A program made the translations under genes and the position numbers. A stretch of 62,347 nt of DNA, taken from contig JABDKP010000077.1 in NCBI GenBank assembly GCA_013002175.1, positions 1 to 62,347 on the forward strand. The letters are read 5' to 3'. The first letter of the stretch is position 1; every line of letters starts with the position of its first letter. The notes beneath the pieces are model-generated. The model was not told the origin of the DNA. It saw only the letters and a list, made by a program, of their open reading frames with translations, and made no database searches. The stretch is from Ilumatobacter sp. (lineage in GTDB: Bacteria > Actinomycetota > Acidimicrobiia > Acidimicrobiales > Ilumatobacteraceae). Below, one piece after another: positions 1 to 62,347 of the stretch.

Positions 1-89
1 CGGTCGCGTCGGCCCCGCGAGCCACGCGCCAGCCTGGCGCCCGCCGCCGCCTCGCGGTCGTAGTACTCGCGCAGCTCCCGCTCGGTCAC
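1..89 (-). CDS. N-terminal fragment of an unidentified protein
   Basis: The first 89 bases, read on the minus strand from a GTG at 89-87, give an open frame running off the window edge. It encodes about 29 residues beginning VTERELREYYDREAAAGARL. The Tyr-Tyr-Asp-Arg-Glu opening is reminiscent of the N-terminus of class I SAM-dependent methyltransferases, but no motif is present to test that. There is no clear Shine-Dalgarno sequence. The call is weak. Confidence 0.35.
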   Translation of the reverse strand, partial: MTERELREYYDREAAAGARLARGSRGRRD

Positions 90-159
90 GCGCGCGGCCC
101 GGAGGTCATGTGGCGGACTCCTGTCGATCCGCGAGACCGTGGTGCCACCCGGACCCCGA

Positions 160-1197
160 TCAGAGCGTGTAGCCGGTGATGTCGATGATGAACTGGGTGC
201 TCCCCGTTCCACCGGACAGGATCTTCACCTGCCGATCGGTGTCGATGCTGGAGAAGCTCGCATTCGAGATGGTCTCGTTCGGTCCTGACCAGTTGATCGT
301 CGCGGCGGTGACCACCGTCGCCGTGCCGGGCGCGAGCTGGAGGAATCCACCGCCGACCGTCTCGGTGATCGCGAGATTGAAATAGATCGCCGTTGCTCCC
401 GCCGGTACGACGTTGACGGCGTTGACGGCGCCGGACTCGACGTCGATGCCGTCGTTCACCGCGATCACGCGCTCGGCACCGGCGGCGAGCGCGCCGTCGA
501 CGAAACGTGAGTCGTAGACCCGGCGAGGATTGATCGCATGGACCGCGCCTGCCGTGGCGGGCCCGGCGAGGCGTCGCCACGATCCCGGCGTCCCGCTGCC
601 GACACAACACCAGAGCGTGCCGGCTGAGTCGAAGCGCAGCTCGCCCCGGCTGTGCCTGTAGGTGTCAGCGGTCGGCGCGGACCCGTTCGCCGGCATATAG
701 ATGTTCGACCTGGCGCCGGACGTCTTGCGCGCCACGATCGCATGCCCGGTCGTCGCATCGGTGGCGCTGCGCGACTCGGTGTACGCATAGAACCCGTTCG
801 TGATCCGATTCCCCTGTGCGACGGCGCCGATCGCCGACTCGTAGGCACTGGACGTGGCGTCGTCCGACACGGTCAGGATGTTCCTGTTGGACAGCAGTCC
901 GCCCACCGTCGACCGCAATCTCGTGTTCCCGCTGTCCGAGATGTTGTCGTTGCTGATGATCATGTCCCCGCCGTCCGCAGCCGAAACGCGCTGCGGCTTC
1001 GCAGCACCGCCCGCGAGGGCTGCACCGGCGGCGATCGCCCCACCTCTCAGGAGCGTCCGCCGAGACGATCGCCGCGAGGACGCCACCGCCGGGCTCCGAT
1101 CGGGCGACGCGCGTTCGGCCTTCAGCTGCGATATCTGCGCCTGCTGGGCCGCCAGTGCGGCCTCGAGTTCTGCGATTCGATGATCCTGTGCGTGCAC
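160..1197 (-). CDS. Tat-exported surface protein with N-terminal coiled coil
   Basis: A 345-residue protein of unknown function. Residues 5-30 form a heptad-like coiled coil (HRIAELEAALAAQQAQISQL). A twin-arginine signal follows unusually late: SRRSSRRTLLRG at about 41-52, then a small hydrophobic stretch AIAAGAALAGGAA. The C-terminal 120 or so residues (from NPRRVYDSRF) resemble the beta-rich cell-surface module of many actinobacterial exoproteins, with a YDSR motif, VPAGATAIYFNL and a terminal DITGYTL. The GTG start at 1197 has a good Shine-Dalgarno (GGGAGG) a few bases upstream. Export by Tat and surface location are inferred; no enzyme motif is visible. Confidence 0.72.
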   Translation of the reverse strand: MHAQDHRIAELEAALAAQQAQISQLKAERASPDRSPAVASSRRSSRRTLLRGGAIAAGAALAGGAAKPQRVSAADGGDMIISNDNISDSGNTRLRSTVGGLLSNRNILTVSDDATSSAYESAIGAVAQGNRITNGFYAYTESRSATDATTGHAIVARKTSGARSNIYMPANGSAPTADTYRHSRGELRFDSAGTLWCCVGSGTPGSWRRLAGPATAGAVHAINPRRVYDSRFVDGALAAGAERVIAVNDGIDVESGAVNAVNVVPAGATAIYFNLAITETVGGGFLQLAPGTATVVTAATINWSGPNETISNASFSSIDTDRQVKILSGGTGSTQFIIDITGYTL

Positions 1198-1226
1198 GAT
1201 GCCTCCCGAGGGCTGTGGTCCGAGCG

Positions 1227-1472
1227 ATGAGCTTGCCGACGCATCCTCGCGCGGAAAATGATTCCGCGACTCCCGATTCCGCTCGAACGTGCTCGTCGTC
1301 GAGCCGGTCGCCGCGGTTCCGGTGGCGATCGCGGGCCACGCTCGTCGCCTACTTCTTCGCGTCCGACCTCGTCGTCCTCATCGTCCTGCTCCTCCGCGGC
1401 GATCTCGCCGACGAGCTGTTCTGGCGGGTCGTCGTCGGCCTCGCCGCCATGACGTGGTTGTGTCTGACACGA
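1227..1472 (+). other. Coding-like two-helix membrane ORF without its own stop
   Basis: An ATG at 1227 opens a frame encoding a polar N-terminus (about 37 residues) and two strongly hydrophobic segments around LVAYFFASDLVVLIVLLL and FWRVVVGLAAMTWL. Between about 1335 and 1455 almost every third codon position is G or C, the pattern of real genes here. That bias stops at the palindrome at 1451-1479. The frame stays open into the antisense of the ABC-F gene and meets no stop before it. It is either the remnant of a small membrane-protein gene that lost its 3' end or a chance open frame. Confidence 0.3.
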
Positions 1473-1479
1473 CTACGTC
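1451..1479. repeat. 29-bp palindrome at the 3' end of the ABC-F gene
   Basis: Two 14-bp arms, GACGTGGTTGTGTC and GACACGACTACGTC, surround a single T and match at 12 of 14 positions; both mismatches are G-T wobbles. The core TGTCTGACA is a perfect palindrome. The element contains the stop codon of the ABC-F gene (1473-1475). Its place suggests a transcription terminator or a REP-like extragenic palindrome. There is no T tract. Confidence 0.6.
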
Positions 1480-3254
1480 TCTTGGAGTTCGGCGAGTTCG
1501 AGCCAGTGGTTCTCGATGTCGACGAGTTCTGCCTGGGCGACACCGAGCTCGGCTCCGACGGCGGCCAGTTCCTCGTGATCGGTGAGATCGGCCAACCGTT
1601 CGGTCAGTGCGTCGAGCCGCTTCTGGGCCTTGGCCATCTGTTGTTCGGCGTCGCGCAGCTGACGGCCGATCGTCGACGGACTCGGCCCGGTCCGCGTGGC
1701 CTTCGGCTTCCCGGCTCGGCCCGATGCCTTCCTGACCGCGACGTCGGAGGTCGTGATGCCGGACAACGCCGCCCGCTCGGACAGCCACCCGGCCACACCT
1801 CCGGGAACGCGGTGCATCGAGCCGCCTGCGTCGATCGCCAGGACGTGGTCGGCGACCCGGTCGAGGAAGGCGCGGTCGTGGCTGGCCGCAACCAGCGCCC
1901 CCGGCCAGTCGTCGAGGAATGCCTCGAGTGCGCGCAGCGTGTCCAGGTCGAGGTCGTTGGTCGGCTCGTCGAGGATCAGCAGGTTCGGCTTCGTCGCCAG
2001 CACCATCACGAGCTGCAGCCGTCGCCGCTCGCCGCCGGACAGCATCCGCACCGGCGCGTACTGCGCCGGGGTGTCGAACCAGAACCGTTCGAGGAGCGCC
2101 TTGTCCTCGTGGTCCGGTTCGCGATGCGGGCCGGCCACCAGCTTGCGCACGACGATGTCAGGATCGAGTGTCGACGAATGCTGGTCGGCGTAGCCGACGA
2201 CGACGGTGCGGCCCTGCTTGACGACGCCTGCGGCCGGGGTCATGCGGCCCGCGATGATGTCGAGCAGGGTGGTCTTCCCGGACCCGTTCGGCCCGACGAC
2301 CGCCAGCCGTGCACCGGGCTCGATCAGCAGGTCGACATCGGTGAAGACGACCTCGTCACCGAAGCGCTGCGTGACACGGACCAACTCGACGACCTGGTTG
2401 CCGAGACGGGTGGTACCGGCGCCGAGCTCGAGCGGGCTCCCGCGCACGCCGGCCGGCCGCGGGCCCCCGCCGACGATCTCGGCCGCGCTCCGCAACCGCG
2501 CCTTGGGCTTGGTCGACCGCGCCGGTGCGCCCCGTCGCAGCCAGGCCAGCTCTTTCCGGGCGAGGATCCGCCGGGTCGATTCCTCCTGCGCCTCGCGCTC
2601 GACGCGCTCGGCCCGGGCATCGAGGTACGTCGCGTACGCACTCGACCCCGCGGCCGCCTGGTGCAGATGGGCGTGCCCGCCGTCGAGCTCGACCACCGTG
2701 CTCGGCCCGACCTCGGACGTCAGCCGGTCGAGCGCGTGCCGGTCGTGCGTGACCAGCACGAGTGCGGCCTTCATCGTGACCAACCGTGATTCGAGCCACT
2801 CGATCGCTTCCAGATCGAGGTGGTTCGTCGGCTCGTCGAGCACGATCATGTCGTGCGCCCCCTGCTGGTCGTCGGCGAGCACCTTGGCCAGCGCGACCCG
2901 CTTGGCCTGTCCGCCGGACAGCGTGTCGGTGCGCCGGTCGAACAGCGGCTGCACACCCAGCGACGTCGCGGCCGCGGCGACCTCCCACGAGTCGCCGAGC
3001 ACGTCGCGGACCGTGCCGGCCGGCAGCACGGGATCCTGTTCGAGCGACGCGATCCGCACGCCGCGTCCGAAGCGGACGGCACCGGTGTCGGGCTGGAGCG
3101 ACCCAGTGAGGATCCGGAGCAGGGTCGTCTTGCCGGACCCGTTGACGCCGACCACCGCGACGCGGTCGCCCGTCGAGATCGTGACCGCGACATCGGAGAA
3201 CAACACCTTGTTCGGTTGCGCCATGCCGACGCCCGCGATGTCGACGCAGATCAC
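1473..3254 (-). CDS. ABC-F family ATPase (Uup-like)
   Basis: A 593-residue soluble protein with two ABC domains and no membrane segment. Domain 1 has Walker A GVNGSGKTT (36-44), signature LSGGQ (112-116) and VLDEPTNHLDL (138-148). Domain 2 has GPNGSGKTT, LSGGERRRLQ and LDEPTNDLDLDT. The linker between them is Arg-rich (residues 200-260). The last 70 residues form a coiled coil rich in Glu, Ala and Leu, as in Uup. ABC-F proteins act on the ribosome to relieve stalls or protect against antibiotics, or, for Uup, take part in DNA-linked processes; which applies here cannot be told. The GTG start at 3254 sits 6 bases after TAAGTT (3266-3261, minus strand), suggesting a leaderless transcript. Confidence 0.9.
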   Translation of the reverse strand: MICVDIAGVGMAQPNKVLFSDVAVTISTGDRVAVVGVNGSGKTTLLRILTGSLQPDTGAVRFGRGVRIASLEQDPVLPAGTVRDVLGDSWEVAAAATSLGVQPLFDRRTDTLSGGQAKRVALAKVLADDQQGAHDMIVLDEPTNHLDLEAIEWLESRLVTMKAALVLVTHDRHALDRLTSEVGPSTVVELDGGHAHLHQAAAGSSAYATYLDARAERVEREAQEESTRRILARKELAWLRRGAPARSTKPKARLRSAAEIVGGGPRPAGVRGSPLELGAGTTRLGNQVVELVRVTQRFGDEVVFTDVDLLIEPGARLAVVGPNGSGKTTLLDIIAGRMTPAAGVVKQGRTVVVGYADQHSSTLDPDIVVRKLVAGPHREPDHEDKALLERFWFDTPAQYAPVRMLSGGERRRLQLVMVLATKPNLLILDEPTNDLDLDTLRALEAFLDDWPGALVAASHDRAFLDRVADHVLAIDAGGSMHRVPGGVAGWLSERAALSGITTSDVAVRKASGRAGKPKATRTGPSPSTIGRQLRDAEQQMAKAQKRLDALTERLADLTDHEELAAVGAELGVAQAELVDIENHWLELAELQET

Positions 3255-3279
3255 ACTCAGAACTTAGAACGGAAACGCC

Positions 3280-3321
3280 ACGAGCGGTGAGCCACGGCAC
3301 GGAGCCGGACTCACCGCTCGT
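3280..3321 (-). terminator. 12-bp perfect inverted repeat between two genes
   Basis: ACGAGCGGTGAG (3280-3291) and CTCACCGCTCGT (3310-3321) are perfect complements separated by an 18-base loop that can itself pair partly. It lies after the stop of the 3366-4046 gene and just before the ABC-F promoter, in the same transcription direction. A terminator is the simplest reading. The following bases are GGCGTTTCCGTTCT, only weakly U-rich, so an attenuator or protein site is also possible. Confidence 0.55.
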
Positions 3322-3365
3322 CGCGGTGGGTGGGGGGATGGGTGTCGGGAGCAGTGAGAGCGGGG

Positions 3366-4046
3366 TCAGCCCTCGGGGTCGTCGACGGGAACGTCGCCGC
3401 GCTGCGGGCGCTCGCCGTTGACGAGGTCGGTGACCTTGTCCTCGATCTGCGACGTGATGTCGTCGGCCTTCGTCTGATCGATCTTGCCGCTCTCGAGCGC
3501 CGTGGCGACGCGGGCCTCGGCCTCGTCGACGAGCGTGTCGATCAACGCCTGGACCTCGACGCCGTTGGCCGCCGCGATGTCGGCGAGCGTGCTGCCGTCA
3601 CGAAGCTGCTGCCGGAGATCATCGCCGTCGATGCCCAGCAGGTCGGTCACGGCCTCGGACACGGCGGCGCGGCCGAAGCGGCCGCCCGGACCCCGGTGGC
3701 CCGGACGGTCACTGCGGTCGGGCCGGTTCTCGACGAGGTGCGCCGTGACCGCGTCGGCCTGGTCGGCGGTGATCGTGTCGCCGTCGACGAGTTCCTGGAG
3801 CAGCTCGCGCAGCTTCTCGCCGGGCTCGGGCGCCTCATCGGTCGTCGTGGTCGCCGTGTCGTCGACCTGTTGGACGAGTGCCGCCGGCTCGGTGTCGGTG
3901 GCCGCACTGGACAGGCCGGGGATGCCGAACACCATGCCCGCGACCGTGCCGCCGACGAGGCCGGCGGACAGCCCGAAGGCGAGACCCTTCGAGCGCTTGG
4001 AGGATGGGGATTCCTGGGGGGTGGGTGTGGTTGTCATGGGGTTCAT
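3366..4046 (-). CDS. Predicted secreted or membrane-anchored helical protein
   Basis: A 226-residue protein of unknown function. A lysine-rich start is followed by a hydrophobic segment, LAFGLSAGLVGGTVAGMVFG, at about 22-41, so it is exported or anchored by its N-terminus. The rest is acidic and helical, with two similar segments, ITADQADAVTAHL and IDQTKADDITSQI, that recall the helical repeats of DUF2680-like exported proteins. A Gly/Arg-rich stretch (RPGHRGPGGRFGR) lies between them. It is the third gene behind a response regulator and sensor kinase, 57 bases after the kinase stop, so it is probably under their control. The ATG has an AGGA about 8 bases upstream. Confidence 0.7.
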   Translation of the reverse strand: MNPMTTTPTPQESPSSKRSKGLAFGLSAGLVGGTVAGMVFGIPGLSSAATDTEPAALVQQVDDTATTTTDEAPEPGEKLRELLQELVDGDTITADQADAVTAHLVENRPDRSDRPGHRGPGGRFGRAAVSEAVTDLLGIDGDDLRQQLRDGSTLADIAAANGVEVQALIDTLVDEAEARVATALESGKIDQTKADDITSQIEDKVTDLVNGERPQRGDVPVDDPEG

Positions 4047-4078
4047 CGTGCCCGTCCTGCGTGAGGTGGATGTCTGAG

Positions 4079-4099
4079 CCAGGTAAGAGTCGTGTGTGA
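4079..4099 (-). promoter_or_regulatory. Possible response-regulator site before the exported protein
   Basis: Read on the minus strand this stretch has TCACAC (complement of 4094-4099) and ACCTGG (complement of 4079-4084). The same two hexamers occur upstream of the response-regulator gene. It lies in the 57-base gap between the kinase and the exported-protein gene. Binding is inferred from shared motifs only. Confidence 0.3.
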
Positions 4100-4103
4100 G
4101 CGT

Positions 4104-5411
4104 TCAGGGAATCGGCGGCAGGCTGAATCCCACCGCGGCGCCGCCTTCGGGCCGCGACGCGGCAGTGACCGTGCCACCGTGCCGTTCCACGACTTCGCGC
4201 ACGATCGCCAGACCGAGGCCCGACCCCGGCAGGGTGCGCGCCGACTCCGCGCGGTGAAAGCGGTCGAACACGCGGTCGAGATCCTCGGCCGGGATGCCCG
4301 GGCCGCCGTCGAGCACGGTCAACGAGGCACCGTCGACGACGACCTCGATCGGTCCGGTGCGGTCGAACTTGACGGCGTTCTCGATCAGGTTGGTGATCGC
4401 CCGTTCCAGCCCGGCCCGGGGAACCCGCACGATCGCCGGAGCGGTCACCCGCACGCCGATGTCGCGGCCCCGGCGTCGGCCGACGCGTGCGGAGACATCC
4501 TCGGCGACCGCCGCCAGGTGAAGATCCTGCGCCGGCTGATCAGCGAGGTGCCCGGAGGCCACCGCGACCAACTCGTTGACCAGGTCGGTCAACTCGCTGA
4601 CCTCGCCGTCGAGATCGTCGAGGATCTGCTGCTTCGTGACGTCGGGCAGCTCGGGGTGCCGCCGCATCACGGCGAGGTTGGTGCGCAGGCTCGTGAGCGG
4701 CGTCCGCAGCTCGTGGCCCGCGTCCTGCACGAGACGCTGCTGTTCGGCGCGGGAACGTTGCAGCGCACCGAGCATCCCGCGGAACGCCGTGCCGAGGCGG
4801 CCGACCTCGTCGCGTCCGCCGCCGGGGACGTCGACGTCGAGTGTGCCCGACTGTTCGACGAGCACGGCCGCTCCGGTCAGCCGGCGCAGCGGCGCGACAA
4901 CGCTCCCGGCGAGCAACCAGCCGAGGGCCGCAGCAAGGGCAGACACGGCGATCACGAGCAGCAGCGTCCGCTGCCGGATGTCGCGCAGCACGCTGTCGGT
5001 CTCGGTGAGCGGGCGGGCGACCTGGACCGCGCCGCTCTGGAGCCCGATCGTGTGGACCCGGTAGCGGATCCCGCCGACGCTGGTGTTGCTCACCCGCCGC
5101 TCCCTCGGCTGGCCCAGCACCGACTTCAACACATCGTCGACCGGTACGGTGTCGTCGAACGACGTCTGCATCGTCCTGCCCTGATTGTCGACGACCCGCA
5201 CGGCGTAGATGTCGAGCAGATCCCGCGCCGGTATCTGCAACCTGTCGGGCCGGGCGGCCAGCAGCGCCGTCGCCTGGACGATCGAGCGGTCGACTTCGTC
5301 GACCAGCCTGATGCTCGTCGAGCGATACCCGATCACGCCGACCGACGAGGTCGCCACGAGGGCCACGATCGCCATCGCCAGCGCGATCTTCCAGCGGATC
5401 GAGCTCCTCAT
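4104..5411 (-). CDS. Two-component sensor histidine kinase (MprB-like)
   Basis: A 435-residue membrane kinase. A transmembrane helix at about 9-28, an extracytoplasmic domain of about 120 residues, and a second helix at about 150-172 are followed by a HAMP linker. The dimerisation domain carries the phosphoacceptor His233 in QDAGHELRTPLTSL. The ATPase domain has an N box (NLIENAVKF), DGGPGI and GSGLGLAIV. It presumably phosphorylates the regulator whose gene ends on its start codon (TGATG, one base shared), so the two are translationally coupled. The architecture matches actinobacterial envelope-stress kinases of the MprB type. The signal is unknown. Confidence 0.9.
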   Translation of the reverse strand: MRSSIRWKIALAMAIVALVATSSVGVIGYRSTSIRLVDEVDRSIVQATALLAARPDRLQIPARDLLDIYAVRVVDNQGRTMQTSFDDTVPVDDVLKSVLGQPRERRVSNTSVGGIRYRVHTIGLQSGAVQVARPLTETDSVLRDIRQRTLLLVIAVSALAAALGWLLAGSVVAPLRRLTGAAVLVEQSGTLDVDVPGGGRDEVGRLGTAFRGMLGALQRSRAEQQRLVQDAGHELRTPLTSLRTNLAVMRRHPELPDVTKQQILDDLDGEVSELTDLVNELVAVASGHLADQPAQDLHLAAVAEDVSARVGRRRGRDIGVRVTAPAIVRVPRAGLERAITNLIENAVKFDRTGPIEVVVDGASLTVLDGGPGIPAEDLDRVFDRFHRAESARTLPGSGLGLAIVREVVERHGGTVTAASRPEGGAAVGFSLPPIP

Positions 5412-6109
5412 CAGGACGCTCGTGCGGTGTACCCGACGCCCCGCACCGTGTGCACGAGGCGCGGTTCGCCCTCTGCCTCGGTCTTGCGCCGGAGGTAGCC
5501 GATGTACACCGCGAGATTCTTGGAGTCCGGCCCGAAGTCGTAGTGCCAGATGCGCTCGTAGATCGTCGTGTGATCGAGCACGATCCCTGCGTTCGCCACG
5601 AGCAGTTCGAGCAGGTCGAACTCGGTCTTGGACAGTTCGAGCTCACGCCCGGCGCGAAAGACGCGGCGGGCCGCCGGATCGACGCGCAGGTCGCCGACGA
5701 CGAGTTCGTTCGAGCTCTCCTCGGTGTGGAACTCGACGCGCCGCAGGAGGGCACGGAGGCGGGCGAGCAATTCGTCGAGCTCGTACGGCTTCGCGAGATA
5801 GTCGTCGGCGCCGGCGTCGAGACCGGCGACGCGGTCGCTCGTCTCGGTCCTCGCGGTGAGCATCAGCACGGGCAGCCGGTTCTTCTCGGAACGCAGCACC
5901 CTGCAGACGGTGAGACCGTCGACCAGCGGCATCGACACGTCCAGCAGCAACACGTCGGGAGGCGCAGCCCGAACCGCGTCGAGCGCTTCTGCGCCGTTGG
6001 TGACCGCTTCGACGCGGTATCCCTCGAGATCCAGCGCGCGGACGAGTGACTCGCGCACGGCGCGGTCGTCCTCCGCGACGAGGACGCGGGCACCGGTGCG
6101 GTCGGTCAT
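5411..6109 (-). CDS. OmpR/PhoB-family response regulator (MprA-like)
   Basis: A 232-residue DNA-binding regulator. The receiver domain has acidic residues 13-15 (EDD), phosphoacceptor Asp57 in LLLDVSM, and Lys107 in YLAKPYE. The C-terminal winged helix (about 135-230) includes ELSKTEFDLLELL and the closing VRGVGYTA. I chose the ATG at 6109 rather than an upstream in-frame start because the receiver fold starts 7 residues later and AAGACT ends 6 bases before that ATG. It pairs with the kinase at 4104-5411 and likely autoregulates through the TCACAC repeats upstream. Confidence 0.9.
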   Translation of the reverse strand: MTDRTGARVLVAEDDRAVRESLVRALDLEGYRVEAVTNGAEALDAVRAAPPDVLLLDVSMPLVDGLTVCRVLRSEKNRLPVLMLTARTETSDRVAGLDAGADDYLAKPYELDELLARLRALLRRVEFHTEESSNELVVGDLRVDPAARRVFRAGRELELSKTEFDLLELLVANAGIVLDHTTIYERIWHYDFGPDSKNLAVYIGYLRRKTEAEGEPRLVHTVRGVGYTARAS

Positions 6110-6124
6110 CGGGCCAGTCTTGCC

Positions 6125-6148
6125 GGTGAGTGTGAGAACCAGGTGTGA
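6125..6148 (-). promoter_or_regulatory. TCACAC direct repeats upstream of the response regulator
   Basis: On the minus strand TCACAC occurs twice with a 13-base period (complements of 6143-6148 and 6130-6135), followed by a third partial copy, TCACC. Direct repeats of this sort (TCACAG-type for PhoP) are known OmpR-family sites. The position, 16-40 bases upstream of the regulator start, fits autoregulation. It also lies between the regulator and the divergent crcB pair. Confidence 0.4.
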
Positions 6149-6193
6149 ATGGAAGTCCCCGGCCGCGGGTGCACGGTTTGGTACGAACGGTGC

Positions 6194-6613
6194 GTGCAAC
6201 TGTTCCCGAGCGCACCGCAGCTCTCCGGCCGCCTGCTCCCGGAGGCGCTCGCTGTCGTCGCGCTGGGCGGTGCGGCCGGTGCCGGCGCCCGGTGGGTGGT
6301 GGGCGACACCCTCGGGACGACCGAGGGTGTGTGGCCGTGGGCGACGTTGCTGGTCAACGTCGTCGGGTGTGCACTGATCGGGTTGGCGGCCCGCCGACTG
6401 ACCCGCGGCTCGCTCGCATGGGACTTCCTCGTCACCGGCGGTCTCGGCGGATTCACCACGATGTCCGCGTTCGCCGTCGAACTGAACGGGCTGGTGGACG
6501 CCGATCGCACTGCGCTGGCCGTGCTGTACGGCCTGCTCAGCATCGCCGCGGGTGTGGCCGCCACGTTCGTCGCCGCACCGGCACTGCCACCGGCCGATGG
6601 TGACCCCCCGTGA
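6194..6613 (+). CDS. crcB: Fluoride channel Fluc/CrcB subunit 1
   Basis: A 139-residue protein with four predicted membrane helices. Family marks are GGAAGAGARW near the N-terminus, TLLVNVVGCALIG with the conserved Asn, and GGLGGFTTMSAFAVE. Fluc channels are dual-topology or paired dimers that let cytoplasmic fluoride out. In the usual TTFSTF box the first Phe is Met here. The GTG at 6194 was preferred to an ATG at 6149 because it gives the usual family length; the choice is not certain. Its stop overlaps the start of the second subunit (GTGA), so the two are probably made in equal amounts and form a heterodimer. I did not find a fluoride riboswitch. Confidence 0.85.
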   Translation: MQLFPSAPQLSGRLLPEALAVVALGGAAGAGARWVVGDTLGTTEGVWPWATLLVNVVGCALIGLAARRLTRGSLAWDFLVTGGLGGFTTMSAFAVELNGLVDADRTALAVLYGLLSIAAGVAATFVAAPALPPADGDPP

Positions 6614-6924
6614 CGGCGGTGCTGTTCCTCTGCGCCGGGGCGGTCGGCGCCCTGCTCCGCCTGGCGGCGGGGGTGCTCGTGTGCACGTGGCAGGCCCTGC
6701 TCGTCGTCAATGTCGCCGGCAGCGCCGTGCTGGGCGCAGTGCTCGGCGCGGACGTGTCGGCCGCCACGACGACCGTGCTCGGCGTGGGGTTCTGCGGGGC
6801 CGTGACGACGTTCTCGTCGTTTGCACTCGAAGCTCGGTCGCTCGGCATGCGCTGGGGCAGCGCATACGTCGCGCTCACCGTCGCGGGCGCGTGCGCCGCG
6901 GCATCGATCACGATGAGCCTGTGA
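6610..6924 (+). CDS. crcB: Fluoride channel Fluc/CrcB subunit 2
   Basis: A 104-residue, four-helix partner of the preceding subunit, starting at a GTG that overlaps its stop. It has the Arg of GALLRLAAG, the Asn of VVNVAGSAVLG and an intact GFCGAVTTFSSFALE box. It is short for the family, with small loops. In Gram-positive bacteria Fluc proteins often come as such adjacent pairs that assemble head-to-tail. Transcription runs into the 42-bp repeat array, whose hairpins probably end it. Confidence 0.85.
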   Translation: MTAVLFLCAGAVGALLRLAAGVLVCTWQALLVVNVAGSAVLGAVLGADVSAATTTVLGVGFCGAVTTFSSFALEARSLGMRWGSAYVALTVAGACAAASITMSL

Positions 6925-6930
6925 CGCACT

Positions 6931-7069
6931 CCCGAAATCTGACGGCCTCGGCCCGCCCGGCGGGCTGTGAGCGCCAGATTTCGGGGATCTCGGCCCGCCC
7001 GGCGGGCTGTGAGCGCCAGATTTCGGGGATCAGGGCCCGCCCAGCGGGCTGTGAGCGCCAGATTTCGGG
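6931..7069. repeat. Three-copy 42-bp tandem repeat with nested hairpins
   Basis: A 42-bp unit occurs three times between about 6948 and 7073 between convergent genes. Each unit has a GC palindrome; in copies 1 and 2 it is perfect (GCCCGCC-C-GGCGGGC), while copy 3 has one change. Each unit ends in CAGATTTCGGG (6975-6985, 7017-7027, 7059-7069). The complement CCCGAAATCTG occurs once at 6931-6941, so the array can fold into a long hairpin with any of the three copies. The last copy runs into the P450 stop codon (7072-7074). A bidirectional terminator is likely. Confidence 0.85.
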
Positions 7070-7071
7070 GA

Positions 7072-8394
7072 TCAGGTGGCGACTTCGAGGATCTTCACCG
7101 GCAGGACGCGCGGTCCACGGATCTGGCCGATGCTCCAGCTGACGTCACCGGCGAGCTCGAAGTGGGGGAAGCGGGCGACGAACTCCTCGATCGCGACGCG
7201 CAGTTCCAGCCGGGCGAGGTTCGAGCCGAGGCAGCGGTGGATGCCGAGACCGAACGCCGCATGCCGGTTGCTCTCGCGGTCGATCACGAACTGATCGGCG
7301 TCCTCGAAGAAGCGCGGGTCGCGGTTCGCGGCGGGGAACGGCAGCAGCACCCAGTCGTCCTTCTTCATCGGGCAGCCGTTGAAGTCGTGGTCCTTCGCGA
7401 CGAGCCGCGCCATCGTGACCGGCGCATACGCCCTGAGGAACTCCTCGACGGCGAACGTCATCACCTCGGGGTCGTCCTGCAGGCGCTGGCGGTCGTCGGG
7501 CGACTGCGCGAGGTGCCACAGCGACGACCCGATCGCCGACCAGGTGGTGTCGATGCCGGCGATCAGCAGCAGCACGATCGAACCGCGTACGTGCTCCGGC
7601 GACAACTTGTTGCCGTCCATCTCGACGTCGAGCAGGTACGACGTGAGGTCGTCCCGGGGGTTCTCGATGTGGTCGGCGACCTGCACGTCGAGATAGGCAT
7701 CGAGCTTCTGGAACGCGGCGCGCCGCTCCTCGGGGTCGGCGTTGATCAGCTCCAGGGTGTTGTGCACGAACTCGCGGAACAGGTCCTCGTCCTCCTCCGG
7801 GAAGCCGAGCATCCGCCCGATGACGTTGACCGGGATGTGCTGCGCGTACTGCACGGCCGCGTCGACGACGGTCTCGCGGGCGGTGACGTCACCCATCTTG
7901 TCGAGCAGCGCTCGGCACAGCGTGCGGACCTCACCTTCCCAGGGTTCGATCTGGCGCGGCGCGAACGGGGGAAGCAGCAGACGGCGGGCGAGGCCGTGGA
8001 ACGGTGGATCGCTCGAGATCGGCGGGACCGGCCCGATCGGCGCGGGGATCGCCTCGTCGCCGGGGCGCGCCACCGAGACGACGACCGCCCGGCTGGTGAA
8101 GTTCTCCGTGTCGTAGGCGACCTGGTTGACCGTCTCGTGCGTGATCGGCACCCACATCCCGCCGTAGCGGTCGGAATGTGCGACCGGGCAGCCGCCGTCG
8201 CGGAGGTCCTTCCACACCTCGGGCGCGTGCGCGTTGAAGTACGGGTCGCCGTGGTCGAAATCGGTCGCCCAGTCCGCCACCGGGCCGTAGTCCGCGGCGT
8301 CGTACGGCTCGCGCAACCACGTCAGCGCCCCGTTCGGGCTGTCCGCGAGTTCCAGCGGCTCGGCCGGGTCGATCGCGTCGGGTGTGTACGTCAT
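7072..8394 (-). CDS. Cytochrome P450
   Basis: A 440-residue soluble heme monooxygenase of the bacterial class I type. The I helix has LLIAGIDTTWSAIG, the ExxR motif is in AVEEFLRAYAPV, and the heme loop is AFGLGIHRCLGSN with axial ligand Cys388. The substrate cannot be predicted. A ferredoxin gene lies upstream, 22 bases away, and should be the electron donor; no ferredoxin reductase is nearby. The ATG at 8394 has GGAGCGGA as ribosome binding site. The stop codon coincides with the end of the tandem repeat array. Confidence 0.93.
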   Translation of the reverse strand: MTYTPDAIDPAEPLELADSPNGALTWLREPYDAADYGPVADWATDFDHGDPYFNAHAPEVWKDLRDGGCPVAHSDRYGGMWVPITHETVNQVAYDTENFTSRAVVVSVARPGDEAIPAPIGPVPPISSDPPFHGLARRLLLPPFAPRQIEPWEGEVRTLCRALLDKMGDVTARETVVDAAVQYAQHIPVNVIGRMLGFPEEDEDLFREFVHNTLELINADPEERRAAFQKLDAYLDVQVADHIENPRDDLTSYLLDVEMDGNKLSPEHVRGSIVLLLIAGIDTTWSAIGSSLWHLAQSPDDRQRLQDDPEVMTFAVEEFLRAYAPVTMARLVAKDHDFNGCPMKKDDWVLLPFPAANRDPRFFEDADQFVIDRESNRHAAFGLGIHRCLGSNLARLELRVAIEEFVARFPHFELAGDVSWSIGQIRGPRVLPVKILEVAT

Positions 8395-8416
8395 GGTTCC
8401 GCTCCGCTCGTGGGGT

Positions 8417-8611
8417 TCAGTCCGAGATCGTGATCGCGAACTCGGGACAGTTCGACGCGGCGAGTCGCGCCTTGTCCTCGAGGTCGGTCGGCACGTCGCC
8501 GTCGCCGATCAGCACGGCCTGGCCGTAGTCGTCGACATCGAACAGTTCGGGCGCCAACGCGTAGCAGCGGTTGTGACCCTGGCACTTCTCGGCATCGAGG
8601 TGTACTCGCAT
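8417..8611 (-). CDS. Ferredoxin for the P450, CxxHxxC type
   Basis: A 64-residue ferredoxin starting MRVHLDAEKCQGHNRC and ending in NCPEFAITISD. The cluster ligands are spaced CxxHxxC...CP, so the second Cys of the classical motif is His. This variant is typical of P450-linked ferredoxins of actinobacteria and holds a [3Fe-4S] or modified cluster. I placed the start at 8611 because TATGGT (8624-8619, minus strand) ends 7 bases before that ATG; an upstream in-frame start at 8638 would include this element. Co-transcribed with the P450. Confidence 0.85.
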   Translation of the reverse strand: MRVHLDAEKCQGHNRCYALAPELFDVDDYGQAVLIGDGDVPTDLEDKARLAASNCPEFAITISD

Positions 8612-8667
8612 GCCGACGACCATAGGGGCCATGATCACCCGGTGACCACCCGTGCGCGCACTTTTGT

Positions 8668-8678
8668 GAACACTGTTC
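8668..8678. promoter_or_regulatory. Palindrome over the yaaA promoter
   Basis: GAACACTGTTC is a perfect 5+1+5 inverted repeat ending 2 bases before the yaaA ATG. It covers the presumed -10 element AACACT (8669-8674). A repressor bound there would block transcription. It is not the usual actinobacterial LexA box, which has four bases between GAAC and GTTC. Confidence 0.35.
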
Positions 8679-8680
8679 CA

Positions 8681-9370
8681 ATGCTGCTGTTGCCGCCCTC
8701 GGAGGGCAAGGCTCCCGGCGGCTCGACGCGCGGTGCGTCCGGCCCCTGGGACCCCGCTGCCGGCGCGTTCGGGCGACTCGGCCCCCAGCGCGCAGCGGTG
8801 GCGGACGCCCTCGAAGGGCTCGACGGTGGTGACGAGCGATTGCTCGGGGCTCGCGGCGACAACCTCGCACGGGCACAGACCGCCAACGCGTCACTCCGGG
8901 GGTCGCCCACGCTGCCCGCGTGGCGGCGGTACACCGGGGTCGTCTGGGAACACCTCGACCCGGCCACCCTGCCCCCGGCCGCCCGCCGGAAGATCGTCGT
9001 CGTGTCCGGTCTGCTCGGGTTGGCGCGCGCCGACGACCGCATCCCCGACTACCGGCTGAAGATGAGCGCGAGTCCATCGCCGCTCGGCAAGCTGTCGACG
9101 TGGTGGCGCGGCGAACTCTCCGCCGTCCTCAATGCGGCGGCCCGCCGCCGGGTCGTCATCGACCTGCTGCCGAACGAGCATCGTGCAGCGTGGACGCCCG
9201 CCGTGCCGGACGGCGTCCGCGTCACGTTCGTCGAACGGCACGGCGCCCCGGGAGGGCACTTCGCCAAAGCGGCCAAGGGCCGCTTCGCGCGCGCCGTGCT
9301 CACCGAGGGGCTCGGCGCGCTCGACACCTGGCGCGACGAACGGTTCGAGCTGTCGATCAGCCCGCTCTGA
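8681..9370 (+). CDS. yaaA: YaaA-family peroxide stress protein
   Basis: A 229-residue DUF328/UPF0246 protein. The opening MLLLPPSEGKAPGG is the family signature; GLLGLARADDRIPDYRLKMSASP and WWRGELSAVL follow in the expected order. E. coli YaaA lowers free iron and protects DNA during hydrogen peroxide stress. The ATG at 8681 starts the conserved block; longer upstream frames only add unrelated residues. The last 14 bases overlap the end of the convergent MFS gene. Confidence 0.85.
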   Translation: MLLLPPSEGKAPGGSTRGASGPWDPAAGAFGRLGPQRAAVADALEGLDGGDERLLGARGDNLARAQTANASLRGSPTLPAWRRYTGVVWEHLDPATLPPAARRKIVVVSGLLGLARADDRIPDYRLKMSASPSPLGKLSTWWRGELSAVLNAAARRRVVIDLLPNEHRAAWTPAVPDGVRVTFVERHGAPGGHFAKAAKGRFARAVLTEGLGALDTWRDERFELSISPL

Positions 9371-10571
9371 CCCGGCCCGCTCCGGCCAGGTCGGAGTGGC
9401 GCCGTGCGACGGCGATCGCCAGGAATCCGGCCGCACACGGCAGCGTGACGAGCGCTGTTGCCGTGCCGACCGACAGGCGCGACGCCGCGAGCACGCCGAC
9501 GACCGTCGGGACGACGAGGCCGGTGATGCGCGATCCGGCCGACATCCAGCCGAGCCCGGCGCCACGCCGGCCCGGGAGCTGAGCGGCGTCGTCGTACAGC
9601 TTCGGGAAGAACGTGGCGATGCCGACGCCGGCGATCGTGTAACCCGCCAGCACGATCCACCGGTTCGGCGCGAACCCCGCCCCTGCGAGGCCCAGTGTCG
9701 ACACGATGATTGCCAGGCGGAACATCGGCTCGTTCCCGATCAGTGACTGTACGAAGTCGCCCCCGAGGCGGCCGACGGTCATCCCGACCGTGAACGCGAC
9801 GTAGCCCAGCCCGGCGAAACCGGCGGTCGCGCCCAGGTCCTCGCTGAGCCGGAACGCGGCCCAGTCGCTGGACACGATCTCGACGGTCACGGCGAGACCC
9901 CCGGACACCGCCAGCAGTACCAGCCCGAGGCGCATCGAGCGGTCGCGGGCCGGACGCGTCTCGGCCGGCGGAACGGCGCGATGCTCGTCGGTGCGGAGCA
10001 GACCGCGGGCGACGAACACGACACTGGCGAGGAGGATGACCGCGACCGCCGTCAGGTGGGCGGCCAGTGACACTCCGGCCGCGGCGAGCCGGGCGGCCAC
10101 CAGACCGCCGATGACCGTGCCGAAGCTCCACAATCCGTGCAGCCGGTTCATCACGGGCATGTGCCGGCGCGCGCTCAGCCACGAGCCCTGGAGATTCATC
10201 GCGATGTCGACGACGACGTCGAAGAACGCCATCAACCCGTACCCGAGCACGAACACGAGCGGGACGGTTGCGACGCCGATCAGCGGAACCGATGCGACGA
10301 GCACGAATGCCCCGCCGACGAGCACCGCTCGCGTCCCGAACCGCTCGATCAGCGGCGACGCCGCGACGCTGCCGAGCAGCCCGACGACCAGGGCGATCGT
10401 GATCAGGAATCCGAGCGTGTCGAGGCTGACGCCGATGCGCTCGCGGATCTCGGGCAGGCGCGGGATGAACGACGCGAACACTGCCCCGTTGACGAAGAAC
10501 TGGACGGCGACCGACCACAGTGCGCGCCGGTCGGCGGCGCCGAACTCGGTCGGCGCTCCCGGCTCAGTCAC
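9357..10571 (-). CDS. MFS transporter
   Basis: A 404-residue integral membrane protein with about 12 hydrophobic segments. The first loop has ASPLIERFGTRAVLVGG, a degenerate form of the MFS loop 2-3 motif, and RLHGLWSFGTVIGG lies in helix 5. Such short transporters resemble the YbjJ/fucose-permease-like branch, but the substrate is unknown. The GTG at 10571 follows TAGCTT (10583-10578, minus strand) by 6 bases, consistent with a leaderless message. Its 3' end overlaps yaaA by 14 bases. Confidence 0.85.
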   Translation of the reverse strand: MTEPGAPTEFGAADRRALWSVAVQFFVNGAVFASFIPRLPEIRERIGVSLDTLGFLITIALVVGLLGSVAASPLIERFGTRAVLVGGAFVLVASVPLIGVATVPLVFVLGYGLMAFFDVVVDIAMNLQGSWLSARRHMPVMNRLHGLWSFGTVIGGLVAARLAAAGVSLAAHLTAVAVILLASVVFVARGLLRTDEHRAVPPAETRPARDRSMRLGLVLLAVSGGLAVTVEIVSSDWAAFRLSEDLGATAGFAGLGYVAFTVGMTVGRLGGDFVQSLIGNEPMFRLAIIVSTLGLAGAGFAPNRWIVLAGYTIAGVGIATFFPKLYDDAAQLPGRRGAGLGWMSAGSRITGLVVPTVVGVLAASRLSVGTATALVTLPCAAGFLAIAVARRHSDLAGAGRVRAG

Positions 10572-10606
10572 AGCCGCAAGCTAGCGCCGCGACCCTCGCG
10601 CGCCCC

Positions 10607-11887
10607 TCAGGCCGGCGTAGCGAGCCCGACGAGTCGTTCGAGGGCGTCATCGAGGCTGACGTCGATGACCGCGGCGATCGGGCCGGCCTCACCGGCGGCG
10701 ACTGCGAGCGGCCCGCCGCGGACGGTCCCGACCGTGAGCACGATCACGTCGGCGTCGGCGTCGACCGCCCGGCACACCGTCGCCTTCGCGATCACCCTCC
10801 ACACGTTGTCGATGCGGGTCAGCCCGGGCCTCGCAGGGGTGTTGACGCCCCCGAGTTCGAACAGCCGGAGGCGACCGTCGGGTCCGTGCCCACGGAAGCT
10901 CATCGTGACACCGGGCGACACGCGGGCCGCCTCCTCGAGGTCGGTGTAGCCCGCGTCGCCGAGGATCGTCCTGGCGATGTCCTTGAGCGTGCGGGTGTCG
11001 GGGAGCTCTCGCGTCGCCATCGACTCGACCCGCTCGCGCGCCTGGTCGACGTACTCACGGTCGGTGTCGTACCCGACATAGCGCCGACCCGTGTTCTGCG
11101 CGGCGACCGCGGTCGTCCCGGACCCCATGAACGGGTCGAGCACGACGTCGCCGGCGTACGTGAACAGGTGCAGGCATCGTTCGACCAGTGCAACCGGGAA
11201 CGGGGCCGGGTGGCCGACGCGGGTCGCGCTCTCTGCGGGGATCTCCCACACGTCGAGCGTCGCTTCCATGAACTCGTCGCCAGGGACGGTCGCCACGCGG
11301 TCGGCACCCTGACCGACGCGGTCGAATCGGCCCTTGCTCGCGATGATCAGGCGCTCGGTCGTGTCGCGCAACACCGGGTTGGCGGGCGACTGGTACGAGC
11401 CCCACGCGCACGAGCCGCTCGCGCCGCGCTGCTTCTGCCAGACGACTTCACCGCGGAGCAACAAGCGCAGGTCGTCCTGGAGGATCGTCGTCACGTCGGC
11501 GGCGAGATTGCGGTACGGGCGCCGGCCGAGATTCGCGACGTTGATCGCGATCCGCCCGCCGGGCTCGAGCGCCCTGACGCACTCGCCGAAGACGTCGCGC
11601 AGCATCGTCAGGTACTCGATGTAATCGCCCGGGATGTGCCCTTCGCCCAGCGCCGTCTCGTACTCCTTGCCGGCGAAATAGGGCGGCGAGGTGACGACCA
11701 TCGCCACCGACGCGTCGGGCACGGCGGACATGTCGCGGGCGTCGCCGACGTGGATCACATCGAGCTCGCCAGAGGATCCGACGACGTCGTCGTCGCTGAT
11801 CTCCGGTGGGGCGAAGCGGCGGTAGAAATCCGACGAGTCGTGCGACTCGCGCTTGCTGACGCCGAAGGCGGAGGTCGAGGTTCCCAT
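10607..11887 (-). CDS. Orphan beta-type DNA methyltransferase (N4-cytosine or N6-adenine)
   Basis: A 426-residue site-specific DNA methyltransferase with permuted motifs: catalytic motif IV TSPPY (66-70) comes before the SAM-binding motif DPFMGSGTT (251-259). TSPPY is common in N4-cytosine enzymes but does not exclude N6-adenine. After about residue 300 a C-terminal domain (RLRLFELGGVNTPARPGLTRIDNVWRV and on) extends beyond the catalytic core and may aid target recognition; I do not recognise it firmly. No restriction endonuclease gene is adjacent, so it is probably a solitary, regulatory methylase. Its ATG shares one base with the stop of a 23-codon upstream ORF. Confidence 0.85.
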   Translation of the reverse strand: MGTSTSAFGVSKRESHDSSDFYRRFAPPEISDDDVVGSSGELDVIHVGDARDMSAVPDASVAMVVTSPPYFAGKEYETALGEGHIPGDYIEYLTMLRDVFGECVRALEPGGRIAINVANLGRRPYRNLAADVTTILQDDLRLLLRGEVVWQKQRGASGSCAWGSYQSPANPVLRDTTERLIIASKGRFDRVGQGADRVATVPGDEFMEATLDVWEIPAESATRVGHPAPFPVALVERCLHLFTYAGDVVLDPFMGSGTTAVAAQNTGRRYVGYDTDREYVDQARERVESMATRELPDTRTLKDIARTILGDAGYTDLEEAARVSPGVTMSFRGHGPDGRLRLFELGGVNTPARPGLTRIDNVWRVIAKATVCRAVDADADVIVLTVGTVRGGPLAVAAGEAGPIAAVIDVSLDDALERLVGLATPA

Positions 11888-11958
11888 CAGCCGCCCCGTC
11901 CGGCTCGCCGTACTCGTGCACTTGCGCGCGGCGCGAAGACGTCCCCAACACGTGCCAT
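11887..11958 (-). CDS. 23-residue upstream ORF coupled to the methyltransferase
   Basis: An ATG at 11958-11956 opens a 24-codon frame (23 residues plus stop) whose TGA (11889-11887) overlaps the methyltransferase ATG as TGATG. The peptide starts MARVGDVFAPRASARV and is Arg- and Gly-rich. A -10-like TAGAAT ends exactly 6 bases upstream of its ATG, so this ORF, not the methyltransferase, would sit at the 5' end of a leaderless mRNA. It may be a coupling leader that feeds ribosomes to the main gene by termination-reinitiation. Confidence 0.5.
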   Translation of the reverse strand: MARVGDVFAPRASARVRRAGRGG

Positions 11959-11964
11959 CGGCAG

Positions 11965-11970
11965 ATTCTA
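11965..11970 (-). promoter_or_regulatory. -10 element TAGAAT before the methylase leader ORF
   Basis: TAGAAT on the minus strand ends 6 bases before the ATG of the 23-residue ORF. This spacing is the one seen repeatedly in this window for presumed leaderless starts. Confidence 0.5.
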
Positions 11971-12031
11971 GGGCACGATCGCGCGGCGAGTGGTCGATCT
12001 TCGCGCGGGCGGCGCGAAACTCGGTCCGTCG

Positions 12032-13435
12032 TCAGCGCACGACGTCGGCGTGGTGGACGCAGCCGCCGCCGCGTTCCTTGGCGACATACATCGCACGGTC
12101 GGCGACGACGATCGCCTTCTGGAGCGAGCGCGGCTCGCCGCGGGCATCCTCGCCGCCGGCGATGCCGACCGACGCGCCGATCCGGACGCGGTGCTCGCGG
12201 CAGTCGAACGGTGCGGTGATCCGTTCGACGATCCGATCGGCGAGCCGCAGCAGATCGTTCGGACGATTCGCCTGACGGTCGCACACCACGATGAACTCGT
12301 CCCCGCCGGTGCGGTACACGGCGTCGCTGTGGCGAACCGCCTCGGAGATCCTGCGGCCGACCTGGGCGATCACCTCGTCGCCCACGTCGTGTCCGAACGT
12401 GTCGTTGACCGTCTTGAAGTGGTCGAGATCGATGAAGAGCACATCGGGGTGCGCCCGCTCGAGCGAGATCCGATCGTTCAGCGACGCTCGGTTGCCGACA
12501 CCGGTCAGCGCGTCACGATGGGCGGCGTACTCGAGCTCGCGGCGGTGGTACGCCTGTTCCAGCGCGAGGTGCGCAAGCCTGACCGACTCGCCGATGTGCA
12601 CCTCCTGGTTGCCGCTCACCGGGGCCGTGGTGAAGCGCCACACGATGAACACGGCGACGACATCCCCGTCGGAGGCGAAGACGGGGCGAACCCACGCTGC
12701 GGGCAGGCCGGCCATCGCCATCTCCGCGCCGGTCCTCGCGTCGACTGCGCCCGACCCCGAGTCGATGACGTCCTGCGCGGTGCCCTGCACGAGGCACCGC
12801 CGCCACGGCGTTGCGAACGCGTTGATCAGCTCGTTCGACAGCGGCCAGTCGCCGATCAGCCGGAAGCGTTCTTCGTCGGTGGCACTGGTCGGCTCGGCAA
12901 CGAGCACCGTGCCGATGCCGTCGAGGGGTGCAGCCCGGCCGGCCGACGCGATCGCACCGAGCGTGCGGTCGAGCGGCTCATCCGAGGCAACCGCAGACAT
13001 CGCGGTTGCGAGCACGTCGCGCACGCTCTCGGCGGTGAGCGTGATGATGTACCCGTCGACACCGAGGTCGGGCGGTGTCTCGTACGCCCAGAACTGGGTG
13101 TAGTGCCGTTCGCCGGCGGCGTCGACATAGCGGATCCTGGTCGGGCCCATCAGCGCGCCGCGGAAGTGTTCGCCGTCACCGAGCATGCCGAGCGCGTCGT
13201 CGACGTCGCTCGGATCGATGAAGTCGAGCGCGGAGCGGCCGACGAAGTCTTCGTGCGGGACACCGATCAGGTCGATCAGCCGGTCATTGGCGAGCACGAC
13301 GAATCCACTGCGGTCGATCACGAACATCGCGACCGGCATCACGTTCAGCAGCAGCACGATGTCACCCGCGAAGTCCGCGAGCGTGCCACCCGCGCCGGCG
13401 GGCGCCGAACAGTCCTGCAGTGCCTTCCCGCTCAC
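12032..13435 (-). CDS. PAS-GGDEF diguanylate cyclase
   Basis: A 467-residue cytoplasmic protein. An N-terminal PAS domain (about 25-140, with VIDRSGFVVLANDRLIDLIG) is followed by a middle region without clear assignment and a C-terminal GGDEF domain. The active site is GGDEF at 377-381, and the inhibitory product-binding site RHSD at 368-371 is at the right distance, so the enzyme should make cyclic di-GMP with feedback control. FIDLDHFKTVNDTFGHDVGD is also intact. No transmembrane segment is evident. A second cyclase of similar design lies at 28941-30272. The start is GTG. Confidence 0.88.
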   Translation of the reverse strand: MSGKALQDCSAPAGAGGTLADFAGDIVLLLNVMPVAMFVIDRSGFVVLANDRLIDLIGVPHEDFVGRSALDFIDPSDVDDALGMLGDGEHFRGALMGPTRIRYVDAAGERHYTQFWAYETPPDLGVDGYIITLTAESVRDVLATAMSAVASDEPLDRTLGAIASAGRAAPLDGIGTVLVAEPTSATDEERFRLIGDWPLSNELINAFATPWRRCLVQGTAQDVIDSGSGAVDARTGAEMAMAGLPAAWVRPVFASDGDVVAVFIVWRFTTAPVSGNQEVHIGESVRLAHLALEQAYHRRELEYAAHRDALTGVGNRASLNDRISLERAHPDVLFIDLDHFKTVNDTFGHDVGDEVIAQVGRRISEAVRHSDAVYRTGGDEFIVVCDRQANRPNDLLRLADRIVERITAPFDCREHRVRIGASVGIAGGEDARGEPRSLQKAIVVADRAMYVAKERGGGCVHHADVVR

Positions 13436-13494
13436 AGGATGTCATCGGCCGGACCGACGATCACCTTGAGTCGTCGGCTACCGTTTTCCGTGAG

Positions 13495-15441
13495 ATGGCC
13501 TACCGATATCTGTGGACGCCACTGCGACTCGGGCCGGTCGAGACACGGAACCGGATCGTGTTCTCCGCGCACTTGACGAACTACGCCCGTGACGGCCTGC
13601 CCACCGATCAGCATGCCGCGTACTACGCCGATCGCGCCGCCGGTGGGACCGGGCTGATCGTCACCGAGGAGCACTCCACCCATCCGACCGACTGGCCGTA
13701 CGAGAAGCTGATCCACGGGTTCCACCGCGACGTGATCCCGGGCTACCGCGCGATCACCGAGGCCGTCCATCGCCATCGGACCCCGATCTTCGCTCAGATC
13801 AACCACAACGGGGGCCAGGCGTCGTCGATGTACTCGCGGCTTCCGGTGTGGGCGCCCTCGGCAGTGGCCGACCCATTGTTCCGCGAGGTCCCCAAAGCGG
13901 TGTCTGCAGCGGAGATCGACGAGATCGTGGCCGGCTATGCGACCGTCGCAGAACACTGCGCTGAGGGCGGCTTCGACGGCATCGAGCTGCAGTGCTCGCA
14001 CTCATCGATCGTCAGGGGATTCCTCTCCCCTGCGACGAACCGCCGCACCGACGAGTACGGAGGATCGCTGGAGCATCGCGCCCGGATCCTGCTCGACATC
14101 GTCGATGCCGTGCGCGCCGTCATCGGCAACCGGCTGGCGCTGGGGGTCAGGATCTGCGGAGACGAACTGATCGACCGGGGCACGACGATCGACGATGCCG
14201 TGCGGGTCGCCGAGATCGTCGAGCAGACCGGGCAGGTCGACTACATCAACACCTCGATCGGCGTCGCCACGGCGAGCCTGTTCATGATCGAGGCGTCGAT
14301 GCACATTCCCCCCGGATATGCGATGTTCATCCCGTCCGCGATCCGCAAGGCCGTCGACCTGCCCGTGGTGGGCGTGGGCCGTTTCAAGGACCCGCTGCAG
14401 GCCGAGCGGGCGCTCGCCGAGGGCCACTGCGACCTGGTCGGCGTCGTCCGGGGCCAGATCGCCGATGCCGACTTCGCGGCGAAGGCCCGCGCCGGCGCCA
14501 CCGACGAGACGCGGCTGTGCCTGTCGTGCAATCAGGAGTGCGTCGGTCGGATGGGTCTCAATCGGTGGCTCGGCTGCATCGAGAACCCGCGCACCGGCCG
14601 CGAGTCGCTCGGCGTCGGAGCGATCCGCCCGACGCGGCGAACCCGCAACGTGGTCGTCGTCGGGGCGGGCCCGGGTGGGCTCCAGGCCGCGATCGCCGCG
14701 CGCCGCAACGGCCATGCCGTGACGGTGTACGAACGTGAGCCCGAGGCCGGCGGGCAGGTGCGCATCGCGGCGTCGGTGCCGAACCGCGCCGAGTTCGGCG
14801 ACATGATCCGCAATCAACTCGCCGAGTGCCGTCGCCTCGGCGTGACGATCGAGTACGGCGTCGGCGTCTGGCCCGGCCTGATCGACGAGCTCCGACCCGA
14901 TCACGTGGTGGTCGCGACCGGCTCGGAACCGGCTCGGCCGTACTGGGCGCCTCCCGAGGCGGCCAACGTCGCGGACGTACGAGCGGTCCTCGACGGATCG
15001 GTCGCGCCGTTCGGGGACGTCGTCGTGATCGACGAGCTCGGCTTCCACCAGGCCACCTCGACCGCCGAGGTGCTGGCCGGCCGGGGTTGCACCGTCGAGA
15101 TCATCACGCCCGGCATGGTCGTCGGTCAGGACCTCGGGATCACGCTCGACATGGAGAACTGGTGGATCAGGGCCGGCGAGCAGGGCATCGTCCAGTCGAC
15201 CGACCTCGTGCCGGTCGGCCTCGACGGCGGGACCCTGACGCTGCTGCATCATCCGACCGGCGTCAACGAGACGCGCCGACCGGATTGGATCGTGCTCGCG
15301 GTCCCCGCCCATCCGGTCGAGTGGCTCTATCACGACCTGTGCGCCGCGGGCGTCAGCGTCGAGCGGGTCGGCGACTGCGTCGCACCGCGCCGCGCCCACA
15401 GCGCCGTCATCGAGGGCGAGCGGGTGGGGGCCGCGATCTGA
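13495..15441 (+). CDS. FMN/FAD/Fe-S old-yellow-enzyme-family oxidoreductase, mycofactocin-type
   Basis: A 648-residue flavoprotein of the 2,4-dienoyl-CoA reductase (FadH)/trimethylamine dehydrogenase layout. Residues 1-330 are an OYE barrel (NRIVFSAHLTNYARDGLP, QINHNGGQASSMY). Cys342, Cys345, Cys349 and Cys361 (CLSCNQECVGRMG...C) bind a [4Fe-4S] cluster. A second half begins with the dinucleotide motif VVVVGAGPGGLQ (386-397). From memory, the barrel sequence closely resembles the family called mycofactocin system FadH/OYE oxidoreductase 2, which fits the mycofactocin genes about 7 kb downstream. TACCGT (13479-13484) lies 10 bases before the ATG. Substrate unknown. Confidence 0.85.
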   Translation: MAYRYLWTPLRLGPVETRNRIVFSAHLTNYARDGLPTDQHAAYYADRAAGGTGLIVTEEHSTHPTDWPYEKLIHGFHRDVIPGYRAITEAVHRHRTPIFAQINHNGGQASSMYSRLPVWAPSAVADPLFREVPKAVSAAEIDEIVAGYATVAEHCAEGGFDGIELQCSHSSIVRGFLSPATNRRTDEYGGSLEHRARILLDIVDAVRAVIGNRLALGVRICGDELIDRGTTIDDAVRVAEIVEQTGQVDYINTSIGVATASLFMIEASMHIPPGYAMFIPSAIRKAVDLPVVGVGRFKDPLQAERALAEGHCDLVGVVRGQIADADFAAKARAGATDETRLCLSCNQECVGRMGLNRWLGCIENPRTGRESLGVGAIRPTRRTRNVVVVGAGPGGLQAAIAARRNGHAVTVYEREPEAGGQVRIAASVPNRAEFGDMIRNQLAECRRLGVTIEYGVGVWPGLIDELRPDHVVVATGSEPARPYWAPPEAANVADVRAVLDGSVAPFGDVVVIDELGFHQATSTAEVLAGRGCTVEIITPGMVVGQDLGITLDMENWWIRAGEQGIVQSTDLVPVGLDGGTLTLLHHPTGVNETRRPDWIVLAVPAHPVEWLYHDLCAAGVSVERVGDCVAPRRAHSAVIEGERVGAAI

Positions 15442-15516
15442 CGACAATCCACGCCTCGCCCGGCGATGCTCAAGACTCCCGCAAGTCACCCTCAAGCGAA
15501 CTGCAAGGATCGACCC

Positions 15517-18039
15517 GTGATCGACATCGATGCGGCGCTCAGCGCCCTCAGCCTGACCGACAAGTGCCGCCTGCTGGCGGGCCAGACGACGTGGCGGACC
15601 AAGGCGTACCCCGACGCGGGCGTCCCGGCGCTGAAGATGTCCGACGGGCCGAACGGCGTCCGCGGCGAGGGTCACGGGGCCGGCGGGACGCCGGGCGTCG
15701 TCGTGCCGGCGGGGATCACACTCGGGGCCACGTGGGACCCCGAACTCGTCGGGGAGATCGGCGAGCTGCTCGGCAAGGAGAGCCGACGCAAGCGCGCCCA
15801 CGTCCTGCTCGGACCGACGATCAACCTGCATCGGACGCCGCTCGGCGGCCGCACCTTCGAGTGCTACAGCGAGGACCCGGAGCTGTCCGGGGCGCTGGGC
15901 GCGGCCTACGTGCGGGGCGTGCAGTCGCAGGACGTCGCGGTCACGGTGAAGCACTTCGTCTGCAACGACACCGAAATCGAGCGGTTGAGCGTCGATGTGC
16001 GCGTCGACGAACGCCCCCTGCGCGAGCTCTATCTGCGACCGTTCGAGCGGGTGGTCGCGGAAGCCGCGCCGTGGGGTGTGATGAGCGCGTACAACAAGCT
16101 CGACGGCGAGCACTGCGCCGAGAACCGGCGGCTGCTGACCGACATCCTGCGCACGGAATGGGGTTTCGACGGCGCGGTCGTCTCCGACTGGTTCGGCGTC
16201 CACCACACCGCCCCGGCGGCGAACGCGGGACTGAACATCGAGATGCCGGCGCCGGTACGGGTGTACGGACGCCATCTCGAAGACGCCGTCGCTCGCGGCG
16301 AGGTCGACGAGGCCCAGGTCGACGCACTGGTGCGCGACGTCCTGGTGCTGGCGAACCGGGTCCACGCAGACGAACGCGATGCCGACGCGGCCGAGGAGTC
16401 CGCCGACGTCCCCGCGGAGCGGTCCCTCACCCGCCGCGCCGCGGTTGCGGGGACCGTGCTGCTGGTGAACGACGACATCGACGGCGTCCCCGTGCTCCCG
16501 TTGGACGCGGCGGGCCTCGCCGGCGTCGCGGTGATCGGCCCCAACGCGGCGGTCGACAGGTCGATGGGCGGCGGCTCGGCCAGCCTCGTGCCGCTCGGCC
16601 GGCGAACGCTGATCGACGCAGTGACCGACCGCATCGGACCGGGAACCACCACCGATGCGGCCGTCGCGTACGAGCCGGGCGTGCGGATCGACCGTCTGAC
16701 GCCCGTGCTCACCCGACACCAGCTGCGCGCTCCGGACGGCACCGCCGGGCTGCATGTCGCGTACGTCAACGGCACCGACTGGGACGGTGACGCGGTGCTC
16801 GAACAGACGGTGCCGACATCGATGCTGCGCTTCTTCGGGTCGACTCCGGACGGCGTCGACGCGACCGAGTTCTCGATGCGCATCAACGGCACCTTCCTGC
16901 CGGACACGGACGGACTCCACACGATCGGCGTCGTCTCGACCGGACCCGTGCGGGTGACGGTCGGCGATGAGGACGACCGGACCGTCGTCGTCGACGACCC
17001 GGACATGGAGCTCCCGCGCAGCGAGGAGTTCTTCGGCTACGGCAGCGTCGAGGTGACCGTCCCGATCGAGTGCGTCGCGGGCCGACCGGTCCCCCTTGCG
17101 GTCCGATGGTCGACGCGGACGGGCAACGGGTTCGCGGCGTTGCGCGTCGGGGTGCGCCCTCCCGAACCCGCCGATCTGATGGACCGCGCCGTCGCCGCGG
17201 CGGCCGCCGCAGACGCCGCGATCGTCGTCGTCGGCACAAACGACGAGTGGGAGACCGAAGGTTTCGACCGCACGACGATGGACCTGCCGGGCCGCCAGGA
17301 CGAACTCGTCCGCCGCGTCGTCGCGGCCAACCCGCGCACGGTCGTGATCGTCAACGCCGGATCGCCGGTCACGATGGACTGGGCCGACGCCGCCGATCCG
17401 GACCGGGCGCCCGCCGTGCTGACGTCGTTCTTCGCCGGCCAGGAGCAGGCCGAGGCGCTGGTCGACGTCGTACTCGGCGAGGCCGACCCCGGGGGACGGC
17501 TGCCGTTGACGATCCCCGCGCGCCTCGCCGACCATCCCGCTCTGCTCCACCACCGCCCCGACCACGACACCACCGGCGCCGGGGTGCAGCGGTACGGCGA
17601 GGGTCTGTTCGTCGGGTACCGCGCGTACGACGCGCGTTCGATCGTGCCGCGCTTCCCGTTCGGCCATGGCCTCAGTTACGGCACGGCGTCGTGGGGCGCA
17701 CCGACGTCGACCGCGTCGACGATCGACCGCTCCGGCAGCGTCGACGTGACCGTGCCGATCACCGGCGAGGGCGAGCGCCCTGCAACGGTGGTCGTCGGCG
17801 GCTACGTCGCCGCGATCGACCCCCCGTGCATCCGTCCACCCAAAGAACTGCGTTCGTGGAAGAAGGTGATCGTCGCTCCGGGCGAGACGACCGACGTCAC
17901 GCTGACGTTCGGGCCTGCGGCGTTCCATCGCTGGGACCCGGCCGGCGGAACATGGGTCGTCGAGGCCGGTGACTACGACATCGTCCTCGCCGCGTCCGCG
18001 ACCGACGAGCGTCATCGCGTGCGCGTGACGATCACCTGA
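15517..18039 (+). CDS. GH3 beta-glucosidase with PA14 insert
   Basis: An 840-residue glycoside hydrolase of family 3, probably cytoplasmic because no signal peptide is seen. The N-terminal barrel contains KHFVCNDTE and the catalytic nucleophile Asp224 in GAVVSDWFGVHH. A PA14-like domain (about 390-530, LHVAYVNGTDWDGDAVLEQTV) interrupts the second catalytic domain, as in several beta-glucosidases where it shapes the substrate pocket. A fibronectin-III-like C-terminus ends the protein (LRSWKKVIVAPGET). I chose GTG 15517, preceded by AAGGA, over an earlier ATG at 15466. The GH13 gene follows after 46 bases; the two may act on imported oligosaccharides. Confidence 0.9.
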   Translation: MIDIDAALSALSLTDKCRLLAGQTTWRTKAYPDAGVPALKMSDGPNGVRGEGHGAGGTPGVVVPAGITLGATWDPELVGEIGELLGKESRRKRAHVLLGPTINLHRTPLGGRTFECYSEDPELSGALGAAYVRGVQSQDVAVTVKHFVCNDTEIERLSVDVRVDERPLRELYLRPFERVVAEAAPWGVMSAYNKLDGEHCAENRRLLTDILRTEWGFDGAVVSDWFGVHHTAPAANAGLNIEMPAPVRVYGRHLEDAVARGEVDEAQVDALVRDVLVLANRVHADERDADAAEESADVPAERSLTRRAAVAGTVLLVNDDIDGVPVLPLDAAGLAGVAVIGPNAAVDRSMGGGSASLVPLGRRTLIDAVTDRIGPGTTTDAAVAYEPGVRIDRLTPVLTRHQLRAPDGTAGLHVAYVNGTDWDGDAVLEQTVPTSMLRFFGSTPDGVDATEFSMRINGTFLPDTDGLHTIGVVSTGPVRVTVGDEDDRTVVVDDPDMELPRSEEFFGYGSVEVTVPIECVAGRPVPLAVRWSTRTGNGFAALRVGVRPPEPADLMDRAVAAAAAADAAIVVVGTNDEWETEGFDRTTMDLPGRQDELVRRVVAANPRTVVIVNAGSPVTMDWADAADPDRAPAVLTSFFAGQEQAEALVDVVLGEADPGGRLPLTIPARLADHPALLHHRPDHDTTGAGVQRYGEGLFVGYRAYDARSIVPRFPFGHGLSYGTASWGAPTSTASTIDRSGSVDVTVPITGEGERPATVVVGGYVAAIDPPCIRPPKELRSWKKVIVAPGETTDVTLTFGPAAFHRWDPAGGTWVVEAGDYDIVLAASATDERHRVRVTIT

Positions 18040-18085
18040 CGATCCGTGGAGAGCGGGTCTGCGACCGCTTACATTGGCGGGCCGT

Positions 18086-19807
18086 ATGGCTTCCGAATCT
18101 CGCCGCTGGTGGCAGGACGCGCTCGTCTACCAGGTCTACGTCCGATCGTTTGCCGACGCCGACGGTGACGGCATCGGCGACCTCGAGGGCATCAGGTCAC
18201 GCCTCGGGCACATCGCCTCGCTCGGCGTCGACGCGCTGTGGCTGAACCCGTGCTACCCGTCGCCGCAACGCGACCACGGGTACGACGTCTCCGACTACGT
18301 CGACATCCACCGCGAGTACGGCTCGCTGGAGTTGTTCGACGCCCTCGTCGCCGACGCCGCGACCCACGGCATCAAGGTGCTGATGGACCTCGTGCCGAGC
18401 CACTGCAGCAACGAGCACCCGTGGTTCCGTGCCGCCCTCGCAGCAGCGCCTGGCAGTGCCGAGCGGGCGCGGTTCTACTTCCGCGATGGCCAGGACGACG
18501 GACGCGCGCCGCCCAACAACTGGCAGGCGGCGTTCGGCGGTTCGGCGTGGACGAGGGTCGACGACGATCCCGCCGACGGCCAGTGGTATCTGGGCACGTT
18601 CACGCCACACCAGCCCGACTTCGACCACACCAACGCCGACGTGCAGCAGATGTTCGTCGACGTCTTCGAGTTCTGGTTCGACCGCGGTGTCGAAGGGTTT
18701 CGCGTCGACGCGGTGGCGCCCACCGGGAAGCATCCCGACCTCCCGGACCAACCACCGATCGACGGCGACATCGACATCCTCGACATCACCTGGCTCAACC
18801 CGCACACGGTGTTCCGCCCCGAGGGGCACGCGGTGTGGCGCGACTTCCGTGCGACGCTCGCGGCGTACGAGGCCCGCCACCCGGGCCGGGAACTGATGAT
18901 GGTCGCCGAGGCCTACGTCGTGCGCCGACCGGAACTTCTCAGGAAGTTCACTCGTCCGGACGAGTTCCACCAGATGTTCAACTTCGACCTGATGCTCAGC
19001 CCGTGGGAGCCGACGTCGATCGCACGGGCGTTGCACGACCCACTGGACATCCTCGCCGACACCGGGGTCACACCCGCCTGGACGCTCAACAACCACGACA
19101 TCCAGCGGATCGTCACCCGCCTGGGTCGGGCCGACGCCCACCTGCCGGAATCGTGGACGAACAACAACCTCGTGTCGTCCGGCGCCGACGTCGACCTCGC
19201 GCTCGGCGAGCGGCGGGCACGGGCGATGGCGGCGCTGGTCTTCGCCCTCCCGGGCAGCCTCTACCTCTACCAGGGTGAGGAGTTGGCGCTGCCCGAGGTG
19301 CTCGACATCCCGGACGACCGCCGGACCGATCCGATCTTCGCGCTCACCGCCGGAGCGACGACGGGACGGGACGGGTGCCGGGTCCCGTTGCCATGGACGA
19401 CCGATCCGGCGACGTCGTACGGGTTCTCGTCTCCACCAGCCGGCGACCAGGCACCGGTCGACGAGCCGTGGCTGCCGCAGCCGGCGGACTGGGGAGACCG
19501 GTCGGTGGCGGTCGAGGAACGGCGCGCGGGGTCGACGCTGCACCTCTACCGCGAGCTCTCAGCGGCCCGGCGCGCGCACGCGAACTCCCAGCCGCTTGCC
19601 GCCCGCGCACTCGAACTCGGCCGCGATCTCGTCGCCGTCGCCCGAGGCGACCTCGTCGTCGTCGTCAATGCGACGAGTGCGCCCGTCGACATCGACCTTG
19701 CTCATCCGGCGCTCACCGACACGACCGTCGTGCTCTCGACCACCGAGCAACCCACACCCAGCGGCAGCACGATCGCCGCGGACAGCACGATCTGGTTCTG
19801 CCGCTGA
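18086..19807 (+). CDS. GH13 alpha-glucosidase
   Basis: A 573-residue enzyme of the oligo-1,6-glucosidase/alpha-glucosidase branch of GH13, hydrolysing terminal alpha-glucosidic bonds in the cytoplasm. WWQDALVYQVYVRSFADADGDGIGDLEGI is the typical start. Catalytic residues are Asp208 (GFRVDAV), Glu275 (MMVAEAYV) and Asp338 (NNHD). The C-terminal beta domain has VVVVNATS. ATG 18086 is used; a TTG four codons earlier overlaps the -10-like TACATT (18070-18075). Confidence 0.9.
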   Translation: MASESRRWWQDALVYQVYVRSFADADGDGIGDLEGIRSRLGHIASLGVDALWLNPCYPSPQRDHGYDVSDYVDIHREYGSLELFDALVADAATHGIKVLMDLVPSHCSNEHPWFRAALAAAPGSAERARFYFRDGQDDGRAPPNNWQAAFGGSAWTRVDDDPADGQWYLGTFTPHQPDFDHTNADVQQMFVDVFEFWFDRGVEGFRVDAVAPTGKHPDLPDQPPIDGDIDILDITWLNPHTVFRPEGHAVWRDFRATLAAYEARHPGRELMMVAEAYVVRRPELLRKFTRPDEFHQMFNFDLMLSPWEPTSIARALHDPLDILADTGVTPAWTLNNHDIQRIVTRLGRADAHLPESWTNNNLVSSGADVDLALGERRARAMAALVFALPGSLYLYQGEELALPEVLDIPDDRRTDPIFALTAGATTGRDGCRVPLPWTTDPATSYGFSSPPAGDQAPVDEPWLPQPADWGDRSVAVEERRAGSTLHLYRELSAARRAHANSQPLAARALELGRDLVAVARGDLVVVVNATSAPVDIDLAHPALTDTTVVLSTTEQPTPSGSTIAADSTIWFCR

Positions 19808-19858
19808 CGTCGCGGAGACGCCCGGACGAACGCGGCCGAGCGCTAGCGTCCGTGCGAC

Positions 19859-20479
19859 ATGCTCGCCAACGTCGTCACCGACTTCACCGACAAGCTCGAC
19901 GAGCTGTCGTCACACTGGTGGTTCCTCCTGGTCATCTTCATCATCGCGCTGCTCGACTCGATCATTCCGGTCGTGCCGAGCGAGACGACCGTGATCGTCG
20001 GGGGTGTGGCGGCGGGCCAGGGCAACCAGTTGCTGGCGCTCGTCATCCTTGCCGGCGCATCCGGTGCGTTCGTCGGCGACAACCTCGCCTACACGATCGG
20101 CGACCGATTCACCGTCCGGGTCAACCGCTGGGCCGATCGCAAGCCGACGCGCCGCGATCGTCTCGACGCGGCCGGTCGGCAGATCCGCAAACGGGGTGGG
20201 ATGCTGCTGATCACCGCCCGGTTCATCCCCGGTGGGCGCACGGTGCTGACGGTCTCGTCCGGCGTCACCCAACAGCCGCGGGTCTGGTTCGCGGCCTGGA
20301 TCGCGGTCGCGGTGACGGTGTGGGCGACGTATGCCGCCTCGATCGGATTCCTGTTCGGTGCGACCTTCGAGGACAACTCGACACTGGCCTTCTGGCTGGC
20401 GTTCGCCACGGCGTTGGCGATCACCGCCTTCATCGAACTGGTGCGCTGGCTCCGCGAACGGCGCCGGACGGCGGGTTGA
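19859..20479 (+). CDS. DedA-family membrane protein
   Basis: A 206-residue integral membrane protein of the DedA/VTT family, involved in lipid carrier (undecaprenyl phosphate or phosphatidylethanolamine) flipping and membrane homeostasis. Marks are IIPVVPSETTVIVGG, the loop ASGAFVGDNLAYTIG, and the RFIPGGRTVLTVSSG motif with its conserved Arg and Gly residues. About five hydrophobic segments are visible. TAGCGT (19844-19849) ends 9 bases before the ATG. Confidence 0.87.
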   Translation: MLANVVTDFTDKLDELSSHWWFLLVIFIIALLDSIIPVVPSETTVIVGGVAAGQGNQLLALVILAGASGAFVGDNLAYTIGDRFTVRVNRWADRKPTRRDRLDAAGRQIRKRGGMLLITARFIPGGRTVLTVSSGVTQQPRVWFAAWIAVAVTVWATYAASIGFLFGATFEDNSTLAFWLAFATALAITAFIELVRWLRERRRTAG

Positions 20480-20548
20480 TCCGACGCGGGACCCGGACGG
20501 CTACGTTGTCGTTCCACACACCCGACAACGCTTTCCGAGAGGCGACCC

Positions 20549-20971
20549 ATGACCAAGCAGTCGACGTCCAGCATCCTCAGCGAGATCGAGATCTTCAAGG
20601 GCTTGTCGAAGAAGGAGATCGGGCTGATCAACAAGCTGATGTCGGCGATCAGGATCAGCGCGGGCAAGGAGTTCATCAAGGAGGGTGCCTCCGGGCGCGA
20701 GGCGTTCATCATCCTCGACGGCACTGCGTCGGTCTGGAGGCACGGCAAGCTCGTCGCGTCGGTCGGACCCGGTGCAGTGATCGGCGAAATGGCAGTGATC
20801 GCCAACTCGCCCCGCACCGCAACGGTCAAGGCGGAGACCGACATGGTCGTCGAGGTGCTCAACCGCGGTGCGTTCCTGCAGTTGCTCGACGAGAGTCCGG
20901 GTCTGACGCGCAAGCTGCTGACGGCGACGATCACCCGGCTGCAGCAGCTCGAACCGACGTTGCTGTCCTGA
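20549..20971 (+). CDS. Stand-alone cyclic-nucleotide-binding domain protein
   Basis: A 140-residue protein consisting of one cNMP-binding (CRP-like) beta-roll and its flanking helices. KEFIKEGASGREAFIILDGTASVW and the phosphate-binding cassette GAVIGEMAVIANSPRTATVKAET, with Glu and Arg, are intact, so cAMP or cGMP binding is plausible. There is no DNA-binding or enzyme domain, so it must act through a partner. It ends 16 bases before the ETF alpha gene and may be the first gene of that operon. A TACGTT at 20503-20508 could be its promoter, leaving a 5' leader with GAGAGG near the start. Confidence 0.82.
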   Translation: MTKQSTSSILSEIEIFKGLSKKEIGLINKLMSAIRISAGKEFIKEGASGREAFIILDGTASVWRHGKLVASVGPGAVIGEMAVIANSPRTATVKAETDMVVEVLNRGAFLQLLDESPGLTRKLLTATITRLQQLEPTLLS

Positions 20972-20987
20972 GGCGACGCACCGTTCG

Positions 20988-21914
20988 ATGATCGCAGTGA
21001 TCCCGGTCCGCGACGGCGTGCTCCCGGCGGGATCGGACGAGGCGATCGCGGAATGTGCTGGCCGCGCTCTCGTGGTGGGGTCCGGCACGGCGACGACCGA
21101 CCTCGTCGGACGCGTCGACGACGTGGTGCTCGTGGAACTCGGACCGGTCGCGTTCGGCCGGTGGGCCGCCGCGCTCGTGGCCGACGTCGCCGAACTCACC
21201 GACGCCGACGTCATCGTGTGCCCGAACTCCCCGGACGGCCGGGACCTCGCACCCCGCCTCGCGGCTGCCCTCGGTCGGCCGCTGCTCGCCGGAGCCACCC
21301 GGATCACGGCCGCAGCCGTACAACTGGCCAGGGCCGGCGGCCGAGAGCTGCACGAAGTCGCGCCCGACGGCCCGTTCGTCGCCACCCTGCAGCCGGGGGT
21401 GCGCGACTCGGAATCGTTCCCGCCCACGCCCGTCACCCGCACGGTCGAGTCGCGTGGGGACACCGACACCGGCGATGCGACCGTTGTCGAGGTGCTGCCG
21501 CCTGATGTCCGCACGATGGACCTCGCCGAGGCCGCACGGATCGTCGGCGGCGGTGCCGGTCTGGACTCCGAGCAGCGTTTCGAGCAACTCGACGCGTTCG
21601 CCGCGGGGATCGGCGCCACGATGGGAGCAACCCGCGTGGTGACCGACCGGGCCTGGGTCCACCACGACAAGCAGATCGGCACCACCGGCGTCGTCGTCGA
21701 CCCCGACCTCTACCTCGCGTTCGGGATCAGCGGCGCGGTGCAGCACACGGCGGGGCTCGGCGACCCCGACCACGTCATCAGCGTCAACCTCGACCCGCAC
21801 TGCCCGATGATGACGATGGCCGACCTCGCGATCGTCAGCGATGCCAACGAGACGCTCGACGAACTCGTGCACCTGCTCGGGGAGACCGACTTCGACGGGG
21901 TGGCTGATGCCTGA
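20988..21914 (+). CDS. Electron transfer flavoprotein alpha subunit, mycofactocin-associated
   Basis: A 308-residue ETF alpha (FixB/EtfA) protein. The C-terminal FAD domain has VVTDRAWVHHDKQIGTTG, the LYLAFGISGAVQHTAG block and ISVNLDPHCPMMTMADLAIV. The N-terminal domain is shorter and more diverged than in housekeeping EtfA. With EtfB it should carry electrons from flavin dehydrogenases to the FixC-like protein. It overlaps the next gene by 8 bases. Its position with mftE and mftF matches the ETF pairs recorded as mycofactocin-associated. Confidence 0.88.
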   Translation: MIAVIPVRDGVLPAGSDEAIAECAGRALVVGSGTATTDLVGRVDDVVLVELGPVAFGRWAAALVADVAELTDADVIVCPNSPDGRDLAPRLAAALGRPLLAGATRITAAAVQLARAGGRELHEVAPDGPFVATLQPGVRDSESFPPTPVTRTVESRGDTDTGDATVVEVLPPDVRTMDLAEAARIVGGGAGLDSEQRFEQLDAFAAGIGATMGATRVVTDRAWVHHDKQIGTTGVVVDPDLYLAFGISGAVQHTAGLGDPDHVISVNLDPHCPMMTMADLAIVSDANETLDELVHLLGETDFDGVADA

Positions 21915-23211
21915 CCCCGACGTCGACGTCGTGGTCGTCGGTGCCGGGCCGGCCGGCGCAGCGGCCGCCACCGTGCTCGCCCGCGCCGGACACTCGGTGA
22001 TTCTGCTCGAGCGCGGCCCGTTCGCCGGGTCGAAGAACATGTACGGCGGCGTCGTGTACCCCCGCATCCTCGATCAGCTGCATCCGCAGTGGTGGGAGGA
22101 CGCGCCGGTCCAGCGATGGATCACCCGCCGCTCGACGATGGTGCTCACCGATGATCAGGCGCTCACGGTCGACTTCCGGTCCGAGCGGTGGGGACGGCCG
22201 CCGTTCAACGGTGCCACCGCCTACCGGCCGGACTGGGACCACTGGCTCGCGGCCAAGGCGCAGGCGGACGGCGCGACACTCGTCTGCTCGACAACCGCGA
22301 CCGGCCTGCTGCGCGAGGGTGGCCAGGTCGTCGGCGTCACCACCGACCGGCCCGACGGCGACCTGCGGGCGCACGTCGTGATCGCGTGCGACGGCGTCAA
22401 CAGCTTCCTCGCGAAGGAAGCGGGCATGTACGGCGAGGTCGACGCCGCGAACTACACCGTCGGCGTGAAGGAGACGATCGCCCTCCCGAAAGACGTGATC
22501 GACGCGCGCTTCGGCGTCCGGGGTCGCGAGGGCCAGGACATCGAGATCCTCGGCGGGACCGGCGGCGTCAACGGCGGTGCCTTCGTCTACACCAACCTCG
22601 ACACCCTCGCGGTCGGGTGCGTCCTCAAGCTGCCGAAGCTCAGCGCACAGGCGTTGCGCCCCGAGGAGATCATCGACGGCCTCAAGCGGCATCCCGCGAT
22701 CCGGCCGCTCGTCGAGGACGGCGAGGTCAAGGAATACTCCGCGCACGTCATCCCCGAAGCCGGCTTGTCGATGATGCCGCAGATGACCGGGGACGGCATG
22801 CTCGTCGCCGGCGACGCCGCAGCGATGTGCCTGGCCGCGGGGATCTGGCTCGAAGGCGTCAACTTCGCGATGGCAAGCGGGATGTACGCCGGCGAGGCGG
22901 CCGTCGAAGCACTGGCCGCGGGTGACGCGTCGGCCGCAGGGTTGGCCGGCTACGAGCGTCGACTGCGCGACACGTTCGTCCTGCGTGACCATCGCAAGCT
23001 GCGGCGCGCACCCGAGCTGGTGCTGTCCGACCGGGTGCAGCACCTCTACCCCGAGATGATCGCGAACACGGTCGAGCGGATGTTCCGAGTCGACAATCCG
23101 GCCCCCAAGCCCGGTCTGCGAAGGATCTTCTCCGATGAGCGGCGACGGGCCGGCGTCACGCTGCGCGACCTCGCCCGTGACGCCCTCGACGGACTGCGGA
23201 GCTTCGGATGA
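21907..23211 (+). CDS. FixC-like electron transfer flavoprotein-quinone oxidoreductase
   Basis: A 434-residue FAD protein. The N-terminal dinucleotide fold is DVVVVGAGPAGAAAATVLARAGHSVILLERG; GSKNMYGGVVYPRIL is characteristic of FixC/ETF-QO. A second FAD contact is DGMLVAGDAAAMCLAAGIWLEGVNFAM. As in FixC, the Fe-S domain is not fused but encoded by the following gene. It should accept electrons from the ETF and pass them to membrane quinone. The ATG at 21907 lies inside the end of the ETF alpha gene; its stop overlaps the ferredoxin start as ATGA. Confidence 0.88.
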   Translation: MPDPDVDVVVVGAGPAGAAAATVLARAGHSVILLERGPFAGSKNMYGGVVYPRILDQLHPQWWEDAPVQRWITRRSTMVLTDDQALTVDFRSERWGRPPFNGATAYRPDWDHWLAAKAQADGATLVCSTTATGLLREGGQVVGVTTDRPDGDLRAHVVIACDGVNSFLAKEAGMYGEVDAANYTVGVKETIALPKDVIDARFGVRGREGQDIEILGGTGGVNGGAFVYTNLDTLAVGCVLKLPKLSAQALRPEEIIDGLKRHPAIRPLVEDGEVKEYSAHVIPEAGLSMMPQMTGDGMLVAGDAAAMCLAAGIWLEGVNFAMASGMYAGEAAVEALAAGDASAAGLAGYERRLRDTFVLRDHRKLRRAPELVLSDRVQHLYPEMIANTVERMFRVDNPAPKPGLRRIFSDERRRAGVTLRDLARDALDGLRSFG

Positions 23212-23525
23212 GCACGTCGGCCGAGGCAGCGCACGAGCACTGGCCGCCGCAGTCGTTCGAGGACCTGATCGGGACCACTCGGTTCGACGTCCACGAACGC
23301 GCCCACATCACCGTCGACGACACGGTGTGCCGAGGATGCCCCAGCCGCGAATGCATCGTGGCCTGCCCCGCGAAGCTGTTCGTGCCGACGAGCGACGGGG
23401 GGATCCTGTTCAACTACGAGCAGTGCTTCGAATGCGGCACCTGCTACCTCGTCTGCAACCGGGAGGGCGCGATCACGTGGTCGTATCCGGAGGGCGGCCA
23501 CGGCGTGGTCTTCAAGCGCTCATGA
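23208..23525 (+). CDS. FixX-like ferredoxin with eight cysteines
   Basis: A 105-residue Fe-S protein, partner of the FixC-like flavoprotein whose stop it overlaps. Cysteines form two sets: 41, 44, 49 and 53 (CRGCPSRECIVAC) and 73, 76, 79 and 83 (CFECGTCYLVC). The second set is a classical CxxCxxCxxxC ferredoxin motif; the first has wider spacing. FixX-family proteins bring an Fe-S centre to ETF-quinone oxidoreductase. Two clusters could bind here. Confidence 0.85.
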   Translation: MSTSAEAAHEHWPPQSFEDLIGTTRFDVHERAHITVDDTVCRGCPSRECIVACPAKLFVPTSDGGILFNYEQCFECGTCYLVCNREGAITWSYPEGGHGVVFKRS

Positions 23526-23535
23526 GGTCGGCGCA

Positions 23536-24315
23536 GTGAAGCTGACCGTGTGCTGGAAGTGGGTCACCGTCGACGGAGGCGAACCCGACGACCGGTGGGC
23601 CGGTGTGTCCCCCGCCGACGAGGCGGCGCTCGAGACCGCGTTGACGGTCGCAGCAGCGGATGACGAGGTCGTCGTCGTGTCGGCCGGGCCACCGGGTGCC
23701 GTGGCCGCGCTCCGGAGGGCGCTCGCCGCGGGCGCGACCCGTGCGGTGCGGATCGACACCGACGGCGCGGCCAGCCGGGACGTCGCCACCGCAGTGGCCG
23801 CGATCGCCGCCGGGAGTGACTACGTGCTCTGCGGTGACTACTCCCTCGACCGCGGCACGGGCTCGGTGCCGGCGTTCCTGGCGGCGGATCTCGGTGCCGC
23901 CCAAGCACTCGGGCTGGTCTCGGTCGATGTGACCCGGCGACCCGTGCGGGTCGTGCGGCGACTCGACGGTGGTCGTCGCGAGGTGCTCGACGTCCCGGCA
24001 CCGGCCGTGCTGTCGGTGGAGGGGTCGGTCGCCCGACTGCGCCGCGCGTCATTGGCCGCATCGCTCGCCTCGAACTCCGCGCCGGTCGACGTCGTCGGCG
24101 GGCCGCCGCGCTCCGAGCAGGTCGCGGTCGTCACCGCGTACCGCCCGCGGGCACGCTCGCTGCCGGCGCCGGCCGGCGGCACGCTGACGAGGGTGCGCGA
24201 CATCCTCGACATCGGCGGCGAGCCCGTCCACAGCGAGTCGGTGACGCTCGACCCGCCGGCGGCCGCCCGCCGCATCGTCGACCAGCTCCGCGACTGGGGC
24301 CATCTCCCGGCATGA
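23536..24315 (+). CDS. Electron transfer flavoprotein beta subunit, mycofactocin-associated
   Basis: A 259-residue ETF beta (FixA/EtfB) protein. It starts MKLTVCWKWVTVDGG, has SPADEAALETAL where family members bind, DYVLCGDYSLDRGTGSVPAFLAADLGAAQ for the AMP or FAD fold, and APAVLSVEGSVARLRRASL. It is well diverged from housekeeping EtfB. It lies third after its alpha partner, separated by the FixC and FixX genes, an order also seen in fix-type clusters. It begins 10 bases after the ferredoxin stop and ends 7 bases before mftE. Confidence 0.86.
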   Translation: MKLTVCWKWVTVDGGEPDDRWAGVSPADEAALETALTVAAADDEVVVVSAGPPGAVAALRRALAAGATRAVRIDTDGAASRDVATAVAAIAAGSDYVLCGDYSLDRGTGSVPAFLAADLGAAQALGLVSVDVTRRPVRVVRRLDGGRREVLDVPAPAVLSVEGSVARLRRASLAASLASNSAPVDVVGGPPRSEQVAVVTAYRPRARSLPAPAGGTLTRVRDILDIGGEPVHSESVTLDPPAAARRIVDQLRDWGHLPA

Positions 24316-24322
24316 TGTCGGC

Positions 24323-25051
24323 ATGCGGCTGGGCGACGCGACGTGGAACGAGGTCGGAACGCTCGTCGACAACGGCATCGAAGCCGATGGCGTCCGCTCG
24401 CCGATCCTGCTGATCCCGGTCGGCTCGACCGAACAGCACGGCCCCCACCTCCCGATCGCGACCGACACGCTGGTCGCCGAGGAAATCGTCGCGCGCGCGA
24501 TCCATCGCACCGACGGCCTGATGGTCGGGCCGACGCTGGCGATCACGTCGTCCGGCGAACACGCCGGGTTCCCCGGCACGCTGTCGATCGGTTCTGACGT
24601 GATGGCCCAGGTCGTCCTGGAACTCGGTCGCAGCGCGGACTGGGCAGCCGGCGTCGTGTTCGTCAATGGCCACGGCGGCAACTACTCGGCCGTCTCGAAG
24701 GCGGTCGCCACCCTCTGCAACGAGGACCGCAGTGCGATGGCGTGGTGGCCGAAGTGGCCGAGCCGCGCCGACGGCGGGCCCGCCGACCTCCACGCCGGTC
24801 GCATCGAGACGTCGCTGTTGCTCGCGATCGACCCGGGTCTGGTCCGGCTCGAACTCGCGGTACCGGGCGCCGACGCCGACATCGCCGCGCTTCGTTCCGA
24901 CGGCGTCAAGGCGGTCAGCCCGAGCGGCGTGCTCGGCGACCCGACGGGCGCGTCGGGCCGCGAGGGCGAGCGGTTCGTCACCACGTTCGTCGACGACCTC
25001 GTCAACGAGATCGAGGCGTGGCGCCCGATCGACCCCACGCCGGCCGGCTGA
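24323..25051 (+). CDS. mftE: MftE, mycofactocin precursor peptidase (creatininase family)
   Basis: A 242-residue metal-dependent amidohydrolase. Metal ligands are Glu37, His39 and Asp48 in PVGSTEQHGPHLPIATDT, His117 in NGHGGN, and Glu162 in DLHAGRIETSL. The ending VSPSGVLGDPTGASGREGE strongly resembles mycobacterial MftE. MftE releases the modified C-terminal Val-Tyr dipeptide from the MftA peptide, yielding AHDP, the precursor of premycofactocin. It is preceded by ETF beta and followed by mftF, so these genes look like one operon. Confidence 0.9.
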   Translation: MRLGDATWNEVGTLVDNGIEADGVRSPILLIPVGSTEQHGPHLPIATDTLVAEEIVARAIHRTDGLMVGPTLAITSSGEHAGFPGTLSIGSDVMAQVVLELGRSADWAAGVVFVNGHGGNYSAVSKAVATLCNEDRSAMAWWPKWPSRADGGPADLHAGRIETSLLLAIDPGLVRLELAVPGADADIAALRSDGVKAVSPSGVLGDPTGASGREGERFVTTFVDDLVNEIEAWRPIDPTPAG

Positions 25052-25073
25052 CGCATCAGCCGGGGCCGCCCGC

Positions 25074-25079
25074 CAGACT
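25074..25079 (+). promoter_or_regulatory. -10-like CAGACT before mftF
   Basis: CAGACT ends 6 bases before a GTG at 25086. The same hexamer at the same distance precedes the VOC gene, and GAGACT-N6 precedes the SulP, metallopeptidase and GFA genes. It may give mftF its own leaderless transcript in addition to operon read-through. Confidence 0.35.
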
Positions 25080-25085
25080 GCGATG

Positions 25086-26327
25086 GTGCGGTTCGACCGG
25101 GATGGATCATGGCGGCGCTTCGGCCGCGTCGTCGTCGCCGGGTCGCCGCTGACGATCTTCCGGACGACCGCCGCAGCCGCCCCGGTGCTGGACGCAATCG
25201 AGGCCGACCGCGATGTCGCCGACTCGCCACTCGTCGAGCGTTTGGTGCATGCCGGAGCAATCCATCCCCGTCCGGGGGGCGCCGACGGGACCTCCGACCG
25301 CCGGCACGGTCGCGAGGCCGTCACGATCGTGACCCCCCAGCTCGGCGGCCGTGCAACGCTCGACGGGCGGACGACCGTCGACGACGGTTCGCACCCTCCG
25401 ATCGAAGGTGCGTCGGTCCGACTCGAACGGAACTGCGGCCCCGCGGCGGCGCGCAACGCCGGACGACTCGTCGTCACGACACCGCTGATTGCTTTCGTCG
25501 ACGCCGACGTCGAGTTGGGCGGTGAGTCCGGTTCGTGGCTCGATCGGCTCGTGCTGCACTTCGACGACCCTCGCGTCGGACTCGTCGCGCCACGCGTCAT
25601 GGGCGAACCGCGGTCGTCACTGGACCTCGGCACCGCCCCGGGCCGGATTCGTGCCGGTTCGCGGATCGGGTACGTGCCCGGTGCCGCGATCGTGGTGCGG
25701 GTCGAAGCGTTCGACGACGTCGGCGGGTTCGACGAGGGTCTGCGCTACGGCGAGGACGTCGACTTCGTCTGGCGTCTCGACCAGGCCGGCTGGCGGTGCC
25801 GGTACGAGCCCGCCTCGGCCGTGTGGCACGAGCCGCGGTCGACATGGCGCGGGCGGCTCCGGCAGCAGGTCGGGTACGGCACATCGGCGGCGCCACTTGC
25901 GCTGCGCCACCCGTCGGCCCTCACACCCGTTCGGTCGAACGGCTGGACGACCGCGGCATGGACAGCTGTGCTGATGCGCCACCCGGTGGTCGGGCTCGGC
26001 GTCGCCATCGGCAGTGCCGGCGTGCTGGTCCCGACGATGCGCGACGTGCCGGCACGCGCTGCGTTCATGCTCGCGATGACGGGTCACCTCCGCGCCGGGC
26101 AGCAGTACGCGTCGGCGGTCCGGCGGGTGTGGTGGCCCATCGTGGCAGTCGCGGCGATCGTCTCACGGCGGGCCCGGGTGGTGCTGATGGGCGCGATCGC
26201 GCTCGACGTCGCGAGCACGCCCAACGACGTTGCCTACGGCTGGGGCGTCTGGCGGGGCATCGTGCGCCACCGGACACTCCGTCCGATCGTGCCGCTGCTC
26301 TCCGCGTGGCCGAGGAGGAGATCGTGA
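25086..26327 (+). CDS. mftF: MftF-like mycofactocin glycosyltransferase, diverged
   Basis: A 413-residue GT2-type glycosyltransferase with a short N-terminal domain and hydrophobic C-terminal segments. MftF adds an oligoglucose chain to premycofactocin. Recognisable blocks are VVVAGSPLTIFRTTAAA, HAGAIHPRP, NCGPAAARNAG, FVDADVEL, SSLDLG, YVPGAAIVV, GGFDEGLRYGEDVDFVWRL and YGTSAAPLALRHP. Compared with mycobacterial MftF, the start of the nucleotide fold (VTIVTPQLGG to TVDDGS) is about nine residues shorter and lacks the usual PVRN, so donor binding may differ. GTG 25086 is favoured by the CAGACT-N6 spacing; an ATG one codon earlier is possible. Confidence 0.83.
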   Translation: MRFDRDGSWRRFGRVVVAGSPLTIFRTTAAAAPVLDAIEADRDVADSPLVERLVHAGAIHPRPGGADGTSDRRHGREAVTIVTPQLGGRATLDGRTTVDDGSHPPIEGASVRLERNCGPAAARNAGRLVVTTPLIAFVDADVELGGESGSWLDRLVLHFDDPRVGLVAPRVMGEPRSSLDLGTAPGRIRAGSRIGYVPGAAIVVRVEAFDDVGGFDEGLRYGEDVDFVWRLDQAGWRCRYEPASAVWHEPRSTWRGRLRQQVGYGTSAAPLALRHPSALTPVRSNGWTTAAWTAVLMRHPVVGLGVAIGSAGVLVPTMRDVPARAAFMLAMTGHLRAGQQYASAVRRVWWPIVAVAAIVSRRARVVLMGAIALDVASTPNDVAYGWGVWRGIVRHRTLRPIVPLLSAWPRRRS

Positions 26328-26334
26328 CGGCCCG

Positions 26335-26853
26335 TCAGGTCGTCGGGGCGGGCTGTTGCGCCTCCACGATCGCCATCCGCAGCCGTTCGCCGATGTCGTT
26401 GCATCCTGCGCATCCCCAGATCGCGCTGTGGGCGATACAGCCGAGACAGACCGCGACCACCGCTTCCAGCGTCGCAGCGGCCACGAGCGCGGCCAGCGCG
26501 ATGATCGTCACGATGGGCCACCCGGCCAGCCATGCGACACCGGCGGTTGCGGAAAACGCCAGGCCGATGCCCTGGGCGAATCGTTTCGGCGGCCCCGGGA
26601 CCCGCCTCGAATCGATGCCGAGGGTGCGCTCGAGCGCGGGGGTCGCGATGCGCGTGGCGAACTGGCCGAGCGGTGACAGCGTCGGCCCCGTGAGTACCCG
26701 GGCCAGGAAGCCGGCAACGAGCGGGACGAGGATCCACCCCTCGCGCATGAGGAGAAAAGCCACCGCCTGGATGACGACGCCGGCGGCGACGATCCGCGCC
26801 GACGTCTCGTTCACAGGGTCCGGAAAGTTGAAGACCGATCGCATGCTCGTCAC
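26335..26853 (-). CDS. DUF4395 membrane protein
   Basis: A 172-residue protein of the DUF4395 family, function unknown. The conserved start VFNFPDPVNETSARIVAAGVV is followed by about four hydrophobic segments, and the C-terminus carries CLGCIAHSAIWGCAGC, two CxxC pairs that could bind metal or be redox-active. I chose the GTG at 26853 because TAGCAT (26866-26861, minus strand) ends 7 bases before it; in-frame starts at 26886 (further upstream) and 26844 are alternatives. It converges on mftF with a 7-base gap. Confidence 0.78.
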   Translation of the reverse strand: MTSMRSVFNFPDPVNETSARIVAAGVVIQAVAFLLMREGWILVPLVAGFLARVLTGPTLSPLGQFATRIATPALERTLGIDSRRVPGPPKRFAQGIGLAFSATAGVAWLAGWPIVTIIALAALVAAATLEAVVAVCLGCIAHSAIWGCAGCNDIGERLRMAIVEAQQPAPTT

Positions 26854-26860
26854 AACCGCG

Positions 26861-26866
26861 ATGCTA
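26861..26866 (-). promoter_or_regulatory. -10 element TAGCAT of the DUF4395 gene
   Basis: TAGCAT on the minus strand ends 7 bases upstream of a GTG at 26853 and decides that start. The upstream in-frame start at 26886 would place the promoter inside the gene. Confidence 0.5.
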
Positions 26867-26934
26867 TCCCCGACATTCCCGATCAACTAACTCAAGATTA
26901 GGTGGGGCTCGGCCCGATCGGCCCCGCGACCGAT

Positions 26935-26940
26935 TACGTT
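26935..26940 (+). promoter_or_regulatory. -10 element TACGTT of the alanine-racemase-like gene
   Basis: TACGTT ends 7 bases before the GTG at 26948. The same hexamer with 6-7 base spacing precedes the 52560 and 39146 genes. Confidence 0.55.
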
Positions 26941-26947
26941 CGGCAGC

Positions 26948-27865
26948 GTGACCGTGCGGCTGACGATCCGGACCGCTCCCTGGCGGAGCCACGTCGCACA
27001 GGTCGCCTCCGGCATCGACGGCCTCGTCCCCGTCGTCAAGGGCAACGGCTACGGGTTCGGGCGGCGGGTGCTCGCCGACCTGGCCGCGGAGTTCTGCGAC
27101 ACGATCGCCGTCGGCAACATCCACGAACTCGATGGTCTGCCGGGCGAGCTGACGGTGGCCGTCCTGACGCCCACACTCACCGCGCCGGCGTCGACGAGCC
27201 CGATCCTCACCGTCGCCGAGGAGGCGCACGTCGCAGCCCTCATCGGTTGGAAGGGTCGCGTCCTCGTCAAGCTGACGTCGGAGATGCGCCGCTACGGCGC
27301 CGACACCGGGCTCGTCGCCGCCGCCGACGCAGCCGGTCTCGACGTCGTCGGTGTCAGCATCCACCTGCCACTCGCCGGAACCGCCGCCGACCACCGCGCC
27401 GCACTCACCGATGCGGTCCGCCACGTCGACCCAGGACTCCCCGTGTGGGTCAGCCACCTCGACGCCGCGACGTATGTGTCGCTCCCGGACACCCACTCGT
27501 ACCGCCTCCGCTTGGGAACGGCGCTGTGGCACGGCGACAAGCGGCACCTGCACCTGACCGCCGACGTGCTGGCCGTCCGCGCGGTGCGCGCCGGCGACGT
27601 GGCCGGGTACCGCCTCGGACGCGTCGCCGGCGACGGACACCTGGTGATGATCGGCGCCGGAACCGCCAACGGTGTGACCGCCCTCGACGACGGTGTCAGC
27701 CCGTTCCACTTCGAGCGGACGCGGATGTCACTCCACGAGCCGCCGCACATGCACACTGCGATGGCGTTCGTGCCGTCGGGAGCGCCGCGGCCGGAGATCG
27801 GCGACCGGGTCGACGTGCAGCGGCCACTTCACATGACCGCGGTCGACGTCTTCGAATGGCACTGA
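26948..27865 (+). CDS. Alanine-racemase-like PLP protein
   Basis: A 305-residue fold-type III PLP enzyme. LVPVVKGNGYGFG holds the PLP lysine motif (K-x-N-x-Y-G) near residue 31. Later blocks (VLVKLTSEMRRYGAD, VVGVSIHLPL, RLRLGTALWHGDK) follow the alanine racemase barrel, and a compact C-terminal beta domain contains GYRLG where the second catalytic Tyr is expected. It is about 60 residues shorter than usual Alr. It could make D-alanine for peptidoglycan or racemise another amino acid. GTG start; the stop overlaps the next gene by 10 bases. Confidence 0.8.
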   Translation: MTVRLTIRTAPWRSHVAQVASGIDGLVPVVKGNGYGFGRRVLADLAAEFCDTIAVGNIHELDGLPGELTVAVLTPTLTAPASTSPILTVAEEAHVAALIGWKGRVLVKLTSEMRRYGADTGLVAAADAAGLDVVGVSIHLPLAGTAADHRAALTDAVRHVDPGLPVWVSHLDAATYVSLPDTHSYRLRLGTALWHGDKRHLHLTADVLAVRAVRAGDVAGYRLGRVAGDGHLVMIGAGTANGVTALDDGVSPFHFERTRMSLHEPPHMHTAMAFVPSGAPRPEIGDRVDVQRPLHMTAVDVFEWH

Positions 27866-28962
27866 GGACCACCACGACGACTTCGGTGGCAGCCGGTGCG
27901 ACGCGCCGCCTCGCCGGCCCCGACGTCGTCCGCGGCGCCGCACTGATCGGCGTCGTCGTCATGAACTATCACGGCTACCTCGTGATCCGCGGCGCCGGCC
28001 TCGGCACCGGATGGCTCGCCGACCTCTTCGACCCGTGGGCGGGTCCACTGTCGACCCGCTTCGCCGCGACGTTCGTGCTCGTCGCCGGCGTCGGCGTGAC
28101 GCTGCTCACGCGGCGTAGCCGGTCGCGGGCGGATCGCACCAGGGAGATGCGGTGGCGCCTCGTCCGGCGGGGGGCGGTGCTGTACGTCGGCGGACTGTTC
28201 CTCGACGAGATATGGCGGGGCACGATCATCACGTACTACGGCGCGATGTTCGTCATCGCGGCGGTGCTGTTCACGCTCGACAGCCGGTGGATCGTGGCGA
28301 TCGGCACCGCGGCGGTCGGTGCCGGCGCACTGGTCCGCGTCTGGATCTTCTGGGAGGTCCAGGACGGGCGCAGCCCGACGTGGCTGACCTCGCCGCCGAC
28401 GTCCGCACGCGGGTTGCTCTTCGACGTGTTCGTCAACGGCACGCACCCGCTGCTGCCGTGGCTCGGCTTCTTCTGCGTGGGCATCCTGCTCGGCCGGGCG
28501 CTCTCGCGGCCGTGGTGGCGACCGGCCGCCCTGCTCGTCGGTGGGGGCCTCTTCGTCGGAGCCGGCGTCGTGTCGGCGGCCGGCCGCGCATGGCCGTCCA
28601 CCGACGTCCGCCGGCTGATCGTGTCGACGACGCCGGCGAGCCGCAGCCCGGTGTACGTCGCGAGCGCGCTCGGCACCGCGTTGGTCGCATACGCGGTCCT
28701 CGACTGGCTCGCGAACCGTTCCCCTGCCGCAACCGATCCGTTGCGGCGCGCGGGGCAGCTGACGTTGACGCTCTACCTCGCCCACATCGTCGTGTTCAAC
28801 TTCGTCGTCGACTGGGTCGGCTGGGTCCGCCCGGCCGGCCTCGGCACCTCGCTCGGGTTCGCACTGGCGTTCTGGGTCGTCGGCATCGCCGCCGGGACGT
28901 GGTGGCAGCGCCGGCTGGGCCGCGGGCCGGCCGAACGCGTCTATCGGGCGATCGGCGGCTGA
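27856..28962 (+). CDS. Multi-pass membrane protein, DUF1624/DUF418-like acyltransferase
   Basis: A 368-residue protein with 9-10 hydrophobic segments. The beginning, GPDVVRGAALIGVVVMNYHGYLV, resembles the DUF1624/OpgC type (an Asp-Val-Val-Arg-Gly motif in the first helix), and LTLTLYLAHIVVFNFVVDWVG near the end resembles DUF418 and acyltransferase-3 proteins. Such proteins move acyl groups onto envelope glycans. It overlaps the preceding racemase-like gene, which supports a cell-wall role. Its end overlaps the convergent diguanylate cyclase by 22 bases. The exact family is uncertain. Confidence 0.75.
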   Translation: MALRTTTTTSVAAGATRRLAGPDVVRGAALIGVVVMNYHGYLVIRGAGLGTGWLADLFDPWAGPLSTRFAATFVLVAGVGVTLLTRRSRSRADRTREMRWRLVRRGAVLYVGGLFLDEIWRGTIITYYGAMFVIAAVLFTLDSRWIVAIGTAAVGAGALVRVWIFWEVQDGRSPTWLTSPPTSARGLLFDVFVNGTHPLLPWLGFFCVGILLGRALSRPWWRPAALLVGGGLFVGAGVVSAAGRAWPSTDVRRLIVSTTPASRSPVYVASALGTALVAYAVLDWLANRSPAATDPLRRAGQLTLTLYLAHIVVFNFVVDWVGWVRPAGLGTSLGFALAFWVVGIAAGTWWQRRLGRGPAERVYRAIGG

Positions 28963-30272
28963 GCGTCCGGCGTGGCGGGCGCAGTCGTCAGCATCGCTCG
29001 CCCCGACCGCTTGCCCGACAACATCGCGAGGTCGGCCGAATCGACGAGGTGGACGAGGTCGTTGTTGCCGGATGCGGCACCGACGGATGCCGTGACCTGG
29101 TCGAGACCGACGTCGGCCGGGAGCGGCGCCGCGACTCGGTCGACGATGCGCTGACCGATCCGAGCGGCGATCTCGCCGCTCACGTCCGGCAGCAGCACGG
29201 CGAATTCGTCGCCACCCAGCCTGGCAACCACGTCGGTCGGGCGGCACACCGACGAGATCCGCCGGCCCACCTCGACCAGGACGGCGTCGCCGACCGCGTG
29301 ACCGTACGTGTCGTTGACGTGCTTGAAGTGATCGATGTCGATGAACAGCACCGACACGCATGTGGCGCCGTCGTCGTTCTCGTCCAGCGCCTGCTCGAAC
29401 GCAGCCCGGTTGCACAGCCCGGTCAGGTGGTCGGTCTCCGCTGCGACACGCAGGATGCGCTCGACATGGGACCGTCGGGCGGCTGCCTCGATCATCTCGA
29501 TCGCCTTCCGGTGGATCACGCGCGTACTGCCCTCGAACGCGCTCGCATGTGTACCGAACACCACCGTTGCGACCGTCACCTCCCCATCGATCGCGACGAT
29601 TCCGAGCTCGCAGTATTCGTGCCCGAGTCGGCGTGCGGCCGTGGCGACCTCGGGCGGCAACGAGGCGAAGTCGGCCGGCCCACTCATCGTGACCGTCGCT
29701 GCATTCCACGGAGCGCCGGGGTCGGCGACACCGGCGCGCATCGCTTCGAGCAGCGCCGGGTCGGGATCCGTCGCGACGATCTCCGTCAGCGTGCCTGCCT
29801 CGCCGTGCAGCACGAAGCCGTCGGTGCGCACGCCCTCGGGCCACAGCCGAGTTGCCCGCTCGGCAATCGCGGTTGCGACCTCCAGCGGTCCGGCTCCGTC
29901 GAGGTAGAGATCGAGCGCGTGATACGTCGAGAACTGGAGGTCGGCCGTCGTGAGGGTGAGCACCCAGTACTCGCCGTCCACGCGCGCCGGCAGGCACTCG
30001 ACGGACTCGACCCGACCGTCCGCCGCGACGAGGCGCAGCGGGAACGGCGCCGGCGCGGCCGACAGCACCCAGTCGCCGCCACCGCTGAACACGGTCGCGA
30101 CGTGCGCCTGGTCATCCGCGGCGATGTAGTCGACCGCGTTGCGCCCGACGAGCTCCGTCGGGCGATGACCGAGGAAGCCGTCGCGTGCTCCGGCCGCCTG
30201 CAGGATCGTCCCCCAGCTGTCGATCACCAACACCAGCGCCCTCAGGTTGGCGAGCACGTCGGCGGGGTTCAT
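28941..30272 (-). CDS. PAS-GGDEF diguanylate cyclase, second copy
   Basis: A 443-residue protein built like the one at 12032-13435: an N-terminal PAS-like domain (LVLVIDSWGTILQAAGARDGFLG), an unassigned middle region and a C-terminal cyclase. The active site is GGDEF (353-357) with the inhibitory site RPTD (344-347) nine residues before it. FIDIDHFKHVNDTYGHAVGD is intact. It should make cyclic di-GMP. No EAL or HD-GYP partner is nearby. Its last 22 bases overlap the acyltransferase. Confidence 0.87.
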   Translation of the reverse strand: MNPADVLANLRALVLVIDSWGTILQAAGARDGFLGHRPTELVGRNAVDYIAADDQAHVATVFSGGGDWVLSAAPAPFPLRLVAADGRVESVECLPARVDGEYWVLTLTTADLQFSTYHALDLYLDGAGPLEVATAIAERATRLWPEGVRTDGFVLHGEAGTLTEIVATDPDPALLEAMRAGVADPGAPWNAATVTMSGPADFASLPPEVATAARRLGHEYCELGIVAIDGEVTVATVVFGTHASAFEGSTRVIHRKAIEMIEAAARRSHVERILRVAAETDHLTGLCNRAAFEQALDENDDGATCVSVLFIDIDHFKHVNDTYGHAVGDAVLVEVGRRISSVCRPTDVVARLGGDEFAVLLPDVSGEIAARIGQRIVDRVAAPLPADVGLDQVTASVGAASGNNDLVHLVDSADLAMLSGKRSGRAMLTTAPATPDAQPPIAR

Positions 30273-30329
30273 ACCCGTTCATCGGCGTGTCGATCAGCAC
30301 GCTTGAGACGATCAGATGCACCCTTGAAA

Positions 30330-31325
30330 CTAGAAGTTGTCGACCTCGGCGAAGGTGTCGCACCGGTTCGGATCGCCGGTCTCGAACCCCCGCTGGAACC
30401 ACTGCTGGCGTTGTGCCGACGAGCCGTGGGTCCAGCTCTCCTTGTCGACCCGACCCTGCGTCTGCTGCTGGATGCGGTCGTCGCCGACAGCGGCGGCGGC
30501 GTCGAGCGCCTCGGTGATCTCCGCCGCGTTGTCGAACTGGTTGCGGCGGTTGGCGTCGTTGGCCCACACTCCGGCAAGGCAATCGGCCTGCAGCTCGAGT
30601 GCGACCGAGTAGGCGTTGGCATTGCGCGGGTCACGCTGCTGCAACTGGCGCATCTGGGCATTGATTCCGAGCACGTTCTGAATGTGGTGGCCGTACTCGT
30701 GGGCGACGATGTACTGAGCCGCGAGGTCGCCGGGCGCCGAGAACTGCTGCTGGAGTTGGGCGAGGAAGTCGAGATCGAAGTACACGAGCCGATCGGCCGG
30801 GCAGTAGAACGGGCCGGTCTGGGCCGACGCCTGCCCGCAGCCGGTGTTCGTGAACCCCGAGAAGAACACGGTCGACGTCACGTCGTACTCCTGGTTGAAC
30901 GAACGCGGGAACTCCTCCAGCCAGAACTCCTGCACATCGATCGTGGCGCCGCAGAGGATCTGCTCGGCTTCGGAGCTGCACGTCTCGTCGTCGCCGCCCG
31001 TGGTCTGGCTGGAGGCCCCACCCGAACCGCCGCTCAGGCCCGAGGCGCCGCCCGTGGCGCCGCCGAGGAGCTTCGGCAGGAACAGCGTCGCCAGCAGCAC
31101 GATGATCGCCATCACGCCGCCGCCGGCCTTCAGCCCCCCGAGTCCGCCACCGCCGCGGCTGCGCCCACCGAGTGCTCCGCCGAGTACGTCACCGAGTCCG
31201 CCGCCGCGACTGCCGCGACCCGACCGACCGAGCATGCCGCCCAGACTGCCGCCGAGTCCGCCGCCCGAACGCCGCCCCCGGCGATCGTCGATCATCCGGG
31301 AATCGCGCGACCTGATCTTCGTCAT
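30330..31325 (-). CDS. YpfJ-family neutral zinc metallopeptidase
   Basis: A 331-residue membrane-anchored protease. The cytoplasmic start is rich in Gly and Arg (GGGLGGSLGGMLGRSGRGSRGG), one helix spans about 71-87, and the catalytic domain is outside. The zinc motif is HEYGHH (209-214) with the Asp/Glu-rich third-ligand region ELQADCLAGVWAND downstream. Several Cys residues (116, 125, 163, 175) may form disulfides. Substrates of this family are unknown. GAGACT (31337-31332, minus strand) lies 6 bases before the ATG. Confidence 0.9.
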   Translation of the reverse strand: MTKIRSRDSRMIDDRRGRRSGGGLGGSLGGMLGRSGRGSRGGGLGDVLGGALGGRSRGGGGLGGLKAGGGVMAIIVLLATLFLPKLLGGATGGASGLSGGSGGASSQTTGGDDETCSSEAEQILCGATIDVQEFWLEEFPRSFNQEYDVTSTVFFSGFTNTGCGQASAQTGPFYCPADRLVYFDLDFLAQLQQQFSAPGDLAAQYIVAHEYGHHIQNVLGINAQMRQLQQRDPRNANAYSVALELQADCLAGVWANDANRRNQFDNAAEITEALDAAAAVGDDRIQQQTQGRVDKESWTHGSSAQRQQWFQRGFETGDPNRCDTFAEVDNF

Positions 31326-31401
31326 GGGCTGAGTCTCTCACTTCGGCCGGGATTCCAAACCCGACCGACGCGGGCGGCGAGCCGTCCCCGTTCCACTGAA
31401 C

Positions 31402-32394
31402 TCACGATGCACCCCGCGCGGCACGACGCAGGCCTCTCCAGCCGACCGCCCCGGCGCCGATCAACGGACCGGAGTCGGCCAACCGAGACGGGGTGATCCG
31501 AGCGCCCCGGCTGTACGGCAGCCGCGCGTTCTCGTCCAGCGAGACCTGGGCGGAGTGGAAGAACGTCGCCCCGAACCCGAGCGCCACCGCGCCGCCGACG
31601 ACGACGAGGGTCAGGTCCAGCCCGTTGCAGATCGACGCGGCCGCGCGCCCGACGAGCGTGCCAGTGCGCTGCATGATCTCGTAGGTCGGCTCGGTCGGCG
31701 GGCGACCGGTGATCGCCTCGATCGCGAGGCCCGATGCTTCGGCTTCGAGACATCCCTGAGCGCCGCACCCGCAGCGCCGACCACCCGGCTCGACGATGAT
31801 GTGGCCGATGTGGCCGGCGTTGCCCGACTCGCCGTCGAGCAACTCGCCGTCGAGCACGATGCCGCCGCCGATGCCCGTCGACACGGTCATCGCGCAGAAG
31901 TTCGGCTGCCCCTGGGCCGCGCCGAGCCATCCCTCGGCGAGTGCCAGCGCCTTCGCATCGAGGTCGCCGTACACCGCCAGTTCGGTCAGTTCCGCCAACC
32001 GCGAGCGCAGCGGGAAGTCGCGCCACCCTGCGATGTTCACGGGCGACACCGACTCGAGGTGCCGCGTCACCGGTCCGGCGGAACCGACGCCGACCGCGCG
32101 CACCCGCACCTCCTGGTCGTCGGCTCGAGCATGCATCTCGGTGACGAGGCCGGCGAGCGATGTGTAGTGCGACTCCGGACCGACGTCGCGTTCGACCTCG
32201 ACACGCGACCGGGCGATCAGTTCGCCGCGGGCGGTCACGAGGCCGGCCGCGAACTTGGTGCCGCCGATGTCGATCGCCAAGATCACGTCGCGGCGACGTG
32301 CCTGGTCGCCGTCGGAATCGTCGACGTCCGAGTGTCGGCGGTCGTCGGCACCGTCGTGCACCCCGTCCGGCACGGTCTCGTTCGAGGGCGTCAT
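31402..32394 (-). CDS. ROK-family sugar kinase
   Basis: A 330-residue kinase, probably a glucokinase or N-acetylmannosamine kinase. The ATP-binding motif is AIDIGGTKFAAG (40-51). The ROK zinc site comprises His198 in GHIGH and Cys208, Cys210 and Cys215 in CGCGAQGC. STGIGGGIVLDG is the second phosphate loop. There is no helix-turn-helix, so it is an enzyme, not a repressor. The first 35 residues are polar and probably disordered. The ATG at 32394 follows TACCGT (32410-32405) by 10 bases. Confidence 0.87.
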   Translation of the reverse strand: MTPSNETVPDGVHDGADDRRHSDVDDSDGDQARRRDVILAIDIGGTKFAAGLVTARGELIARSRVEVERDVGPESHYTSLAGLVTEMHARADDQEVRVRAVGVGSAGPVTRHLESVSPVNIAGWRDFPLRSRLAELTELAVYGDLDAKALALAEGWLGAAQGQPNFCAMTVSTGIGGGIVLDGELLDGESGNAGHIGHIIVEPGGRRCGCGAQGCLEAEASGLAIEAITGRPPTEPTYEIMQRTGTLVGRAAASICNGLDLTLVVVGGAVALGFGATFFHSAQVSLDENARLPYSRGARITPSRLADSGPLIGAGAVGWRGLRRAARGAS

Positions 32395-32404
32395 GGAACG
32401 ACCG

Positions 32405-32410
32405 ACGGTA
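32405..32410 (-). promoter_or_regulatory. -10-like TACCGT of the ROK kinase gene
   Basis: TACCGT lies 10 bases before the ATG at 32394, predicting a leader of only a few bases. The same hexamer and distance occur before the OYE-type gene (13479-13484). Confidence 0.4.
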
Positions 32411-32516
32411 GCGGCCGCGCGCCGCACGTGATTCAAGTTCGCGCTCTACTTCGTCACGAATCCTGCCGATGACTTGACGATCACGTCGGCATCCGCCCCG
32501 TGGATCGGAACTTCCG

Positions 32517-34274
32517 ATGAACGACGACACAGCACACCCGCCCCGACGGTTCCGCCGCGCGACCCTGCGCGCGGTGGTCGCCGTGCTCGCCATCAGCGGC
32601 CCGGCGATCGACGTCCACGCCGGAGCGGAGGCCCCGATCGTCACGACCGTCCCGGCGACGGATCCGACGCCGACTCCGACGCCGCTCGCCACGACGACAC
32701 TCCCCACGACGACGCCGGTCGCGACGACCACGACGCCGCCGGTACCGGTCACCACCGCACCGACCACGACGATCATCCCGGCCACGACCACGACGACCAC
32801 GACCGTCCCGGCCACCACGACCACGACCACGACGACCGTCCCGACGGCCACGACGACGACCACCACCACCACGACGACCACGACGATCGCGCCGGCGCCG
32901 GTCAACGTCGTCTATCCGGGGCCGATCGCGGACATCCTCGCCACGATCCGCTACCTCGAGTCACGCGGTCGTTACCACTTGCCACCGAACCGCGGCAACG
33001 CTTCCGGCGCGTACCAGTTCATCGCGTCCACCTGGCAGAACTACGGCGGATACGCCCACGCCTACCTCGCGCCGCCCCACATCCAGGACGAGCGCGCGGC
33101 CGCCGATGTGGAGAAGTTCCTGAAGCAGTGGAACAACGACGTCTCGATGATCCCGGTGATGTGGTACTACCCGCGGGCCTCACGCCAGCCCGAGCTGATG
33201 GACGTCGTCCCGGTCCCGTCGGCGGGCAACGTGCTGACGATCCGCGAGTACCAGCAGCGTTGGCTCGGCGTGCTGTCGACGATCTCCGGCGACCCGGTAC
33301 CGGTCCTCTTGGCGGGAGGTGGCGCATCGGCCCACCTCGGTGTCGCGCCGACGCCCCTGTTGCGGGACGACGACCTCCCGAGCGTCACGTTCCCGGTACT
33401 CGGACCGTCGCGCCTCGCCGTCCCCGACTGCGAGGAGGCGACACTGTTGCGCGGCGACGGCGCCGAACAGATCTCACGTGCCGAGCTCGACGCGGCGGGC
33501 CTGTGCGCCGACGCTCCACCGAGCATCGTCTTCGGCGTGAAGCTGCAACCGATCATGGCCGCCGCCGATGGCGTCGTGACGAGCGTGCGCGACGAACCGG
33601 GCGCGACGATCTCCGTCACGATCACGGACGCCACCGGCCGCAGCTTCATCTACTCCGGGTTCAACGACGACTCGCCGGGCACCTCCGATGGTGCTGCGCC
33701 CGAGCATCTCCGCCTGACCTCGCTCGCCACGGTCGGCCAAGCGGTCTTCGCCGGCCAGATCATCGGGTTCATGGGCGACACCGACCCGCTCCCGCTCGGC
33801 ATCCGTACCGAGGTCCCGACCGACGCGACGGTCGTGATCGACGCCGCTGCAACCGCGCCCCATCTGCGCCTCGAGATCGTCGACCTCGACGGCACCCCGA
33901 TCGAGGCGTTCGGCCCCGTGCTCGACGCCCAGTGGACCTCGACGTGCCGTGTGGCGATCGGGCCCTGGTCGGTACCCCCGCGTGACGCGTCCGCCGAGCC
34001 GGCAACGATCGAGACGACCGACGACGACCGCACGATCGACTCCGAGTGGAACATCACGCCGACCGGACAGGTCACGGCCAGCGGCTGGGCGGCGATGATC
34101 AACCCGCACGAAACCTGCGACTGGACGCCGTCGATCGCATTCGGGCCCGGCGGTGGCGGATCGGCCGAGCTGCCGGAGCGCTGGGCGACACCGCCCGATC
34201 TGGCGACCGAGGTGTGGCTCGCGCTGGCACTCGCCGAGGACGGCGCGACGCCCTTGCCGCTGATCCGGCGCTGA
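32517..34274 (+). CDS. Exported transglycosylase-like protein with Thr-rich linker
   Basis: A 585-residue secreted cell-wall protein. A signal peptide (about 12-36) precedes a Thr/Pro linker of about 85 residues (43-128). A lysozyme-like transglycosylase domain follows, with catalytic Glu148 in YLESRGRYHLPPNRGNASGAYQFI and STWQNYGGY. A later beta domain (about 340-480, VKLQPIMAAADGVVTSVRD and HLRLEIVDLDG) looks like an M23/biotinyl-lipoyl fold, but the paired metal-binding His motifs of active M23 peptidases are not both visible, so it is likely a degenerate binding module. The protein should cut or bind peptidoglycan. Confidence 0.82.
   Translation: MNDDTAHPPRRFRRATLRAVVAVLAISGPAIDVHAGAEAPIVTTVPATDPTPTPTPLATTTLPTTTPVATTTTPPVPVTTAPTTTIIPATTTTTTTVPATTTTTTTTVPTATTTTTTTTTTTTIAPAPVNVVYPGPIADILATIRYLESRGRYHLPPNRGNASGAYQFIASTWQNYGGYAHAYLAPPHIQDERAAADVEKFLKQWNNDVSMIPVMWYYPRASRQPELMDVVPVPSAGNVLTIREYQQRWLGVLSTISGDPVPVLLAGGGASAHLGVAPTPLLRDDDLPSVTFPVLGPSRLAVPDCEEATLLRGDGAEQISRAELDAAGLCADAPPSIVFGVKLQPIMAAADGVVTSVRDEPGATISVTITDATGRSFIYSGFNDDSPGTSDGAAPEHLRLTSLATVGQAVFAGQIIGFMGDTDPLPLGIRTEVPTDATVVIDAAATAPHLRLEIVDLDGTPIEAFGPVLDAQWTSTCRVAIGPWSVPPRDASAEPATIETTDDDRTIDSEWNITPTGQVTASGWAAMINPHETCDWTPSIAFGPGGGGSAELPERWATPPDLATEVWLALALAEDGATPLPLIRR
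32640..32890 (+). repeat. Low-complexity ACC/ACG codon tract
   Basis: About 250 bases made mostly of Thr codons ACG and ACC, encoding the Thr-rich linker of the transglycosylase-like protein. The opposite strand reads as a poly-Val frame, which is an artefact. Such tracts change length by slippage and recombination. Confidence 0.85.
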
Positions 34275-34282
34275 TCCGCAGG

Positions 34283-35257
34283 TCAGCTCGCGACGCGCCG
34301 GGCAGTCTCGATCAGGTTGATCTCGTACAGCACCTCGTCGAGGGCATCGGCCGCGCTGAGCGCCGAGAACCGCTGGGGATGCTCGGGCGTGCAGCACGAC
34401 GGCACCGGCGCCAGCACGGTCCACGGGCGGGGGTGGCAGAACTGCACGACGCTGTAGCGCTCGCCGGTGAAACCCGGTGCCGCGACCACGCGGTGCCAAC
34501 CGATCGGAATGATGCCGTTGGTCAGCCGCTCCAGCATGATCCCGGTGTTGATGATGACGCCGTTGTCGGGCGCCACCGCGTCGACCCACTCGTCGTTGAC
34601 CTTCACCTGGAGGCCGGGCGCGGTCGCCCGCGGCAGGGCGGTGATCAGGTTGATGTCGCCATGCTCGGCGGCCCAGACATGACCCTCGTCCGGCAGTTCG
34701 CCCATCGACGGGTAGCGGATCGCGCGGGTCAGTGTCGGCCCCTCGGAGACCATGTCGTCGAAGAACGTCTCGTGACACCCGATGCCCTCGGCGATGATGT
34801 GCAGGAAGCGCCGCTGGAGGTCCGCGATCGAATCGTGGAAGCGGTACAGCACGTCGCTGATCCCGGGGACGACGTCGTCGGGAAGCACCTGGTCGGGATA
34901 CGAGTGCGGGAACGTCCGCTTCAGGGGGTGGCCCGGGTCGATGTCGCGCGACCAGTTGAGCATTTCCTTCCAGTCGGGTTTGTCGCTGGATGCCGCCGTC
35001 TCGACGAGCAGCCCGGTGTACCCGGTCTGGCCGCTGGCGCCGGGCACCGTGCTGCGCTGCTTCTCCTCGGGGGTGCGCTCGAAGAACTCGCGCAGCATGC
35101 CGTACGCGGTGTCGAGCAGGTCCTCGGAGAGATCGTGGCTGGTGTACACGAACCCGGTGGCGAGGCTGCGGATGACGCCGTCGACGACGGCGCGCCGCTG
35201 ATCGGCTGAGCCGTTTTCGAAGGCGAGGAGATCGACGTCGAGGATCTGATCGTTCAT
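34283..35257 (-). CDS. 2-oxoglutarate/Fe(II) dioxygenase, isopenicillin-N-synthase-like
   Basis: A 324-residue non-heme iron oxygenase. The facial triad is His199 and Asp201 (AEHGDINLIT) and His255 (GWHRVV); Arg267 and Ser269 (ERYSVV) bind the 2-oxoglutarate carboxylate. The N-terminal part (GFVYTSHDLSEDLLDTAYGMLREFF) is the usual DIOX_N region. The substrate is unknown; relatives act on small acids and secondary metabolites. TATCAT (35270-35265, minus strand) ends 7 bases before the ATG. Confidence 0.9.
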   Translation of the reverse strand: MNDQILDVDLLAFENGSADQRRAVVDGVIRSLATGFVYTSHDLSEDLLDTAYGMLREFFERTPEEKQRSTVPGASGQTGYTGLLVETAASSDKPDWKEMLNWSRDIDPGHPLKRTFPHSYPDQVLPDDVVPGISDVLYRFHDSIADLQRRFLHIIAEGIGCHETFFDDMVSEGPTLTRAIRYPSMGELPDEGHVWAAEHGDINLITALPRATAPGLQVKVNDEWVDAVAPDNGVIINTGIMLERLTNGIIPIGWHRVVAAPGFTGERYSVVQFCHPRPWTVLAPVPSCCTPEHPQRFSALSAADALDEVLYEINLIETARRVAS

Positions 35258-35264
35258 CGTCGAG

Positions 35265-35270
35265 ATGATA
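35265..35270 (-). promoter_or_regulatory. -10 element TATCAT of the 2OG dioxygenase gene
   Basis: TATCAT ends 7 bases before the ATG at 35257, matching the leaderless spacing used across the window. Confidence 0.5.
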
Positions 35271-35302
35271 ACTGCGACCCCGGATGGCGCGGCCGGGAGC
35301 CC

Positions 35303-36298
35303 TCAGCCGGGAACACCACCGGGCGCGAACAGCGCGGGCCACCCACCGGTGTGGATGAACACGACATCGTCGCCGTGACCGAAGCGGCCCTCCGCGGCGA
35401 GGCCGAGGACCCCGGACAGCCCCTTGCCCGAGTACGTGCGGTCGAGCAGCCACCCACCCTGCTCCGCAGCCCACCGCACCGCAGCGTCGCCCGCAACGGT
35501 CGGGATCGCGTAGTCCTCACCGATCCACCGCGTGTCGACCTCGACGTCGTCCGGGTCGATGCGCGTGTCGTGCAGCTCCATCAGGTCGAGCACGGCGTTG
35601 CCCAGTTCGACGACGTCGGGCAGCCCGGCATTGACCCCCTTCGCGACGCCGATCGCGAGGACGTCGGGCACCGCAGACCCCAGCGCCGCGAGCGCCGCGC
35701 GCCCGGCGAGCAGGCCGGCATGCGACCCCCCGCTCGACGACGTGACCACGACCGCACGCGGTTCGATCCGCCGCTCCGCGCACTGTTCGAGCAGCTCGAC
35801 GAAGCCCAGTGCGTAGCCGACGGCACCGATCGCGGTACTGCCACCGATCGGCATCGAATACGGCGCCAATCCGTCAGCGTGCAGTTCGGCGGTCAGCGCC
35901 TCACGGGCGATCTCGAGTTCGCCCCAGTGACTCTCGGCGGCGCCGGTGAAGTGCAGTTGAGCACCGAACAGCTGCGACAGGAGCTGGTTGCCGTGCGCGA
36001 CCGGCGGTTCGTCACCGGAAAGGACCAGGTGCACCTCGAGGCCGAGCGCCGCACCGGCAGCCGCTGTCATCCGGCAGTGGTTCGATTGCGCCGCGCCGAC
36101 CGTGACGAGCGCCCGCGAACCGCGCGCGACCGCATCCCCACACAGGAACTCGAGCTTGCGGGCCTTGTTGCCACCGCCGCCGAGGCCGGTCAGGTCGTCG
36201 CGCTTGATCCACAGCTGCGCGCCGGCTCCGATGACGGGACCCGGCTCGAGGGCCGTCGGTGTCGCCGCCAGCCGCGTCCGTTCGAGGTGGTCGAACAT
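35303..36298 (-). CDS. D-cysteine desulfhydrase/ACC deaminase-family PLP enzyme
   Basis: A 331-residue fold-type II PLP enzyme. The lysine that binds PLP is Lys45 in GGGGNKARKLE, followed by VTVGAAQSNHCRMTAAAGAALGL and the glycine-rich SSSGGSHAGL. The family splits into D-cysteine desulfhydrases and 1-aminocyclopropane-1-carboxylate deaminases, and these cannot be told apart here with certainty. ATG 36298 is preferred over an ATG three codons earlier because TAGCAT (36311-36306) ends 7 bases before it and overlaps the earlier codon. Confidence 0.87.
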   Translation of the reverse strand: MFDHLERTRLAATPTALEPGPVIGAGAQLWIKRDDLTGLGGGGNKARKLEFLCGDAVARGSRALVTVGAAQSNHCRMTAAAGAALGLEVHLVLSGDEPPVAHGNQLLSQLFGAQLHFTGAAESHWGELEIAREALTAELHADGLAPYSMPIGGSTAIGAVGYALGFVELLEQCAERRIEPRAVVVTSSSGGSHAGLLAGRAALAALGSAVPDVLAIGVAKGVNAGLPDVVELGNAVLDLMELHDTRIDPDDVEVDTRWIGEDYAIPTVAGDAAVRWAAEQGGWLLDRTYSGKGLSGVLGLAAEGRFGHGDDVVFIHTGGWPALFAPGGVPG

Positions 36299-36305
36299 GG
36301 TTCGC

Positions 36306-36311
36306 ATGCTA
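36306..36311 (-). promoter_or_regulatory. -10 element TAGCAT in the desulfhydrase/ung divergent gap
   Basis: TAGCAT ends 7 bases before the desulfhydrase ATG at 36298. The gap to the divergent ung ATG is only 25 bases, so the two promoters must overlap. TATGCA at 36310-36315 may serve the other direction. Confidence 0.5.
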
Positions 36312-36323
36312 TGCACACATGTG

Positions 36324-37022
36324 ATGAGGACGGATTGGAATCCGCTGCTGCGAGCCGAATTCGACAAGCCCTACTGGTCCGAGCTCCAGGCCTTCGTCGC
36401 CGACGAACGACAGCGCCATGCCGTGTACCCGCCGCGCGAACAGGTCTTCGCCGCGCTCCACCTGACGTCGTTCGCCGCGACGTCGGTGATGGTCCTCGGA
36501 CAGGATCCGTACCACGGGCCCGGGCAGGCGCACGGGCTGTGCTTCTCGGTGCCGCGTGGCACCCGCATCCCACCGTCGCTGCGCAACATCCACCAGGAGC
36601 TCCACGACGACCTCGGGCTCCCGATCCCGGATCACGGCAACCTCGAGCCGTGGGCCAGGCAGGGCGTGCTCCTGCTCAACACGACGCTCACCGTGCGCGC
36701 CGGCCAGGCGGGCTCCCACCAGCAGCGTGGTTGGGAGACGTTCACCGACGAGGTGATCCGCACCGTCGACGCCAGGGCGGAGCCGGTCGTCTTCATCCTG
36801 TGGGGCAACGCGGCGCGCCGCAAGACGGAGTTGATCGACACGTCGCGACACACGGTGATCGAGTCGCCGCACCCCTCCCCGTTCAGCGCCCGCAACGGGT
36901 TCTTCGGCAGCCGACCGTTCAGCCGCGCCAACGACGCACTGCTCGCAGCCGGCCGGCCGGCGGTCGACTGGGACCTCACCGGTGCGGCAGACAACACCGT
37001 CGTCGGTCAGGATGGACGCTGA
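36324..37022 (+). CDS. ung: Uracil-DNA glycosylase (family 1)
   Basis: A 232-residue base-excision repair enzyme that removes uracil from DNA. The water-activating loop is GQDPYHGPGQAHG with Asp61, the uracil pocket has LLLNTTLTV, and the minor-groove loop is HPSPFSA with His183. All catalytic parts are present and the length is normal. The ATG at 36324 lies 25 bases from the divergent desulfhydrase start. The stop shares one base with the next ATG (TGATG). Confidence 0.95.
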   Translation: MRTDWNPLLRAEFDKPYWSELQAFVADERQRHAVYPPREQVFAALHLTSFAATSVMVLGQDPYHGPGQAHGLCFSVPRGTRIPPSLRNIHQELHDDLGLPIPDHGNLEPWARQGVLLLNTTLTVRAGQAGSHQQRGWETFTDEVIRTVDARAEPVVFILWGNAARRKTELIDTSRHTVIESPHPSPFSARNGFFGSRPFSRANDALLAAGRPAVDWDLTGAADNTVVGQDGR

Positions 37023-37921
37023 TGGCATGGACCACCGGTTCCCGAGTGATGAAGCTGCGGGCCCGATACCGCTCCGTCGACATCATCGTCGAGACGCTCG
37101 ACGGCTGGCGGCGTCACATGTCGGGTCGGAACGCATCCCTGCTGGCGTTCTTCACATTCCTGTCGATCTTCCCGCTGATGCTCGCCGCGACGACGATCCT
37201 CGGGCTGGTGCTCCAGGACGACCCGGAACTCCAGCGCCGGATCGTGAACGGCGCGGTCTCCGAGATCCCCGTGCTCGGCAGCCAGCTGCGCGAGGACGCC
37301 GGGTCGCTCAACGGGTCGGTCTGGGTGCTGGTCGGCGGGCTCCTCGGCGCCCTCTGGTCGTCGACGAAGGCGTTCGTCGGCCTCCAGGGGGCCCTCGACG
37401 ACGTCTGGGAGGTCCCGATCGACGATCGGGCCGGGATGCCGGTGCAGCGCGGCCGCGCGATCGTCGGCATCCTCATCCTCGGCCTCGCCCAGATCGGCAA
37501 CATCGTGATCGCCGCGGCCGTCGATGCCACCGGCCTGCCAGGGATCAGCCAGTTCCTGATCGCGTTGCCCACCGTCTTGCTGAACATCGTCGTGCTCGCG
37601 GCGATGTTCCGCTTCCTCACGTCGGCGGAGCCCACCTGGGGCGATGTCTGGCCCGGCTCGATCGTCGCCGGCATCGCATTCTCGATTCTCCAGCAGTTCG
37701 GTCCGCGCATCGTCGACCGGATCACCGAGAACGCCAGCGACACGTACGGCACGTTCGCAGTCGTGCTCGGGCTGGTCACCTGGCTCAGCCTGATCGCGAT
37801 CTCGGCGCTGATGGCAGCCGAGTTGAACGCCGCGCTCGTCCGCCGGCGAGACGGCGTGACACCGGCGTTGGGCGACGACTTCGACCTGCCGGTCCGGCCG
37901 GTCAGTCAGCCAGCGTCGTGA
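37022..37921 (+). CDS. YihY/BrkB-family membrane protein
   Basis: A 299-residue inner-membrane protein with about six hydrophobic segments. NASLLAFFTFLSIFPLMLAATTILG and YGTFAVVLGLVTWLSLIAISALMAAELNAAL are the two family blocks. YihY proteins were once annotated as RNase BN and their role is still unclear. It is translationally coupled to ung and overlaps the convergent hydrolase-OsmC gene by 20 bases. Confidence 0.88.
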   Translation: MAWTTGSRVMKLRARYRSVDIIVETLDGWRRHMSGRNASLLAFFTFLSIFPLMLAATTILGLVLQDDPELQRRIVNGAVSEIPVLGSQLREDAGSLNGSVWVLVGGLLGALWSSTKAFVGLQGALDDVWEVPIDDRAGMPVQRGRAIVGILILGLAQIGNIVIAAAVDATGLPGISQFLIALPTVLLNIVVLAAMFRFLTSAEPTWGDVWPGSIVAGIAFSILQQFGPRIVDRITENASDTYGTFAVVLGLVTWLSLIAISALMAAELNAALVRRRDGVTPALGDDFDLPVRPVSQPAS

Positions 37922-39146
37922 CGATCACGCTCGCGGATTCCAGCGTGCGATGGACCGGACACCGGTCTGCGATCGCCAGCAGCTTGCTGCGGTCCTCGTC
38001 GGTGAGCTGATCGCCGTCGATCGTCAGGACCCGCTCGAAGCGGTCGATCATCCCGGCTCGTCCGGCGAGATGTTCGTGCTCGGCGCACTCGGCGCAGTCG
38101 TCGGCATGGACCTTGCCGTGGCTCACCTCGACCGTGACACGGTCGAGCGGCAGGTTCTTGCGTTCGGCGTACATCCGCAAGGTCATCGAGGTGCACGCCC
38201 CGAGCGCCGCCCCGAGGAAATCGTAGGGCGCCGGTCCGGCGTCGAATCCGCCGATCGACTCGGGCTCGTCCGCGAGCAGCCGGTGGGACCCGACGACGAC
38301 ATGGTTCAGGAACGGGCCCTGGGTCGTCTCGGCGACGACCACGGGGGCGGTGGCGCGTGGCGGTTCGAGCGCAGCGCTCTCGTCGACGACGTAGCGCGTC
38401 GCGAATGCCGCGATCATCGACGCCGCGAACGCCGCGTCGGTCGGGTCGCTGAGGAGGTGGTCGGCGCCGTCGAGCGAAACGAAGCTCTTCGGGTGTTTCG
38501 CCGCGAGGTAGATGTCGGATGCATTCTGGATGCCGACCGTGTTGTCGACCGGCGAGTGCAACACCATCAGTGCCGCCGGTAGCGCGGCGACCCGGTCGGT
38601 GACGACGTGGTTGCGCAAGTCGTCGAGGAACTGCTTGCGGATCGTGAAGGTCCGTCCGGCGAGCTGGACCGCCGCCTCCCCCTCCGTCTGGATCTCGTCG
38701 AGCGCCGTCGAGAACACCCCCGTCACGTGCTCGGGGTCGGCGGGCGCACCGATCGTGGCGACGGCGCGGACCTCGGGGATCGCACCCGCGATCGCGAGGA
38801 CGGCTGCCCCGCCGAGCGAGTGGCCGATCAGCAACTGCGGCGCGGCGTGCGCCGTCCGCAGCCAGTCAGCGGCCGCGAGCACGTCCTCGGTGTTCGACGT
38901 GAAGTTGGTGTTGGCGAATTCGCCGTCGCTCTTGCCGAGGCCGGTGAAGTCGAACCGGAGCACGCCGTACCCCGCCTCGGTGAGCGCGGTCGCGATCCGC
39001 GACGCCGCCTTGATGTCCTTGCCACATGTGAAGCAGTGGGCGAACAGGGCGAGCGCCCTGGGCGGCCCCGGGGGCAGGTCGAGCCGGGCGGCCAGCTCGT
39101 CGCCGCTGCTGCCGGGAAAGGTGATCCGTTCGATGCGCGCTGCCAC
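37902..39146 (-). CDS. Alpha/beta hydrolase-OsmC fusion protein
   Basis: A 414-residue fusion. Residues 1-250 are an alpha/beta hydrolase with nucleophile Ser110 in IGHSLGG and oxyanion region AHCFTCGKD. Residues about 265-414 are an OsmC-like thiol peroxidase with the peroxidatic Cys318 in LGACTSMTL and the resolving Cys396 in ADRCPVHRTL. This domain order is known in several bacteria and links an esterase to removal of organic hydroperoxides. GTG 39146 follows TACGTT (39159-39154) by 7 bases. Confidence 0.92.
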   Translation of the reverse strand: MAARIERITFPGSSGDELAARLDLPPGPPRALALFAHCFTCGKDIKAASRIATALTEAGYGVLRFDFTGLGKSDGEFANTNFTSNTEDVLAAADWLRTAHAAPQLLIGHSLGGAAVLAIAGAIPEVRAVATIGAPADPEHVTGVFSTALDEIQTEGEAAVQLAGRTFTIRKQFLDDLRNHVVTDRVAALPAALMVLHSPVDNTVGIQNASDIYLAAKHPKSFVSLDGADHLLSDPTDAAFAASMIAAFATRYVVDESAALEPPRATAPVVVAETTQGPFLNHVVVGSHRLLADEPESIGGFDAGPAPYDFLGAALGACTSMTLRMYAERKNLPLDRVTVEVSHGKVHADDCAECAEHEHLAGRAGMIDRFERVLTIDGDQLTDEDRSKLLAIADRCPVHRTLESASVIVTTLAD

Positions 39147-39153
39147 CAGAACG

Positions 39154-39159
39154 AACGTA
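39154..39159 (-). promoter_or_regulatory. -10 element TACGTT of the hydrolase-OsmC gene
   Basis: TACGTT on the minus strand ends 7 bases before GTG 39146, consistent with a leaderless transcript. Confidence 0.5.
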
Positions 39160-39189
39160 CTCGCGCCCGGCCCCCGAAGTCATCGGCGC

Positions 39190-39195
39190 TACGAT
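39190..39195 (+). promoter_or_regulatory. -10 element TACGAT before the antiporter leader ORF
   Basis: TACGAT ends 8 bases before an ATG at 39204 that opens a seven-codon ORF. The antiporter ATG is 20 bases further on. Confidence 0.45.
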
Positions 39196-39203
39196 CTGGC
39201 GAG

Positions 39204-39227
39204 ATGGTCGAGAGGACTGACGCATGA
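39204..39227 (+). CDS. Seven-residue leader ORF overlapping the antiporter start
   Basis: ATG 39204 begins MVERTDA and stops at TGA 39225-39227, which overlaps the antiporter ATG (39224) as ATGA. The ORF includes GAGAGGA, which is also a ribosome binding site for the antiporter. The first ATG is at the expected 5' end of the mRNA. It may couple or dampen antiporter translation. Confidence 0.4.
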   Translation: MVERTDA

Positions 39228-41152
39228 GCGCCGCGCTTCTGGCCGCAGGCGAGTCGACCATCGGGCCGACGCTCGCGCTCATCGTCGGGGCGGGGATGGC
39301 GGCCCAGTGGCTCGCCTGGCGCACGCAGGTTCCATCGATCATCGCCTTGCTGTTGGCCGGGCTCGTGCTCGGCCCGGTGACCGGCGTGATCAATCCCGAC
39401 GACCTGCTCGGCGGCACGCTGTTCCCGCTCGTGTCGCTGTCGGTGGCCCTGATCCTCTTCGAGGGTGGGCTCGACCTCCCTCCGCGGGAGCTGCGCAACA
39501 CCGGCACGGTCGTCCGCCGGCTGATCTCGGTCGGTGCCGTGCTCACCTTCCTCGTCGCCTGGTATGCGTCGCGGGAGATCATCGGCATCTCGAACCAGTC
39601 GTCGATCGTGCTCGGCGCGGTGCTCGTCGTGACCGGCCCCACGGTCGTCGGGCCGTTGCTGCGGTTCGTACGGCCGTCGGGCACGACCGGGCCGATCCTG
39701 CGCGCGGAAGGCGTGCTGATCGACCCGATCGGGGCGACCGCCGCACTGCTCGCGTTCGAGCTCGTGCTCCTGGAGGACGCCAACGAGGCGATCCTCAAGG
39801 TCGGCGCCATCCTCGCGCTCACGGTGCTCGCCGGTGCGGGCATCGGCATCGCAGCCGCGTTCGTCTTGGACGAGGCACTGCGACGTTTCCTGATCCCCGA
39901 CCAGTTGACGGTGCCGGTCACATTCGCCTTCGTCGTCGCCACGTTCGTCGCGGCGAACGAGGTCCAGGAGGAGTCGGGCCTGCTGACGGTCACCGTGCTC
40001 GGCATGTACCTCGCCCGACGCGACAGCTCGACCATCCGCCATGTGCTCGACTTCAGCGAGAGCCTGCGCACCCTGTTGATCTCCGCGCTGTTCATCCTGC
40101 TTGCGGCGCGCATCGAGGCAGACGCGCTGCGCGAGGTGTTGCTGCCGACGCTGGCGTTCCTCGGGGTCCTGGTGTTCGTCGGACGCCCCCTCGCGGTGCT
40201 CGTCTCGACGGTGCGCACGTCGCTGAGCTGGCGCGAGCGATTGTTCCTCACGACGATGGCCCCGCGCGGGATCGTCGCCGCCGCGGTGTCGGCGATCTTC
40301 GCGATTCGGTTGGAGGAGAAGGACATCCCCGACGCCGACCAGATCGTCCCGATCGTGTTCCTCGTGATCATCGGCACGATCGTCGTCTACGGCTTCCTCG
40401 CCGGGCCGGCCGCGCGCGTCCTGGGGCTGGCCGAGGCGCAGGCCGACGGCGTGTTGATCGCGGGCGCGCACGCCACGTCGCGCGGGCTCGCCCTCCAACT
40501 GAAGGAGCACGGCATCAAGACGCTGCTCGTCGACACCGACCCCTACAACGTGACGCGGTCGATCTCGATCGGCCTCGGCGCCCGCCGGCTCAGCGTGCTC
40601 GCGGAGAACGCGGCACACGATCTCGATCTGCGCGGCATCGGCCGGCTGTTGGCGTTCACGTCCAACGACGAGGTCAACGCGCTCGCCACGGCGCGATTCG
40701 CGCGCGTCTTCGGGCGGCGAGAGGTTTTTCAGCTGTCACCCACGAAGCGGCGAACGGGAGACACGGCGGTGCCGGCGGAGTACCTCGGTCGCCAGATCGG
40801 CATCGACGGTCTCACGTATTCGACGATCGACGAGCGGGCCCGGCAGGGGTGGAAGGTGCGCAGTGCGGTCGTCGACGACACGATCCAGGCCGCGGTCGAC
40901 GACGACACGTTCATCCCGATGGTCCGCCTGATCGACGAGCGGATGGCGTTCCTGTGCCGCAACGACGCGTTGCCGGTCGATGGCGTCGTGATCGGCCTGG
41001 CGGCGCCGTCGTTGCAGCGCCAGCTCGACAACGACGAGCAGGCCGCCGCGGCGCATGCACGTGAAGTCGGCCCGAACGTCGAACCGGTCGACGCAGACGC
41101 CGCGCCGGAGGCCCGGCAGAGCGATCTCCAGTCGTCACCGGATCCCGCTTGA
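39224..41152 (+). CDS. CPA1-type sodium/proton antiporter with C-terminal NAD-binding domain
   Basis: A 642-residue membrane transporter. Residues about 10-400 carry 12-13 hydrophobic segments of the Na+/H+ exchanger family, including LILFEGGLDL and the paired-residue helix TVVGPLLRF. A TrkA-N/RCK-like domain starts at about 408 (GVLIAGAHATSRGLALQLKEHGIKTLLVDTDP) and may sense NAD(H) or nucleotides. A polar tail follows. It likely exports Na+ or K+ for pH and salt balance. Confidence 0.88.
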   Translation: MSAALLAAGESTIGPTLALIVGAGMAAQWLAWRTQVPSIIALLLAGLVLGPVTGVINPDDLLGGTLFPLVSLSVALILFEGGLDLPPRELRNTGTVVRRLISVGAVLTFLVAWYASREIIGISNQSSIVLGAVLVVTGPTVVGPLLRFVRPSGTTGPILRAEGVLIDPIGATAALLAFELVLLEDANEAILKVGAILALTVLAGAGIGIAAAFVLDEALRRFLIPDQLTVPVTFAFVVATFVAANEVQEESGLLTVTVLGMYLARRDSSTIRHVLDFSESLRTLLISALFILLAARIEADALREVLLPTLAFLGVLVFVGRPLAVLVSTVRTSLSWRERLFLTTMAPRGIVAAAVSAIFAIRLEEKDIPDADQIVPIVFLVIIGTIVVYGFLAGPAARVLGLAEAQADGVLIAGAHATSRGLALQLKEHGIKTLLVDTDPYNVTRSISIGLGARRLSVLAENAAHDLDLRGIGRLLAFTSNDEVNALATARFARVFGRREVFQLSPTKRRTGDTAVPAEYLGRQIGIDGLTYSTIDERARQGWKVRSAVVDDTIQAAVDDDTFIPMVRLIDERMAFLCRNDALPVDGVVIGLAAPSLQRQLDNDEQAAAAHAREVGPNVEPVDADAAPEARQSDLQSSPDPA

Positions 41153-41170
41153 CGACGAACGGTCGGACGA

Positions 41171-42388
41171 TCACGGGCTGACGACGTCGGTGTCGGGGTG
41201 GAATGCGGTCCAGGCGAACCAGAACGTGTCGATGTGCACGAGCTGGTCGAGGCGGGTCCCCGCGAGTTCCCCGGCGATCGCCTCGCCGAAGATGTTCCAC
41301 GTCGAGCCGGTTTCGACGTCGCTGATCGTGCCGTCCACCGTCTGGAAGGTGAGACGGCGGTCGGCGACGGTCGCCGAGAAGACGCCGGTCGCCCCGACGT
41401 CGACGCCGGCCGACACCGAGGCCCGGTCGAGCGCAGACGCACTGCCGGGCACCCAGAGGGCCACGATCGCGACGTCGCCCAGCGTCGCTGTCGCGATGCC
41501 GGCCTCGCGGAGTTCGAGCAGCGGGAACGCCACCGACGGTGTCGACGGGGTGGGGTCCAGGGCGACGCCGACGACCCGCGTCATCGCCGTGTACCGGCCG
41601 TCGACGTCGCCCTCGAACAGGAACGGATCGCTGTCGACGTCGTCGTAGCCCGGGTACGGGTTGACGCCGTAGTTGCGGTCGTGCCCGGTCTCACGTGACA
41701 GCACGAGCCCGTCGGGGTGGGCGGTCCGCCACTCCTCGAACCCGACGATCGTCACCGGGTAGTCGACCAGTTCCTCCTCGCCGAGCAGCCCGTACAGCGG
41801 CACACCGGCGAAGTGACTCCACAGCGTCTCGGTCTGGCGGTCGTACATCACGAGGCTGGAGTTGTACAGCAACCCCGACACGCCGAAGTCGAGGACCCGG
41901 CCGGCGACCCGGCGGTCGAACACCGTTGCCGAGTTGCACAGCGGGCAGTACTCGACCGCGACCGGGACACCACCGACAGTGTCGTTCACGATCTCGTGCC
42001 AGACCATCACGTCGAGCGGGTAGGCGCGCGCGTCACCGTCGATCTCCAGGGCGAGCACCGGTGACTGCGGCTCCATGTAGTCGACGCTGGATGCCGCGTA
42101 GAAGGTCGGGTCGTCGATGGCAGGGATGCCGTCCGGGGGCGGCCCACCCGAGCGCAACCGGGACAGGTCGATCGTCGGCGACGGGAGGTCGTCGCGTGGT
42201 TCGCGGAACGAGCGCAGCCCGGACGGCACGTCTTCACGGTCACTCGGTTCTGCGTTCGTCGTCTCGACGACGATCGGCACGGCGCGAGAGGAGACGGTCG
42301 CGCCAGGACGCGGTGGGGAGGACGCCGACGACGACCCGCAGGCGGCGACCACGATCGCACCGAGCCCGAGAGTGGCGAGACGTCGCAT
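41171..42388 (-). CDS. DUF3179 lipoprotein
   Basis: A 405-residue exported lipoprotein. The signal peptide ends in a lipobox (IVVAAC, Cys17). The DUF3179 core includes YPLDVMVWHEIVNDTVGG, VEYCPLCNSATVFDRRV with a CPLC pair, FGVSGLLYNSSLVMYDRQT and LWSHFAGVPLYG. The function is unknown; the conserved Cys pair and His suggest a metal or redox site outside the membrane. It is divergent from aguB. Confidence 0.85.
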   Translation of the reverse strand: MRRLATLGLGAIVVAACGSSSASSPPRPGATVSSRAVPIVVETTNAEPSDREDVPSGLRSFREPRDDLPSPTIDLSRLRSGGPPPDGIPAIDDPTFYAASSVDYMEPQSPVLALEIDGDARAYPLDVMVWHEIVNDTVGGVPVAVEYCPLCNSATVFDRRVAGRVLDFGVSGLLYNSSLVMYDRQTETLWSHFAGVPLYGLLGEEELVDYPVTIVGFEEWRTAHPDGLVLSRETGHDRNYGVNPYPGYDDVDSDPFLFEGDVDGRYTAMTRVVGVALDPTPSTPSVAFPLLELREAGIATATLGDVAIVALWVPGSASALDRASVSAGVDVGATGVFSATVADRRLTFQTVDGTISDVETGSTWNIFGEAIAGELAGTRLDQLVHIDTFWFAWTAFHPDTDVVSP

Positions 42389-42480
42389 GCTTCAACCCAA
42401 CACGACACCGGCATTCGATCGTCCGCACCACCGCGAACGGTTTGCGAAACACGTGGCCACCGCGACGACTCCCGGATCAG

Positions 42481-42486
42481 TAGCGT
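42481..42486 (+). promoter_or_regulatory. -10 element TAGCGT of the agmatine operon
   Basis: TAGCGT ends 6 bases before the GTG at 42493. The same hexamer and spacing precede the 51674 lipase gene. Confidence 0.55.
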
Positions 42487-42492
42487 GGGACG

Positions 42493-43367
<875 letters not shown>

Positions 43368-43371
<4 letters not shown>

Positions 43372-44384
43372 CGCGCCTCCCTGCCGAGTGGGAACCGCAC
43401 GAGCGGACCGTGATGTGCTGGCCGACGCGAACCGACCTGTGGGGCCCGCTCCTCGACCGCGCCGAGCACGCTCACGCCGATGTCGCCAACGCGATCGCGG
43501 CATTCGAACCGGTCACGATGCTGGCACCTGCCCACCTCGCCGAGCGCGCTGCACGGCACTGTGCGAGCGGCGTCGACGTCGACGAATTCCCGATCGACGA
43601 TTCGTGGTTCCGCGACACCGGCCCGATCTACGTCGTGGACGACGACGGCCGCCGGGTCGCCACCGACTGGGAATTCAACGGTTGGGGCGACAAGTTCGAC
43701 CCCTACGACAACGACGCAGCCGCGGCACGGCGTTTCGCGACGCTGGCGGGCCATCCCGTGCACAGCATCGACATGGTGCTCGAAGGCGGCGCGATCACCA
43801 GCGACGGCGACGGCACGATCGTCACGACGACGCAGTGCCTGATGCACCCCAACCGCAACCCCTCGATGACGAAGTCGCAGATCGAACGCACCCTGTCCGA
43901 CGAACTCGGCGCGGATCGCGTGATCTGGCTGCCGTACGGCCTCTCCCTCGACGGCGACACCGACGGTCACGTCGACAACGTTGCCGCGTTCGCCGGACGC
44001 GGTCGGCTCGTCCTCCAGGGATGCAACGACGCCGACGAAGCCGACCGGGCCCGGATGGACATCAACCGCCGATCTGCGGCGGGAGCGTCCGATGCCGACG
44101 GGAACCGGATTGCAACCCTCGTCGTGCCCGTGTTGCCCTTCGTCGAGGTCGGTGGACGCCGGGTCGCGGTGCCGTACCTCAACTACTACGTCGGCAACGG
44201 CTTCGTTGCGGTGCCGACGTCCGGCCACGACGCCGACGACGACATGGTTGCGCTGATCGCCGAGCAGTATCCCCACCGCACCGCACTCGCCATCGACGTC
44301 GGCGCGGTACTCGCCTTCGGCGGTGGCGGAATCCACTGCATCACACAGCAGCTCCCGGCGGTCACACCCGGTCGTCCCAATTGA
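43368..44384 (+). CDS. aguA: Agmatine deiminase
   Basis: A 338-residue guanidino-modifying enzyme that turns agmatine into N-carbamoylputrescine. WEPHERTVMCWP at the start, DDSWFRDTGPIYVV, EGGAITSDGDGT, the catalytic His in DGDTDGHVDN and the nucleophile Cys324 in GGGGIHCITQQLP are all present. It works with the upstream aguB product. It overlaps the end of the convergent SulP gene by 23 bases. Confidence 0.93.
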
Positions 44385-46077
44385 CCCAGTCGACGTCGTG
44401 GGCCGAGACGTACGAACGCACCGCAGAGCCGATCGTCGGATGGAACCGTTCGGGCCCGATCGACTCATACAGCCCGTAGCGCCCGAGCCGGTCCTTGACC
44501 GGACCCTTCAGCTCCGCAAAGGCCAGTTCGATGCCACGCTCGTGGAGATCATCGACCAACGCCTCCAGCATCACGGCGGCGCTCGTGTCGATGTCGGTGA
44601 TCGGTTCTGCGGCGATGAGCACCAGCCGCACCGGACCGTCCGCCGACCGGATGATCGTGCGCAGTCGCCGCTCGAAGTGATCGGCGTTGGCGAAGAACAG
44701 CGGCGCGTCGAATCGGAAGATGACCAGCCCGGGCACCTGCCGCGCGGTCGGATGACGGCCGACGTCGTGATACCCCCTGCGTTGCTCCACACGCCCGAGC
44801 ACCGCGTCGTACGGGCGCCAGACCTGACGGATGAAGTTCGCGAGCGACAGCGCCACCGCGACTGCGAGCCCGTTGAGCACGCCGAGGCCGACGACCGCGA
44901 CCATCGACGCCACCGCCAGCGCGAACTCGCTCCGGCGGACCGAGGCCAGCCAGCGGAGCTGTCCGACGTCGAACAGCTTGATTGCCGCGGCGATCACGAT
45001 GGCCGCGAGCGCGGTGGAGGGAAGGAACTCGACGACCGAGCTGCCGAAGATCAGCAGCAGCAGCACGAGCACGGCGCTGATCACGCCCACGAGTTGGCTC
45101 TGCGCCCCGCTCGCGAGCCCGATCGTCGTGCGACTCGTGCTCGCGCTGACCGGAAAGCCCTGGAACGCCCCGGCGGCGAGGTTCGACATCCCGAGCGCGA
45201 CGATCTCGTCGTTCGGGTCGATCCGCTCGCGGGTCTTGACCGCGAAGCCCCGTGACAGCGCCGTCGTGTCCGACAGGGTGACCCAGGCGAGGCCGACGGA
45301 GGCGAGGAGCAGCGACGGCACGGAGCCGACATCGATCGACGGCCAGCGTGGTGTCGGGAACCCGGTCGGCAGTGCGCCGACGACCTCGACACCATCCGCG
45401 ACGAGATCGAAGACGCGCACGACCAGGATCGCCCCGACAACGGCGACGAGCACCCCCGGGATCGCCGCCGACGCCCGGGCGAGCACCACGATGACGACGA
45501 GCGTGGCGACACCGAGCAGCAGTGCCGTCGCGTTGACCAGTCCATCGGTCACCCCGGACGCGAACTCACGCGCCTGTTCGACCGGCAGATCGCCGTCGAC
45601 CGAGAAGCCTGACAGCTTCGGCAGCTGGCTGATCACCATCACGATCGCCAACCCGTTCAGATAGCCGAGCTGGACCGGCCGCGACAGCAGCTCCGCGATC
45701 GAGCCGAGCCGGCTCAGGCCGGCGAGCACGCACAGCGCCCCGGTCATCAGCGCGAGCATGCTGGCGGTGGCGATCGCCTGCGCCGGGTCGCCGTCGCTGC
45801 CGACGACGGCGATCGCGACTGCGATCAACGGGGCGAGCGACGAGTCCGGACCGAGGAGCAGGACGCGGGAGGGGCCGAACGCCGCGTATGCGAACAGCGC
45901 CGCGATCGTCGTGTACAGGCCGGTCACCGCGGGCACGCCGGCGAGCTCGGCGTAGGCCATGCCGTGCGGAATCATCAGCGCAGTCACCGCGAATCCAGCC
46001 GCCACGTCGCCTCGCCACCAGTCGCGCCGGTACGTCCTCAACAGGCGCGCGCCGGGCAGGCGCAGAGCGGGTGGCAT
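44362..46077 (-). CDS. SulP-family anion transporter with STAS domain
   Basis: A 571-residue membrane protein. WWRGDVAAGFAVTALMIPHGMAYAELAGVPAVTGLYTT is the SulP opening, 10-12 hydrophobic segments follow, and the C-terminal STAS domain (about 440-560) has ITDIDTSAAVMLEALVDDL. Members move sulfate, bicarbonate or other anions. The ATG at 46077 was chosen because GAGACT ends 6 bases before it and the conserved part starts soon after; a longer frame to 46368 is open but non-homologous. It overlaps aguA at its 3' end. Confidence 0.9.
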   Translation of the reverse strand: MPPALRLPGARLLRTYRRDWWRGDVAAGFAVTALMIPHGMAYAELAGVPAVTGLYTTIAALFAYAAFGPSRVLLLGPDSSLAPLIAVAIAVVGSDGDPAQAIATASMLALMTGALCVLAGLSRLGSIAELLSRPVQLGYLNGLAIVMVISQLPKLSGFSVDGDLPVEQAREFASGVTDGLVNATALLLGVATLVVIVVLARASAAIPGVLVAVVGAILVVRVFDLVADGVEVVGALPTGFPTPRWPSIDVGSVPSLLLASVGLAWVTLSDTTALSRGFAVKTRERIDPNDEIVALGMSNLAAGAFQGFPVSASTSRTTIGLASGAQSQLVGVISAVLVLLLLIFGSSVVEFLPSTALAAIVIAAAIKLFDVGQLRWLASVRRSEFALAVASMVAVVGLGVLNGLAVAVALSLANFIRQVWRPYDAVLGRVEQRRGYHDVGRHPTARQVPGLVIFRFDAPLFFANADHFERRLRTIIRSADGPVRLVLIAAEPITDIDTSAAVMLEALVDDLHERGIELAFAELKGPVKDRLGRYGLYESIGPERFHPTIGSAVRSYVSAHDVDWVNWDDRV

Positions 46078-46122
46078 CGCGACAGTCTCCCATCGGCGCC
46101 GCGATGTGGCAGCCTCGCAGCG

Positions 46123-46503
46123 ATGACCGGGCGCGCGTCGATCACGCATCTCTTCGTCTACGGCACGCTCCGCCCGGGCGACGTCCGGTGGTCGCTGCTG
46201 GCCCCGTACGTCGCTGACGACGGGGTTGCCGACACGGTGTCCGGCTCGGTCTTCGACACCGGGCGCGACTACCCGGCGGCCGTCTTCGGCAACTCCGGCA
46301 CGATCCGGGGCCGCACCTATCGCCTCCGTGCACCGTCGATCGCCGACTGCCTCGCGGCACTCGATCATGAGGAGGGGACGGTCGAGGGCGCCTACCGGAG
46401 AGTGGTGGTGACGACCGGCGGCGGCGTCGCAGCCTGGGCGTACGAGTACGGGCGCGGGCTCGACCTCATCCGGATCGCTTCCGGCGACTGGTTCGACCGC
46501 TAG
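46123..46503 (+). CDS. Gamma-glutamylcyclotransferase-like (AIG2) protein
   Basis: A 126-residue protein of the AIG2/GGCT fold. LFVYGTLRPGD (10-20) is the substrate loop and the acidic LDHEEGTVEGAYRR contains the catalytic Glu region. Relatives cyclise gamma-glutamyl amines or peptides to 5-oxoproline. The substrate is unknown. The ATG at 46123 matches the domain start. Its 3' end overlaps the convergent DJ-1-like gene by 38 bases. Confidence 0.82.
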   Translation: MTGRASITHLFVYGTLRPGDVRWSLLAPYVADDGVADTVSGSVFDTGRDYPAAVFGNSGTIRGRTYRLRAPSIADCLAALDHEEGTVEGAYRRVVVTTGGGVAAWAYEYGRGLDLIRIASGDWFDR

Positions 46504-47215
46504 CCACCCAGGGCGCTTCGGTCAACTCCATCTCGATCCATTCGGACGTGTCGAGCTGCTCGTTGTGGGGACGGGGCTGGCCACCGGACCGGGGGGACCG
46601 CGACCGGCCGACCACGGCGCGGGCTCGTCCGAGCAGCCGCCCGACACCGGACCGTCGCGGCTCGATGACGCGGTCGTCGCCCGCCTCGATCTCCCGCTTC
46701 ACCCGGGCGGCGGTCTCGCGGTTGTAGAGGCGCAGGATCATCAGCAGCGCCACGTCCATCGCGGAGATCCGCCCGTGACACGTCAGCACGCGTCCGACCT
46801 CGACGATCCGCTGCGCGGACGCCTCGGACCCGTATTCCGCGAGCATCCGGCCCGCCAGCCAGTGCGTCGCGGCGGGGCGGTCGGCGAGCAGTCCGGCCGC
46901 TGCGACGACGACGGTCCCCGTCGAACTCGCCGCCATCCACTGGCACGACGGTTCGACGAGTCGCAGCCACTCGAGCAGTTGCTCGTCATGTGCTGTCCGG
47001 TCGACGCCCAACCCGCCCGGGACGAGCACGACATCGGGCGCTGACACCTCGGCGAACGCGGCGTCGACCACTTGACGTCCTCCGGGACCGGCCACGTCGC
47101 CGACCCGGGCACCGACGCCGACCAGTTCGCAGTCGGGCAGTTTCGAGAACGCGAGCGTGAACGCCTCGCACTCGTCGGCCGAGACACCGGGGAAGAGCGT
47201 CAGTGCGACCTGCAC
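46466..47215 (-). CDS. DJ-1/PfpI-like protein lacking the nucleophilic Cys
   Basis: A 249-residue protein. Residues 1-185 follow the DJ-1/PfpI fold: VQVALTLFPGVSADECEAF, DVVLVPGGLGVDRT, then WMAASSTGTVVVAAAGLLADRPAATHW where the usual nucleophile elbow is V-C-T-G. Here the Cys position is Ser, so peptidase or glyoxalase chemistry is unlikely. The remaining 65 residues are basic and Ser/Arg rich and do not form an AraC helix-turn-helix that I can see. The GTG at 47215, with GGGGA upstream, fits the domain start. A ligand-sensing role is possible. Confidence 0.75.
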   Translation of the reverse strand: MQVALTLFPGVSADECEAFTLAFSKLPDCELVGVGARVGDVAGPGGRQVVDAAFAEVSAPDVVLVPGGLGVDRTAHDEQLLEWLRLVEPSCQWMAASSTGTVVVAAAGLLADRPAATHWLAGRMLAEYGSEASAQRIVEVGRVLTCHGRISAMDVALLMILRLYNRETAARVKREIEAGDDRVIEPRRSGVGRLLGRARAVVGRSRSPRSGGQPRPHNEQLDTSEWIEMELTEAPWVASGRTSRRKRSG

Positions 47216-47300
47216 GTCCCCAACTGTTGCACAGCTCCGGGCCGGAGCGTGACGGGCGAAGCGACGCACCGCGGTCGACTCCCGTCTGTGCGCGCGACCG

Positions 47301-47330
47301 TTCGACCTGGTGTCGTGCGTCCCCTAGGGT
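47301..47330 (+). promoter_or_regulatory. Candidate promoter of the DUF11 protein
   Basis: TTCGAC (47301-47306) and TAGGGT (47325-47330) are 18 bases apart, a workable -35/-10 pair. A leader of about 25 bases with GGGAGGG then precedes the ATG at 47362, so unlike many neighbours this gene uses a normal ribosome binding site. Confidence 0.4.
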
Positions 47331-47361
47331 GAACCGCACGACGGAGACCTGGGAGGGTGCA

Positions 47362-50300
47362 ATGAGGAATTCGCTTGGCAGTCGGCGCCGGATCATGTCG
47401 CTGACGACCGGACTACTCATGGGGGCGGGCCTCGTGCTCGTCGCGCCGAGCGCGCCGTTGGGCGCGCAGACGCCGGTCCCGACGTTCGCGAAGGTGTTCT
47501 CGCCCGACACGATCGGAGCGGGCAACGTCAGCACACTGATTTTCACGATCACCAACGGCGCGTCGACGGGCGCGGACGACGTCGCGTTCAGCGACACCCT
47601 GCCGCCCGGCGTCACGATCGCCGACCCGGCGAATGCCACCACGACATGCCTCGATTCCACCAGCGCCGCACTGACCCTGTCGGCACCGGCGAATGGGTCG
47701 GTCATCTCGCTCGCCGACGCGGCGGTGCCCGCGTTCGCGTCGTGCACCGTACGGGTGGACGTCACCTCGGCGACCGACGGCACACACACCAACACCTCCG
47801 GCAACCTCACCTCCTCGCTCGGCACCAGCAGCACGGCAACCGACGACCTCGTGGTGGACGAGGATCTTCCGAACTTCGAGAAGGACTTCGCGCCCGACCC
47901 GGTGGACCGAGGCGAGCGCTCGACCCTGACGTTCACGATCTCCAACCCGGTGACCGGCTCGAACGTCGGCACGCTCGACTTCACCGACACCCTGCCGATC
48001 GGCATGGTCATCGCCGGCCCGGCAAACGCATCGACCGACTGCTCCGGCATCAGCGGCACCACCTTGACCGCCCTGGCCGGCGGGAACGTGATCACGCTCG
48101 ACGCCAACGGGTCGCAGATTTCCGGATTCGAGACGCTGGCGCCCGGTGAGTCCTGCACCGTGTCGGTCGACGTGATCGCGACGGCCGGCGGCGTGCTCGT
48201 GAACAGCTCCGGCTCGCTGCTCGTGGACTTCGACGAAGTCGGCAAGGCCTCCGCGACACTCGTCTCCGACGTGTCGGCCCTGCACATCGCAAAGGACTTC
48301 ACCGACGACCCGATCGTGCCCGGCGCGACGGCGACACTGACGTTCTCGATCACCAACTTCGACCGCTTCGACGACGCCACCGGCGTTGCGTTCTCGGACA
48401 CACTGCCGACCGGCGTGACGGTCGTCGATCCGCCCGCTGCGTCGTCGAACTGCGGCGGTGTGCTGGACGCGGCCGACGGATCGGACACGATCGAGTTGTC
48501 AGGCGGCGACGTCGCCGCCGGCGCGACGTGCACGATCACCGTTGCGGTCACCGCCGCCGACGGCGGAACCTACGTCAACACGACCGGCACCGTCTCGGGC
48601 ACGGTCGGCGGGTCGCCCATCACCGGCAACCAGGCGACCGAGACCCTCTACGTGGTCGCTGGGCCGGTCACGACGAAGACGTTCCTCGACAACCCGGCCG
48701 CGGCCGGCGGCTCGACGACACTCGAATTCACGATCACCAACTCCGACGCCACGAACGCAGCCACCGACATCGCCTTCACCGACGTGTTCGACACGATCAT
48801 CCCGGACGCGACGAGTGTCCCGGCGGACGGCGCGTGCGGGCCCGGTTCGGACTTCACCTTCGACGCGCTCGTCCCGGGAACCAGCTCCAGCGGGACGCCT
48901 GCGCAGCTCACGCTCACCGGTGGCGAGCTGCCCGCGGGTGGGTCCTGCACCTTCTCCGTCGTCCTCGACATCAGCGCCACCGCCGGTAGTGGCGGCTACG
49001 CCAACACCACGTCCGAGGTCACCGCAACGGTCGACGGCGCCTCGGTCGCCGGCAACCCCGCATCCGACGAGCTGCTCGTCGCAGGCACGCCGCCGATGCG
49101 CAAGACATTCGCGTCCGACGTGGTCGCCCCCGGCGGCCAGGTCGACCTCACGTTCACGATCGCCAACGGCGGCGAGGGAGCCGGTGACTTCGACGCGGTC
49201 GGACCGGTGACCGGTATGACCTTCACCGACGACCTCGGAACGAGCGGTCTGACATTCGCCGCGCCGCTGCCCACCGATCCGTGCGGCACCGGCAGCGTGC
49301 TCGGCGTCTCTGGCGGCGACACGATCCTGACGCTCACGGGTGGAAACCTCGCCGAGGACGAGTCCTGCAGCTTCACGGTCACCGTCGAAGCCGCTGCCAC
49401 GGCGACGCTCGGGCTGTTCACCAACACCACCAGCGATCTGAGCGCCACGGTGCTCGGTCTGGCGGTCACCGGCCCCGGGGCGAGCGACACCCTGCTCGTC
49501 ACCGACGTGACCGCATCGAAGTCGTTCACCGATCCCGTCGCCGCAGGCGGGCCCGTGACGCTCACGTTCACGTTCGACAACGGCGGCAGCCAGGACGTCA
49601 CCGGTATCAGCTTCAGCGACGATCTGTCCGACACCCTCCCCGGCCTCGTGTTCAGCTCGCTGACCAGTGACAGCTGCAACGGCACGCTGGCCGGTATTTC
49701 AGTGCTGTCGTACTCGGGTGGATCGGTGCTCGCCGGGCAGACGTGTTCGATCGTCGTCGAGCTCACGGTTCCCGCCGGCGTCGATGCGGCGGCGTACCAG
49801 AACCTCACCTCCGCGATCGACATGGTGATCGGTACGACGCCGGTGACACTCCCGCCGATCGCCGATGACCTCGACATCGCCGATCTCGGGACGATCGATC
49901 TGGCGAAGGAGTTCATCGACGACCCGACCGCGCCGGGCGGCACCGCGACGCTGCGGTTCACGCTGTCCAATGCCGGAGGTGCCGTCGCGGGTATCGCCTT
50001 CACCGACGACTTCGCCACCGGCATCACCCCGCCGCTCGGGCTGATGGTCGTCTCGGTCGAGCCGGCCCCGTGCGGTGGCTCGACCGCTGCGTCGACGGCC
50101 ACGCTGATCGACTTCCAAGGTGGCGCCGTCGGAGCGGGCGGCGTCTGCTCGTTCGACGCCGTCGTCAGCGTCCCCGTCTCCGCGGCCGCAGGGTCGTACA
50201 CGAACACGACCAGCGCCGTCACCGCCGACCTGGGCGTCACCGGGGCCGCTGCGAGCGGCATCCTGCTGGTGAGTGAGCCGTCCGAACGGAACGCTGATCT

Positions 50301-51561
50301 GTCGATCAGCAAGTCCGACAGCCCGGATCCCGTCCAGGCCGGGTCGTCGCTGACGTACACCGTCACCGTCACGAACGACGGTCCGGACGACGCCGCGGAC
50401 GTCGTCGTCACCGACACGCTGCCCGCCGGCGTGTCGAACGCGGTCACCAGCGGCTGCGTGGAGGACCCGAACGGCACCCCGGGCTGCACGCTCGGCACGA
50501 TCGCCGCGGGGACCTCGAAGTCGTACACGATCACCGTGGACGTCGACGCCGGCACGTCCGGCACGATCACCAACGCGGCCTCGGTGACGTCGAGCACGAA
50601 TGATCCGGACCCGTCCGACAACTCCACGTCCGAGGACACGTTGGTCGTGGCCGAAGCCGACCTGTCGATCACGAAGTCCGACAGCCCGGACCCGGTCATC
50701 GCCGGCAGCCAGCTGGTGTACACGATCACCGTCGACAACGCCGGTCCCGCGGACGCCGCGGACGTCGTCGTGACCGACACGCTGCCCGCCGGCGTGTCGA
50801 ACGCCGCGACATCGACCGAGTGCGCGGAGGGCACGGCGGGCGTTCCGACGTGCAGTCTCGGGACGATCGCGGCCGGCGCCTCGGTGTCGTACACGATCAC
50901 CGTCGACGTCGACCCGTCTGGTGATGCGACACTGTCCAACACCGCAACAGTCGCGGCATCGACGCCCGACCCGGATGCCGCCAACAACACCGCGACCGAG
51001 ACGACGACCGTCATCGGTGTCGCCGACCTGTCGATCACGAAGACCGACAAGCACGACCCGGTGAAGGCGAAGAACAAGGTGCAGTACACGATCACCGTGT
51101 TCAACGCCGGGCCGAAGGATGCGTCGAACGTCGTCGTCACCGACACCCTGCCTGCGGGCGTCGTCCTGCACAAGACGAAGGGATGCGCCGAGGATCGCTT
51201 CGGCGTGCCGACGTGCTCGCTCGGCACGATCGCGGCTGGTTCCAGCAAGGTGATCGACGTCGAGGTGTTCGTCGACGAGGACGTTCTCGGGATCATCACG
51301 AACACCGCGTCGGTCACGTCGGCGACGCCCGACAACGACAGCTCGAACAACACCGCGACCGAGGACACGCTGATCATTCCGCACACCGGCGGCGGCCAAG
51401 GCAACAGCCCGGTCTCGGTGACGCCGACCGGCACCCTGCCGCTGACCGGGTCCGACGGCATCAGCTCGACGCTGGTGCCGGCACTCGGCGCCCTGCTCTT
51501 CGGCGCTCTGCTGCTCGTGACGTCACGCCGGCGGCGCCTGACGCGAGCGGCGACCCGCTGA
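47362..51561 (+). CDS. Sortase-anchored DUF11 repeat surface protein
   Basis: A 1399-residue cell-wall protein. A signal peptide (about 8-36, ending near PLGAQT) is followed by seven related beta-domains, each opening with a K-x-F-x-D-P motif such as EKDFAPDPVDRGERSTLTFT, then three DUF11 domains opening ADLSITKSDSPDPV. The C-terminus has the sorting signal LPLTG (1359-1363), a hydrophobic stretch and RRRR, so sortase should link it to peptidoglycan. Asp-rich loops may bind calcium. No enzyme motif is seen; adhesion or a structural role is inferred. GGGAGGG is a strong ribosome binding site. No sortase is in the window. Confidence 0.88.
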   Translation: MRNSLGSRRRIMSLTTGLLMGAGLVLVAPSAPLGAQTPVPTFAKVFSPDTIGAGNVSTLIFTITNGASTGADDVAFSDTLPPGVTIADPANATTTCLDSTSAALTLSAPANGSVISLADAAVPAFASCTVRVDVTSATDGTHTNTSGNLTSSLGTSSTATDDLVVDEDLPNFEKDFAPDPVDRGERSTLTFTISNPVTGSNVGTLDFTDTLPIGMVIAGPANASTDCSGISGTTLTALAGGNVITLDANGSQISGFETLAPGESCTVSVDVIATAGGVLVNSSGSLLVDFDEVGKASATLVSDVSALHIAKDFTDDPIVPGATATLTFSITNFDRFDDATGVAFSDTLPTGVTVVDPPAASSNCGGVLDAADGSDTIELSGGDVAAGATCTITVAVTAADGGTYVNTTGTVSGTVGGSPITGNQATETLYVVAGPVTTKTFLDNPAAAGGSTTLEFTITNSDATNAATDIAFTDVFDTIIPDATSVPADGACGPGSDFTFDALVPGTSSSGTPAQLTLTGGELPAGGSCTFSVVLDISATAGSGGYANTTSEVTATVDGASVAGNPASDELLVAGTPPMRKTFASDVVAPGGQVDLTFTIANGGEGAGDFDAVGPVTGMTFTDDLGTSGLTFAAPLPTDPCGTGSVLGVSGGDTILTLTGGNLAEDESCSFTVTVEAAATATLGLFTNTTSDLSATVLGLAVTGPGASDTLLVTDVTASKSFTDPVAAGGPVTLTFTFDNGGSQDVTGISFSDDLSDTLPGLVFSSLTSDSCNGTLAGISVLSYSGGSVLAGQTCSIVVELTVPAGVDAAAYQNLTSAIDMVIGTTPVTLPPIADDLDIADLGTIDLAKEFIDDPTAPGGTATLRFTLSNAGGAVAGIAFTDDFATGITPPLGLMVVSVEPAPCGGSTAASTATLIDFQGGAVGAGGVCSFDAVVSVPVSAAAGSYTNTTSAVTADLGVTGAAASGILLVSEPSERNADLSISKSDSPDPVQAGSSLTYTVTVTNDGPDDAADVVVTDTLPAGVSNAVTSGCVEDPNGTPGCTLGTIAAGTSKSYTITVDVDAGTSGTITNAASVTSSTNDPDPSDNSTSEDTLVVAEADLSITKSDSPDPVIAGSQLVYTITVDNAGPADAADVVVTDTLPAGVSNAATSTECAEGTAGVPTCSLGTIAAGASVSYTITVDVDPSGDATLSNTATVAASTPDPDAANNTATETTTVIGVADLSITKTDKHDPVKAKNKVQYTITVFNAGPKDASNVVVTDTLPAGVVLHKTKGCAEDRFGVPTCSLGTIAAGSSKVIDVEVFVDEDVLGIITNTASVTSATPDNDSSNNTATEDTLIIPHTGGGQGNSPVSVTPTGTLPLTGSDGISSTLVPALGALLFGALLLVTSRRRRLTRAATR
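50391..50804 (+). repeat. Near-identical 51-bp direct repeats within the DUF11 gene
   Basis: About 51 bases starting CGCCGCGGACGTCGTCGT at 50391 recur at 50754 with one mismatch, 363 bases (121 codons) apart. They code for AADVVVTDTLPAGVSNA in two successive DUF11 domains. In-frame recombination between them would remove or add one domain. Confidence 0.8.
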
Positions 51562-51661
51562 CCTCGCCAGTGGCATCGCGGCCCGACAACAGATGACCGG
51601 GTGGGGCGACTCGTGGCATCGCACCGATGTCGCGGGTCCTCACCGACGCCGCCGCAACCGA

Positions 51662-51667
51662 TAGCGT
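51662..51667 (+). promoter_or_regulatory. -10 element TAGCGT of the lipase gene
   Basis: TAGCGT ends 6 bases before the GTG at 51674, identical in sequence and spacing to the agmatine operon promoter. Confidence 0.55.
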
Positions 51668-51673
51668 CGCCCC

Positions 51674-52507
51674 GTGACTCAGCGGGCATCGACGACGGAT
51701 TTCGGTACGACGCGTGACGGGCTGCGGCAGCTGCGTCGCCACTGGGCGGCCGACGACCCGCGGGCGGCGCTGCTGCTCGTGCACGGCATCGGCGAGCACT
51801 CCGGCAGGTACGAACACGTCGGCGAGGCGTTCGCCGAATCAGGCATCGACACGCTCGCCGCGGACGGCCGCGGATTCGGCCGGACTGCCGGACGACCGGG
51901 TCACGTCGACTCGTTCGACGAGTACGTCGACGACGTCGCCGACCTGCTGTCCGAGCGGCGCACACTCGGCGTGCCGGTCATCCTGATGGGGCATTCGCTC
52001 GGCGGGCTGATCGTCACGACCTACCTCGTCGGCGATCATCCCCAACCGGATCTCGCCGTCCTCAGTGCCCCCGCCCTCGCCGCCGAGATCCCCCGCTGGC
52101 AGCGCCTGGCGGTGCCGGTCCTCAGCCGGATCGCACCGCGATTGCACGTCAAGTCCGAGTTCGACGGCAGCGTGCTGTCGCGCGACCCGGCGGTGCAGGA
52201 CGCGTACGACAACGATCCACTGCGCGTCGACGGGTCGACCACGGCGCTCGGCCGTCACGTGATCGATGCGATGAAGTCGACGTCGAGTCGCCTCCACCGG
52301 CTCCGTGTCCCGACGTACGTCTTGCACGGCGCCGATGACGAGCTCGTCCCGCCGTCGGCATCCGAGCCGATCGGCCGGCTCACCGACGTGACCCGTCGCG
52401 TCTGGCCCGGGCTGCGTCACGAGTGCCTCAACGAACCCGAGCGCGACGAGGTGATCGCGGCGATCATCGAGTGGGTCGACGCCCACCTCGCCGAATTGCA
52501 CGGCTGA
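51674..52507 (+). CDS. Monoacylglycerol-lipase-like alpha/beta hydrolase
   Basis: A 277-residue lysophospholipase/monoglyceride lipase. LLVHGIGEHSGRYEHVGEAF is the family oxyanion block, MGHSLGG holds the nucleophile Ser, LHGADDELVPP the catalytic Asp and LRHECLNEPERDEV the His. It should release fatty acids from monoacylglycerols. GTG start, probably leaderless. It stands alone between the DUF11 protein and the F420 enzyme. Confidence 0.88.
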   Translation: MTQRASTTDFGTTRDGLRQLRRHWAADDPRAALLLVHGIGEHSGRYEHVGEAFAESGIDTLAADGRGFGRTAGRPGHVDSFDEYVDDVADLLSERRTLGVPVILMGHSLGGLIVTTYLVGDHPQPDLAVLSAPALAAEIPRWQRLAVPVLSRIAPRLHVKSEFDGSVLSRDPAVQDAYDNDPLRVDGSTTALGRHVIDAMKSTSSRLHRLRVPTYVLHGADDELVPPSASEPIGRLTDVTRRVWPGLRHECLNEPERDEVIAAIIEWVDAHLAELHG

Positions 52508-52547
52508 TCGTCGGCCTCCGACGCGGCAGGGCGTCGACACCACGGGC

Positions 52548-52553
52548 TACGTT
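52548..52553 (+). promoter_or_regulatory. -10 element TACGTT of the first F420 enzyme gene
   Basis: TACGTT ends 6 bases before the ATG at 52560, so the mRNA probably begins at the start codon. Confidence 0.55.
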
Positions 52554-52559
52554 CGCCGC

Positions 52560-53417
52560 ATGGACATCGGCATCACGATCTTCCCCACCGACCAGACGAT
52601 CAACCCGATCGAGCTCGCCCGGGAAGCCGAGGCCCACGGCTTCGAGTCGCTGTGGTTCCCCGAGCACTCCCACATCCCGACTCGGCGCACCACCCCGTGG
52701 GGCGGGCGGGAGGGCGCACCTCCGCTTCCGGAGTTCTACTGGCGCACGCACGACCCGTTCGTCGCGCTCGGCGCGTGCGCAGCGGCGACCGACACGATCA
52801 AGCTCGCCACCGGGATCTGCCTCGTCGCCCAGCGCGACCCGATCCACACCGCGAAGGAGGTCGCCAGCGTCGACGTCCTCTCGGACGGCCGGATGCTGTT
52901 CGGCATCGGCTACGGCTGGAACAGGGAAGAGATGGCCCAGCATGGCACCGACTACCTCCAGCGCCGCGAGCTGCTGCGCGAGAACGTGCTGGCGATGAAG
53001 GCGCTGTGGACCCAGGACGAGGCGTCGTTCGACGGCGAGCTGGTGCAGATCGAACCGAGCTGGGCGTGGCCGAAGCCGACGCAGGCGGGCGGCCCGCCGG
53101 TCATCCTCGGCGGGGCCGCGGGACCGAAGACTGCCGCCCACATCGCCGAGTTCTGCGACGGCTGGATGCCGATCGGCGGGCGGCACGCGCTGGGCGGCTG
53201 GCAGGCGATCGTGGAGGCGTGCGAGGCGATCGACCGCGACCCGTCGACGATCGAGCTGGGGGTGTTCGGGGCGAAGGCCGACGAGCAGAAGCTGACCGAG
53301 CTCGCCGAGGCCGGGATGAGCCGTGCGGTCTTCATCATGCCGCAGGGTCCTCGCGACGAGGTGCTCGCCGAGATCGAGCGCGTCGCCCCGCTGATCGACG
53401 CGATGCGCACCGCCTGA
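52560..53417 (+). CDS. F420-dependent luciferase-like oxidoreductase
   Basis: A 285-residue TIM-barrel flavin/F420 enzyme of the LLM class. [40 protein letters not shown] is the standard start; [39 protein letters not shown] is the F420 phosphate region, and [14 protein letters not shown] follows. It lacks the long inserts of bacterial luciferase, which fits F420 use. The substrate is unknown. A haloalkane dehalogenase and a second LLM enzyme follow. Confidence 0.88.
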
Positions 53418-53467
53418 CCGCACGCCTCGCTGGGCCGAACGACGACGCGACATGCAAGCCTGGGGCG

Positions 53468-54388
53468 ATGAGCTCCAGCGAGTCCCCGTTCGACACCGCA
53501 CCCTTGCCGAAGCAGACGGCGGCCGTCACCGTCGACGGCACGACGAAGTCCATGGCGTACTTCGACTCCGGTCCGGTCGACGCGAGCAGCAGGACATTCG
53601 TGTTCCTCCACGGCAACCCGACGTCGTCGTACCTCTGGCGCAACATCATCCCGCGTGTCGCCGACCTCGGCCGGTGTGTGGCGCCGGACCTGATCGGCCA
53701 GGGCGACTCGGACAAGCTGGACAATTCCGGCCCCGGCTCGTACCGGTTCGTCGAGCATCGCGCCTGGCTCGACGCGCTGCTCGACCAGCTCGATCTCGGC
53801 GACCAGATCGTGTTCGTGATCCACGACTGGGGTTCGGCACTGGGCTTCGACTGGACCGTTCGTCATCCAGACCGCGTGGCAGGTGTTGCCTACATGGAGG
53901 CGATCGTGCGACCGGTGGCGTCGTGGGACGACTGGCCGCCGAACGCGCGCGGCATCTTCCAGGGCTTCCGCTCGGATGCCGGCGAGGAGATGGTGATCGA
54001 GAAGAACCTCTTCGTCGAGGCAGTGCTGCCCAACGCGATCCTGCGCGGGCTGACGGCCGACGAACACGCCGAGTACCGCCGGCCGTTCGCCGAGCCCGGC
54101 GAGGGCCGGCGACCGACGCTGACGTGGCCGCGGGAGATCCCGATCGAGGGGGAACCGGCCGACGTCACCGCGATCGTCGGGGCGTATGCAGACGCCATGG
54201 CCGCGTCCGACATCCCGAAGTTGTTCGTCGACGCCGACCCCGGAGCCATCCTGATCGGCGCGCAGCGCGAGTTCTGCCGCAACTGGCCGAACCAGACCGA
54301 GGTCCGTGTCGCCGGCAACCACTTCGTCCAGGAGGACAGCCCGCACGAGATCGGCGATGCGATCGCGGCGTGGGTCAGCTCACTGTGA
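53468..54388 (+). CDS. Haloalkane dehalogenase
   Basis: A 306-residue alpha/beta hydrolase that hydrolyses carbon-halogen bonds. The nucleophile is Asp120 in [11 protein letters not shown], with Trp121 and Asn50 ([10 protein letters not shown]) as the halide-stabilising pair of the HLD-II (DhaA/LinB) group. The base is His285 in [10 protein letters not shown] and the acid is Glu in [15 protein letters not shown] lies 6 bases before the ATG. Native substrates of marine and soil homologues are mostly unknown. It overlaps the convergent F420 enzyme by 9 bases. Confidence 0.93.
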
Positions 54389-55285
54389 CTGCAGCAGTTC
54401 GAGGGTGCGGTGCGGCCCAGAGCGATCGGGGATCACGGCGGCGGTGAAGTCGGTGGCACCGGCCGCCCGGACCCGGTCGATGCCGGCGATGACGGTCGCC
54501 TCGTCGCCGATCAGGCTGATGTCCTCGACGCCGTGCACGCCCTCGATGTCGAGCATCGCCCGGTACGACGGCAGCGTCGCATAGCCGGCCAGGATCGAGC
54601 CGACGAACTCCCGCGTCGGCTCGGGATCGTCGGTGACGCAGACCGGCAGGCTGCACACGATGCGCGGCGCCGCGCGCCCGGCGGCGTCGGCTGCCGCGGT
54701 GATCGTCGGGACGATCTGCTGTTCGAGCGTCTTCGGCCCGACACCCCACAGGATCGTCCCATCGGTGCGCCGCCCGGCGATCTTCAGCATCTGCTCGCCG
54801 AGCGCCGCCAGCATCACCTGCGGTGGGCGTTCGTGGGCGATCGCCGCACCTTCCAACTCGAGCGACCAGATCTCGCCGCGGTGGCTGGCGTGACCGGTCG
54901 CCAGCAGCGATTCGAGGATCGCGAGGTACTCGGACATGTGCTTGACCGGCCGCTCCCACGTCATCCCCCAGCGGTCCTCGACCGACGGCTGGTGGGCGAG
55001 CCCGATCCCGAGGACGATCCTCCCGTGTGACGCCGCCTGGGCGGTCAGTGCACCCGCCGCCATCACCTCGGGATGACGGGTCCAGGTGGGCACGACTGCG
55101 GTGCCGAGCTCGATCGCCGACGTCGTCCGGCCGGCGATGCCGAGGATCGACAGCGAATCGGCGAGTGCCGTCTGGGCCAGCCAGTAGCTGGCGTAGCCGG
55201 CGCGCTCGCTGGTCTCGATGTCCGCGACGATCTGGTCGAGGTCTGGCCGTGCGAGCAATCCGGAACCGTTGATGCCGATCTTCAT
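54380..55285 (-). CDS. Second F420-dependent luciferase-like oxidoreductase
   Basis: A 301-residue LLM-class enzyme, distinct in sequence from the one at 52560. It starts [39 protein letters not shown] and has [37 protein letters not shown] and [18 protein letters not shown]. It belongs to the mycobacterial-type F420 oxidoreductases. TAGTTT (55297-55292, minus strand) ends 6 bases before the ATG. Confidence 0.88.
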
Positions 55286-55291
55286 GACCAG

Positions 55292-55297
55292 AAACTA
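55292..55297 (-). promoter_or_regulatory. -10 element TAGTTT of the second F420 enzyme gene
   Basis: TAGTTT on the minus strand ends 6 bases before ATG 55285. Confidence 0.5.
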
Positions 55298-55330
55298 GTG
55301 GTGCCCGCGCCGACCGGCGAGACTGGAGCC

Positions 55331-55741
55331 ATGGCTCGCGCGACGAACGGGAGTTGCCTCTGTGGCGGCGTGCGCTACCGCGTCGACGGTCCGCTCCGCG
55401 ACGTCCTGCAATGTCACTGCCATCGGTGTCAGAAGGTCACCGGCAACTTCATGGCCGCCTCCGGCGCACCGCTCGCTGCGATCACGTTCGACGCCGAGTC
55501 CACGCTGACGTGGTACTCGCCCGCCGACGACCCGAACGTCGCCTACGGGTTCTGCGCCCGCTGTGGTTCGTCGCTGTTCTGGCGGCTGGTCGACCAGGGC
55601 GACGACGACGTCCACGTCTCGATTTGCGCCGGCACATTCGACGACGCCGAGGGGTTGCGCACGACCGAGATCTGGTTCGCGGAGCAGGCCGCCGCACACA
55701 CCCCGCTCGACCCGACGATCGCCCGCTCGACCGATCGCTGA
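55331..55741 (+). CDS. GFA-family zinc protein
   Basis: A 136-residue member of the glutathione-dependent formaldehyde-activating (GFA/CENP-V) family. Zinc sites are CLCGGVRY, CHCHRCQK and FCARCGSSLFW. These proteins bind small thiols or aldehydes; activity is rarely shown. GAGACT ends 6 bases before the ATG. The SMP-30 gene follows after 26 bases. Confidence 0.85.
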   Translation: MARATNGSCLCGGVRYRVDGPLRDVLQCHCHRCQKVTGNFMAASGAPLAAITFDAESTLTWYSPADDPNVAYGFCARCGSSLFWRLVDQGDDDVHVSICAGTFDDAEGLRTTEIWFAEQAAAHTPLDPTIARSTDR

Positions 55742-55767
55742 CGATCCGTGATGGTTACGGTGCACCG

Positions 55768-56619
55768 ATGGCCTGGAACCTGATCCTCGACGGCATCGAC
55801 TTCGGCGAGGGGCCGCGGTGGCGCGACGGCCGGCTGTGGTTCAGTGACTTCCACCAGCACACGATCTTCTCCGTCGGCGACGACGGTGCCCGCCGCATCG
55901 AGGTCGAGCATCCCGGCGGTCGGCCGTCCGGACTGGGCTGGCTGCCCGACGGTCGGCTGCTGTTCGTCTCGATGCTCGATCGACGCGTGATGCGCGTCGA
56001 GACGGGCGGCGCCGTCGTCGTCCACGCCGACCTGTCCCACGTCGCCACGGGCCACTGCAACGACATGGTCGTCGACGTGGCCGGCAACGCATACGTCGGC
56101 AACTTCGGCTTCGACATGGAGGGCGGCGACGACTTCGCGACGGCGAAGCTCGCGCTGGTCCGCCCGAACGGCGACGTCGAGATCGCGGCCGAGAACCTGC
56201 GCTTCCCGAACGGCTCGGTGATCACCGACGGCGGCGCGACACTGATCGTCGGCGAGACGTTCGGCGGGCAGTTCACCGCGTACGACATCGCGGACGACGC
56301 GACGCTGTCGAACGCCCGGGTGTGGGCCGCCGTGCCGGGCACCGCGCCCGACGGCTGCACGATCGACGCCGAGGGCGCGATCTGGTTCGCGGACGCGATC
56401 GGCAAACAGGTGGTGCGGGTGCGCGCCGGCGGCGAGGTCACCGACACGCTCGCGACCGACGACAACGCCTACGCCTGTGCACTCGGTGGCAGTGACGGCA
56501 CCCGGTTGTTCGTGCTCACCTGCGAGGACGCGAACCCCGACGTGTCCGCAGGCACGGCGACCGGCCGGCTGGTCGCGACGACCGTCGACGTGCCGCGCAA
56601 CGCCACCGCCCTGCCGTAG
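55768..56619 (+). CDS. SMP-30/gluconolactonase-family lactonase
   Basis: A 283-residue six-bladed beta-propeller. DFGEGPRWRDGRLWFSDF holds the metal-binding Glu, GHCNDMVVDVAGNAYVGNFGF the Asn, and GTAPDGCTIDAEGAIWFADA the Asp. It should hydrolyse sugar lactones or similar esters with a divalent metal. TACGGT (55756-55761) ends 6 bases before the ATG. Confidence 0.88.
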   Translation: MAWNLILDGIDFGEGPRWRDGRLWFSDFHQHTIFSVGDDGARRIEVEHPGGRPSGLGWLPDGRLLFVSMLDRRVMRVETGGAVVVHADLSHVATGHCNDMVVDVAGNAYVGNFGFDMEGGDDFATAKLALVRPNGDVEIAAENLRFPNGSVITDGGATLIVGETFGGQFTAYDIADDATLSNARVWAAVPGTAPDGCTIDAEGAIWFADAIGKQVVRVRAGGEVTDTLATDDNAYACALGGSDGTRLFVLTCEDANPDVSAGTATGRLVATTVDVPRNATALP

Positions 56620-56649
56620 CTCTGACCCGGCGCCGACGCGGCCGCCGCG

Positions 56650-57174
56650 CTACAGGACGGTCATCCCGTACATCTCGCCGAGCGGGTCGTTGATCAGCTC
56701 GAGGCGCTCGCCGTCCGGGCCGGCGAAATAGATCGACGACCCGCCGACGACGAACGTCTCCACGCCCGCCGCGACGAGCTTGCCCCGCAGCCGCTCCCAG
56801 TTGTCCGGCGGCACCGAGATCGCGAGATGGTGGTGGCCGCCGAGCACCTCCGCGTACTCGCCGAGACCGAGGCCGGGGAAGTCGAAGAACGCCAGCGCAT
56901 TGCCGTTGCCGATGTCGAAGAAGAAGTGCGTCGAGCCCTCGTAGTCGCGGTTCTGGAACAGCTCGGTCAACGGGAACTCGAGCAGCCCCTGGTAGAAGTC
57001 GATCGTCTGCTCGACGTCACTGCAGATCAGCGCCTGGTGGTGCACGCCGCGGGCGCTCGACGGCGAACGCTCATCGGCCGGCCGCAGGTGTTTCGCCCGC
57101 AATGCCGCCCATTCGTCGTCGCGGTCGGGATGGTCGCCGTCGTGTTCCGATCCGAAGTGCGGTGCTGTCGTCAC
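56650..57174 (-). CDS. VOC-family (glyoxalase/dioxygenase fold) protein
   Basis: A 174-residue protein of the vicinal oxygen chelate superfamily. VHHQALICSDVEQTIDFYQGLLEFPL, LGGHHHLAISV and GERLELINDP supply likely metal ligands His, His and Glu. Its substrate is not predictable. GTG 57174 is chosen because CAGACT ends 6 bases before it, as at mftF; a longer open frame upstream is not homologous. Confidence 0.82.
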   Translation of the reverse strand: MTTAPHFGSEHDGDHPDRDDEWAALRAKHLRPADERSPSSARGVHHQALICSDVEQTIDFYQGLLEFPLTELFQNRDYEGSTHFFFDIGNGNALAFFDFPGLGLGEYAEVLGGHHHLAISVPPDNWERLRGKLVAAGVETFVVGGSSIYFAGPDGERLELINDPLGEMYGMTVL

Positions 57175-57279
57175 CGCTCCAGTCTGGAACGTCGGCGCCC
57201 CGCCGTCCAGCCGTCGCTCCCGACTCTGCGCGCGGGCCGACGCACGGCCACACTGTTCACAACGCTGCTGGAGGCCTCC

Positions 57280-58209
57280 ATGACGACCATCGACCGCACC
57301 GACGCCGAGCGGATCACGATCACGCCGCAGTCCCCGACGATCGGCGCCGAACTCGGCGGGATCGACCTCCGAACCGAACTCAGCGACGATGCGATCGGCG
57401 TCGTCCGCCAGGCACTGCTCGACTGGCAGGTGCTGTTCTTCCGCGACCAGCACATCACCACCGAGCAGCACCTTGCGTTCGCTCGGCGGTTCGGCGACCT
57501 CGAAGTGCACCCGTTCGCACCCGAGAAGCCGGGCTGCCCCGAGGTGCTGGCGATCACCCACGACGAGGCATCGCACGGCTACGAGAACCTGTGGCATTCC
57601 GACGTCACGTGGCGGCTCGAACCGTCACTCGGTTCGGTGCTGCGACTGGTCGAGTGCCCCGATCTGGGTGGGGACACCTTGTTCGCCGACATGTACGCGG
57701 CCTACGAGGGCCTCCCGCAGCGGATCAAGGCCGAGGTCGAAGGCCGCGTCGCCCGTCACGACTTCGCCGGTTTCCGCAAGCGGATGATCGGTCGCGGTGC
57801 GACGCCGGAACAGATCGAGGAGTTCAATGCCACGTACCCCAACCCCGAGCACCCCGTCATCCGCACGCATCCCGAGACCGGCCGCAAGGCGATCTACGTG
57901 AACCAGGCGTTCACCCAGGAGATCGTGGGGATGGATGCCGACGAAAGCGCGGAGCTGCTGGACGTGCTGTACCGGCAGGCGAGCTACCCCGAGTATCAGG
58001 TGCGGTTCACGTGGCGCCCCGACTCGATCGCGTTCTGGGACAACCGGGCCTGCCAGCACTACGCGGTCTCGGACTACTACCCGCAAGTGCGTCGCGCCGA
58101 ACGGGTGACGATCATCGGCGATGCGCCGTACTACGACCCCGCGCAGGCTCCGGCGGAACTGCCCGAGCGTCCCTTCCGCGGCGTCATCAAGCGCTGGTCG
58201 GACAGCTGA
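57280..58209 (+). CDS. TauD/TfdA-family 2-oxoglutarate dioxygenase
   Basis: A 309-residue iron dioxygenase. The metal triad is His106 and Asp108 (LWHSDVTW) and His260 (CQHYAVSDYY), with Arg275 binding 2-oxoglutarate. GGDTLFADMYAAYEGLP is a family block. Relatives release sulfite from taurine or cleave phenoxy-acid herbicides; the substrate here is unknown. It uses a normal ribosome binding site (GGAGG) 5 bases before the ATG. Confidence 0.92.
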   Translation: MTTIDRTDAERITITPQSPTIGAELGGIDLRTELSDDAIGVVRQALLDWQVLFFRDQHITTEQHLAFARRFGDLEVHPFAPEKPGCPEVLAITHDEASHGYENLWHSDVTWRLEPSLGSVLRLVECPDLGGDTLFADMYAAYEGLPQRIKAEVEGRVARHDFAGFRKRMIGRGATPEQIEEFNATYPNPEHPVIRTHPETGRKAIYVNQAFTQEIVGMDADESAELLDVLYRQASYPEYQVRFTWRPDSIAFWDNRACQHYAVSDYYPQVRRAERVTIIGDAPYYDPAQAPAELPERPFRGVIKRWSDS

Positions 58210-58225
58210 CGCCGCCGACCGACGG

Positions 58226-59029
58226 TCAGTACGGGGCGTTCGGCGGCGGCTCGTCGCCGATCACATCGCTGACGGTCGCCAGGTCGGCGCGCAGCGCCGC
58301 GGTCATCGCGATCAGATCGGTCGACACCGTGATCATCCGGAAGCCCATCTCCGCTCGCGACGGCGTCAGCGCGGCCGACGAGTGGATGCCGGGCACGACC
58401 CCGGCGCGAGTGCAGCCGGCGACGATCGTCGTGAGTGCCTCGACGAATGCCGGGGCATCGTCGTTGTTGCCCGGCGGCAGCCCGAGCGTCAACGACAGGT
58501 CCGCCGGCCCGACATAGATCGCATCGATGCCGTCGACGGCGAGGATGTCGTCGAGCTGCGCCACCGCCTGCGTGGTCTCGATCATCGGGATCACGGTCAC
58601 GTTGTCCGGCGCCCAATCGACGTACGCGCCGTCGACGCGCTGTGCGGCGACCGCCGGCCCGTAGCTGCGCGCCCCTGCGGGCGCGTAGCGGCACGCACGC
58701 ACGGCGGCTTCCGCCTCCGCCACGCTGTTGACCATCGGGACGATGACGCCGTGGGCGCCCGCGTCGAGCGCCTTGCCGATGACGCCCGGCTCGTTCCACG
58801 GCACCCGCACGATCGGCCGCGAGCCCCCGAGCAGGATCGCTTGAATCATCGGCACCGTGTCCGAGTCGTCGATCGCACCGTGCTGGGTGTCGATGCACAC
58901 GTAGTCGAACCCGGTGCGCGCCGCCGCTTCCGCGGTCACCGGGCTCGGCACGGACAGCCACACGCCCAGCGCCGAGCCGCCGTCGGCCCACAGCTGCCGG
59001 AGGCCCGGTCGGTCGCCCACGTCACCCAC
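58226..59029 (-). CDS. HpcH/HpaI-family class II aldolase
   Basis: A 267-residue metal-dependent aldolase or lyase. GFDYVCIDTQHGAIDDSD has the catalytic His, PIVRVPWNEP the Arg, VIPMIETTQAV the metal-binding Glu and YVGPADLSLTLG the Asp. It would cleave 2-keto-3-deoxy acids to pyruvate and an aldehyde. The start is one of two in-frame GTG codons (59029 or 59020). It overlaps the upstream Dabb gene by 8 bases and is probably co-translated with it. Confidence 0.88.
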   Translation of the reverse strand: MGDVGDRPGLRQLWADGGSALGVWLSVPSPVTAEAAARTGFDYVCIDTQHGAIDDSDTVPMIQAILLGGSRPIVRVPWNEPGVIGKALDAGAHGVIVPMVNSVAEAEAAVRACRYAPAGARSYGPAVAAQRVDGAYVDWAPDNVTVIPMIETTQAVAQLDDILAVDGIDAIYVGPADLSLTLGLPPGNNDDAPAFVEALTTIVAGCTRAGVVPGIHSSAALTPSRAEMGFRMITVSTDLIAMTAALRADLATVSDVIGDEPPPNAPY

Positions 59030-59324
59030 CGTCGACGTGGTGCTGGACGGCGAGCCGCAGGCTGGTGTGACCCGCGATGAACTGCTGCACGAGCGCCACG
59101 TGGTCGGGATGGTCGCGGTACACGGCGAACCCGTCGGCGTCATCGAAGTCCGCGACGACCACGTAGTCGGCGTTCGCCGGCGACAGCTCCGCGTCGCGAC
59201 CATGGACGTACGACCGGATCGTGTCGACCTTGTCCGGCATCGTGCTGAGCGCTGCGCTCGCGGCAGCGATGTGGGCGTCGTCGACGCCGTCGGCCCACTG
59301 GAACATCACGACGTGGCGGAACAT
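59022..59324 (-). CDS. Dabb (stress-responsive A/B barrel) protein
   Basis: A 100-residue dimeric alpha/beta-barrel protein. It begins MFRHVVMFQWADGVD and has ADYVVVADFDDADGFAVYRDHPDHVALVQQF, both typical of the Dabb family. Some members are cyclases or degrade aromatic compounds. It precedes the aldolase gene and may act in the same pathway. CATGAT and GGGGAG lie just upstream of the ATG. Confidence 0.88.
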   Translation of the reverse strand: MFRHVVMFQWADGVDDAHIAAASAALSTMPDKVDTIRSYVHGRDAELSPANADYVVVADFDDADGFAVYRDHPDHVALVQQFIAGHTSLRLAVQHHVDGG

Positions 59325-59366
59325 CTCCCCATCATGCCCGCTCCCGCCATCGCGGCGGAAGGTGGG

Positions 59367-59807
59367 TCAGCCGTCGAGGTGGGCGAGGAGGCCGTCGAGG
59401 GCGAGGGCATAGCTGTGGCGGCCGAAGCCGCCGACGACACCGAGACAGACCGCACTGAGCATCGACGTGTGGCGGAACTCCTCGCGGGCGTGCACGTTCG
59501 ACAGGTGCGTCTCCACGACCGGGAGTCCGCACGCCGAGATCGCGTCCCGCAGGGCGACGCTGGTGTGGGTGTAGGCGCCCGGGTTGAACACCACGCCGTC
59601 CGCCCACCCGCGCGCCTCCTGCAGCGCATCGACCAGCTCGCCCTCGTGGTTCGACTGGATGTCACGGAGCTCGACGCCCCGCTCGACCGCCCTCGTGCGG
59701 AGGTCGCCGACGATGTCGTCGAGCGTGTCGCTGCCGTAGACGTCGGGCTCACGCGTGCCGAGCAGGTTCAGGTTCGGGCCGTTGAGCACCAGGATCGCAC
59801 GCGCCAT
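59367..59807 (-). CDS. aroQ: Type II 3-dehydroquinate dehydratase
   Basis: A 146-residue dodecameric enzyme of the shikimate pathway. [18 protein letters not shown] includes catalytic Tyr24; [16 protein letters not shown] and [14 protein letters not shown] carry the His and Arg residues. The length and motifs are standard. The ATG follows TAGTGT (59820-59815, minus strand) by 7 bases. It is divergent from the Zur-like gene, and the inverted repeat between them might affect both. Confidence 0.94.
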
Positions 59808-59833
59808 GTCCACGACACTACGACGGCGGTGAT

Positions 59834-59848
59834 GGAGAGTGGTTCTCA
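59834..59848. promoter_or_regulatory. Zur-box-like inverted repeat upstream of the Fur-family gene
   Basis: GGAGAGTGGTTCTCA matches the perfect repeat at the zinc transporter start (TGAGAAGGATTCTCA) at 11 of 15 positions. It lies about 37-23 bases upstream of the presumed start of the Fur-family mRNA, between the divergent aroQ and fur-like promoters. Autoregulation is inferred. Confidence 0.45.
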
Positions 59849-59857
59849 TTCGTCGGA

Positions 59858-59863
59858 TATCGT
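59858..59863 (+). promoter_or_regulatory. -10 element TATCGT of the Zur-like gene
   Basis: TATCGT ends 7 bases before the GTG at 59871 and supports that codon, rather than the ATG at 59832, as the start. Confidence 0.55.
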
Positions 59864-59870
59864 TTTCGAT

Positions 59871-60314
59871 GTGGTGGCGACGAGCGAACTCGAACGAGCG
59901 ATCCACGATCGTCTCGCCGATCACGAACTGCGTTACACCAGCGGGCGCCGGGCGATCGTCGAAGGGCTGCGTCGGGCGGACGGCCCGATCACGCTTCCGG
60001 AGTTGCTCGAATCATCACCCGACCTCGCGCAGAGTTCCGCGTACCGCAACCTCTCGCTGCTCGAGGATGCCGGCGTCGTCCGCCGGCTCGTCCACGGCAG
60101 CGAGCATGCGCACTTCGAACTCTCGGAATCGCTCACCGAACACCATCACCACCTGATCTGCGAGTCGTGTGGCCTCGTGCGCGACATCACCCTCGACGAC
60201 ACGTTGGAGCGCACGCTCGACCGGTCGTTCGATCAGCTCGCCGCGGTCGAGGGGTTCCGGCCCACGCACCACACCGTCGACGTCTACGGCGTGTGTGGCG
60301 ACTGCGAGTCCTGA
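59871..60314 (+). CDS. Fur-family metal repressor, probably Zur
   Basis: A 147-residue winged-helix regulator. The DNA-binding domain (1-82) has [17 protein letters not shown] and [19 protein letters not shown]. The metal region has [11 protein letters not shown], with His91-94 and Cys97/Cys100, and a second CxxC at Cys142/Cys145, the structural zinc site. Proximity to a divergent zinc-type ABC transporter with a His-rich ATPase suggests Zur rather than Fur. An inverted repeat like the one at the transporter lies upstream, so it likely represses both when zinc is enough. Confidence 0.85.
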
Positions 60315-60326
60315 GCCGCTGCCCGC

Positions 60327-61406
60327 CTACGCCAGTGGCGGCGGGACGAGCACCAGCTTGCCGACGAACTGCTTTGCGAGGAAGGCCTCCTGCGCCGCGG
60401 CGATCTCGCCGAGCGGGTAGGTCGCCGCGACCAGCGGGCGGATCTCGTCACGCTCGATGTATCCGACGAGTCGGTTCAGCACGTCGGGCGGCTGGTACGT
60501 CGACCCGACGAGCGTGAGGTCCTTGAGGTACAGCGTGCGGACGTCGAGTTCGACGATCGGGCCGGCGATCGCACCCGAGCAGACATAGCGGCCACCACGG
60601 ACGAGGACGTCCAGCAGCGCCGGCCACGCCGGCCCGGCGACGAGGTCGACGACGACGTCGACCGACTCGTGGCCGAGTGCGTCGACGAGGTCGGCGCCCC
60701 GTGCGACCACTGCGTCGGCGCCGATCGCGCGGACGGCATCCGCCTTCGCCGCACCCGACACCGCAGTGACGTGCGCGCCCCGCCGTTTCGCGAGCTGCAC
60801 CGCGGCGACACCGACACCCCCGGACGCACCGGTGACGAGCACCCGGTCACCGGCAGCGACGGAGGCCCGGTCGAGCATGTTCTCGGCGGTCGACGAGGCG
60901 CACGGGACCGACGCCACCTCCTCGTCGGTCCAGTCCGTCTCGATTGCGTGGGCTTCACCGGATTCGATGACGGCGAACTGGGCGAACCCGCCGTCGAGCT
61001 CGGAGCCGAGGGTGACGCAGGCGAACGGTTCGCCGGACGGGGCTTGCTGCATCGTGGCGACGATCACCCGCTCGCCGATACGGCCCGGGTCGATCGACTC
61101 GCCGACCGCGACGACCCGGCCGCAGATGTCGGCCCCCTGGATGCGCGGGAACCGCAACGGCTCACCCGACCAACTCCCGGCCTCGCCGTCGACGCCGCCA
61201 TCGGTGGTCGTCCCCGTCGTGACCGACTTCGCGTACCACCCCGTGCGGGTGTTGATGTCGGTGTTGTTGACACCTGCCGCGAGCACATTGATGAGCACCT
61301 GGGTCGGACCGGGCGTCGGCACCGCGACGTCGGTGCGGTACTCCAGCACTTCGGGCCCGCCGTGGCCGGTCAGCAGCACGGCAGTCATCGTCGTCGGAAT
61401 CGGCAT
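60327..61406 (-). CDS. Zinc-type alcohol dehydrogenase/quinone reductase-like protein
   Basis: A 359-residue medium-chain dehydrogenase/reductase. VLEYRTDVAVPTPGPTQVLINVLAAGVNNTDINTRTGWYA and RIQGADICGRVVAVGESID belong to the GroES-like half; VLVTGASGGVGVAAVQLAKRRGAHVTAVS is the NADP-binding motif. The catalytic-zinc Cys and His of true alcohol dehydrogenases are not at their usual places, so a quinone- or enone-reductase activity is likelier. An insert of about 20 residues (SVTTGTTTDGGVDGEAGS) is unusual. ATG 61406 has GGGGGAG upstream; a second ATG lies six codons on. Confidence 0.85.
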   Translation of the reverse strand: MPIPTTMTAVLLTGHGGPEVLEYRTDVAVPTPGPTQVLINVLAAGVNNTDINTRTGWYAKSVTTGTTTDGGVDGEAGSWSGEPLRFPRIQGADICGRVVAVGESIDPGRIGERVIVATMQQAPSGEPFACVTLGSELDGGFAQFAVIESGEAHAIETDWTDEEVASVPCASSTAENMLDRASVAAGDRVLVTGASGGVGVAAVQLAKRRGAHVTAVSGAAKADAVRAIGADAVVARGADLVDALGHESVDVVVDLVAGPAWPALLDVLVRGGRYVCSGAIAGPIVELDVRTLYLKDLTLVGSTYQPPDVLNRLVGYIERDEIRPLVAATYPLGEIAAAQEAFLAKQFVGKLVLVPPPLA

Positions 61407-61423
61407 CGCTCCCCCGCAGTGTG

Positions 61424-62257
61424 TCACGCCGGATGGTCGTGATGATGGTGCTCGTGGTCGGGGTGGTGGACGCCGTCGTCGATTGCGACGAGGTCATCTC
61501 CGAGGGACAGCACGCGGCCACCGTACGCGACTCGGAGATGGTCGGGTGTCAGCGTCGTGTCCGGTGGCCCGGCCGCGACGACGCGCCCGTTCACGAGGAC
61601 GACGTGGTCGGCACGGGCCGCCTCGTCGAGGTCGTGCATCGCGACGACGACGGCCCGCCCCGCGGCGCGCTCGTCGGCGATGATCGAACGGATCGTCCGG
61701 AGCGACACCACGTCGAGACCCGCGACCGGCTCGTCGAGCAGCAGGACGTCGGCGTCCTGCGCGAGACCCTGCGCGACGAACACCCGCTGGCGTTGCCCAC
61801 CGGACATCTCCGCGAGGTGTCGCCGACCGAGGTCGGCGACGTCGAGCCGCTCCATCGCCCGCTGAACCGCCGCCCGATCGGCAGGTCGCAACCGACGAAA
61901 TGGGCCGCGTTCGGATGCACGCGCCAACGAGACGACTTCTCGCGCCGTGACCAGTAGGTGTTCTGACGCGTGTTGCGACTGCAGCACGTACGCGACCCGT
62001 CCGTCGACGGAGATCTCGCCCGCCGCGACCGGGAGCACCCCGGCGATCGCGTGCAACAACGTCGACTTGCCCGACCCGTTCGGTCCGACGACGGCGGTGA
62101 CGCCGCGCGGGATGTCGAGCCGGTCGACCGTGAGGACGGGCCGGCCGCCGCGGTGCACCGTGGCGCTGCGAACCGTGATCGCCGGCGCGTCGCGGGTGGC
62201 GCTGTCGTCCGCATGCGGTTCGGCGGGACCGGGTGGAGAAGTGAGAGTGATTCCCAT
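61424..62257 (-). CDS. Zinc/manganese-type ABC transporter ATPase with His-rich tail
   Basis: A 277-residue ATP-binding protein of the ZnuC/metal ABC group. Walker A is GPNGSGKST (58-66), the signature MSGGQRQR (151-158) and Walker B VLLLDEPVAG (171-180). The last 19 residues contain nine His (HHPDHEHHHHDH), a likely zinc-sensing or buffering tail. It is divergent from a lipoprotein gene at the window edge, presumably its substrate-binding partner. The -10 elements of the two genes overlap, and an inverted repeat next to them could control both. Confidence 0.87.
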   Translation of the reverse strand: MGITLTSPPGPAEPHADDSATRDAPAITVRSATVHRGGRPVLTVDRLDIPRGVTAVVGPNGSGKSTLLHAIAGVLPVAAGEISVDGRVAYVLQSQHASEHLLVTAREVVSLARASERGPFRRLRPADRAAVQRAMERLDVADLGRRHLAEMSGGQRQRVFVAQGLAQDADVLLLDEPVAGLDVVSLRTIRSIIADERAAGRAVVVAMHDLDEAARADHVVLVNGRVVAAGPPDTTLTPDHLRVAYGGRVLSLGDDLVAIDDGVHHPDHEHHHHDHPA

Positions 62258-62262
62258 ACGAT
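62257..62262 (+). promoter_or_regulatory. -10 element TACGAT shared by divergent transporter genes
   Basis: TACGAT ends 6 bases before the lipoprotein ATG at 62269. Read on the other strand, 62263-62258 is TATCGT, a possible -10 for the ATPase gene, so both promoters use nearly the same bases. Confidence 0.5.
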
Positions 62263-62268
62263 AACCCA

Positions 62269-62347
62269 ATGAGAAGGATTCTCACTCAGCTGCGCTCCGG
62301 CGCGGCCGTGGCCGTCGTCGTCGCGCTCGCTGCCTGCAGCGGGTCGG
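62269..62347 (+). CDS. Zinc ABC transporter lipoprotein, N-terminal fragment
   Basis: Twenty-six codons reach the window edge. They give a lipoprotein signal: MRRILTQLRSGAAVAVVV then LAACSGS, with Cys24 in the lipobox. Its place, divergent from a metal-type ATPase and behind a Zur-box-like repeat, suggests a zinc-binding substrate protein (ZnuA-like). No binding residues are in view, so the substrate is inferred. Confidence 0.65.
   Translation, partial: MRRILTQLRSGAAVAVVVALAACSGS
62270..62284. promoter_or_regulatory. Perfect inverted repeat over the lipoprotein start codon (Zur-box candidate)
   Basis: TGAGAAGGATTCTCA has 6-bp perfect arms with a 3-base centre. It begins at the second base of the ATG at 62269. 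With a leaderless mRNA starting at that ATG, a repressor here would sit at +2 to +16 and block RNA polymerase. A related repeat lies upstream of the Fur-family gene. Confidence 0.6.

What the first reader, a model, noticed from the sequence alone, without database searches (positions are those of the whole stretch)
20549..26327. Split mycofactocin locus fused to an ETF-FixC-FixX electron-transfer module
Seen: ETF alpha, FixC-like flavoprotein, 8-Cys FixX-like ferredoxin, ETF beta, MftE and MftF lie in one direction with overlaps or gaps of 7-34 bases. Known: MftE and MftF are late mycofactocin biosynthesis enzymes, usually next to mftA-D; ETF subunits have been recorded beside mycofactocin genes. 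Unusual: mftA, mftB, mftC and mftD are absent and the gaps are too small to hide mftA. Inference: in this lineage the cofactor's re-oxidation route (mycofactocinol to ETF to FixCX to quinone) is physically tied to the last maturation steps. The cNMP-binding protein at the front could add cyclic-nucleotide control.
Basis: partly seen in the sequence, partly recalled or inferred. Interest (0 to 1): 0.8.

Follow-up and report, generated by a model that had tools for sequence, protein, structure and literature searches.

The report
Electron-transfer module replacing mycofactocin gene mftD
A set of electron-carrying enzymes sits among the genes for the bacterial redox cofactor mycofactocin and is found where one usual biosynthesis gene, mftD, is missing, which suggests that these bacteria finish the cofactor by a different, respiration-linked reaction.

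Summary
The genes are as described; the meaning differs. mftA, mftB and mftC lie on another contig of the same draft genome; no mftD reaches its cut-off. Among 67 mftC-bearing genomes, all 22 without mftD carry OYE2, against 1 of 45 with mftD. Ten mftC plasmids split 6 to 4 without overlap. In a complete same-genus genome mftD stands where the window has etfA-fixC-fixX-etfB. The mftC tree needs 14 switches, 6 forced by starred branches. Best reading: the module replaces MftD; TMADH/histamine-dehydrogenase-like flavoenzymes deaminate AHDP and pass electrons through ETF and FixCX to quinone. Replacement is well supported, the chemistry inferred. Mycofactocinol re-oxidation is less likely. NCBIfam already names these families mycofactocin-associated, and a 2024 paper noted mftD missing with OYE2 present in Saccharopolyspora; exclusivity and mechanism were in no passage seen here.

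The parts
13420..15441 (+). OYE2: mycofactocin system FadH/OYE family oxidoreductase 2 (FMN, 4Fe-4S, one dinucleotide fold); translated from 13489 in the searches
   Evidence: TIGR03997 948.7 bits, cut-off 793.15; PF00724; 4Fe-4S Cys 344/347/351/363 invariant in alignments of 15 and 26 rows
20549..20971 (+). small cyclic-nucleotide-binding protein; resident of the locus in both mftD and module states, probably not part of the module
   Evidence: PF00027 60.1 bits; syntenic 55% homologue next to mftD in G225
20988..21914 (+). mycofactocin-associated ETF alpha
   Evidence: NF038209 361.9 bits, cut-off 240
21907..23211 (+). FixC-like FAD protein, ETF:quinone oxidoreductase type
   Evidence: PRK10015 336.1 bits, below its cut-off of 466; EtfABCX FixC 7koe_C 251.5 bits
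23208..23525 (+). FixX-like 8-Cys ferredoxin
   Evidence: PRK15449 FixX 48.5 bits, below its cut-off of 166; PF13187 32.1 bits
23536..24315 (+). mycofactocin-associated ETF beta (GTG start)
   Evidence: TIGR04503 208.7 bits, cut-off 200
24323..25051 (+). MftE peptidase
   Evidence: TIGR03964 235.9 bits, cut-off 172
25083..26327 (+). MftF glycosyltransferase, shorter than relatives
   Evidence: TIGR03965 267 bits, cut-off 280; alignment with relatives

Best explanation
The ETF-FixC-FixX genes, together with OYE1 (on the mftABC contig C106) and OYE2 (window 13420-15441), form a module that takes the place of MftD, the premycofactocin synthase. MftA-B-C and MftE make AHDP as usual. One or both OYE proteins, of the FMN/4Fe-4S family that includes trimethylamine and histamine dehydrogenase, oxidatively deaminate AHDP (or its glycosylated form) to premycofactocin. 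The electrons pass over the 4Fe-4S cluster to the dedicated ETF, then to FixC/FixX, then to the quinone pool, so O2 need not be the direct acceptor. MftF glycosylates. Shown: genes, genome-wide exclusivity with mftD, in-place exchange in one genus, repeated switching on a tree. Inferred: the reaction, which OYE does it, and the electron path.
For: (1) Of 67 mftC-bearing Actinomycetota genomes, 22 of 22 without mftD have OYE2 and 1 of 45 with mftD does; Fisher p 8.5e-17, not corrected for kinship. The exception, G069, has a second mftABC cluster without mftD, whose mftC groups with module-type mftCs (support 93). (2) mftC tree: 14 changes of state, 6 forced by starred branches. (3) Of 72,556 plasmids, 10 match mftC (E up to 1e-80): 4 also match mftD, 6 OYE2, none both or neither. 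(4) 0 of 50 OYE2-bearing genomes searched have mftD over cut-off (at least 4 of the 50 are already in the 67). (5) In the same-genus complete genome G225, mftD (opposite strand) lies between cNMP and mftE, where the window has etfA-fixC-fixX-etfB. (6) In contiguous operons the module fills mftD's slot between mftC and mftE/F, with overlapping or nearly touching genes. (7) 7 of 17 mftD-less mftC genomes of the order have no FMN hydroxy-acid-dehydrogenase match better than E 1e-10, so no LldD stand-in there. (8) OYE2 keeps the four 4Fe-4S cysteines and the first GxGxxG but has no GxGxx[GA] in the 14 residues examined of the second fold, 0 of 15 and 0 of 26 rows; there it aligns with histamine dehydrogenase and TMADH. 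(9) PDB 1o94 holds homologues of OYE2 and of both ETF subunits in one entry. (10) mftD deletion in M. smegmatis abolishes PMFT and mycofactocin (PMC7491314, passages), yet S. erythraea is reported to make methylated mycofactocin while Saccharopolyspora clusters lack mftD and hold TIGR03997 (both as stated in PMC11162802, passages; the primary paper is not held).
Against: No biochemistry. By sequence score OYE2 is nearer to 2,4-dienoyl-CoA reductase (241.6 bits) and NCR (232) than to histamine dehydrogenase (181.1) or TMADH (162.8); the flavin-linking Cys of TMADH is Leu in all rows of both alignments. FixC is closest to the EtfABCX complex, so the module might draw on NADH. mftD-bearing mftC genomes do hold related OYE proteins below the OYE2 cut-off (G056, G057, G098, G107 up to 605 bits; lowest hit counted as OYE2: 677), and the tool scored only the best first-look candidates (9 and 4 a genome for OYE2, up to 14 and 6 for mftD). 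10 of the 17 mftD-less mftC genomes of the order, the window's included, do have an LldD-like protein or piece of one. etfA is within 400 bases of OYE2 in only 25 of 63 named loci that hold both. G103 has the module but no mftC found (74% complete; its contig ends just past OYE1). A correlated second function cannot be excluded from distribution alone.
Confidence: 0.72

Rival explanations
1. One reading: the ETF-FixCX module re-oxidises mycofactocinol and feeds quinone, as MftG does in mycobacteria.
For: FixC is of the ETF:quinone oxidoreductase type. PMFT/PMFTH2 midpoint -255 mV would allow electrons to reach menaquinone, and about 25% of mftC genomes lack MftG, with the substitute called an open question (PMC11778925, passages and section 5).
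Against: MftG is over cut-off in 0 of 118 genomes of the order, yet of the 41 mftC genomes there only the 17 without mftD and G069 carry OYE2; the mftD-bearing, MftG-less others do without it. It leaves 22 genomes with no known AHDP deaminase. Only TIGR03970 was searched for MftG; the two further MftG models are genus-specific (Gordonia, Dietzia) according to PMC11778925.
Confidence: 0.13
2. The module makes a chemically different cofactor: AHDP is modified by the OYE pair without becoming the usual keto-amide.
For: Exclusivity with mftD alone would also fit two alternative end products; OYE1 and OYE2 are related to ene- and dienoyl reductases.
Against: mftA, B, C, E and F occur with both states, and MftA ends in the searched pattern GxCG[VIM]Y in both (GMCGVY in the window genome). 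S. erythraea is reported to make methylated mycofactocin although Saccharopolyspora clusters lack mftD (PMC11162802, passages). The state switches between close relatives.
Confidence: 0.08
3. The module is a FixABCX-like bifurcating complex that supplies low-potential electrons, for instance to the radical SAM enzyme MftC.
For: The FixC is closest to T. maritima EtfABCX (7koe; organism recalled), and a FixX-like ferredoxin is present.
Against: ETF beta has LDRGTGSVPAFLA where the solved ETF 4kpu has AIDGDTAQVGPEIA, and similar forms run through the 12 rows aligned (that 4kpu bifurcates and that this motif marks it is recalled). It does not explain exclusivity with mftD, since both kinds have MftC.
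Confidence: 0.05
4. mftD is merely missing through draft assembly or sampling, and the linkage is incidental.
For: Window genome 89.2% complete in 191 contigs.
Against: Complementarity in two overlapping genome samples and a plasmid set; G102, 99% complete, lacks mftD too.
Confidence: 0.02

Closest known systems
Canonical mycofactocin cluster mftABCDEF (TIGR03969/03967/03962/03966/03964/03965)
   Same: mftA, B, C, E and F present, precursor ends GMCGVY
   Different: no mftD over cut-off; OYE1, OYE2, etfA, fixC, fixX, etfB instead; in the window genome split over two contigs
NCBIfam mycofactocin system FadH/OYE oxidoreductases 1 and 2 (TIGR03996, TIGR03997) and mycofactocin-associated ETF (NF038209, TIGR04503)
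   Same: window and C106 proteins score over all four cut-offs
   Different: the family names give no role; the mutual exclusion with mftD was found here and in no passage seen
mftD-less mycofactocin-like clusters with TIGR03997 in Saccharopolyspora (BGCFlow, PMC11162802)
   Same: lack TIGR03966, hold TIGR03997
   Different: passages seen do not mention ETF, FixCX, exclusivity or a replacing function; one genus
Trimethylamine / histamine dehydrogenase with ETF (PDB 1o94, 3k30)
   Same: family, 4Fe-4S cysteines, no GxGxxG in the second fold, ETF encoded in the same module
   Different: no covalent-flavin Cys; two OYE proteins; substrate unknown; OYE2 scores higher with dienoyl-CoA reductase
EtfABCX / FixABCX (PDB 7koe)
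   Same: ETF alpha, beta, FixC, FixX gene set
   Different: ETF beta lacks the DGDTAQVGP stretch; tied to mycofactocin genes
MftG (TIGR03970)
   Different: unrelated GMC enzyme; 0 of 118 genomes of the order reach its cut-off

Membership tests
Mycofactocin biosynthesis system | mftA, mftB and mftC in the genome | tested here: met
   C106: MftA 51.2 bits (cut-off 25), MftB 98.7 (33), MftC 618 (265)
Mycofactocin biosynthesis system | mftE | tested here: met
   235.9 bits, cut-off 172
Mycofactocin biosynthesis system | mftF | tested here: inconclusive
   267 bits, cut-off 280; stretches VDDGS, DADV, GEDVDFVWR kept in the alignment
Mycofactocin biosynthesis system | mftD | tested here: not met
   best hit 274.7 bits, cut-off 470.85; it scores higher as L-lactate dehydrogenase (373.2)
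MftD family (replaced function) | module and mftD do not co-occur | tested here: met
   44 mftD only, 22 OYE2 only, 1 both, 0 neither of 67 (G077 counted as mftD-bearing from a fragment)
TMADH/histamine dehydrogenase-type amine dehydrogenase | FMN barrel plus 4Fe-4S cysteines | tested here: met
   PF00724; 4 Cys in 15 of 15 and 26 of 26 rows, the window and some genomes being in both alignments
TMADH/histamine dehydrogenase-type amine dehydrogenase | second dinucleotide fold without NADPH motif | tested here: met
   0 of 15 and 0 of 26 rows have GxGxx[GA] in the 14 residues examined; OYE2 only
TMADH/histamine dehydrogenase-type amine dehydrogenase | 6-S-cysteinyl FMN (Cys30 in TMADH, recalled) | tested here: not met
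   Leu in all rows; so not filed as a member, only as working like one
TMADH/histamine dehydrogenase-type amine dehydrogenase | amine oxidation with ETF as acceptor | not testable with these tools
   needs purified proteins
FixABCX bifurcating complex | FixC and FixX homologues | tested here: met
   both below NCBIfam cut-offs
FixABCX bifurcating complex | bifurcating ETF beta motif | tested here: not met
   DRGTGSVP in place of DGDTAQVGP; meaning of the motif recalled

The most novel reading that the evidence does not exclude
A portable, O2-independent premycofactocin synthase: a pair of amine-dehydrogenase-like OYE flavoproteins wired through a private ETF and FixCX to quinone has exchanged places with the FMN enzyme MftD many times, even in place within one genus, so that the last redox step of making a redox cofactor becomes a respiratory reaction.
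Probability: 0.58. Interest if true: 0.82.

Novelty: new variant of a known kind. Interest (0 to 1): 0.74.

Why it matters
It offers an answer to how organisms without mftD can make mycofactocin, gives a testable role to four NCBIfam families named only by association, and would be a clear case of repeated non-orthologous replacement in cofactor biosynthesis. Cluster finders that require mftD may misclassify such loci; PMC11162802 gives this as the likely cause for antiSMASH 6.1 (passages). Plasmid operons in Streptomyces make it tractable.

Tried and rejected
LldD on contig C87 as a hidden MftD: scores 373 as L-lactate dehydrogenase against 275 as MftD, and 7 of 17 mftD-less mftC genomes of the order lack any such match better than E 1e-10; in the other 10 such a protein or piece exists and is not excluded by that test. 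The creatininase on C145 as a second MftE: 136-137 bits, cut-off 172. MftG substitute as the driver: 0 of 118. cNMP as part of the module: rejected. The profile search of the PDB with alignment A1 at 1e-100 and the OYE1 search with L007 at 1e-40 gave nothing at those limits; repeated at weaker limits with single sequences, for OYE1 with the L055 copy. A structure of OYE2 could not be had: the queue was full at all six tries, so no fold search was made. OYE1, mftF and mftA/mftB were not searched genome-wide (genome search cap reached); mftA, mftB and mftF of relatives were looked for only in the fetched stretches.

Rows judged by hand: G077 is counted as mftD-bearing from a 115-residue fragment (175 bits) in a 124-aa open frame; if not, it is one mftC genome with neither. 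OYE2 in G031, G063 and G082 is below the cut-off (787, 677, 764 bits; the first two partial) but counted, the next hit being 605 bits. In the mftC tree G017 and G344 are partial rows, and G069's second mftC was left out of the state count.
Full report
What is there. ETF alpha, ETF beta and MftE pass NCBIfam cut-offs of mycofactocin-associated families (NF038209, TIGR04503, TIGR03964); MftF is slightly under its cut-off. Five genes upstream of etfA, at 13420-15441, lies OYE2 (TIGR03997, 948.7 bits against a cut-off of 793.15). Between them are a GH3 glycosidase, an alpha-amylase family protein, a VTT-domain (DedA-type) membrane protein and the cNMP protein, all +.

The rest of the genome. The window is contig C131 of a draft genome of 3.33 Mb, 89.2% complete, in 191 contigs. 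mftC is on C106 at 618 bits; directly upstream are mftB (98.7 bits, cut-off 33) and an mftA ending ISIDGMCGVY (51.2 bits, cut-off 25). On the same contig and strand, about 3.3 kb past mftC, is OYE1 (TIGR03996, 730.9 bits, cut-off 627.9). No mftD reaches its cut-off; the best candidate, on C87, scores 373 bits as L-lactate dehydrogenase and 275 as MftD (cut-off 470.85). The locus is therefore split, and of mftA-D only mftD is missing. A split is natural in this genus: in the complete same-genus genome G225 mftC and mftD are about 161 kb apart. G225 is 4,830,181 bp long, the length given for Ilumatobacter coccineum YM16-304 (PMC3910706, passages); the identification rests on that length.

The exclusion rule. 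In 118 genomes of the order, mftC is over cut-off in 41, mftD in 23 (24 with a fragment in G077), mft_etfA in 17, and OYE2 in 16 (19 at 677 bits or more). Of the 17 mftC genomes without mftD, 17 have OYE2 and 15 have mft_etfA over cut-off; in G082 a divergent etfA-fixC-fixX set is present, and in G117 etfA, fixC and fixX lie beside OYE2. In 296 genomes of the phylum, mftC is over cut-off in 36 and mftD in 28; OYE2 is over cut-off in 8, which are exactly the 8 without mftD. The samples overlap. Merged, 67 mftC genomes: 44 mftD only, 22 OYE2 only, 1 both (G069), 0 neither (Fisher p 8.5e-17, which ignores kinship). Limits: related OYE proteins below the cut-off (up to 605 bits) occur in mftD-bearing genomes such as G056, G057, G098 and G107, and only the best first-look candidates of each genome were scored. 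G103 has OYE2 without a found mftC; it is 74% complete and its contig ends just past OYE1. Among 72,556 plasmids, 10 match mftC, 4 of them mftD and 6 OYE2, none both.

Repeated and in-place replacement. On a tree of 68 mftC proteins from 67 genomes the state changes at least 14 times, 6 of them forced by starred branches; sister pairs of opposite state include G389/G053, G094/G052 and G017/G107 on starred branches, and the window genome with G225 at support 83 (quick method, some long branches flagged). The state is also clustered on the tree (3 of 500 shuffles as low for the module rows), so inheritance plays a part. G069 carries two mft clusters, one with mftD and one without, plus a separate OYE1-OYE2-etfA-fixC-fixX-etfB set; its mftD-less mftC groups with module-type mftCs at support 93. 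Against G225 the flanks of the window are conserved (GGDEF 47%, glycosidase 64%, amylase 63%, cNMP 55%, mftE 69%, DUF4395 65% identity), and between cNMP and mftE the window has etfA-fixC-fixX-etfB where G225 has mftD on the opposite strand. No homologue of OYE2, the DedA-type gene or mftF appeared in that 20-kb stretch of G225.

Operon form. In part of the relatives the genes are contiguous: mftA-mftB-mftC-OYE1-OYE2-etfA-fixC-fixX-etfB, often followed by mftE and mftF. All nine are present in 16 of the 80 named loci, many of which are short contigs; etfA is within 400 bases of OYE2 in 25 of the 63 loci that hold both. In others, as in the window, OYE2 stands apart. Of the 6 Streptomyces plasmids, 4 regions were viewed: each shows mftA-mftB-mftC, the two OYE positions, ETF alpha, an FAD oxidoreductase, a 4Fe-4S protein, ETF beta and mftE, mostly with overlapping or touching genes and no mftD; two lie next to a type I polyketide synthase. 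In those four, OYE1 is so named in two, OYE2 in three (in the SAT1 plasmid that stretch has no listed gene although tblastn matches it in two pieces), and mftF is not listed in the NBC_00564 region. In the canonical order (recalled) mftD stands between mftC and mftE; here the module does.

Mechanism. MftD oxidatively deaminates AHDP to premycofactocin, and an mftD deletion in M. smegmatis accumulates AHDP-n and makes no premycofactocin (PMC7491314, passages). A genome without MftD needs another AHDP deaminase or makes no cofactor. PMC11162802 (passages) reports Saccharopolyspora clusters without mftD but with TIGR03997 of unknown function, and cites mycofactocin production by S. erythraea; I could not read the cited paper. 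OYE2 belongs to the family of 2,4-dienoyl-CoA reductase, NCR, histamine dehydrogenase and TMADH. It keeps the 4Fe-4S cysteines and the first GxGxxG but has D[ED][LIV]GFH[QH] and no GxGxx[GA] where a NAD(P)H fold would be expected, and there it aligns with histamine dehydrogenase and TMADH (that dienoyl-CoA reductase binds NADPH there is recalled). That TMADH passes electrons to an ETF is recalled; PDB 1o94 lists both partners and is found by OYE2, ETF alpha and ETF beta searches alike. FixC matches the EtfABCX FixC (7koe), named there an ETF-quinone oxidoreductase. Hence the proposed path AHDP, OYE1/OYE2, ETF, FixCX, quinone. Replacement of MftD is strongly supported; the path is inference.

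Rivals. Re-oxidation of mycofactocinol does not explain why the module follows absence of mftD, or why mftD-bearing, MftG-less genomes do without it. A different end product is possible but sits badly with the S. erythraea report. Bifurcation is possible; the ETF beta motif speaks against it.

Novelty. The association of ETF and OYE families with mycofactocin is known to NCBIfam, and the MftD family was noted as not universal in PMC3023750 (passages). A search for papers with both mycofactocin and 'electron transfer flavoprotein' gave 0; TIGR03997 appears in PMC11162802 and the phrase 'mycofactocin system FadH' in PMC7913881 (listing only). None of the passages read states the exclusion rule or the replacement. 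Subscription papers, among them the 2019 review PMC6449177, were not available, so prior mention cannot be excluded.

Noticed in passing
window 25083-26327: MftF is shorter than in relatives, with gaps in the first part of the glycosyltransferase domain and near RSSLDLG; the stretches VDDGS, DADV and GEDVDFVWR remain.
   Followed up: partly
L086, L087, L058 (genome G069): One genome holds two mycofactocin clusters, one with mftD and one without, and a separate OYE-ETF-FixCX set: a natural double system.
   Followed up: partly
L220-L223 (Streptomyces plasmids): mftD-less mycofactocin operons on linear plasmids; in L220 and L223 beside type I polyketide synthase genes and with a mycofactocin-coupled SDR.
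   Followed up: partly
   Followed up: no
L060, L061, L117 (genome G102): In a same-family genome the system lies on three contigs: mftABC with an OYE1-like gene, ETF-FixCX with mftE and mftF, and OYE2.
   Followed up: partly
L132, L135, L157, L170, L172, L183: Records titled Bifidobacterium breve encode OYE2 76-81% identical to the window's; the titles look like misnamed draft genomes.
   Followed up: no
L009 702-1481 (contig C145): A second MftE-like creatininase, 137 bits against a cut-off of 172.
   Followed up: no
order sample: No genome of 118 reaches the MftG cut-off although 41 have mftC, so how mycofactocinol is re-oxidised in this order is open.
   Followed up: no
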